IMG/VR virus record: IMGVR_UViG_3300025759_000610 | Span: 1 to 26,025 of that record | Source of the DNA: a virus | Length of the DNA stretch: 26,025 nt | Strand: one strand, 5' to 3' | In this document: piece by piece, positions 1 through 26,025 of the stretch | How the letters are laid out: each line of letters starts with the position of its first letter | How positions within the stretch are numbered: position 1 is the first letter of the stretch | Translations under genes and position numbers: made by a program | Notes under the pieces: generated by a model | The model's database searches: none | What the model saw: only the letters and a program-made list of their open reading frames with translations | What the model was told of the DNA's origin: nothing

Positions 1-137
1 TACAGAAAGGAAAGAGCAAAAAGACCATCTCCAAAAACATCAAGACAGAGATGGCGGCAGGCAAGCCACAGAATCAGGCCATCGCCATAGCAATGGCTAA
101 GGCTAAGCAGAAAAAGAATACTGTGAAGTACGAATAA
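1..137 (+). CDS. C-terminal part of a small lysine-rich phage protein
   Basis: An open frame enters from the left edge and stops at TAA 135-137. The visible 44 residues are very rich in Lys, Ala and Gln and contain the stretch TISKNIKTEMAAGKPQNQA, ending in V-K-Y-E. I have seen this type of short basic protein in marine podovirus structural regions; no function is established for it. The stop overlaps the terminase start by one base (TAATG), so the two are probably translationally coupled. The high positive charge would suit nucleic acid binding, but this is inference. The start lies outside the window. It shares its stop/start junction with the 56-residue gene ending at 8603. Confidence 0.75.
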   Translation, partial: QKGKSKKTISKNIKTEMAAGKPQNQAIAIAMAKAKQKKNTVKYE

Positions 138-1567
138 TGCCCAAGATGCAAATGCCCAAGAAGATGCTCCCTTTCTTGCAGCCCAAGCGCTACAAGATCT
201 GCATCGGAGGTCGAGGTTCTGGTAAGAGCATGACTATGGGTGATTTGTGCCTACAAGCTGCGCAGATGCAAGGAATCAAAACTCTCTGCGCTCGTGAGTT
301 CCAAGCCAGCATTGACGATTCCATTCATACGCTGCTTTGCGCTGAGATAGAACGGCTAGAGCTGAAAGGCTTTGAGATACAGCGCAATGAGATTCGCTAC
401 AACAATGAGACGGCTTTCAAATACATTGGACTTGCTCGCTCGCCAGAGTCTGTAAAGAGCTACCACGGATTCCATCGTGTGTTTGTGGACGAGGCGCAGA
501 CAATCTCAGAGGCCAGCCTAAAGGCTCTCACGCCTACGCTCAGAACAGCAGGCTCAGAGATCTGGATGGCAGCAAACCCAAGGTCTGCCGCTGATCCATT
601 CTACTTGCGATTCGTCAAGCCATTCGAGAAAGAATTAAGGCGTGATGGCGTGTATGAGGATGATCAACATACGATCATCTGGATGAACTACAGCGACAAT
701 CCTGCGTTCCCAGAAGTCTTAGAGCAAGAGCGAGCCTATGATCAGGCTCATATGTCTCCAGCCTTGTACTCTCATATATGGGAAGGCGAGACGTATGATG
801 AGAACGAAGACTCAATCATTCCTGTAGAATGGTTCCTGTCAGCCGTAGACGCACACATAAAGCTCGGCTGGAAGGCTGAAGGCACTGTCATTGCGTCTCA
901 CGATCCGTCGGACGAAGGCGGTGACAGCAAAGGCTTTGCGCTCAGACACGGCAACGTAATCTTAGATGTATGTGAAATGGTAACAGGCGATGCCAGTGAA
1001 GGAATGGATTGGGCGCTAGACAAGGCGCTGAAGGCTAACGCTGACCACTTCATCTGGGACGCTGACGGTCTAGGTGTCTCTCTCAAGCGTCAGGTAGATC
1101 AGGCGCTTGCTGGTAAGAACGGCATTACTTACTCAATGTTCAAAGGCTCAGAGGCAGCAGAAGACCCAGAGATGCCGTACACTACTGGTGGAACTGAGCG
1201 AAACAAGAGCAACCGTGAGACCTTCAAGAATAAGCGAGCGCAGTTCTGGTGGCGGCTAAGAGACAGGTTTGAGGCTACGCACAGAGCAGTAACCAAAGGT
1301 GAGTATGTAAACCCAGAGGACATGATTAGCCTATCCTCAGAGATAACGGTACTGGATCAGCTTAGAGCTGAGGTCTGCCGCATACCACTAAAGCGCAATA
1401 ATGCTGGTAAGATACAGATATTGAGTAAAGCGGAGATGGCTAAGCCTCCGTACAGATTACCGAGTCCAAACATGGGTGATGCGCTGATGATGTCGCTGCA
1501 TTCACCTAAAGCACTAAATAAACAGAAAGTTGTCCTCAACTTCAGTGGCTGGAAGCATCATGGATAA
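137..1567 (+). CDS. terL: Terminase large subunit (P22 gp2-like packaging ATPase/nuclease)
   Basis: This is the motor that threads phage DNA through the portal into the procapsid and cuts it. The N-terminal ATPase has a Walker A motif, GGRGSGKS, at residues 24-31 and a Walker B, VFVDEA, with Asp118 and Glu119. The C-terminal RNase H-like nuclease shows the expected spaced acidic residues: Asp256 in SHDPSDEGGD, Asp308 in IWDADG and Asp448 in MGDALMM. At 476 residues it is close to P22 gp2 (499). The ATG overlaps the previous stop; Met4 and Met6 are alternative starts and no clear Shine-Dalgarno separates them. The portal gene follows with an 8-base overlap, the usual order. No small terminase subunit is seen; it may lie upstream of the window. 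Confidence 0.96.
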   Translation: MPKMQMPKKMLPFLQPKRYKICIGGRGSGKSMTMGDLCLQAAQMQGIKTLCAREFQASIDDSIHTLLCAEIERLELKGFEIQRNEIRYNNETAFKYIGLARSPESVKSYHGFHRVFVDEAQTISEASLKALTPTLRTAGSEIWMAANPRSAADPFYLRFVKPFEKELRRDGVYEDDQHTIIWMNYSDNPAFPEVLEQERAYDQAHMSPALYSHIWEGETYDENEDSIIPVEWFLSAVDAHIKLGWKAEGTVIASHDPSDEGGDSKGFALRHGNVILDVCEMVTGDASEGMDWALDKALKANADHFIWDADGLGVSLKRQVDQALAGKNGITYSMFKGSEAAEDPEMPYTTGGTERNKSNRETFKNKRAQFWWRLRDRFEATHRAVTKGEYVNPEDMISLSSEITVLDQLRAEVCRIPLKRNNAGKIQILSKAEMAKPPYRLPSPNMGDALMMSLHSPKALNKQKVVLNFSGWKHHG

Positions 1568-3809
1568 AGACGATTACGAATACGAGAAAGACTCAAAGAA
1601 AGAGTATGGCGAAGAAGTCTATGACTCTAGCAAGTATGATGATCACGAATATGTTTCAAACCTTCTGTCTGCGTCTCAGGAAGCAGACCAAGACCTGCGA
1701 GATAATGCTCGTGAGGCGATCTTGTTCGTTAATAAACGAGACGGTCAATGGGAGCCTTACTGGTATAACAATGCCGCTGAGAGTAAGTCTCCTCGCTACA
1801 CCTTTGACATGGTTAATCCGATCATTGATCAAGTTTGTTCGGAGATTGAGCAGGCGTCCTTTGATATATCTGTGTCTCCTTCTGGCGGCAACAGCACAAA
1901 GAGCATAGCCAACACTTATTCAGGTATTGTTCGCAACATCGAAGCCATGTCTGATGCCAGTGAGGTCTATAACCATGCAGCAAAAATGATGGTTACTTCA
2001 GGCTTTGGCGCATGGCGTGTTGTACATAAGTATGTAAGTCATGACAGTTTTGACCAAGATCTATTTATTGAGCCTATTGGCAACTCTATAGACCGTGTGT
2101 GGTTCGATCCAGCAGCAGAGAAGCAAGACAAGTCTGACAGCCGTTACTGCTTTGTGCTTCACGCAATTGGCAAAGATGAGTATGAAAGGCGATGGCCTGA
2201 AGGCTCTGGTGAATCAGTTGATGAAGGCCGTGACGGCGAGGCTTACTTTGATAAAGCCGAAGTAGTCGTAATCGGTGAGTTGCTGTATTGCGAAGAGGAA
2301 GAACGCGAGCTGGTCTTGATGTCTAATGGGCAGGTTCACGAGGCTGATGATGACTTTAAAAAGATAGCTGATGAGCTTGAATCTATTGGCGTGACAGAGG
2401 TACGCAGGCGCAAGCGTGTCAAAAAGTCGGTATGTTCACGGTTATTTGACGCTAGTGATTGGCTCGAAGAGAAGAAAGAGACAGTCTTCACTATGATTCC
2501 TGTTGTGCCTATCTACGCCAACTACAAGATCTTTGAGAACAAAACTATCTTCTGGGGACTCGTAGAGAAGCTGATGGACTCACAGCGAGTGCTGAACTAC
2601 TCAGTCAGCCGTGAGGTAGCTGAGACTAGCCTTGCGCCAAGATCTAAGTATTGGATGACAATGAGTCAGGCAGCAGGTCATGAAGAGTCATTGCAGACTC
2701 TCAACACCAATCACGATCCAGTTCAATTCTTTAACGTAGATCCAGAGTTTCCGCAGGTTCCACAGCAGCAAGGCGGCGCACAGGTAAACCCAGCGTTGCG
2801 CACAATGTCTGAGGCCATGCGAGGCATGATTACTTACGCCTCTGGGATGTTCTCCAGCAACATGGGTGACAATCCACAGAACCAATCTGGCGTGGCAATC
2901 AACGCACTGCAGAACAAAGGCGACAACTCTACAGTTAAATACTTCAAAGCCTTGGAGTATGGCATTCGCGCCACTGGTCGCATCTTGGTGTCGTCTATTC
3001 CTCAAATCTATGACTCAGCTCGCACTGTAAGGCTGCTGAAGGAAGATAACACCTATGACGTAGCTGACATCAACCAGAAGGTTATAGACCAACAAACAGG
3101 CGATGTGGTGACTGTCAATGACCTGTCAGTCGGCAACTATGACGTACAGGTTAAGGCTGGTGCGAGCTTCAAGAATCGTCAGCAAGAAACCATTGAGACG
3201 ATCATTGAGATTGCCAAGGTTGATCCAAGCATTCTTCAGATCGCTGGTGATGTCCTGCTAGACAACGTAGCCACTGCCTCGGCTCAGCAGATCTCTGATC
3301 GCAAGCGAGCGCAGATGATAGCCGCTGGCCTGATACCTCAAGATCAGATGACAGAAGAAGAGCTGATGGCGGCTCAGCAGCAGATGACTGAAGGCCAACA
3401 GCAGCAAGATCCAAATATGGTTCTAGCTCAGGCAGAGCAGATGAAAGCTCAGGCTGAGATGCTGAGAGCGCAGATAGAGCAGGCCAAGCTACAGAATGAG
3501 CAGATGAAGCTACAGCTCGAAGCTCAGAAGCTCCAGACGCAGATGCAAGGCGATCAGGCTGATAACCAGATTGACTTCTTCAACGCCGAAACGAAGCGCA
3601 TGGAAACTCAGATCAAAGCTCAGCAGGCAGGCGCTACGATTGACAAGACAAGCGCTCAAGCAATAGGTGAGCAGCTTAACAACCAAGAGAAGATGGCTGA
3701 CATCACTGACAGGCAACGTGCAGAGGCAGAGCGTATGCGAGCCGAAGCTCAGCGCCGAGCCATGCGGTTTATGTCTGACTCTGAGATAGCGAGAATGCAG
3801 AATGGCTGA
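1560..3809 (+). CDS. P22-like portal protein
   Basis: The portal is a dodecameric ring at one capsid vertex through which DNA enters and leaves, and on which the tail is built. The 749-residue product matches the P22 gp1 class in size (725) and in position between terminase and scaffold. A central region around residues 330-450 (FWGLVEKLMDSQRVLNYSVS, then NPALRTMSEAMRGM) is typical of P22-type portals. From about residue 600 to the end it is a Gln/Met/Ala-rich, highly charged helix with repeated AQ and EQ steps, matching the C-terminal barrel helices that extend into the head in P22. I chose ATG 1560 because GGAAG lies four bases upstream; an in-frame TTG at 1530 and GTG at 1545 would add ten or five residues but lack a ribosome site. 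It overlaps terminase by 8 bases and the next gene by 8. Confidence 0.93.
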   Translation: MDKDDYEYEKDSKKEYGEEVYDSSKYDDHEYVSNLLSASQEADQDLRDNAREAILFVNKRDGQWEPYWYNNAAESKSPRYTFDMVNPIIDQVCSEIEQASFDISVSPSGGNSTKSIANTYSGIVRNIEAMSDASEVYNHAAKMMVTSGFGAWRVVHKYVSHDSFDQDLFIEPIGNSIDRVWFDPAAEKQDKSDSRYCFVLHAIGKDEYERRWPEGSGESVDEGRDGEAYFDKAEVVVIGELLYCEEEERELVLMSNGQVHEADDDFKKIADELESIGVTEVRRRKRVKKSVCSRLFDASDWLEEKKETVFTMIPVVPIYANYKIFENKTIFWGLVEKLMDSQRVLNYSVSREVAETSLAPRSKYWMTMSQAAGHEESLQTLNTNHDPVQFFNVDPEFPQVPQQQGGAQVNPALRTMSEAMRGMITYASGMFSSNMGDNPQNQSGVAINALQNKGDNSTVKYFKALEYGIRATGRILVSSIPQIYDSARTVRLLKEDNTYDVADINQKVIDQQTGDVVTVNDLSVGNYDVQVKAGASFKNRQQETIETIIEIAKVDPSILQIAGDVLLDNVATASAQQISDRKRAQMIAAGLIPQDQMTEEELMAAQQQMTEGQQQQDPNMVLAQAEQMKAQAEMLRAQIEQAKLQNEQMKLQLEAQKLQTQMQGDQADNQIDFFNAETKRMETQIKAQQAGATIDKTSAQAIGEQLNNQEKMADITDRQRAEAERMRAEAQRRAMRFMSDSEIARMQNG

Positions 3810-5841
3810 ACCAAGGTATAGGTATGGAGGAGACAGCGCCATAGGTGCGTTGCTCCTGCCTGCACGCCGAGAGATTCTACGAGATGAGCAAAACCAGTTC
3901 ATTGGCTATGATGATCAAGGCAATGCCATTATTCAGACAATACCTGCCAAATATGGAGAGTCTGAAGTAGACATCTCATACAGTCCTATAGTCAGAGGCG
4001 CTAAAGCTACTGGTTCTTTCCTTAATGACATCTTCTTTGGTGATGCTAACGAGCAGTCACAAGCTGCTGGTAGAGCTGTCAGTGCGATCCGTGGAGCTAT
4101 AGAAGGTCTAGGAGACTATGCCTCTGGTCAGTATGAGGCTGGCATGGCAGGCGGCACTATTTATGATCCTGAGACTCGGCAGATAACTGAGTTTGATCCT
4201 ACGGCAGTAATGGTTAGCGGCGCTCCTGCTGGTATTCAGGCCGCAAGGAACACTCCTAGCAATCAAGTAATTTTTGGCACAATGGGAAGCAAAACAGCCA
4301 ACTATACTCCTGACCAAAGAAGAGTAATGGATGAGCTTGAAAGGCAAGGAATGGATACTGAGAATCTATTCTTGCATGGCACATCTGATGATATAAGACA
4401 GCCAACATCTATCAAAACAAGCTTTAGAGATTCTGGATGGCTAGGAGAAGGTTTTTACGGCGCTACGCCAGAAGGTTCTAGAATATCTGATTACTATGCA
4501 AATACAGCAACTCCCAGATTTAGGAATGAAGCAGGAGACTACAGTGAGCCTAATGTTTTTCCATATATAACAAGGCGTGGAAACTATAAGCAGTATTCTT
4601 TAATGGACAAGGCTGGGATGGGCATTGTTGCTCAAATGAATCCCAACTACAGTAAAAAATTAACTCAAAAAAATATAGATGAAGGATTTATAGGTGCTGA
4701 AGTAGTTGATGCAGATGGAAACATCGTTGAAAGAGTTAACTATTTCCCAGATACGGATACACGCTCGGCTCTTAACTACGACATTACTGATTTATACTCA
4801 GGCGGCGGCAGGCAAGGCTCTGTTATTGCTGGAGGCTCGGCTTTGCGTGAGTCTTTCCGTATTGGAGATGAAGGCTTTGATCCAAGGTTCGATGACCGAT
4901 CAAGAGAGCAACAGCGTATATTAGATACAGAACTGGTGTATGAAGGCTCGCCTATAGTGCGTCCAGAAGTAAGCATTTTTGACTATGAAGGAAAGCCATT
5001 CAGAATAACTATGGCAGACAGGACAAAAGCTGGATCTCGCCTCACTGGAGTAGAAGGCGTTGATTATGACTTGCCTGTAGAGCTGCAAGGAGGCCAAGAC
5101 TTTATGTTTGCTAACCCAGCAGGCAGAGAAGGACAGGTCTGGGCGCAAGACAGAGGAGCGACATCAGCTTTCTTAAACTCATTTTTAGGATTAGATGGCA
5201 AACCGATAGCTGATGAAATACTCATGTTACCTTACCGAATGGCTCCAAGTGGTGGAGACTTTTCCACTATGACAGGAGAGGTAATGGTTACTCATGCTCG
5301 AAATGCTGTATCAAAGAAAGAAAAACGTAAAGCAGACAAGACTATTAAAGAATTTTATCCAGCTTGGAAAGGAATAGATAATCCTGAAAGCATAGACCAG
5401 ATCAGAGAAATGACAGGCGATCTAAGAAAGTCTTTATTACAAGTTATGGATAGAGATCTAAGAGATGAAGGTGGATTAGGCATAGGCCAAGCTAGGCTCG
5501 CTGTTACTGATCGCGCTCAATATAATGCGCCAGACTTCAATCTGCAAAATGTTGGTATTGCAAATCCATATGGGAATTCAAGGTTTGAAGTTTCTGGTCA
5601 TCGCACTTATGGTCAAGGATTAGCTGGCAGACCTGAAGGCATATTGAGAGAGCAAGACATAAATGTATTTGAGTTAATGCCTGATCTAGTAAGCGCAAGA
5701 GGATTTGACAGCGTTGATTCTTTGCTGAGAGCTGATCCAGCTACGTTAGCGAAAGAGCAATATACGTTGCGCCGAGGTACTAGAGGCGGTGTAATAACTG
5801 AAGAAATGTTGAGAGATATAGAGGCTCGTAGAGCGCAGTAA
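3802..5841 (+). CDS. Polyvalent head-region protein with an ADP-ribosyltransferase-like domain
   Basis: A 679-residue protein between portal and scaffold, where P22 has no gene. Residues about 190-330 carry ADP-ribosyltransferase-like signatures: HGT at 192-194 after a short beta strand, GWLGEGFY at 212-219 followed by a helix ending DYYA, then PNVFPYITRRGN, and TRSALNYD at 320-327. These resemble the H-Y-x class NAD-binding motifs and the IRSxxAxFD-like tail of ART domains in phage MuF and polyvalent proteins (family knowledge). Residues about 417-450 (VDYDLPVELQGGQDF, then VWAQDRGA) resemble another domain found in large phage polyvalent proteins. No signal peptide or membrane segment is seen. 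The N-terminal 150 residues are probably a virion-targeting part (inference). DNA coding the ART-like part is visibly richer in A+T than the portal gene or this gene's own 5' end, suggesting acquisition. A packaged, injected effector is the likeliest role. Confidence 0.62.
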   Translation: MAEPRYRYGGDSAIGALLLPARREILRDEQNQFIGYDDQGNAIIQTIPAKYGESEVDISYSPIVRGAKATGSFLNDIFFGDANEQSQAAGRAVSAIRGAIEGLGDYASGQYEAGMAGGTIYDPETRQITEFDPTAVMVSGAPAGIQAARNTPSNQVIFGTMGSKTANYTPDQRRVMDELERQGMDTENLFLHGTSDDIRQPTSIKTSFRDSGWLGEGFYGATPEGSRISDYYANTATPRFRNEAGDYSEPNVFPYITRRGNYKQYSLMDKAGMGIVAQMNPNYSKKLTQKNIDEGFIGAEVVDADGNIVERVNYFPDTDTRSALNYDITDLYSGGGRQGSVIAGGSALRESFRIGDEGFDPRFDDRSREQQRILDTELVYEGSPIVRPEVSIFDYEGKPFRITMADRTKAGSRLTGVEGVDYDLPVELQGGQDFMFANPAGREGQVWAQDRGATSAFLNSFLGLDGKPIADEILMLPYRMAPSGGDFSTMTGEVMVTHARNAVSKKEKRKADKTIKEFYPAWKGIDNPESIDQIREMTGDLRKSLLQVMDRDLRDEGGLGIGQARLAVTDRAQYNAPDFNLQNVGIANPYGNSRFEVSGHRTYGQGLAGRPEGILREQDINVFELMPDLVSARGFDSVDSLLRADPATLAKEQYTLRRGTRGGVITEEMLRDIEARRAQ

Positions 5842-5852
5842 CAAAAGTTTAT

Positions 5853-5923
5853 GGAAGCGTAATAGTGGTTCAATTCCACAGGCGATAATCTATCGGAGCC
5901 TTGCTAGGTAGCCGCTTCCGCCA
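5853..5923 (+). ncRNA. Candidate tRNA-like RNA with T-arm-like hairpin in the D-arm position
   Basis: GGAAGCG (5853-5859) pairs perfectly with CGCTTCC (5913-5919), and is followed by an unpaired G and encoded CCA (5921-5923), exactly a 7-bp tRNA acceptor end. Inside are three small hairpins. The first, 5865-5879, is GTGG-TTCAATT-CCAC, a T-arm by sequence and loop size. The second, 5883-5895, is CGATA-ATC-TATCG, perhaps extended by GG 5881-5882 with CC 5899-5900. The third, 5903-5912, is GCT-AGGT-AGC, with a GG in its loop like a D-loop. So the T-like and D-like arms are exchanged relative to tRNA, and the middle loop lacks the U33-anticodon layout, which argues against decoding. It starts 12 bases after the upstream stop. 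It could be an RNase P or CCA-enzyme target, a decoy, or a tRNA remnant. Structure is by eye only. Confidence 0.45.
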
Positions 5924-5939
5924 TATTTTAAGAAAAGTA

Positions 5940-5966
5940 TTGCTTTTAATCAAATTGTGGTATATT
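5940..5966 (+). promoter_or_regulatory. Candidate sigma70-type promoter for scaffold and coat genes
   Basis: TATATT at 5961-5966 is a good -10 box. TTGCTT at 5940-5945 is a partial -35 with a short 15-base spacer. The surroundings are A+T-rich, unlike the flanking genes. Transcription would begin near 5973, just before the tandem hairpin leader, and run into the scaffold and coat genes, which need high expression. The match is modest and comes from inspection only. Confidence 0.4.
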
Positions 5967-5976
5967 GCAAGCCAGT

Positions 5977-6026
5977 GAACGTCACACTTTCTTGACGGCG
6001 CGGAACGTCACCGTTTATTTGACGGC
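5977..6026 (+). promoter_or_regulatory. Tandem direct/inverted repeat in the scaffold leader
   Basis: Two copies of a unit, GAACGTCAC...TTGACGGC, lie at 5977-5999 and 6003-6026, 26 bases apart. Each has inverted arms CGTCA and TGACG: 5980-5984 with 5993-5997, and 6006-6010 with 6020-6024. The second and third arms (5993-5997 with 6006-6010) can also pair, around an 8-base loop, so alternative RNA folds are possible. The position is between the candidate promoter and the scaffold start (6044). It could be a repressor or activator operator with two sites, an RNA switch or protein-binding hairpin pair, or a stability element. The sequence does not decide between these. Confidence 0.55.
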
Positions 6027-6043
6027 ATTACAGTAGGTATAAG

Positions 6044-6853
6044 ATGCAACCAGACGATATGGTCGATGAGACTCAAGATGTAGAGTTTGAAGACATAGAG
6101 GATGTAGATCAGGAAACTGATTCCGATTCATCAACGGATACTGACGAAGGTCAGGAAAAATCTACTAGACCTGTTTTTACTGAAGAACAGCAGAAAGTCT
6201 TTGATAAGGCGATAAGCGAGAAAACTTGGAAGGCGCGAGAAGCAGAGCGTCAGGCCGAGCAATATCGTCAGCGTCTTGCAGAGATTGAAGCTAGGCTTCC
6301 TAAAGAACAGCCGCCCGAAGTGCCGCAAGTACCTGATTTTTATGCTCTTTCTGACAGAGAAATACAGGAACAATTAAGACGGCGTGATGAGGCGATTGCC
6401 AAGCGAGCAGAGTACGATGCTAGGCAGCAGGCTATTCAAAGCCAGCAGCTTGAATTACAGCGTAGACAGCAAGCTGAAGCAATTAATCAGCAAAATGAGA
6501 AGATCGCAAAATACGCAGAGCGTTCAAAGAAGCTAGGCGTTAAGAGTGAAGACCTGCAAAGCGCAGCAAACAAGATAGGCCAGTTTGGTATTAACCCAAT
6601 GCTGTCCAGCCATCTGATTGATTTAGAGGATGGAAGTCTTGGCACGTTGTACTTAGGGAATAATCTCTTAGAGCTAGATAAGTTGGCAAATATGCCTCCT
6701 AATCAAGCCTTGTTGTATTTAGATCAGACCATTATGCCAAAGGCTAGAAAACTTAAACCTAATGTAAATGCCGCTCCTGATCCATTAGATACGCCAAGAG
6801 GCGCTGGGGTAAGTCCCAAGTCTGGTGGCCCTAAAGGAGCAACTTTCGAATGA
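6044..6853 (+). CDS. Scaffolding protein (P22 gp8-like)
   Basis: Internal scaffold that directs coat assembly and leaves the procapsid before or during packaging. The 269-residue product has a very acidic N-terminus (residues 1-45, many Asp and Glu), then a long Glu/Gln/Arg-rich helical, coiled-coil-like middle (about 50-170), then a small region near 180-235, and a basic proline-containing end from about 236 (MPKARKLKPN onward). This acidic-helical-basic pattern and the place directly before coat match P22 gp8 (303 residues). A weak ribosome site, TAGG at 6034-6037, lies six bases before the ATG. It is the first gene after the 202-base gap holding the candidate promoter and hairpin leader. 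Its last six residues, KGATFE, nearly match those of the 56-residue protein ending at 8603. Confidence 0.82.
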   Translation: MQPDDMVDETQDVEFEDIEDVDQETDSDSSTDTDEGQEKSTRPVFTEEQQKVFDKAISEKTWKAREAERQAEQYRQRLAEIEARLPKEQPPEVPQVPDFYALSDREIQEQLRRRDEAIAKRAEYDARQQAIQSQQLELQRRQQAEAINQQNEKIAKYAERSKKLGVKSEDLQSAANKIGQFGINPMLSSHLIDLEDGSLGTLYLGNNLLELDKLANMPPNQALLYLDQTIMPKARKLKPNVNAAPDPLDTPRGAGVSPKSGGPKGATFE

Positions 6854-6855
6854 AT

Positions 6856-6863
6856 GAGGTGAT
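6856..6863 (+). promoter_or_regulatory. Strong ribosome binding site of the coat gene
   Basis: GAGGTGAT lies six bases before ATG 6870 and is the longest anti-Shine-Dalgarno match seen near any start here, as expected for the most abundant virion protein. An overlapping two-codon frame, ATG-AGG-TGA at 6854-6862, begins one base after the scaffold stop. Confidence 0.75.
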
Positions 6864-6869
6864 CCGATC

Positions 6870-8132
6870 ATGGCTAACAATCTTAATAGCAACGTCACAC
6901 GGAAAGTCGCTCGTGTCTTCTTAGACGCTTTTGAGGCTTCTCGTGTAGTAACAAAAACTGTCAACACTCAGTTGTTGTCAGGCAAGTTCAATCCTTCTAG
7001 TGGTTCAAATGTAGACTTTAAGCGTCCGCATGACTACAACACAATCCGCACTTCTGGCGGTGATATCAGCGCTTCTACTAAGTCAGACATCATTGCTGGT
7101 AAAGCAACTGGTACGGTTCAAAACTACTTCACAGCCGCTACAGAATGGGGCAACGTGGAAGAGGCTCTTGAGCTAGACCAACTCGATCAAATCCTTGAGC
7201 CTATGGCTCGTCGCATCGTAACTGACCTTGAGCTTGATCTTGGCGCATTTATGCGTAAGAACGCATCTCTTAACTATGGCAACCGTGGTACAGCGGTTGA
7301 CGCATGGTCAGACGTTGCAGGCGCTGGCGCAATGATGGACTCTGTTGGCGTTCCAATGTCAGACGAGAAGTACTACCTGATGAACCCATTCACCACTACT
7401 GCGCTGTCTTCAGCTCAAAATGGCCTGAATGCGGCTGACGGCCTTGTTCGTACAGCTTGGGAGAAAGCACAAATTAGCCAGAACTTTGGTGGCATGATGG
7501 CGCTGACTTCTAACGCTCTGAGCAGCTACACTTCAGGTTCTACTACTGATCGTCTAGGTGCGCTCAATGGCGCTCCTGATGCGACTTACGTTACTGCTAA
7601 AGACACCATGCAGCAGACTTTGGTTCTTAACGGTCTGGGAACTGGTACTATCAAAGCTGGTGATCAAGTTCAAATTGCAGGCGTCAATCGCTTGAATGTT
7701 GCTACTCGCCAGCTCATGCTCGATGAGACAGGCACAGCAGTCCCTTGGACAGGCACTGTACTTGAGGATGTGACTATTGCTGCTAACGCTGCAACTATCG
7801 TTGTATCTGGTGCGGCTATCTACGAAGCTAATGGTCAGTACAACAATGTTGATGCAGCTCCTGCGAACGGCGCAGTTGTGACTATCCTTGGCGCAGCATC
7901 CACTGTTTACCAGCCTAACCTGTTCTTCACTAAGCAGGCATTCGGTCTTGGTACTGTTAAGCTACCTAAGCTGTACTCTACAGACACAATTGCAACTACC
8001 AGCGATGGTATGAGCATCCGTGTGTCTAAGTACGCAGACGGTGATGCCAACACGCAGAAGATTCGTTTTGACCTTCTGCCTGCCTATGCTTGCTTCAATC
8101 CGTTGTTTGCAGGCCAAGGCTTCGGTAAGTAA
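6870..8132 (+). CDS. Major capsid (coat) protein, P22 gp5-like
   Basis: Forms the icosahedral shell. The 420-residue protein is close to P22 coat (430) and sits after scaffold. Matching features include the N-terminal region KVARVFLDAFEASRVVTKTVN, the helix EEALELDQLDQILEPMARRI of the HK97-fold spine region, YYLMNPF, and GTIKAGDQVQIAGVN near residues 260-280, which resembles the GDKISFAGV stretch in the P22 insertion domain. It therefore appears to be an HK97-fold coat with an inserted beta domain (family knowledge applied to visible similarity). The start is fixed by a strong ribosome site at 6856-6863. A rho-independent terminator follows 13 bases after the stop, so scaffold and coat may form a separately controlled, highly expressed unit. 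Confidence 0.9.
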   Translation: MANNLNSNVTRKVARVFLDAFEASRVVTKTVNTQLLSGKFNPSSGSNVDFKRPHDYNTIRTSGGDISASTKSDIIAGKATGTVQNYFTAATEWGNVEEALELDQLDQILEPMARRIVTDLELDLGAFMRKNASLNYGNRGTAVDAWSDVAGAGAMMDSVGVPMSDEKYYLMNPFTTTALSSAQNGLNAADGLVRTAWEKAQISQNFGGMMALTSNALSSYTSGSTTDRLGALNGAPDATYVTAKDTMQQTLVLNGLGTGTIKAGDQVQIAGVNRLNVATRQLMLDETGTAVPWTGTVLEDVTIAANAATIVVSGAAIYEANGQYNNVDAAPANGAVVTILGAASTVYQPNLFFTKQAFGLGTVKLPKLYSTDTIATTSDGMSIRVSKYADGDANTQKIRFDLLPAYACFNPLFAGQGFGK

Positions 8133-8145
8133 CCTTGTAGAGATT

Positions 8146-8172
8146 CTGGGAGCTTCGGCTCCCAGCTTTTTA
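8146..8172 (+). terminator. Rho-independent terminator after the coat gene
   Basis: A perfect 8-bp stem, CTGGGAGC with GCTCCCAG, closes the very stable cUUCGg tetraloop at 8146-8165, followed by CTTTTTAT. It lies 13 bases after the coat stop and immediately before the next start (8174). No clear promoter follows, so downstream tail genes probably depend on read-through, giving more coat than tail message (inference). Confidence 0.9.
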
Positions 8173-8173
8173 T

Positions 8174-8440
8174 ATGGCTACTCCAAGCAAGGGCAAAGCG
8201 AAAGTAAAGATCACTTCCACTGGCAAGAAGGTCTCCTATGGGCAGGCTGGAAAGGCCAGTGACGGTGGTCCTCGTGTTCGCGCAGGAACTAAAAAAGGCG
8301 ACTCGTATTGCGCTAGGTCTTTGGGTATTAAGAAAAGACTATCCAAGGAAAAGCAAAACGATCCAAACACTCCTAATAATCTAAGTCGCAAGCGCTGGAA
8401 GTGCAAAGGCGCTAAGTCAATGAAGGCTAAATATGAGTGA
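8174..8440 (+). CDS. Small basic conserved phage protein, 88 residues
   Basis: A lysine- and arginine-rich protein of unknown function. After a simple basic N-terminus (MATPSKGKAKVKITSTGKKV) it has the segment GDSYCARSLGI, then NTPNNLSRKRWKCKG, with two cysteines. This resembles small proteins in marine phages that carry an S-[FY]-C-A-R ... N-x-L-x-[KR]-x-W-x-C pattern (similar to a DUF6321-like arrangement, from memory). The start is right after the terminator T-run, with no good ribosome site, so expression may be low or coupled by read-through. It overlaps the next gene by 8 bases (ATATGAGTGA), and its last residues are K-Y-E. Positive charge suggests nucleic acid contact, but that is inference. 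Confidence 0.75.
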   Translation: MATPSKGKAKVKITSTGKKVSYGQAGKASDGGPRVRAGTKKGDSYCARSLGIKKRLSKEKQNDPNTPNNLSRKRWKCKGAKSMKAKYE

Positions 8441-8603
8441 CGGTCTATACGCTAACATCCACAAAAAACGCAAACGCATCAAGGCTCAGAAGGCCGCTGG
8501 CAAAACACCAGAACGTATGCGTAAAGTAGGATCTAAAGGCGCTCCAACAGCACAAGCCTTTAGGAACTCTGCTAAAACTGCTAAAGGAGCTACATACGAA
8601 TAA
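8433..8603 (+). CDS. Small basic conserved phage protein, 56 residues
   Basis: A short gene running from ATG 8433 to TAA 8601-8603. The product begins MSDGLYANIHKKRKRIKAQK and contains ERMRKVGSKGAPTAQAF and NSAKTAKGATYE. The GLYANIHxKRKRI ... KxGSKGAPT ... AKTAK pattern is one I recognise from many marine podovirus and cyanophage genomes, always as a tiny basic protein near structural genes; its function is unknown to me. It overlaps the preceding gene by 8 bases and the next by one (TAATG), so translation is probably coupled. An AGGAG at 8585-8589 inside its end may help the next start. Its end nearly duplicates the end of the scaffold gene at protein and DNA level. Confidence 0.8.
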   Translation: MSDGLYANIHKKRKRIKAQKAAGKTPERMRKVGSKGAPTAQAFRNSAKTAKGATYE

Positions 8604-9085
8604 TGGCTACTGTAGCGCAAATCGCAAAATCAGCATTGCAAAGGATCTTGGTACAAGCGTCCGAGGCTCCACTTGAGCCTGACGAATATCAGGATTTCAT
8701 TTTTTCCATGAATAACTACATGGCTGAGCTTGATGCTCAAGGCATTCAGCTTGGTTATACAGTTGTGTCTGACCTTGGTGATAATGTCACCATTCCAACA
8801 GGCGCACTGCGCGGACTTATCGCTAACATGGCGATTGAAGTCGCACCAGATTACAACGGAGTTGTCTCAGCAGGCTTAGCAAAAGCAGCTCGTGATGGTT
8901 TCAACACAATGCGGATGCTTGGTCAAAGCATGGGCAAATCTAAATATCCTTGTACGCTTCCTATAGGCTCTGGTAACGAAGATAACGACTTTGGCATGAA
9001 TGGTCATTTCTATCCAGATGAAGAAGCATCAATACTTGCAGAAACCACTGGCGCTATAGCCTTGGAGGTAAATACCAATGGTTAA
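8603..9085 (+). CDS. Tail accessory factor / head completion protein (P22 gp4-like)
   Basis: In P22, gp4 binds under the portal after packaging and forms the platform for the tail hub. This 160-residue protein matches gp4 (166) in length and in its place before the gp10-like gene. Features are the helical N-terminus, TVAQIAKSALQRILVQASEAPLEPDEY with the following FSMNNYMAELDAQGIQLGY, and IPTGALRGLIANMAIEVAP, typical of the P22 tail accessory factor family. The C-terminal 30 residues are acidic and probably disordered, as expected for a part that reaches other tail subunits (inference). The start is set by TAATG coupling to the 56-residue gene. It overlaps the next gene by 8 bases. Confidence 0.82.
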   Translation: MATVAQIAKSALQRILVQASEAPLEPDEYQDFIFSMNNYMAELDAQGIQLGYTVVSDLGDNVTIPTGALRGLIANMAIEVAPDYNGVVSAGLAKAARDGFNTMRMLGQSMGKSKYPCTLPIGSGNEDNDFGMNGHFYPDEEASILAETTGAIALEVNTNG

Positions 9086-9923
9086 AAGAGCGGATGGACG
9101 CAAGAAGTCGGACTTTGTAGCACAGGATACAGTGCTTGCAAATTCCTTCATGGACTACTTTGTTAATAACACTAACTATCGAATCTCCTACTCTAATTTT
9201 GTAGCTGGGCTTGGCGTAACTGGATCTATCGTTACTACTGGATCTGGCGTTGCAACTCCTGTTTTAGAGATTGATGGCACAGTTAATAAGATTCGGAATA
9301 TCGCTAACGGATCAGGAATAATCACTGCGGTTGATGCACAAAATAACGTAGAGGTTGGTCATAACTTTACTGTAGACAGTGCAGGTCAGCCAATCATGCA
9401 GAACACCACTGCGGCTAGTCCTACCTTTGTTAGTATTTCTGGTGGTAATGGCATCAATGTCACAACCACTGGTACGCAGATAGAAATATCTTCCGCTGAG
9501 TTGGCTAGTTACGCCACTGTAACCATGCAGGGTAACTCTGACGAATCCGTTATTGCTGTGGCAGGAACGCCTGTAAAAGTAGCTGGCACTTTTGTTGTTG
9601 GCGATGTTTCTGGGTTTGCTGCTGACACCACTGGCAAGATTACAGAAACAGAGTCAGGCATAACGCGCCACGTTATCAATGCAATTGTATCTATGACGGC
9701 TGCTAGTGGCACAAATCACCAATGCTCTATATACATTGCTCTTAACGGTTCTGTCATAGCAACAACTCGTATGACAAACACAATTAGCGCTGGCCTATCT
9801 CGTTCAATGGCTACGTTTGCTAACATAGAATTATCTGTTAATGATTATATTGAAATTTACGTTGCTAATGACTCGACGACAGATAATTTAATCGTGTCTC
9901 GCGCAGTGCTAGGTGTACTTTAA
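9078..9923 (+). CDS. Fibre-like virion protein with C-terminal beta domain
   Basis: A 281-residue protein I cannot assign to one family. Residues 1-50 (KSDFVAQDTVLANSFMDYFV, then YRISYSNFVAGLG) resemble the short N-terminal attachment segments of phage fibres. The middle is rich in Gly, Thr, Val and Asn, like beta-helical or beta-prism shaft repeats. The last 130 residues alternate hydrophobic and polar residues (VINAIVSMTAASG, then SIYIALNGSVIATTRM, then NDYIEIYVANDST), resembling a small jelly-roll of the C1q/TNF-like type found on phage fibres. GGAGG at 9064-9068 precedes ATG 9078. It lies between the gp4- and gp10-like genes, so it may be a tail needle substitute, a head fibre or a second receptor-binding fibre. 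Virion location is likely; the exact role is unknown. Confidence 0.6.
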   Translation: MVKRADGRKKSDFVAQDTVLANSFMDYFVNNTNYRISYSNFVAGLGVTGSIVTTGSGVATPVLEIDGTVNKIRNIANGSGIITAVDAQNNVEVGHNFTVDSAGQPIMQNTTAASPTFVSISGGNGINVTTTGTQIEISSAELASYATVTMQGNSDESVIAVAGTPVKVAGTFVVGDVSGFAADTTGKITETESGITRHVINAIVSMTAASGTNHQCSIYIALNGSVIATTRMTNTISAGLSRSMATFANIELSVNDYIEIYVANDSTTDNLIVSRAVLGVL

Positions 9924-11344
9924 TGCCAAAAATCATTCTGCCAATAGCGAATGGATTTTACGAAAGCGATAGTTTGCCTATCTCTGCTCAAGAGTGTGTG
10001 AACTTCTATCCAAACATAGTGCAGGCTCCAGCGTTAAATCAGGAGACTTTGTACGGAACGGCTGGACTTGAAGAAGTAGCAAATGCTGACACGCTTACTG
10101 GAAACAGAGGCGCACATGAAATGAATGGTGTTCCATATTTTGTAATGGAAAATCGTTTGTTTAGCATGGCTTCAGATTTAACTCTCACGTTTCACGGAGA
10201 GATAGCTGGAACTGAAAGAGTGTCAATGGCAGACAACGGCACTCAACTAATGGTTTTAGTCCCTGATGGTAATGGATACATATATAACCACGTTACGGAC
10301 ACTTTTGGACAAATAACAGATCCAGATTTTACTGCAAACGGCAATCCGCAGTTGGTGGTATTTATTGATGGATATTTTTGTCTAACCACTGACACTAAAA
10401 AGTTTATAGTTAGCTCTTTAAATGATGGCTATAGTTATAACGCTTTAGATTTTGGCACTGCCGAATCTGATCCTGATGACATTGTTGCTCCTGTTGTTTT
10501 TAAGAACCAGTTATTTATAGGAGGTTCGCAGACGATAGAAGCATTTCAAAACATTGGCGGCGCAGACTTTCCGTTTCAAAGGACAGGTCTGTTTCTTCAA
10601 AAAGGTATTGTTAGTCCTTTTAGTATCCAAACGCTTCAAGATACTTTTGTCTTTATTGGAGCTGGACAAAATGAATCTCCAGCAATATGGACATTGCAAG
10701 GAAATGACGTAGCAAAAATTTCGACTACAGCTATAGATAAAGAGCTTAGTCAGCTTACGCAAGATCAAGTAGCCTCCATTTATTCATGGGGATACGCTGA
10801 AAAAGGCGCTTATTTTGTAGGCTTTGCGCTTCCATCTAGCACTTTGGTGTATGACATCATTACAAAAAGATGGCACGAGCGTAAATCAGTTGTTGGTGGC
10901 GTTTTAGGTGGCTATAGAGTTACTGCAATGGTTCGAGCGTACAACAAAATCTGGGCAGGTGATTTAATTGATGGGCGCGTAGGTCGTTTGGACTCTGAGG
11001 TCTATACAGAATACGGAACAACTATACAGCGCTCAATAGTCACTCAACCATTTCAAAGCAATATGGATTCTTTTGTTGTTCCAGAGATTGAAATGACAGT
11101 AGAAAGCGGAGTTGGTAATTCTGCGGCTGTTGATCCTCAGATTGGTCTTTCTCGCAGCAAAGACGCAAAGACTTGGAGTGATACTAGATACAGAAGCATG
11201 GGCAAGATAGGCGAGCATAACCATCGCGCTATATGGCGCAGAAATGGAAGAGCGTCAAGGTTTGAGCTTTTTAGGTTTACTATGAGCGATCCAGTTAAAC
11301 CTGTCCTTATACAATTGACTGCTGAAATAGAGAGCGGACAATGA
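9923..11344 (+). CDS. Packaged DNA stabilisation / tail hub protein (P22 gp10-like)
   Basis: In P22, gp10 forms a hexameric hub below gp4 that plugs DNA in the capsid and holds the spikes and needle. This product has 473 residues, essentially the same as P22 gp10 (472). The opening, KIILPIANGFYESDSLPISAQ with ECVNFYPNIVQ, is the typical start of this family, in which the N-terminus describes trajectory and ends in NxYP-like motifs. The rest is strongly beta-rich, with repeated short strands such as PYFVMENRLFSMA, GYFCLTTDTKKFIVS, QLFIGGSQTIEAF and FVFIGAGQNESPAIW, consistent with a propeller-like body. It is joined to the upstream gene by TAATG and overlaps the next by four bases (ATGA). Confidence 0.85.
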   Translation: MPKIILPIANGFYESDSLPISAQECVNFYPNIVQAPALNQETLYGTAGLEEVANADTLTGNRGAHEMNGVPYFVMENRLFSMASDLTLTFHGEIAGTERVSMADNGTQLMVLVPDGNGYIYNHVTDTFGQITDPDFTANGNPQLVVFIDGYFCLTTDTKKFIVSSLNDGYSYNALDFGTAESDPDDIVAPVVFKNQLFIGGSQTIEAFQNIGGADFPFQRTGLFLQKGIVSPFSIQTLQDTFVFIGAGQNESPAIWTLQGNDVAKISTTAIDKELSQLTQDQVASIYSWGYAEKGAYFVGFALPSSTLVYDIITKRWHERKSVVGGVLGGYRVTAMVRAYNKIWAGDLIDGRVGRLDSEVYTEYGTTIQRSIVTQPFQSNMDSFVVPEIEMTVESGVGNSAAVDPQIGLSRSKDAKTWSDTRYRSMGKIGEHNHRAIWRRNGRASRFELFRFTMSDPVKPVLIQLTAEIESGQ

Positions 11345-11592
11345 GTTATAAGTTAAATGTCGGACAACCTATTGTAGAAAATAATGGCACAATGAGTCAG
11401 GCTTTCCGTCAGTTTACTCAAGAGGCTTCTTTGAGTATTCCAATAGTAGGTACAGGAAGTCCTGAAGGCGTTGTTGAAGCTGTACAATTTAGTCTTTATT
11501 TGGATAGAACTGGCGGAGCTGGGGCGATACAGTATAGGAAAATGCTTCCAAGCATTACAGGTGACAAAAAGAAAGGCTGGGTTCTTGTTTGA
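11341..11592 (+). CDS. Small conserved virion-region protein, 83 residues
   Basis: A small protein of unknown function. The segment VGTGSPEGVVEAVQFSLYLD followed by a Gly-rich turn and IQYRKM ... KKGWVLV is a pattern I have seen near tail-tip and fibre genes of diverse phages, where a G-x-G-x-P-x-G-x-V-x-A turn precedes a short beta repeat ending in GW. It may be a small attachment or beta-tip module, but there is no direct evidence. It starts in the four-base overlap ATGA with the hub gene and ends in TTGA, where the next gene begins, so it is embedded in a coupled run of tail genes. Confidence 0.6.
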   Translation: MSYKLNVGQPIVENNGTMSQAFRQFTQEASLSIPIVGTGSPEGVVEAVQFSLYLDRTGGAGAIQYRKMLPSITGDKKKGWVLV

Positions 11593-12053
11593 TTACCAGA
11601 ACGGTAGATGCTGATTTTATAAGGTCATTTGTTACCGGATCTGATGTGTTTGATGAGATTAGCGAGGATAATTTTTCACGAGATGAGTGGTATCCAGATA
11701 TGCACTCAGGCTGGTTCGTTCATACAGAGGATGATGAAATTTGCGGACTTTGGATGGCTGAGATGCGCAACGGCATCACCATAGAGATTCATCCAATGAT
11801 CTTAAAAGAGTTCAGAGGAAAGAAGGCGTACAAAGGCGCTAAAGAATTTTTTACTTGGATAACAAAGAATACCAAGTATGAGAAGATAAACGCAGAGATT
11901 GCTACCTGCTTTCCGAATGCAAAAATGTTTGCAGTGCAGTGCGGCATGAAGCTAGAAGGAACTATAAGGCAGTCTTTTAAGAAGAACGGCAAAATACATG
12001 ACCAATGGTTGCTAGGTATTACTAGAGAAGAACTAGAGGCTAGATATGAGTAA
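11589..12053 (+). CDS. GNAT-family acetyltransferase-like protein
   Basis: A 154-residue protein with the GNAT layout: a central strand, ITIEIHPMIL, leading to EFRGKKAYKGAKEFFTWI in the place of the acetyl-CoA phosphate-binding loop and helix, then EKINAEIATCFPNAKMFAVQCGMKLEGTIRQ and a final D-Q-W-L-L-G strand. The usual Q/R-x-x-G-x-G/A pyrophosphate motif is altered to R-G-K-K-A-Y, so activity is uncertain. Podoviruses often carry a GNAT-like gene just before their internal virion proteins (T7 gp13 is an example of this type), so it may help virion assembly or modify a host protein. The start is TTG 11589, overlapping the previous TGA; the next in-frame Met is near residue 38 and would remove the first strand. 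It overlaps the next gene by 8 bases. Confidence 0.7.
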   Translation: MITRTVDADFIRSFVTGSDVFDEISEDNFSRDEWYPDMHSGWFVHTEDDEICGLWMAEMRNGITIEIHPMILKEFRGKKAYKGAKEFFTWITKNTKYEKINAEIATCFPNAKMFAVQCGMKLEGTIRQSFKKNGKIHDQWLLGITREELEARYE

Positions 12054-12621
12054 GTTAGTAAAATCACTATTTGGCGGCGAGTCTGATGAAGGGATCGAAC
12101 GTCAGGAGAAGTCTAATCAACTCCTTAGAGACTTTCTTGCTCGCCAAGAGGCTTTAGGCCGTGCTGACATTAGAAAGTCTATGCCGAGCCAGTATGGAGC
12201 TGTAACTGCTGGTCAGCAAGCTGGCTTAGACATTTATGGTCAGGCGATGCCGCAACAGGCGCAGGCTTTTGTAGGCGGAAACGTAGCCGCACAGCAAGCG
12301 CTTCTGTCTGGTATGCCAATGTTTGAACAAGCTATTCGTGGCGGCAATATAGATTACTCTGCTTTGCAGCCATACCAAGGCAGCTATGATATGTCTTTTA
12401 CTCAGCAGCAGTTGCCTGATGCGGTGGCAAATCCTGCGTATCTAGCTGAGGCAACAACGCTTGATCCGGTTATGCAGCACCTAACTCCTGAGTATCGCAA
12501 TCAGCAAGCACAGATGATGCAAATGGGCGGTCAGCCTCAAAATCAAACAGCAAACGCACTTGGCGGTATGGGCATTGATGAAGCAGCCTTAGCTGAGTTT
12601 ATGGCAATGGGGCGATACTAA
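12046..12621 (+). CDS. Putative small ejection-apparatus protein, 191 residues
   Basis: A Gln-, Ala- and Met-rich protein that opens with SKLVKSLFGGESDEGIERQE and continues with a helix of Arg, Gln and Glu (QLLRDFLARQEALGRADI). A middle segment, QAGLDIYGQAMPQQAQAF and GNVAAQQALLSGMPMFEQAI, is the kind found in short proteins preceding DNA-transfer proteins in marine podoviruses (from memory). The last 60 residues are low in complexity and rich in Gln and Met. It is the first of four consecutive helical proteins between the hub region and the fibre, where P22 has gp14, gp7, gp20 and gp16. A packaged ejection role is inferred from this place and composition. It joins the next gene by TAATG. Confidence 0.6.
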   Translation: MSKLVKSLFGGESDEGIERQEKSNQLLRDFLARQEALGRADIRKSMPSQYGAVTAGQQAGLDIYGQAMPQQAQAFVGGNVAAQQALLSGMPMFEQAIRGGNIDYSALQPYQGSYDMSFTQQQLPDAVANPAYLAEATTLDPVMQHLTPEYRNQQAQMMQMGGQPQNQTANALGGMGIDEAALAEFMAMGRY

Positions 12622-15600
12622 TGATTAGACAATCTGACGATCAAATACTAGCTAACTCATTATTATCTGGAATTCCGCAATTTGGGCGCAATCAAGGCGT
12701 TAATAGCGGAATGCCTGTTATGGGAGATGGAAGATTTGGCGGTGGCGTTGGTCAAGTAGGTGGTGATCCGAGAGATCCTATAGGCCAGATAAATCGTCTA
12801 AGACAGGCTAATCAACCGATTCCTGAGTCACTGCAAAGAGCGGCGTTCCAATTTGCTGCTGCTAACAACTTAGACGCTGACCAATTATCAAAAAGGTTAG
12901 GAGTCTCTGTTAGTGATATATCTCAAGCCGCTCAAGGTCTTGGTATTCAAGATCAGTTGCCTTCTTCTTTGGGTGGCACTGGTTTTGGTGAGCAAGCACA
13001 ACAAGCAGCTTTCGCAGCCCAGCAAAACGATCCAGCTATGGCGGAGCTTCAGGCTTTAGGACAGCAAATACAATCTCTTTCTCCTAACGATCCTCAAAGA
13101 GCTGCTTTGCAACAACGATACGAGTCTATTGGTAGCGGTATAAACCAAAGAGCGCAAGCTGTACAACAGCAAACTTTACAATCTTTACAGCAAGGCCAAG
13201 GTGCAGGACAAGCAGGCAGTGCAGGACAAGGATCTACGCAGCAAACAGGACTTCAGAGAGTTGCTGATTATATTGCTCAAGGAAATAGGTCTGATCAAGA
13301 CATTTACCGAGAAATGGTAAAAAACGACGTTTCTGTAGAGGCAATGGCTGGTCAGCTTGGAGTCCCTGTTGATGAGGCTACTTCTCGCTATACACGCGCT
13401 CAAGAGTTGTCGCAGATAGAGGACATCGTAGCTGGCGGAATAGAACAAGCCAGAAGAGACTTTCCAAATGGTATTCCTGACAATCTTTTAAGACGCTATG
13501 CCACAGAGTCAGGACAGTCGTTAGAACAAATAGCGACTAACATGGATAATTTTGGCGTATCTCCTGACGATATGTCTCGTGCTACAGGCATTCCTCTGTC
13601 TGAAGTTCAAAACGCTTATACTGCGGCTAAGGGTGGTGGCACTACAGCCACAGGTACAGGAGCTGGAGACGCAGGAGCAAATACCAATCAAGTAGCCTCG
13701 ACTACCGCAGCCGCAGGAAGAGCTGGCTCTGGTGGTATGACAGGACTATCTGGCGCTGAAAGAGCATTGGGAGGCGGCCTTACGGCAGCGGCTGGAGCGG
13801 TAGAAGCTGGCGCTCAGCAAGCTCGCCAAGATGTAATAGGTGGCACTGACTTAGCAAGGCAAGACTTAGCTGTAGGCGCTGAGCAAGCTGCTGGAGCAAT
13901 AGGTGGAAGCGTTGATCAAGGCTTAAATGCTTTGACCGCTGGACTTTCTGGCGGTCAGCAAAATATCCAACAAGGCACTCAGCAAGGCTTACAGGCTTTG
14001 ACTGCTGGTTTACTAGGCGGTCAACAGAATGTAGAGCAAGGCACTCAACAAGGTTTGCAAGCGCTAAATCAGGCTTTAGGAACTGGACGCCAAGATATAT
14101 CTCAATCTGTTAATCAAGGTCTTGGTGTTTTAGGCCAAGGTTTAGCTTCAGGCAGGCAGGATGTTGCGTCAGGCACTCAAGCTGGATTAGCTGCTCTTGG
14201 TCAGGCTTTGGGAGTTGGCAGAGGCGATATAGCTACCGGAACTCAAGCTGGATTAGCTGCTCTAGGGCAAGGCTTGGGAGTTGGTAGAGGAGACATAGCC
14301 ACTGGAACTCAAGCAGGCTTGGCCGCTCTAGGTCAGGGTCTTGGAACAGCTCGTGGCGACATCGCCTCTGGCGCTCAAGCTGGCCTTCAGTCATTGGAAC
14401 AAGGATTAGCCACTGGAAGAGGAGACATACAATCAGGCACTCAAGCTGGTATTGATGCCTTATCTCGTGGTGTAGACACTGCTCGTGGCGATATTGCTTC
14501 TGGACGAGAAGCTGGACTTGCTGCTCTAAGCCAAGGTCTTGGCACAGCTCGACAAGACATAAGAGCTGGCACTCAACAAGGATTACAAGCTCTTGCAGGA
14601 GGAGTTGCTGGCGCTAGAACGGATTTAGCTACAGGCGCTGAGCTTGGAATGAGAGACCTTACAGCAGGTCTTGGAGCGGCTAGACAAGACCTTACGACAG
14701 GCCAAGGCACTGCGATGGGTCAGCTTCAATCTGGTATTGGAGAGACTCAACAAGCTCGTGAATTAGCATCTCAGCAAGTAGCTCAAGGATTTGGTCAAGC
14801 TGGTCAGATGTTTGATCCTTATCGTCAGGTAGGAAGTCAGGCTTTACAACAGCAAGCTGCTTTATCTGGAGCATTAGGTCAGGAAGCGTTTAATCAAGCA
14901 TTCCAAGCAAGTCCAGCACAACAGTTCTTGCGTGAAGAAGGCGAAAGAGCTGCTTTAAGAACAGCGGCTGCTAGAGGTGGTTTAGGCGGCGGTAATGTAA
15001 TGAAAGAGCTTGCTAGGTTTAACACTGGCCTTGCTGCTCAAGATTTACAAAATCAGATAGGTAATTTGCAACAATTAACTGGTCAAGGTCTTGGAGCTTC
15101 TGGAAGTGCGGCGCAATTAGCGGCACAAGCTGGGACAAGTCAAGCAGACATTCAAAGACAAGCGGCTCAACAAATTGCTGCCCAGCGAGGCCAAATGGCT
15201 GGCGTAGCTACAGATATAGGTCAGCAACTTGCTGGCTTAGGTGTGACACAGGGTCAAGCTGGTCTTCAAACTCAAACCCAGAGAGCGCAACAGCAGGCTG
15301 AGTTAGCTTCAATGGCTGGTCAACAAGGTCTACAAGCCATGCTATCTCAAGGTCAGCAACTTGGTCAGATAGGCACTACTGAAGCTACGCAAGCATTACA
15401 AGCTCAACAAAGAGCAGCAGAACAAGCGGCTCAATTTGCTTATAGCGGAGCCGGACAAGAGTTGCAAGCGCAGCAAAGAGCGGCAGAACAATCAGCTCAA
15501 TTAGCTTCTCAGGCAGCAGCTCAACGAGCAGCGGCACAACAGGCAGCAGCTCAACAAGCGGCTCAATTTGCCTTTAATGCTGGTGGACAGTCTCAACAAG

Positions 15601-16481
15601 CTCTGCAAGACGCAGCGATGGCTTCTGGACAGATGGCCTATGGTGCTGGCGGACAGTCTCAACAAGCTCTTCAAAACGCAGCAATGGCTTCTGGACAGAT
15701 GGCTTATGGAGCAGGTGGACAAGGTTTACAAGCTCTTCAGCAAGCTGGTTTAACCTCTGGGCAGATGGGAATGACCGCAGGCCAGCAAGGTCTTCAGGCT
15801 ATAACTGGTGCTGGAAGTGAAATGGGTCAAATGGCTTATGGCGCTGGTGGTCAGGGTTTGCAAGCTCTTCAAAACATGGGTCAAATTACAGGCCAAATGG
15901 CCTATGGCGCAGGAGGTCAAGGACTTCAGGCGTTACAAGGTATGGGCAGCGAAATGGGTCAGATGGCTTACGGCGCTGGAGGTCAAGGTCTTAACGCAAT
16001 GTTGGGCGCAGGAAGAAGTGTTGCTGATATACTTAGCGGCAGGTCTATTGCTCAAGCTAACCTTGCTTCAAGAGCTGGAAGTGAACTAGGCGCGATAAGC
16101 CAAGGCGGTGCTGGAAACATAGCGAGCATGATGTATGGCACAGGTCAGAATTTAGCTAATAACCGAATGATGGCTGGTCAGAACATTGCTAACAATATAC
16201 AAGCACAGATAGCTGCTCTTTCAAATCTTGCGAACCAGCAAGGCGCTGGAATGTCTGATATGTACGGCAATCAAGCTGGAATCCTTGCAGGTCAGCAGAT
16301 AGGCGCAGGCGCTAATATGGGTAACATGATCGGAAACACGGCTGGTCAGTTGGCAGGAATAGCCACAGGCAACAATTACACGCCACAAGGTACAGGTCAA
16401 ACTACTCAAGTTTCTGGAATATTGAATAGAGCGCAAGGTCAAAACGGAAATATTGCAGGAGCTATTCTTGGCAACCTTTAA
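12621..16481 (+). CDS. Large DNA-transfer (ejection) protein with two 22-residue repeat arrays
   Basis: A 1286-residue Ala/Gln/Gly-rich protein, almost entirely helical in character. Residues 1-430 hold Gln-rich helices and several degenerate helical units with a DISQAAQGLG / DVSVEAMAGQLGV / DDMSRATGIPLSEVQ pattern. Residues 430-693 are twelve 22-residue repeats. Residues about 730-850 are non-repetitive and contain MFDPYRQVGSQALQQQAALS, SPAQQFLREEGERAALRTAA and RGGLGGGNVMKELARFNTGL, a conserved block seen in phage proteins annotated as DNA transfer or ejection proteins. Residues 984-1137 are seven further 22-residue repeats with a GQMAYGAGGQ core. The end is Gly/Asn/Ala-rich, including GNMIGNTAGQLAGIATGNN. 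It probably leaves the head and helps form a conduit across the envelope. It is much longer than P22 gp20 (471) or gp16 (609). Confidence 0.75.
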   Translation: MIRQSDDQILANSLLSGIPQFGRNQGVNSGMPVMGDGRFGGGVGQVGGDPRDPIGQINRLRQANQPIPESLQRAAFQFAAANNLDADQLSKRLGVSVSDISQAAQGLGIQDQLPSSLGGTGFGEQAQQAAFAAQQNDPAMAELQALGQQIQSLSPNDPQRAALQQRYESIGSGINQRAQAVQQQTLQSLQQGQGAGQAGSAGQGSTQQTGLQRVADYIAQGNRSDQDIYREMVKNDVSVEAMAGQLGVPVDEATSRYTRAQELSQIEDIVAGGIEQARRDFPNGIPDNLLRRYATESGQSLEQIATNMDNFGVSPDDMSRATGIPLSEVQNAYTAAKGGGTTATGTGAGDAGANTNQVASTTAAAGRAGSGGMTGLSGAERALGGGLTAAAGAVEAGAQQARQDVIGGTDLARQDLAVGAEQAAGAIGGSVDQGLNALTAGLSGGQQNIQQGTQQGLQALTAGLLGGQQNVEQGTQQGLQALNQALGTGRQDISQSVNQGLGVLGQGLASGRQDVASGTQAGLAALGQALGVGRGDIATGTQAGLAALGQGLGVGRGDIATGTQAGLAALGQGLGTARGDIASGAQAGLQSLEQGLATGRGDIQSGTQAGIDALSRGVDTARGDIASGREAGLAALSQGLGTARQDIRAGTQQGLQALAGGVAGARTDLATGAELGMRDLTAGLGAARQDLTTGQGTAMGQLQSGIGETQQARELASQQVAQGFGQAGQMFDPYRQVGSQALQQQAALSGALGQEAFNQAFQASPAQQFLREEGERAALRTAAARGGLGGGNVMKELARFNTGLAAQDLQNQIGNLQQLTGQGLGASGSAAQLAAQAGTSQADIQRQAAQQIAAQRGQMAGVATDIGQQLAGLGVTQGQAGLQTQTQRAQQQAELASMAGQQGLQAMLSQGQQLGQIGTTEATQALQAQQRAAEQAAQFAYSGAGQELQAQQRAAEQSAQLASQAAAQRAAAQQAAAQQAAQFAFNAGGQSQQALQDAAMASGQMAYGAGGQSQQALQNAAMASGQMAYGAGGQGLQALQQAGLTSGQMGMTAGQQGLQAITGAGSEMGQMAYGAGGQGLQALQNMGQITGQMAYGAGGQGLQALQGMGSEMGQMAYGAGGQGLNAMLGAGRSVADILSGRSIAQANLASRAGSELGAISQGGAGNIASMMYGTGQNLANNRMMAGQNIANNIQAQIAALSNLANQQGAGMSDMYGNQAGILAGQQIGAGANMGNMIGNTAGQLAGIATGNNYTPQGTGQTTQVSGILNRAQGQNGNIAGAILGNL
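13908..14699 (+). repeat. Array of twelve 22-residue (66-bp) coding repeats
   Basis: Residues 430-693 of the 1286-residue protein repeat exactly every 22 residues without a length change. The core is [GS]-[TAV]-x-x-G-L-x-A-L at positions 1-9, then G or A at 11-12, L at 13, R-x-D-[IVL] at 17-20. Units near 14170-14370 are the most alike. Hydrophobic residues fall in an amphipathic-helix spacing of about 11 residues. Imperfect partial units precede the array at about 13800-13907. Confidence 0.92.
15570..16031 (+). repeat. Second array of seven 22-residue (66-bp) coding repeats
   Basis: Residues 984-1137 of the same protein repeat every 22 residues. The core is A-Y-G-A-G-G-Q-[GS]-x-Q-A-L-Q, ending in G-Q-M. 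Unit four starts with G-M-T-A and the last unit drifts to N-A-M-L and A-D-I. The period equals that of the first array although the consensus differs. It is flanked on the left by an Ala/Gln-rich stretch at about 15390-15569. Confidence 0.92.
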
Positions 16482-16501
16482 CAGGATTAAGGTGTAGAAA
16501 A

Positions 16502-17839
16502 ATGACCGATGAAGAATTTCAAAATATGTTAAATGGTATTCCTCAAGATCAATCAATTGTTGCTCAAGACGATATGGTTCGATCAAGAATGCAGCCTGCA
16601 TATACTATTCCTGAAATGCCAAAACCAACTATGGGTGAAAGGTTTCAAGAGTTTCGCTCTAGGTTTAGAGAGCAAGCTACTGGGAAACCACTTGTTACTG
16701 ATAGGCAGCGTAGGCAACAGCAATTACTGCAAGGCACTATTCAAGACGCGCAAAATATTCAGAAGGCTATTCAAAATGAAGATATGCCAAAGGCAATAGA
16801 TGTTCTTGTTGATCGCATGAATGTTCTTGAGAAGCTAGGAGAAGATACCTCAGACACAAAGATGCTTAGAGATGCTCTTATAAGCGGCAGGCCAGATATA
16901 GTTATGGGAGAGCTAAACACTTTCCTTAGCTCATTACCTAAGCAAGCAATTGATCCGAAGATGATTACAAGTCAAGGTCAAATGGTTACTCAAAGTCTTG
17001 GAGGAACTCCAACAGCTCAGACTGTTTCTGGATTTATTCCTGAAGAGCCTGACAAGCCAGCAACTCTTAGAGCGCTGGAAGAAAGAGCTAGACTAGCTGG
17101 TATTCCAGAAGGAACCGAGCAATACAGAAGATTTATGGAGTTTGGCGGCGGCAGCTATCAAGAAACAGCTAAACTCGGAGTCAAGTATAGGAATGGAACT
17201 ATAATAAACTATCCAGCTTTCGGCGATCCGATTGTATATGAAAACGGTGTTAAGATTACAGATCCAACACAAATAGAACGCGCTATAAAAGCAGGAATTG
17301 ACTCTGGAATTTTAGAAGCTGGAGGAATAGCGGGCGCTCAAGCGTTAGCTAAAGGACAAGAAGAGCGATCTCAGGATGTCATAAATAGAGGTAGAGAAGC
17401 AGCAGAAAGCACAGCATTGCTCAGAAGGACTATTTCTTTGATAGACAGCATCCCATCAGGAGGTTTAGCGAAAGCTAAATTAGCTGCAACAGATTTTCTC
17501 GGTGTTACAGGCGCTGATGAAGGTGAGCTTTCTGCTAATTTGGGTAGAGCGGTTCTATCACAACTTAGAGAAACTTTTGGTGCTGCATTTACTGAAAGAG
17601 AAGGCGCTAGATTAGAGAGGTTATCTGCTAGGTTCGGCAGAGGAGCAGCATCAAATAAAAGAATAGTTGAACAAGCATTAATGATAGCTGAAGAAGCCGC
17701 TTATAGAGCGATAGCAAGAGCTGAAGAAGATGGTGATATTGAAACAGCGGCTGAAATAGAAGATATGTTGTTGTTTGAGGTAGCGCCGCAGACAAAAAGA
17801 ATTAAAGTTAATGCTGACGGCGATATCATAGACCAATAG
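16502..17839 (+). CDS. Putative internal virion / ejection protein, 445 residues
   Basis: A mostly helical protein without signal peptide or membrane segment. Residues 50-170 are charged helices (RQQQLLQGTIQDAQNIQKAI onward). The C-terminal part, residues about 300-420, has LLRRTISLIDSIPSGGLAKA, LGRAVLSQLRETFGAAFTER and NKRIVEQALMIAEEAAYRAI. The L-G-x-x-V-L-x-x-L-[RK]-x-x-F-G-x-x-F-T-x-x-E pattern is one I associate with phage DNA-injection or virion-associated proteins. The ribosome site is AAGGTG at 16489-16494, seven bases before ATG. It lies between the 1286-residue repeat protein and another ejection-like gene and ends 11 bases before the next start. A packaged internal role is inferred from place and composition. 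Confidence 0.62.
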   Translation: MTDEEFQNMLNGIPQDQSIVAQDDMVRSRMQPAYTIPEMPKPTMGERFQEFRSRFREQATGKPLVTDRQRRQQQLLQGTIQDAQNIQKAIQNEDMPKAIDVLVDRMNVLEKLGEDTSDTKMLRDALISGRPDIVMGELNTFLSSLPKQAIDPKMITSQGQMVTQSLGGTPTAQTVSGFIPEEPDKPATLRALEERARLAGIPEGTEQYRRFMEFGGGSYQETAKLGVKYRNGTIINYPAFGDPIVYENGVKITDPTQIERAIKAGIDSGILEAGGIAGAQALAKGQEERSQDVINRGREAAESTALLRRTISLIDSIPSGGLAKAKLAATDFLGVTGADEGELSANLGRAVLSQLRETFGAAFTEREGARLERLSARFGRGAASNKRIVEQALMIAEEAAYRAIARAEEDGDIETAAEIEDMLLFEVAPQTKRIKVNADGDIIDQ

Positions 17840-17850
17840 GAACATAAAAA

Positions 17851-19668
17851 ATGGAATTCATAGAGGTAGAGCTTCCAGACGGAACAATTTTAGAAGTGCC
17901 TGCTGGCTCTACTCCGGAGTTTATCAAGGCGCAGGTTCAAAGGTTTATGTCAGGAGGTGCGCCTACAGCAACTACTAAGCCTGAAAGATCCTCTTTAACA
18001 ATGGGACAAGAAGCGCTTCTTTCAGGAACCCAATCTGCGTTCGATGCGATGGGCGCAGAGTCTGGTCGAGGCCGCAATATGGGCGATATTTTTAACGCCA
18101 CATTGAGAGGCGAGCAATCTTTAGATGAAGGTATTATCCAAACAGCAGGGCAGGGCGCAGGCTATATTGGAGATCTTGTTGGAGCTGGTGTCGAAAAATT
18201 AGGAGAAGGTCTGTCTTATATTACGCCTGATCCTTTAGAGAATGAGGTTTTAAATCAGTTAGGCATTTTCATGGATCAGCCGATGATGAGAATGGCTAAG
18301 CGAGCTTTAGAGCAAGGCGGCGAGGTATGGGAAAGGTTTTCAGCAGAGAATCCAAGAGCTGCTAGAAATATATCTGCTGTAACGAATATAGCTGGAGTAG
18401 GCATACCTACAAGAGTTGGTGGATCTACTGTTACTAGAATGGCTAGGGAATACGAGCCATCAGCGGCAAGGCAGGCAAGAATTGATATTGAAACCGGAGG
18501 AATGCCTGCAACAAATGTAACAACAGCTCCTTACCGATTAGAAGAAACTCCAAGAGGAGCGCCAACCGTAGTAAGTGAAGTCGGGCCTTTGCCAGAGCCT
18601 GTTCCTACTAGAAGAGCTGTAAGAAATCCTGCGCAACAAGAAGCCATTAGGCAAGGTTTTGACGAAGGCTTGATTGCGATGATTAGGGAATCAAGTCCGG
18701 CAGATCGAAGGAATATGCTCGAATCATTAAAGATAATGGAGCAAGCTACTGGCAATAAGAGATTCAGTATGGAGAATAGAACCACTGATGTTGCAGGTAG
18801 GTCAGTTCTTGGACGTTACAAAGCTATTAGAGATGCTAACAAAAAGGCAGGTCGAAGCATAGACCGCTACGCTAGACAGAACCTTAGAAATCAATATGTA
18901 GACTTTGATCAGCCTGTTAATAATTTTTTGTCTGAATTGAGTGACATGGGGATTAGGCAGCGAGATGATTTATCCTTAGATTTTGCTGGTTCTGACATTG
19001 AAGGATTAGCAGGAGTAGAAGGCTTTTTAAACAGAATTGTAAATAGGATGAAAAGCCCAAGAGATATGACTGCTTACGAAGTTCATATGCTCAAAAAGTT
19101 TATCGACGAGCAAGTAAGCTACGGAAAGTTGCAGGAAGGATTAGCGGGACGAGCGGAGAGAGTAGTAAAAAATTTAAGGCGGAATCTGGATGATCTTCTT
19201 GATGAAAACTTTGCAGGATACAATACGGCAAACACAAGATACGCTGAAACTATCAACGCAATGAATGAGTTCCAAGACTTAATGGGAAGGAAGATAGACT
19301 TTGACAGCCCAAGCGCTCCTACTGCTGTAGGGACAAAGTTAAGAGGACTAGGATCTAACATACAAAGCCGAGGAAGATTGCTTGATTCTTTAAGAGAATT
19401 ACAAACTCTTGGTAATAGATATGGTCAGTTTGATGATGATGTAATTAATCAAGCTGCTTTCACAATGGATTTAGACAGAGTTTTTGGAACTAAAGCTGAT
19501 ACAAGTTTTGCAGGCCAAATTGGAGAAAGAATTCCAACTACTAAAGGTGAAATGACTTCAGCAGCAGTAAGAGCTGCGGCTAATAAAGTCCGTGGAATAA
19601 ATCAAGAAGCGCAATTTAGAGCAATGAGAAATTTGCTTAATAGCTTTGACGACAGCATAGGAAACTAA
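17851..19668 (+). CDS. Putative internal virion / ejection protein, 605 residues
   Basis: The N-terminus, EFIEVELPDGTILEVPAGST followed by PEFIKAQVQRFM, is a short ubiquitin-like beta segment with an A-helix that I recognise from the start of many phage internal virion proteins. Residues about 75-170 are rich in Gly, Ala and small hydrophobics (TAGQGAGYIGDLVGAGVEKL), possibly membrane-active. From about residue 230 onward it is charged helix with many Arg, Asn and Asp. Length matches P22 gp16 (609), and it is the last gene before the fibre, as expected for the third ejection protein; sequence identity is not apparent by eye. It has AGGAAC two bases after the previous stop as ribosome site. 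No lysozyme or transglycosylase motif was recognised. Confidence 0.6.
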   Translation: MEFIEVELPDGTILEVPAGSTPEFIKAQVQRFMSGGAPTATTKPERSSLTMGQEALLSGTQSAFDAMGAESGRGRNMGDIFNATLRGEQSLDEGIIQTAGQGAGYIGDLVGAGVEKLGEGLSYITPDPLENEVLNQLGIFMDQPMMRMAKRALEQGGEVWERFSAENPRAARNISAVTNIAGVGIPTRVGGSTVTRMAREYEPSAARQARIDIETGGMPATNVTTAPYRLEETPRGAPTVVSEVGPLPEPVPTRRAVRNPAQQEAIRQGFDEGLIAMIRESSPADRRNMLESLKIMEQATGNKRFSMENRTTDVAGRSVLGRYKAIRDANKKAGRSIDRYARQNLRNQYVDFDQPVNNFLSELSDMGIRQRDDLSLDFAGSDIEGLAGVEGFLNRIVNRMKSPRDMTAYEVHMLKKFIDEQVSYGKLQEGLAGRAERVVKNLRRNLDDLLDENFAGYNTANTRYAETINAMNEFQDLMGRKIDFDSPSAPTAVGTKLRGLGSNIQSRGRLLDSLRELQTLGNRYGQFDDDVINQAAFTMDLDRVFGTKADTSFAGQIGERIPTTKGEMTSAAVRAAANKVRGINQEAQFRAMRNLLNSFDDSIGN

Positions 19669-19669
19669 A

Positions 19670-22600
19670 ATGGCTAGATTCGGTGAAATTAACGCACAAT
19701 ACTTTGATGACGCTGGAGATCCGCTTGGCAGTGGCAAGTTGTATTTTTACGACTCAGGCACTACTACGCCAAAAGTCACCTATTCTGATATTAACTTAAC
19801 GATTCCAAACACGAATCCAGTTATATTGACTGCGGCAGGACGCCAGCCAAACATATTTTTTAACGGTAACGCCAAAGCAATATTAGCTGACAAGAATGAT
19901 GTTCAGATTCTTGTAAGAGATCCTGTAGGTGAAACAGGAACTAACTTTGGTGATCCTTGGGTAGCTACTAAAATTTACTCATCAAATGCAGTTGTTATTG
20001 GCAGCGATGGGGTTTATTACAGATCGCTCGATAGCGGAAATCAAAACAATAATCCAACCACTACATCAGGCTTTTGGACTTTATTATATTCAGTAGATTG
20101 GAACTCTGGCATTACATATCAAACTGGAGCAATGGTTACTGTTGATGGTGAGCAATATCAGTCTTTACAGGATAGCAATCTAGGAAACGATCCTACAACA
20201 TCTCCAGCCTATTGGGTTCTTTTGAGTTTTGCTTGGCTTGCCACGGCTACTTATGCAGAAGATCAAAATGCTGTAGGAACTGATGGTGTTTTATATACAT
20301 CGCTACAGAACTCAAACACTGGCAACGATCCAACAACTTCTCCTGCTTACTGGGTAGGCACTTCAGCGGCAGCGGCAGCGAGTGCAACAGCAGCGGCAAC
20401 GTCTGCAACCAATGCGGCAACTTCTGCTTCAAACGCTTCTACCTCCGCAACTAATGCGGCTACTTCAGAGACCAATGCAAGCAACTCTGCAACGGCTGCG
20501 GCTACATCTGCAACTAACGCTGCTGAAAGTGCTGCTTCTGCTGCTGCTACTGCGGGCGCTGCTCTATGGGTAAGTGGACAAACATACAACGCTGGTGATG
20601 CTGCAATATCTTTAATTAACTTTCAGACATATAGAGCTGAAATTACAACTAGCGGAACTACTGATCCAAGTGCCGATGCGAACTGGACAAAACTCGGCTA
20701 TTCACTGCCAAGCCAAACAGGAAATTCAGGCAAGTTTTTGACAACAGATGGATCTAATGAAAGCTGGGGAATAGTTAATACGGACTCAACGCTCGGCACA
20801 CTAACCAAGACTTTCACAACTGGTGAGTCCTCTACCATCAATCTCACAAGCTCAGTGCTTGCGCCAGTGGTCAGTGTGACTAAAGAAGTTCCACAGTCAG
20901 GAGTGACTAACAACTCTTGGGATGTTAATTCTACTACAGAGAATTACACGCGATTGGATAGTGCTGCTGCGACTACTTTGAACTTTGAGGCTTTTGATGT
21001 ATCTACCGCATCGTTTACTGATAGTTTTTCAGTGTCCGCACAAGAATCAGGCACTGCAACTGGAATTGCATTCAATAACGATGGCACTAAAATGTATATG
21101 ATTGGTTATACTGGAGATTCAGTGTATCAATATGATTTATCTACTGCTTTTGATACATCTACTTCAAGTTATGTTCAGAGTTTTTCAATAGCGGCACAAG
21201 AATCAGATTCTTATGGGGTAATATTTAGTGCTGACGGCACAAAGATGTTTGTTGTTGGCTCGGTAGGCAACGATATAATTGAATATATTTTATCTACTGC
21301 ATTTGACATTTCTACTGCTACATTTAATCAGACTCTAAGTACATCGGCTAATATATCTTTCCCAATTTGTATAGCGTTTAACAATGACGGAACAAAAATG
21401 TTTGTTGGCGATAATACTGGAGCAAAGATAAATGAATACTCTTTATCAACTGCTTATAACATCTCAACTGCTACCCATGTTCAATTTATAAGCATTACAA
21501 CACAAGATTCAACTTTAAGAGGTATTGCTTTTAATGCTGATGGAAGCAAATTGTTTGCTATTGGCCTTGCCAACTATAGTGTCTATCAATATTCATTATC
21601 TACTCCATTTGATATTTCTACATATTCGTATGTTAAAAGTTTTTCGTATTTTGCTCAGGGTAATAACGGAATAGATTTAAAATTTAATACCGACGGAACG
21701 AAGATGTACATAATTGATGGAACTTCTTCTAATGTAAATGAATATGCTCTGCCACCTGCTTCACTAGCACTCGGCACAGGCTCATTCGCCTCAGCAGACG
21801 TAGGCAAGACCATCGAAGCTAACTCAGGTGTGTTTGTCTTAATAGCCACAGACGGTTCGTTTGAACAGACTACAGCACCTACATCATATGACCAAGTAGC
21901 CTCCGGTGACTGGAGTATGTACGGTGTTGTCTATAATGTTGCGGATGGTGACTTAGAATTAAGCTATGGAATTATAGATAAATACGATATTTCTACTGCT
22001 GTTTATTCTCAGAGCTTTAATGTTGTTGCTCAAGAAACAGCGCCAACTGGAATTTTCTTTAAACCAGATGGGACTAAAATGTATATTTCTGGAGATACTG
22101 GAAATGACATAAACGAATATGACTTGACTACTGCGTTTGATGTTTCTACTGCTTCATTTTTACAATCTTTCTCAGTATCAGGACAAGAAGGCAATGTACA
22201 AGATGTAACGTTTAGCCCAGACGGAACAAAGATGTTTATTGTTGGCTTCGCTCAAGACAATGTTCATAGATATTTATTATCAACGGCTTGGGATGTTTCT
22301 ACTGCTTCTTATTCTCAGACTTATTCAGTTGCAGGACAAGAGGTAACGCCAACCGGAATAACATTTAACACAGACGGCACAACAATGTTTATTATTGGTA
22401 CGGCTTCACCAGTAGACGTTAATCAATACGCATTAAGTACAGGTTTTGATTTAACATCGGCGTCATATACTGGGGCTTTTTCTGTAATTAATGAGTTTAG
22501 CGCACCGCAGGGATTAGTATTTAATTCTACTGGAACTAAGATGTTCGTCATTGGTTCAAGCACAGATCGAATTGGAGAATATTCGCTAACTACACCTTTT

Positions 22601-24109
22601 TCCGTTATTAGTGGTGTTAGTATTGTTCAATTTTTTGACGTATCGAATGAAGGAAGCAATCCTAAAGGCTTAACTTTTAACTCTGACGGAACAAAAATGT
22701 TTGTTATTGATAACTCTCGTGATGTTAATCAATACTCAGTAGGAACAAAATTAACTCCTACAGGCTACCATCCAGTACACACCACAAACTCAATAGACTC
22801 TACCTACTGGACTGACATCAACTCGATGACAGCAGACCAAGCCGCAGGTGACGGCAATGTCTACTACGCTATCTCTACAGACGACAGAACAACGTGGACT
22901 GTTATTGATAACACAGATGGCGAGAGAGATATTGTCAGGAACAACGGTGGTACTTGGCAGTACAACTCTAACGGCACATACGCTTCAGAGACTTGGACTA
23001 ACGGCACAACTAACACAGAGTTAGCTACGTTGGCTGAGGCTATGGAAGGTGCTAGTACAGTTGTTGGCTTTGGTGTTTTAACAGCAACTTTTGTTGATAG
23101 CTTTAGTGTAGCATCACAAGAAACTCTGCCAATGGGCGTGGCGTTTAGTGCAGATGGCACTAAAATGTTTATTGTTGGCGAAAGTGGAGGAGATGTAAAC
23201 GAATATACTCTGTCTACGGGATTTGATGTATCTACTGCTAGTTTTGTTGATAGTTTTGTTGTTAGCAGTCAAGACAATGCTCCATTAGGATTAGCATTTA
23301 ATGCAGATGGAACTACGATGTTTATTATTGGTGATACTAATAATACTGTATACCAATACACATTATCTGTCGGATTTGACGTATCAACAGCATCTTATGC
23401 TTCTAAAAGTTTTAATGTTTCATCACAGGAAACAAATCCAACAGGAATAACATTTAACACAACTGGCACTAAGATGTTTATTGTTGGAATAAACGGAGAT
23501 TCTGTATATGAATATTCGCTGTCTATTGGCTTTGACGTATCAACAGCATCTTATGTCACTAGCTTTAGTGTTGCAGCGCAAGAAACATCGCCGCAAGATG
23601 TAGCGTTTAACACTGACGGAACGAAGATGTTTGTTGTTGGTCAAACAGGGCAAGATGTAAACGAGTACACGTTATCAACTGGCTTTGATGTTTCAACAGC
23701 AGTTTTTGTTGATAGTTTTTCAGTATCCGCACAAGAAACGCTTCCAAATGGAATAGCATTTAATACAAACGGCACTAAGATGTTTATTGTTGGTCAAACA
23801 GGAGACGATGTAAACGAGTACATAACAGGAAGTACAATCTACCAAAACCAGATGGACAAAACGCAACTAGACGCAGTAACAGACCCGAACCACATAGCCT
23901 TGGGTAACGATCTTGATCTAGCGATAGTCCTCAACATGACATCAGGTTCTACAGTGCCTTCGTCAGACGGCGTAGCAATTAACTACGATGCTAACGTGTT
24001 GAACAAAGGTGCTGTCTTAGGAACTGACTATGACTTTGATGCTCCTGCTCAGGACAAGGTAAGGATTACAGCCTTGGTAGGGAATAACTTGAAGGTTCGA
24101 GTGGTTTAA
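19670..24109 (+). CDS. Tail fibre with carbohydrate-binding-like modules and 15 propeller-like repeats
   Basis: A 1479-residue receptor-binding protein. Residues 1-95 (FGEINAQYFDDAGDPLGSGK, then LYFYDSGTTTPK and NTNPVILTAAGRQPNIF) are a fibre/tailspike head-binding domain. Four modules of about 45 residues begin at Trp97, Trp144, Trp189 and Trp300 with a W-x(5)-Y-x-x-G-x(2)-V-x(4)-x-Y-x-S ... P-x(4)-x-W pattern, like type 5/12 chitin-binding modules. A seven-heptad Ala/Ser/Thr stalk lies between modules three and four. Three blocks of five F-N-x-D-G-T-K-M-F-x-x-G repeats follow (residues 442-694, 772-1024, 1134-1385), separated by non-repeat segments. The last 95 residues (DKTQLDAVTDPNHIALGNDL, then DGVAINYDANVLNKGA, ending NLKVRVV) match fibre ends I know from marine phages. 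The start has AGGA upstream and follows the previous stop by one base. The protein probably acts as a trimer at the tail (inference). Confidence 0.85.
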   Translation: MARFGEINAQYFDDAGDPLGSGKLYFYDSGTTTPKVTYSDINLTIPNTNPVILTAAGRQPNIFFNGNAKAILADKNDVQILVRDPVGETGTNFGDPWVATKIYSSNAVVIGSDGVYYRSLDSGNQNNNPTTTSGFWTLLYSVDWNSGITYQTGAMVTVDGEQYQSLQDSNLGNDPTTSPAYWVLLSFAWLATATYAEDQNAVGTDGVLYTSLQNSNTGNDPTTSPAYWVGTSAAAAASATAAATSATNAATSASNASTSATNAATSETNASNSATAAATSATNAAESAASAAATAGAALWVSGQTYNAGDAAISLINFQTYRAEITTSGTTDPSADANWTKLGYSLPSQTGNSGKFLTTDGSNESWGIVNTDSTLGTLTKTFTTGESSTINLTSSVLAPVVSVTKEVPQSGVTNNSWDVNSTTENYTRLDSAAATTLNFEAFDVSTASFTDSFSVSAQESGTATGIAFNNDGTKMYMIGYTGDSVYQYDLSTAFDTSTSSYVQSFSIAAQESDSYGVIFSADGTKMFVVGSVGNDIIEYILSTAFDISTATFNQTLSTSANISFPICIAFNNDGTKMFVGDNTGAKINEYSLSTAYNISTATHVQFISITTQDSTLRGIAFNADGSKLFAIGLANYSVYQYSLSTPFDISTYSYVKSFSYFAQGNNGIDLKFNTDGTKMYIIDGTSSNVNEYALPPASLALGTGSFASADVGKTIEANSGVFVLIATDGSFEQTTAPTSYDQVASGDWSMYGVVYNVADGDLELSYGIIDKYDISTAVYSQSFNVVAQETAPTGIFFKPDGTKMYISGDTGNDINEYDLTTAFDVSTASFLQSFSVSGQEGNVQDVTFSPDGTKMFIVGFAQDNVHRYLLSTAWDVSTASYSQTYSVAGQEVTPTGITFNTDGTTMFIIGTASPVDVNQYALSTGFDLTSASYTGAFSVINEFSAPQGLVFNSTGTKMFVIGSSTDRIGEYSLTTPFSVISGVSIVQFFDVSNEGSNPKGLTFNSDGTKMFVIDNSRDVNQYSVGTKLTPTGYHPVHTTNSIDSTYWTDINSMTADQAAGDGNVYYAISTDDRTTWTVIDNTDGERDIVRNNGGTWQYNSNGTYASETWTNGTTNTELATLAEAMEGASTVVGFGVLTATFVDSFSVASQETLPMGVAFSADGTKMFIVGESGGDVNEYTLSTGFDVSTASFVDSFVVSSQDNAPLGLAFNADGTTMFIIGDTNNTVYQYTLSVGFDVSTASYASKSFNVSSQETNPTGITFNTTGTKMFIVGINGDSVYEYSLSIGFDVSTASYVTSFSVAAQETSPQDVAFNTDGTKMFVVGQTGQDVNEYTLSTGFDVSTAVFVDSFSVSAQETLPNGIAFNTNGTKMFIVGQTGDDVNEYITGSTIYQNQMDKTQLDAVTDPNHIALGNDLDLAIVLNMTSGSTVPSSDGVAINYDANVLNKGAVLGTDYDFDAPAQDKVRITALVGNNLKVRVV
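20363..20563 (+). repeat. Ala/Ser/Thr heptad stalk in the fibre
   Basis: Residues 232-298 of the fibre fall into heptads of the form S-[AE]-[TS]-[NA]-A-x-[TN], seven in succession near the right end. This is a short trimeric coiled-coil-like stalk of the type seen in lambda side fibres. Its low complexity creates long spurious frames on both strands. Confidence 0.75.
20993..21751 (+). repeat. Fibre repeat block 1 (five propeller-like repeats)
   Basis: Five repeats of about 50 residues (residues 442-694). Each has a [FY]-[DN]-[IVT]-S-T-x-[ST]-[FYH] start, a short strand with Q-E/D, then F-[NS]-x-D-G-[TS]-K-[ML]-[FY] and an N-E-Y-x-L or Y-Q-Y-x-L end. Repeat three has a one-residue-shorter F-V-G-D-N turn and repeat five ends in A-L-P-P. 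Confidence 0.9.
21983..22741 (+). repeat. Fibre repeat block 2 (five propeller-like repeats)
   Basis: Five further repeats (residues 772-1024), again 253 residues by my boundaries. The cores read F-K-P-D-G, F-S-P-D-G, F-N-T-D-G, F-N-S-T-G and F-N-S-D-G followed by T-[KT]-M-[FY]. The fourth and fifth are the most diverged (PFSVISGVSIVQFFDVSNEG). Confidence 0.9.
23069..23824 (+). repeat. Fibre repeat block 3 (five propeller-like repeats)
   Basis: The last five repeats (residues 1134-1385, 252 residues) are the most uniform, with GFDVSTASFVDSF-like starts and TKMFIVGQTG-like ends repeated with few changes. The first start is F-G-V-L-T-A-T-F and the last end runs into the C-terminal fibre domain. 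Confidence 0.9.
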
Positions 24110-24322
24110 GTGACACACCTGTTCTTGCTTATGGTATTGGTCAACGGACAGGTAGAGTCTGCGGATATGTGGTTCTACGACATCAACAGATGCAATTATT
24201 TTGCGAACGCCATCGTTAAGGGAAAAGTAGAACGGACACTTAATTACGAGCCGAAAGGCATCGCCCTTGCTGCCTATTGTTTACCAAGAAGGGCAGACCC
24301 TGAGAAAGTAAGGCCGTACTAA
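24110..24322 (+). CDS. Small protein with N-terminal hydrophobic segment, 70 residues
   Basis: Begins at GTG 24110, directly after the fibre stop. The first 15 residues (THLFLLMVLVNGQ) are hydrophobic and could be a signal peptide or a buried strand; there is no positively charged N-region. The rest includes DMWFYDINRCNYFANAIVKG and two cysteines (ordinary C-x(n)-C spacing of 28), so a secreted, disulfide-bonded form is possible. I have seen similar short proteins after fibre genes in marine phages; function unknown. The stop overlaps the next start (TAATG). Confidence 0.65.
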   Translation: MTHLFLLMVLVNGQVESADMWFYDINRCNYFANAIVKGKVERTLNYEPKGIALAAYCLPRRADPEKVRPY

Positions 24323-24783
24323 TGGATCCTGTAACAATTAGCGCGTGTATAGCAGGAGCAAGTAGAGCCTATAATCTTGTCGCTAAAGCGGTAAATGCTG
24401 GACGCGAGATAGAAGATACAGCGCAGTATTTGGGTAAGTTTTTCGACTCCAAAGAAAAAATACTTGAGATAGAAAAAGAGAATCAATATGGCCCTAAGTT
24501 TCTTAGAGGCTCTTCTGTAGAAAGCCAAGCTCTCGAAATACAGATGGCAAAGCATAAGACGCAGCAAATGGAAAAACAGTTGCGTGAACTTATCGTGCTT
24601 ACAGTAGGCGAAGACTTCTACAACGAGATGATGAAAACACGACGAACAATAAGATCTCATAGATTAGCCGCAGCAGAGGCCAGAGCAAAAAAAAAGCGTT
24701 TAATAATTGATGGAGGTCTTATGATATTAATGACCTCTGTTTTTTTGGTAACAATATTTTGGATGATAGGTCTGGTAACGTAA
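24322..24783 (+). CDS. Phage membrane protein with C-terminal transmembrane helix, 153 residues
   Basis: The N-terminal 30 residues (DPVTISACIAGASRAYNLVA, KAVNAGREIED) form a small amphipathic Ala-rich helix. Residues 35-125 are highly charged helix, including ESQALEIQMAKHKTQQMEKQ and LRELIVLTVGEDFYNEMMKT. Residues about 131-152 (LIIDGGLMILMTSVFLVTIF) are one hydrophobic helix preceded by KKKR, so the charged part should face the cytoplasm. Similar proteins occur between fibre and lysis genes of marine phages, without a proven role. It may serve lysis or late membrane organisation. It is coupled to both neighbours by overlap or a one-base gap. Confidence 0.65.
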   Translation: MDPVTISACIAGASRAYNLVAKAVNAGREIEDTAQYLGKFFDSKEKILEIEKENQYGPKFLRGSSVESQALEIQMAKHKTQQMEKQLRELIVLTVGEDFYNEMMKTRRTIRSHRLAAAEARAKKKRLIIDGGLMILMTSVFLVTIFWMIGLVT

Positions 24784-24784
24784 C

Positions 24785-25006
24785 ATGGAATACCAAATAA
24801 TTTTTAACGTAGGCATTGCTCTGGTAGGATTTATCGGAGGCTGGATGGTAAACCGTGTTTTTGTATTACTAGATAGAATAGACGCTGACATGAAAGCTAT
24901 TCCTATGCAGTATGTTGCTAAAGAAGATTACAGAGAAGATATACGCGAAATTAAAGAAATGCTTGGCGCAATATTTAAACGACTAGAGAGTAAGGCTGAC
25001 AAATGA
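24785..25006 (+). CDS. Small membrane-anchored protein, 73 residues (possible lysis accessory)
   Basis: Residues 3-28 (YQIIFNVGIALVGFIGGWMV) form one transmembrane helix with a G-x-x-G-G face. After it comes a charged amphipathic helix, AKEDYREDIREIKEMLGAIF and RLESKADK. One membrane helix followed by a short charged helix is seen in small holin-like, antiholin-like and spanin-like phage proteins, but nothing here separates these. The ATG lies one base after the upstream stop, and the end overlaps the lipase start (ATGA). Placement among lysis-region genes is the only functional clue. Confidence 0.6.
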   Translation: MEYQIIFNVGIALVGFIGGWMVNRVFVLLDRIDADMKAIPMQYVAKEDYREDIREIKEMLGAIFKRLESKADK

Positions 25007-25707
25007 AACTTGATCCTGTATTGCTAAACATGGCTTGTAGTTGGTCGATTAAGGCTTACAACGATGAGAACCGTGACGCTATAAAGATTGAGAACAAGCT
25101 AACTAGCGCTACTGCTTTTGTTGTAAAACGCAAGTCTATAGATATTATTGTCTTCAGAGGAACGCAGGAAAAGTTAGACATACTGACTGACCTTGCAGTA
25201 ATTCCAGTTCCTTACGTTAAACGCCTTTGCCATGCTGGCTTTGCTATGTCTCACAAATCTATCTGGGATGAGATAGAGAAACACATAGACTATGACAAGC
25301 GCACTCTCATCTGCGGTCACAGCCTTGGCGGCGCAATGGCAGAGCTTACTGCTGCTAAGCTAAACGGCAAACATGACAACTTAAATCTTATAACCTTTGG
25401 AAAGCCTAATGTTTTCTTTAAAGGTTTCAAGCGTCCTATGACTTTGGATAACCAGATATCAGTTGTTTCAGGTTCTGACATGGTGGCTCGTATGCCAAGG
25501 CTTTGTTACGGAGCTTCCAAGTCACAGACAATGCTGTACTTTGGTAATGACGGAATCAATCTAATTAATCCTAGCGCTTACGTTCGCAAGTTAGACCGTG
25601 GTGGATTAAAAGACCGTATAACTGATCATTTTATGGCAGGCTACAAAGAGAGATTAAAAGAATTTATTAAGGAGCAAAAGAATGCGAAGAATAATGATAG
25701 CGATTAG
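25003..25707 (+). CDS. Class 3 lipase-like alpha/beta hydrolase
   Basis: A 234-residue predicted esterase or lipase. It has the class 3 lipase pattern: DIIVFRGTQEKLDILTDLAV, in which F-R-G-T supplies the oxyanion region; the nucleophile elbow GHSLGGAMAEL with Ser107; LITFGKPNVF; the acid Asp159 in SGSDMVARMP; and His209 in TDHFMAGYKERL. All three catalytic residues are therefore in the expected order and spacing. No signal peptide is visible, so it would need a holin or fusion to leave the cytoplasm. It is set between small membrane proteins and a lipoprotein, so envelope lipid attack at lysis is the likely role; a change to host lipids during infection is an alternative. It overlaps its neighbours by 4 and 26 bases. 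Confidence 0.85.
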   Translation: MKLDPVLLNMACSWSIKAYNDENRDAIKIENKLTSATAFVVKRKSIDIIVFRGTQEKLDILTDLAVIPVPYVKRLCHAGFAMSHKSIWDEIEKHIDYDKRTLICGHSLGGAMAELTAAKLNGKHDNLNLITFGKPNVFFKGFKRPMTLDNQISVVSGSDMVARMPRLCYGASKSQTMLYFGNDGINLINPSAYVRKLDRGGLKDRITDHFMAGYKERLKEFIKEQKNAKNNDSD

Positions 25708-25891
25708 TTTGTTTTTTCTTATGACTTCTTGCACTACAGTTGAGCAGGTTAAAGCCAATAAAGAGCTATACTGCTCTGGGATGTACAAAGGTATGCGAGC
25801 CGTAGGCAGGTCTGCGTTATCCGCTACTACTGGTGTTATTGTAGAGGATGTTTGCGACACGATTGATAAGATCGTCGCCGAAGATGCTTAA
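25682..25891 (+). CDS. Small lipoprotein, 69 residues
   Basis: The first 17 residues, MRRIMIAISLFFLMTSC, form a short lipoprotein signal: two Arg, a hydrophobic core, and a lipobox-like L-M-T-S with lipidated Cys17. The mature part has two further cysteines (Cys32 and Cys58) and resembles small phage lipoproteins with a V-K-A-N-K-E-L-Y-C-S-G-M-Y-K-G core, known to me from marine phages. It is not proline-rich, so it does not look like a classical Rz1 outer-membrane spanin, but an outer-membrane lysis role remains possible. GGAGC lies about eight bases before the ATG. It overlaps the lipase by 26 bases and the next gene by 8. Confidence 0.75.
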   Translation: MRRIMIAISLFFLMTSCTTVEQVKANKELYCSGMYKGMRAVGRSALSATTGVIVEDVCDTIDKIVAEDA

Positions 25892-26025
25892 ACTAGGCAG
25901 CTTACTTAAAACTCTTGCTCCTACTGTCGCAGAAGCTACAGGAGGCCCATTAGCAGGAATGGCGGTAAAGATGGTTGCGTCTAGGATAGGCTCTCCTAAC
26001 GCATCTGTAGAAGAAATTGAAAAGA
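25884..26025 (+). CDS. Start of a holin-like protein (partial)
   Basis: An open frame from ATG 25884 runs off the right edge; 47 residues are visible. It begins MLKLGSLLKTLAPTVAEATG and continues GPLAGMAVKMVASRIGSP and an acidic E-E-I-E-K. A leading L-x-x-L-x-P-x-x-x-x-x-x-G-G-P-x-x-G-x-A pattern followed by A/G-rich helix and a D/N-A-S-x-E-E-I stretch is typical of small phage proteins of the 3-TM gene-transfer-agent holin family. Assignment depends on sequence outside the window. It follows the lipoprotein with an 8-base overlap. Confidence 0.55.
   Translation, partial: MLKLGSLLKTLAPTVAEATGGPLAGMAVKMVASRIGSPNASVEEIEK

Follow-up and report, generated by a model that had tools for sequence, protein, structure and literature searches.

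Three predicted five-bladed propellers in a putative receptor-binding phage fibre and their probable exchange as whole blocks

What does a phage fibre build from repeats that are grouped in fives? The window, meaning the whole stretch of DNA analysed here, is a 26,025-base virus contig (IMGVR_UViG_3300025759_000610) in which one 1479-aa open reading frame (19670-24109, plus strand) holds all the repeats under study. The initial annotation had counted fifteen propeller-like repeats in three equal blocks of exactly five and suggested that each block might be one closed five-bladed beta-propeller. The count is borne out: the core F-x-x-[DNT]-G-[TS]-[KT]-[ML] is found 15 times in three groups of five, at residues 468, 519, 570, 621 and 672 (block 1), 797, 848, 899, 951 and 1003 (block 2), and 1159, 1210, 1262, 1313 and 1364 (block 3). 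Core spacing shows a dominant lag of 51, followed by 52, 102 and 103. Mean repeat identity inside single blocks is 42 to 61%, block 3 being the most homogeneous (61%). The pairwise comparison proposed by the annotation gives barely different overall values, 48.7% within and 46.2% between blocks; since shuffled repeats reach 22.5 +/- 5.3%, the repeats are similar far beyond chance.

Layout of the fibre gene

The window carries a P22-like podovirus module with terminase, portal, scaffold, coat, connector and DNA-ejection genes, the portal having its best isolate match in Pseudoalteromonas virus vB_PspP-H6/1 (42%). The fibre gene and its parts are as follows.

19670..24109, plus strand: putative receptor-binding fibre gene, 1479 aa (ORF), after the head, connector and ejection genes of the P22-like module
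19670..19945, plus strand: N-terminal virion-anchor domain of the tailspike head-binding type, residues 1-92 (phmmer; end by eye)
19958..20359, plus strand: three short CBM5/12-type modules, residues 97-230 (Pfam and by eye)
20360..20560, plus strand: Ala/Ser/Thr-rich stretch, probable coiled-coil shaft, residues 231-297 (PHROG 3279)
20837..20992, plus strand: conserved segment ahead of block 1, residues 390-441 (homologue identity)
20993..21751, plus strand: propeller block 1, five repeats (cores; model strands at residues 448-693)
21752..21982, plus strand: conserved linker domain 1 (74% mean identity to the window versus 48% for the flanking blocks; low pLDDT)
21983..22741, plus strand: propeller block 2, five repeats (cores; model strands at residues 778-1023)
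22742..23068, plus strand: conserved linker domain 2 (78% mean identity to the window; low pLDDT in the model)
23069..23824, plus strand: propeller block 3, five repeats (cores; model strands at residues 1140-1385; 94.7% DNA match to the related phage L008)
23825..24106, plus strand: conserved C-terminal domain, residues 1386-1479 (79% mean identity to the window across homologues)

The anchor matches PDB 7eeq, 'Tailspike head-binding domain', by phmmer (E 1.5e-8, residues 17-68). Behind it, Pfam CBM_5_12 matches residues 144-182 with a score under the curated cut-off (E 0.0002), and the two similar copies beside this match were assigned by eye. These modules stand in tandem (n=3) between anchor and propellers, and a fourth similar stretch lies past the Ala/Ser/Thr-rich part. 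PHROG 3279, 'tail fiber protein', matches residues 234-314 (E 1.3e-8), and the Ala/Ser/Thr-rich stretch would form a coiled coil and a trimer. Because of the head-binding anchor, the CBM5/12-like modules, the PHROG 3279 match and the P22-like gene context, the gene is best read as probably encoding a receptor-binding fibre or a tailspike-type protein. It has the N-terminal head-binding domain of P22-like tailspikes, but Pfam found no beta-helical polysaccharide-cleaving or other catalytic tailspike domain on the protein; compared with 7eeq, the same type of anchor is followed by propellers instead of a catalytic domain. Downstream of the fibre lies a class 3 lipase gene (25003-25707; Pfam Lipase_3, E 3.6e-18), which is conserved in L008 together with the gene before it, while the fibre there is replaced.

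Predicted fold of the blocks

AlphaFold2 was run on residues 390-1479 with a 44-sequence alignment (the window plus 43 viral-contig homologues). It returned three well predicted all-beta domains with pLDDT of about 93, and between them poorly predicted linkers with pLDDT of about 30. Each block has 20 main strands (5 x 4) spanning exactly 246 residues from first to last strand, in agreement with the equal block lengths and limits drawn in the initial annotation, whose end at 23824 coincides with the last strand of propeller 3. The model as a whole has a mean pLDDT of 74.9 and a pTM of 0.37, the latter being low because the linkers and the C-terminus are poorly resolved; the model is therefore silent on the relative placement of the propellers.

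The repeat unit runs in the order D-A-B-C, an F-x-D-S-F-S-V-like strand opening each block and an N-E-Y-like strand closing it, which is the register expected for velcro closure. The opening D strand of every block is assigned as a strand in the model, and the only strand with which it could pair in the standard way is strand C of blade five. We infer closure because this first D strand, which would be partnerless in an open array, is assigned as a strand nonetheless; the repeat counts and the junctions in longer runs described below also bear on it. A stand-alone five-repeat protein of Lentibacter phage ICBM2 (BFVD) superposes at 0.9 A over 261 columns. In a PDB fold search the whole model retrieved mostly multi-propeller proteins with low TM-scores, and since the inter-domain placement is undefined these matches speak for the fold class and not for the blade number. 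The 20 strands per block and the propeller matches in the PDB place the blocks in the beta-propeller fold with predicted closure, lending support to the annotation's suggestion of three five-bladed propellers per fibre.

Very probably, then, the gene encodes a receptor-binding fibre with a head anchor, a shaft and three closed five-bladed propellers on a conserved chassis, the propellers being exchanged as whole blocks. The repeats, their counts, the predicted domain partition, the DNA breakpoints and the loop variation are direct observations; closure geometry, oligomeric state and ligand we infer. The head-binding domain would anchor the fibre to the virion of a P22-like short-tailed phage, followed by a CBM-like and probably coiled-coil shaft and then by three propellers set on conserved linkers and a C-terminal domain. 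The first strand of a block would complete the blade begun by its last three strands, so that five repeats make one ring. The fast-changing DA and BC loops of one face would bind host surface ligands, and duplication, loss and exchange between fibres would act on the five-repeat block as a whole.

Loop variation and exchange of blocks

Variability across 1870 distinct repeats is highest in columns 35, 19 and 17, followed by 7, 36, 39 and 22. Amino acid change was then compared between loops, as defined by the predicted strands, in 119 independent close pairs. The ratio N/S, here a raw count of codon differences and no formal dN/dS, is 1.35 in the DA and BC loops, 0.32 in the AB and CD loops and 0.40 in the strands (DA and BC excess, Fisher p 4e-13; per-column Mann-Whitney p 0.0002). 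In propellers, DA and BC loops lie on a common face. Since amino acid change concentrates in the loops of this face, it most likely serves to bind ligands on the host surface, which are probably glycans, and the propellers themselves may be glycan-binding domains. Column 19 (e.g., window residue 463) is diverse overall and rarely changed in close relatives, unlike columns 16, 17, 35 and 36; it may be a position at which specificity evolves more slowly.

Could the propellers be lactonase- or glycosidase-like enzymes rather than binding domains? Lactonase and gluconolactonase-type propellers are among the sequence relatives, the class 3 lipase gene lies nearby, and P22-type tailspikes are often enzymes. 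Conservation, however, falls on structural positions that recur from repeat to repeat (D-G-T-K, for instance) and gives no hint of one catalytic cluster, and the face that probably carries the function is the one that changes fast. An enzymatic role is unlikely.

The blocks themselves vary most. Mean identity to the window is 74 to 79% in the linkers, the segment before block 1 (76% over residues 390-444) and the C-terminal domain versus 48 to 57% in the blocks. Across fibre pairs, the identities of the linkers and C-terminal domain correlate with one another at 0.75 to 0.83 and with block 1 at about 0. In 10 fibre pairs one block is 94 to 100% identical at the protein level and another 39 to 63%, and DNA identity changes sharply at the block edges in such pairs. 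For L035 and L040 it is 95% in block 2 and 53 to 58% in blocks 1 and 3; for L042 and L039 it is 100% in blocks 2 and 3, 55% in block 1 and 88% in linker 2. L060 apparently represents the L042 fibre in a second sample. Chimeric assembly is an alternative for any single pair, but several pairs agree.

Another example is L008, from a related phage that shares the two genes downstream of the fibre with the window (71.6% DNA identity). At the fibre's locus it encodes a protein of 747 residues, in which the N-terminus differs and there is a single block; this block matches window positions 23088-23822 at 94.7% DNA identity. The predicted strands of propeller 3 start at 23087 and stop at 23824, and the match ends within 2 bp of them. 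In this protein (L008:210-2450), N-terminal repeats of the AVVGTVSGTSISFG kind are fused to the five-repeat block near-identical to window block 3; these repeats are perhaps another propeller. We also considered orthology of blocks by position, which was rejected: a tree of 90 blocks, with rough support values, requires 34 changes of position label compared to 42.9 for shuffled labels and a minimum of 2, so that the labels are almost shuffled.

The closed five-blade ring thus probably folds as a unit and is also exchanged genetically as a unit, whole propellers being recombined on a fixed chassis with edges at their first and last strands; the whole block would serve as exchange unit because the ring would fold on its own. 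The same probability covers the accompanying view that this type of ring also occurs in surface proteins of bacteria, SAR11 among them. It could be argued that the propellers are spacers that set fibre length while the C-terminal domain does the recognition, since block number varies, mostly from one to three per protein, and the C-terminal domain is conserved. Yet conservation is highest in the linkers and the C-terminal domain, which is not what a host-specific tip would show, and it is the blocks that vary and are exchanged; a spacer role is quite unlikely.

Five-repeat runs in the wider family

The search of fibre families for variation in block number, proposed in the initial annotation, yielded the range of one to three just given, but its view that a triple set is new for a phage fibre does not hold: such sets are frequent in this marine family and also occur in isolated Roseobacter phages. 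Phages CRP-2, CRP-9 and CRP-13 of Roseobacter have three blocks each, CRP-738 has two, Lentibacter phage ICBM2 has one, and Synechococcus phage S-SKS1 has one, its fifth repeat assigned by eye. CRP-2 has been reported to be an HMO-2011-type phage (PMC6918029).

A repeat HMM was run over all loci, namely, viral contigs found with a block query, viral contigs found with a single-repeat query, bacterial and archaeal genome contigs, and phage records. Seeding with a single repeat means that block size was not a selection criterion in that set; the genome contigs were scanned with one single block, an 18-block profile being too diverse. Removal of near-duplicates left 260 proteins with 421 interior runs at the base setting, of which 371 are five repeats long, 9 ten, 1 fifteen and 40 of other lengths. 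Allowing wider gaps gives 408 runs, 386 of which have a multiple of five repeats. Overall, 91 to 95% of about 410 runs from about 260 non-redundant proteins have a length of 5, 10 or 15, the same pattern holds in the single-repeat-seeded sets and in cellular genomes, and the irregular repeat numbers that the annotation thought would speak against closed rings are absent.

On reading the sequences, most seeming runs of four turned out to have a degenerate fifth blade, SAR11 runs of 2+3 to be five with a longer spacing, and the shortfall in L168 to be a first repeat missed through the start codon chosen; sixth repeats at a lower score cut-off (-3 bits) were spurious. About five apparently true exceptions are left: L031 and L162 with four repeats, L180 and L243 with three, and L237, which is broken. 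All are metagenome, MAG or single-cell contigs, and collapse of near-identical repeats or frameshift is a possible cause. In L237 the repeats are partial and spread over several short ORFs, apparently because frameshifts have broken up a propeller gene.

Among the longer runs, the junction between repeats 5 and 6 is altered in 8 of 9 runs of ten, by a short insertion (e.g., FDYPTEGY) or by shortening to 38 to 40 residues. L036 has fifteen repeats without a linker, whose identity peaks at lag five (67.7% versus 56 to 65%) and whose repeats 1, 6 and 11 have divergent openings. A prediction from a 22-sequence alignment gives pLDDT below 50 within the array only at the 5/6 and 10/11 junctions (residues 336-338 and 596-607), so the array is predicted to split 5+5+5, exactly after repeats 5 and 10. 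These repeats (L036:1120-6183) stand between linkers 1 and 2, in the place of block 2, as if the block 2 propeller had been tripled and block 1 lost. At the other extreme, some phages encode proteins of 275 to 280 residues with five repeats and little else; the genes of such minimal proteins (L227, L233, L244, L282, L295) adjoin larger genes with one or two blocks.

Other architectures are found in SAR11-type genomes. Very large proteins with a LEPRIMFDGA-like start motif have one to several five-repeat blocks (L153-L160, L184-L201). Proteins of about 700 to 820 residues combine a signal-like start, five repeats and a C-terminal F (L169, L182, L202, L206-L217), and their genes often lie two or three near each other. 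Outer-membrane barrels often end in F, and from their sequences these proteins are possibly barrel-anchored surface propellers.

Do five repeats complete a ring? They might be half of a shared one, ten-bladed from two chains or blocks or shared in an oligomeric fibre; fragments of other propellers do oligomerise, and five-blade constructs gave dimers (PMC6805158). Against this, the count does not change with the number of blocks per protein (one, two or three) and is also the same in cellular proteins that are built differently, the model has short strands on both sides of each block, and the 5/6 junctions of runs of ten are altered; a shared ring is very unlikely. A six- or seven-bladed propeller per block, with extra blades from the divergent linker, would follow the YVTN and lactonase families. 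The sequence relationship is there: the best PDB profile match is the S-layer (YVTN) propeller 1l0q (E 4e-20), a PDB sequence search with one block giving weak matches only; Pfam SGL matches above its curated cut-off, and Pfam Lactonase (7-bladed) and SGL match related proteins. But 1l0q, the closest solved sequence relative, has seven blades, whereas the units here have five repeats; there is no room for more in the minimal proteins or in linker-free runs of 10 and 15, the model shows exactly 20 strands per domain, and the linkers are poorly predicted, leaving additional blades highly improbable. A continuous open solenoid in which five is an accident of descent would explain why repeats from different blocks are almost as alike as those of one block, but it has next to no chance: multiples of five are kept across phages, SAR11, Bacteroidetes and Patescibacteria, fifteen uniform repeats are predicted to partition 5+5+5, and the window model has three separate domains in place of the solenoid that the annotation had thought contrary to its proposal.

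Closed five-bladed propellers thus remain the preferred reading, and phage propellers, five-bladed ones included, are already known. phi11 Gp45 has one in a phage receptor-binding protein, and PRD1 P2 contains a distorted one (PMC4901313). In phi11 Gp45 and 80alpha gp61, an N-terminal strand closes blade 5 and sugar binding has been proposed (PMC4901313, PMC7048315). The window fibre is predicted to resemble them, its receptor role being deduced from anchor and gene context. The two differ from it in having one propeller per chain (three per trimer) compared to three per chain, and in being siphophage baseplate proteins with an N-terminal coiled-coil stem instead of a P22-type head-binding domain; phi11 Gp45 has no sequence match among the listed PDB matches. 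The lectin Tachylectin-2, named as a five-bladed propeller of similar repeats (PMC6805158), is likewise without a match among the listed solved structures. Recently amplified propellers are reported to have many blade numbers above and below the one preferred in their lineage, and a 15-blade array was predicted as 7+8 (PMC9218822). The family described here shares their near-identical tandem blades, but its runs are of 5, 10 or 15 and its fifteen are predicted as 5+5+5. In the open-access literature searched, both the strict count of five within a highly repetitive lineage and the multi-propeller chassis with exchange of whole rings are new.

With several hundred natural arrays in fives, near-identical sequences from nature are at hand for testing what fixes the number of blades. 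If the proposed exchange is true, marine phages have combinatorial multi-propeller receptor-binding proteins, in which receptor-binding variation would come as whole-domain cassettes plus loop change with a readable module boundary. Host-range prediction for uncultured marine phages could therefore go per propeller.

Follow-up and report, generated by a model that had tools for sequence, protein, structure and literature searches.

We consider it likely that the tail fibre or spike encoded in the window (the whole 26,025-nucleotide stretch of viral DNA analysed here) is built as a constant scaffold with sockets for exchangeable five-bladed propellers, which probably serve in receptor binding. 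In the proposed arrangement, an N-terminal tail anchor would be followed by a conserved C-terminal scaffold, PRE-S1-S2-C, with fixed sockets (1, 2 and 3a, or 3b in another group), into which a complete five-bladed propeller would be inserted in frame. The sockets, the empty sites, the occurrence of a different domain in one socket, the alternative site and the exchange of blocks are directly evident from the sequences compared here.

Organization of the fibre gene

The fibre gene and its parts are listed in Table 1, and a fibre identical in 1479 of 1479 residues is found at locus L007. The N-terminal 191 residues are 41% identical to a putative tailspike of Pseudoalteromonas phage H6/1, and the Ala/Ser/Thr-rich stretch of the N-terminal part is probably the fibre shaft. 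The first 100 residues of the window fibre stand beside the scaffold in only 7 of 109 related ORFs. Ahead of the Ala/Ser/Thr-rich shaft, at 19937-20360, there are three imperfect repeats of ~45 residues (…DG..Y.SL…NDPTTSP.YW), one of which weakly matches CBM_5_12 (E 0.0002 when this part is scanned, short of the curated cut-off).

The preliminary description of this DNA had recognized three repeat blocks breaking up an older-looking fibre, and this was borne out: the fibre contains exactly 15 repeats of ~51 residues each, five in every block. The block edges given there hold approximately, but relatives with an empty site shift them by about 7-21 nt, and the approximate insert limits in Table 1 were set by us from such relatives. 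The spacers, previously read as one ordinary marine-phage fibre, are indeed common to many uncultured viral contigs and to the Roseobacter phages CRP-2, CRP-9, CRP-13 and CRP-738; they have no match in PHROGs or NCBIfam.

Table 1. Parts of the fibre gene in the window; limits of the three inserts are approximate.
Feature	Position	Strand	Description or basis
Fibre gene	19670..24109	+	ORF of 1479 aa in the 26,025-base virus record
N-terminal part	19670..20794	+	Tail-anchor-like segment, repeats, Ala/Ser/Thr-rich stretch
Scaffold segment PRE (aa 376-439)	20795..20986	+	Profiles; S1 directly next in 25/114 relatives
Site 1 insert, propeller 1 (predicted five-bladed)	20987..21763	+	Five repeats; empty-site comparison L022/L026; AlphaFold2
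Scaffold segment S1	21764..21964	+	Profiles
Site 2 insert, propeller 2 (predicted five-bladed)	21965..22756	+	Repeats, empty sites, AlphaFold2
Scaffold segment S2	22757..23053	+	Profiles
Alternative site 3b equivalent, empty in the window	22964..22978	+	Between GTWQYN and YASETW motif
Site 3 (3a) insert, propeller 3 (predicted five-bladed)	23054..23845	+	Repeats, AlphaFold2, structure match
Scaffold segment C (C-terminus)	23846..24106	+	Profiles

The terminase and head-closure proteins of the window resemble those of P22/Sf6-type short-tailed phages; the terminase is 46% identical to that of Pseudomonas phage AH02 and 42% to that of Sf6, and the head-closure protein is 43% identical to that of Pseudoalteromonas phage H6/1. 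Elsewhere in the window, the gene of an ejection-type protein (12621-16481; PHROG 'DNA ejection') carries 66-base (22-residue) tandem repeats in two stretches at 13917-15739, a class 3 lipase-like gene lies downstream of the fibre (25003-25707; Pfam Lipase_3, E 3.6e-18), and a 679-aa protein encoded between the portal and scaffold-like genes (3802-5841) has no Pfam match at E 0.01.

Empty and filled sites among relatives

Profiles of PRE, S1, S2, C and of the blade were run over the ORFs of the fetched loci, and the 441 matching ORFs were reduced to 138 non-redundant ones by removing exact overlaps; the rebuilt S2 profile also caught blades, and an S2 score of at least 55 was required for the final counts. 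Counted as sequences and not as events, because near-identical viruses from different samples were kept (e.g., L166/L167, L060/L063 and L495/L496), and at rates shaped by the choice of queries, several of them aimed at empty sites, and by keeping the best 80 loci per scan, site 1 held a propeller in 89 and was empty in 25 of 114 cases; of 119 cases at site 2, 108 had a propeller, 7 had another filling and 4 were empty; and site 3, with 3a and 3b pooled, held a propeller in 82 and was empty in 45 of 127.

The spacers are hence contiguous in homologues at all three sites, contrary to the possibility, raised in the preliminary description, that they never occur in this way; the alignment with fibres missing the repeats that it had suggested places the gaps of empty-site relatives nearly at the block edges. 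In the first set of such relatives, the residual gaps were 5-10 aa between PRE and S1, 7-13 aa between S1 and S2, and 0-3 aa between S2 and C. In the best pair of an empty and a filled site 1 (L022 and L026), the flanks are 95% identical; the two share the 30 bases, as printed, ahead of the junction and a 24-base stretch just after it. Reading 11 empty/filled pairs by eye for traces of a mobile element revealed neither a target-site duplication nor element ends.

Five recognized blades in each of three blocks, found in 49 of 109 ORFs, constitute the commonest architecture among relatives, and because it is also that of the window fibre, the insertions are judged to be old and not recent in this phage. 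No gene among 108 has all three sites empty; a wholly bare ancestor is for this reason something that we infer rather than see.

Not every filling is a propeller. A laminin-G/concanavalin-like domain occupies site 2 in L022, in L223 (CRP-738) and in L496 (E 1.1e-9, 2.2e-12 and 1.2e-17, respectively), L495 being nearly the same protein as L496, and site 2 of L500, L488 and L513 holds a filling other than a propeller. Additionally, at L284:1-4694, 25 blades in a row are followed by contiguous S1-S2-C, which looks as if five propellers had been stacked ahead of an otherwise bare scaffold.

In CRP-2, CRP-9, CRP-13 and CRP-738, the third propeller lies about 25 residues earlier, at site 3b, and site 3a is uninterrupted; these assignments were made from the sequences and the state table of 108 scaffolds, not from a count of the 3b motif, which is also present inside propellers of CRP-13 and CRP-738. 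On a quick tree of the 108 scaffolds, with counts made by eye and a midpoint root used for drawing only, a clade of 78 genes (SH-aLRT 97) has 58 with site 3a filled and none with site 3b filled; of the 30 remaining genes, 14 have site 3b filled and none has site 3a filled. Site 1 is empty in 15/30 genes outside this clade versus 9/78 inside, and sites 1 and 3 are frequently empty in the more divergent scaffold genes. This tree calls for at least 11 changes at site 1, 6 at site 2 and 17 at site 3, numbers that do not give a direction.

These data bear on the alternative that the fibre had its blocks from the start and that they were lost secondarily where a site is now empty. The predominance of the three-block form fits such a history, and the numbers of changes on the tree cannot separate gain from loss; however, a third propeller at two different points (3a and 3b) calls for at least two gains or for an ancestor with both, and the divergent genes are often those empty at sites 1 and 3. 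We regard original blocks followed by deletion as unlikely. Insertion, as proposed in the preliminary description, is the reading that the compared genes support, with amendments; among these, the variant in which a single module was gained and then copied lacks recent support, as detailed below.

Base composition of blocks and spacers

In the segments as originally drawn, the G+C content of the blocks is 0.337, 0.366 and 0.373, and that of the spacers and tail is 0.463, 0.474 and 0.457, with 0.444 in the part before 20980. The blocks had been described as A+T-rich and the spacers as richer in G+C, and this extends to synonymous sites: the contrast is not driven only by amino acids, because third-base G+C stratified by amino acid also differs between spacers and blocks (z = 6.3, p = 3e-10). 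Third-base G+C is 0.22 in the blocks, and as eight other window genes already span 0.26-0.55, this value is low rather than alien.

In the set of 84 related genes that have PRE, S1, S2 and C complete, the G+C content of the scaffold exceeds that of the blocks in 84, third-base G+C is higher in the scaffold in 83, and the stratified third-base test gives a z above 1.96 in 75. Uniform composition across the gene, which had been named as an observation that would speak against insertion, is thus contradicted by overall G+C, by the third-base tests and by the relatives. In 58 cellular proteins with the blades, third-base G+C is higher in the rest of the protein in 29 of 58 (median z 0.22); because these proteins show no consistent contrast, low G+C is not intrinsic to the blades, and the contrast, seen in the related genes and not in the cellular proteins, is taken to be real, old and specific to phage fibres. 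Composition was not accepted as proof of a foreign origin; the low G+C of the blocks may reflect either a shared A+T-rich pool or weaker constraint, both being possible.

Exchange of whole blocks

Block identity does not follow backbone identity: over 942 gene pairs with a backbone identity of 0.75-0.95, the Spearman coefficients were -0.10, -0.01 and -0.05. The backbones of L034 and L038 are 99.6% identical, and their blocks 1, 2 and 3 are 97%, 70% and 63% identical; at the block edge, their DNA identity falls from the mid to high nineties to about 60-70%. Conversely, the DNA of blocks 2 and 3 is essentially 100% identical between L075 and L065, whereas their block 1 is only 44-75% identical per 16-codon step and their PRE differs; L075 and L081 likewise share essentially 100% identical DNA in blocks 2 and 3 with an unlike block 1 and PRE, and L011 and L019 have identical DNA in block 3 despite divergent backbones. 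In the isolates CRP-9 and CRP-2, nucleotide identity is 0.932, 0.930, 0.906 and 0.959 in PRE, S1, S2 and C, versus 0.573, 0.482 and 0.522 in blocks 1, 2 and 3. Segment C is conserved alongside PRE, S1 and S2, and variability sits in the internal blocks.

Judging from these comparisons, the present-day process is the exchange of whole blocks rather than new insertion. As identity changes sharply at the block edges, we infer that whole propellers may be swapped through recombination within the conserved scaffold DNA that flanks them. A rival account would explain the differences by rapid divergence of each block where it stands, driven by diversifying selection and with no exchange of whole blocks, and the concentration of variability on the loops of one propeller face (see below) would agree with it; it is quite unlikely, though, in view of the DNA-identical blocks in divergent backbones (L075/L065, L075/L081 and L011/L019), the abrupt identity steps at block edges and the missing correlation with backbone divergence. 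The mixing of blocks could also be an assembly artefact at conserved segments, given that the exchange cases come mostly from metagenome assemblies and that many loci are short contigs (e.g., L015 with 5101 bases and L031 with 5659 bases). We deem this very improbable: the complete genomes of CRP-9 and CRP-2, an isolate pair that serves as a safeguard, show the same pattern, likewise those of CRP-13 and CRP-738, and L075 and L065 come from contigs of over 23 kb from different metagenomes.

Across sites, the best block identity is 0.795 between different genes and 0.786 within the same gene, and same-site pairs reach 1.0; recent copying of one block to other sites was rejected on this difference. 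Single blades of different genes are 0.463 identical at the same site and index versus 0.455 at another site and index, and one common pool of blades would fit, because blades carry almost no signature of site or position. Within one gene, blades are slightly more alike (0.485-0.502), and blocks of sites 1 and 2 have a mean identity of 0.471 in the same gene versus 0.431 between genes; because of this slight excess, some within-gene homogenization is likely. A tree of all 15 repeats, which had been suggested earlier, does not settle three gains versus copying: with the L007 blades, no branch was supported, and forcing any block together was not rejected (p-AU 0.168, 0.416 and 0.159). For the same blades, identity within minus between blocks is 0.027 (permutation p = 0.02), driven by block 3.

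Predicted fold of the blocks

Residues 376-1479 of the window fibre were modelled with AlphaFold2 as a monomer from an alignment of 48 rows; starting from 84 complete genes, we listed 53 (three blocks, not near-identical), took out L388, L008 and four named records, and added the window. Each block was modelled as a domain in which every repeat has four strands and pLDDT is for the most part about 90 or higher, and is confidently predicted to be a five-bladed beta-propeller; five repeats per block and the predicted strands together give five consecutive four-stranded blades, and 199 phage blocks have exactly five recognized blades. The scaffold of the monomer has a pLDDT mostly below 50-70, and under 50 through much of S1, S2 and C. 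In an L022 model, with sites 1 and 3 empty, mean pLDDT was 40.7 with 19 rows.

Block 3 matches the fold of a solved propeller, the NHL domain of TRIM3 (VIA-align; Z 19.5, rmsd 3.5, 217 residues). The blade number rests on the repeat count, because the structure matches listed partly have six or more blades. Foldseek TM scores for the three-propeller model mean little, because this model consists of several loosely placed domains, and a PDB sequence search with block 3 gave weak matches only (E 0.0017 and above). Pfam SGL (SMP-30/gluconolactonase/LRE) scored 53.9 versus a cut-off of 26.3 when summed over the repeats, the best stretch covering 40 of 246 positions.

On both sides of block 1 (model residues 62-65 and 323-326) and of block 3 (754-757 and 1013-1016), the model has a short strand, and each such pair of strands may form a stem that carries the propeller. 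The chain would enter and leave the propeller at neighbouring points, and a propeller could thereby replace a turn and leave the scaffold undisturbed.

Putative function of the propellers

Over 199 blocks, with loop limits drawn by us from the predicted strands, the D-A and B-C loops have entropies of 2.38 and 2.95 bits, versus 1.32 and 1.17 bits in the loops opposite to them (p = 2.5e-4). In the usual nomenclature, D-A and B-C presumably denote loops of one and the same propeller face. In 41 related block pairs, differences per site amount to 0.322 in the loops of the variable face versus 0.082 in those of the conserved face.

Most likely, the propellers would bind the host surface, probably sugars, through the variable loops of one face; receptor binding appears the likeliest role because of the location in a fibre, the variable face, the laminin-G-like stand-in and the precedent of phage phi11. 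That the propellers are instead structural spacers or enzymes (lactonase-like or capsule-degrading) seems rather improbable. Weak Pfam matches to SGL and Lactonase would agree with an enzyme, but variability is confined largely to one face and its loops, a laminin-G/concanavalin-like domain can replace the propeller at site 2, and no enzyme signature came up in the general searches made.

CRP-2, CRP-9 and CRP-13 carry different propellers and were isolated on the same host strain, FZCC0023, so that the host strain is not simply dictated by which propellers a phage has. A scan of selected window genes gave no signs of a diversity-generating retroelement.

Blades outside the fibre family

In cellular proteins, mostly of SAR11 and other marine alphaproteobacteria, 83 blade runs have exactly five blades, one has ten, one has six and 58 are shorter, many of the last being cut by contig ends or diverged; no scaffold was found in these blade-bearing proteins. 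The five-blade unit is present, often as two to four propellers each, in very large proteins of SAR11, other marine alphaproteobacteria, Flavobacteria, Patescibacteria and archaeal bins (L389-L456). Lentibacter phage ICBM2 has one five-blade block in a separate protein of 403 aa that lacks the scaffold (L224:3276-4487).

We are evenly divided over a broader proposal, according to which the three or four sockets would draw on one pool of propellers that is also present in giant marine bacterial and archaeal proteins, and recombination within the constant segments would let the phages shuffle single propellers, giving a combinatorial receptor-binding fibre with up to three different binding specificities per chain.

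Comparison with known systems

The proteins closest in design are CRP-9 gp42, CRP-13 gp43, CRP-2 gp51 and CRP-738 gp33, annotated as 'hypothetical protein', which share the scaffold and the five-blade blocks with the window fibre and are 34-39% identical to it over 61-74% of its length. Unlike in the window, the third propeller of the CRP fibres is at 3b and not at 3a, and CRP-738 has the laminin-G-like domain at site 2. The word 'propeller' is absent from the accessible text of PMC8528129 and PMC6918029, and a published description of the architecture of the window fibre was not found in open PMC papers.

The receptor-binding protein Gp45 of staphylococcal phage phi11 has a five-bladed propeller in mid-chain with further domains after it, as described in the available portion of PMC4901313. 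As in the window fibre, where the propellers are predicted, it lies inside a phage tail fibre or spike protein; unlike the window fibre, Gp45 has one propeller per chain and belongs to a phage of a Gram-positive host. The same portion of PMC4901313 mentions neither exchange nor empty sites for Gp45, and block 3, searched against solved chains at E up to 0.1, has no sequence match to it. The distorted five-bladed propeller head of PRD1 P2 and the seven-bladed propeller of phiKZ gp131C, both named in that portion (PMC4901313), are likewise propellers in putative phage receptor-binding proteins, but each is a single propeller of other blade number or shape.

In the crAssphage tail-associated protein, the tandem repeats of BACON domains are an evolutionary hotspot according to the part of PMC6949934 available. 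This protein resembles the window fibre in having repeated domains in a phage tail protein; however, its domains are arranged in tandem, whereas those of the window fibre are predicted to be closed propellers in separate sockets.

Modular receptor-binding proteins keep the N-terminal anchor constant and vary in their distal part, just as the textbook phage fibre has a constant anchor and a variable tip. Such host-recognition proteins undergo domain exchange (compare PMC13082707 and PMC12692247), and the family of the window fibre, a putative host-recognition protein, does likewise. Unlike these proteins, however, this family does not confine variability to the C-terminal end: its C-terminus belongs with the best-conserved parts, and what varies are cassettes inside the chain. 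The fibre described here keeps its end constant and exchanges whole domains within the chain at fixed points, and sites that are naturally empty serve as controls. This accounts for a large group of 'hypothetical' marine phage genes, offers natural junctions for swapping domains without breaking the fibre, and makes it testable in cultured phages whether several binding domains per fibre widen host range additively.
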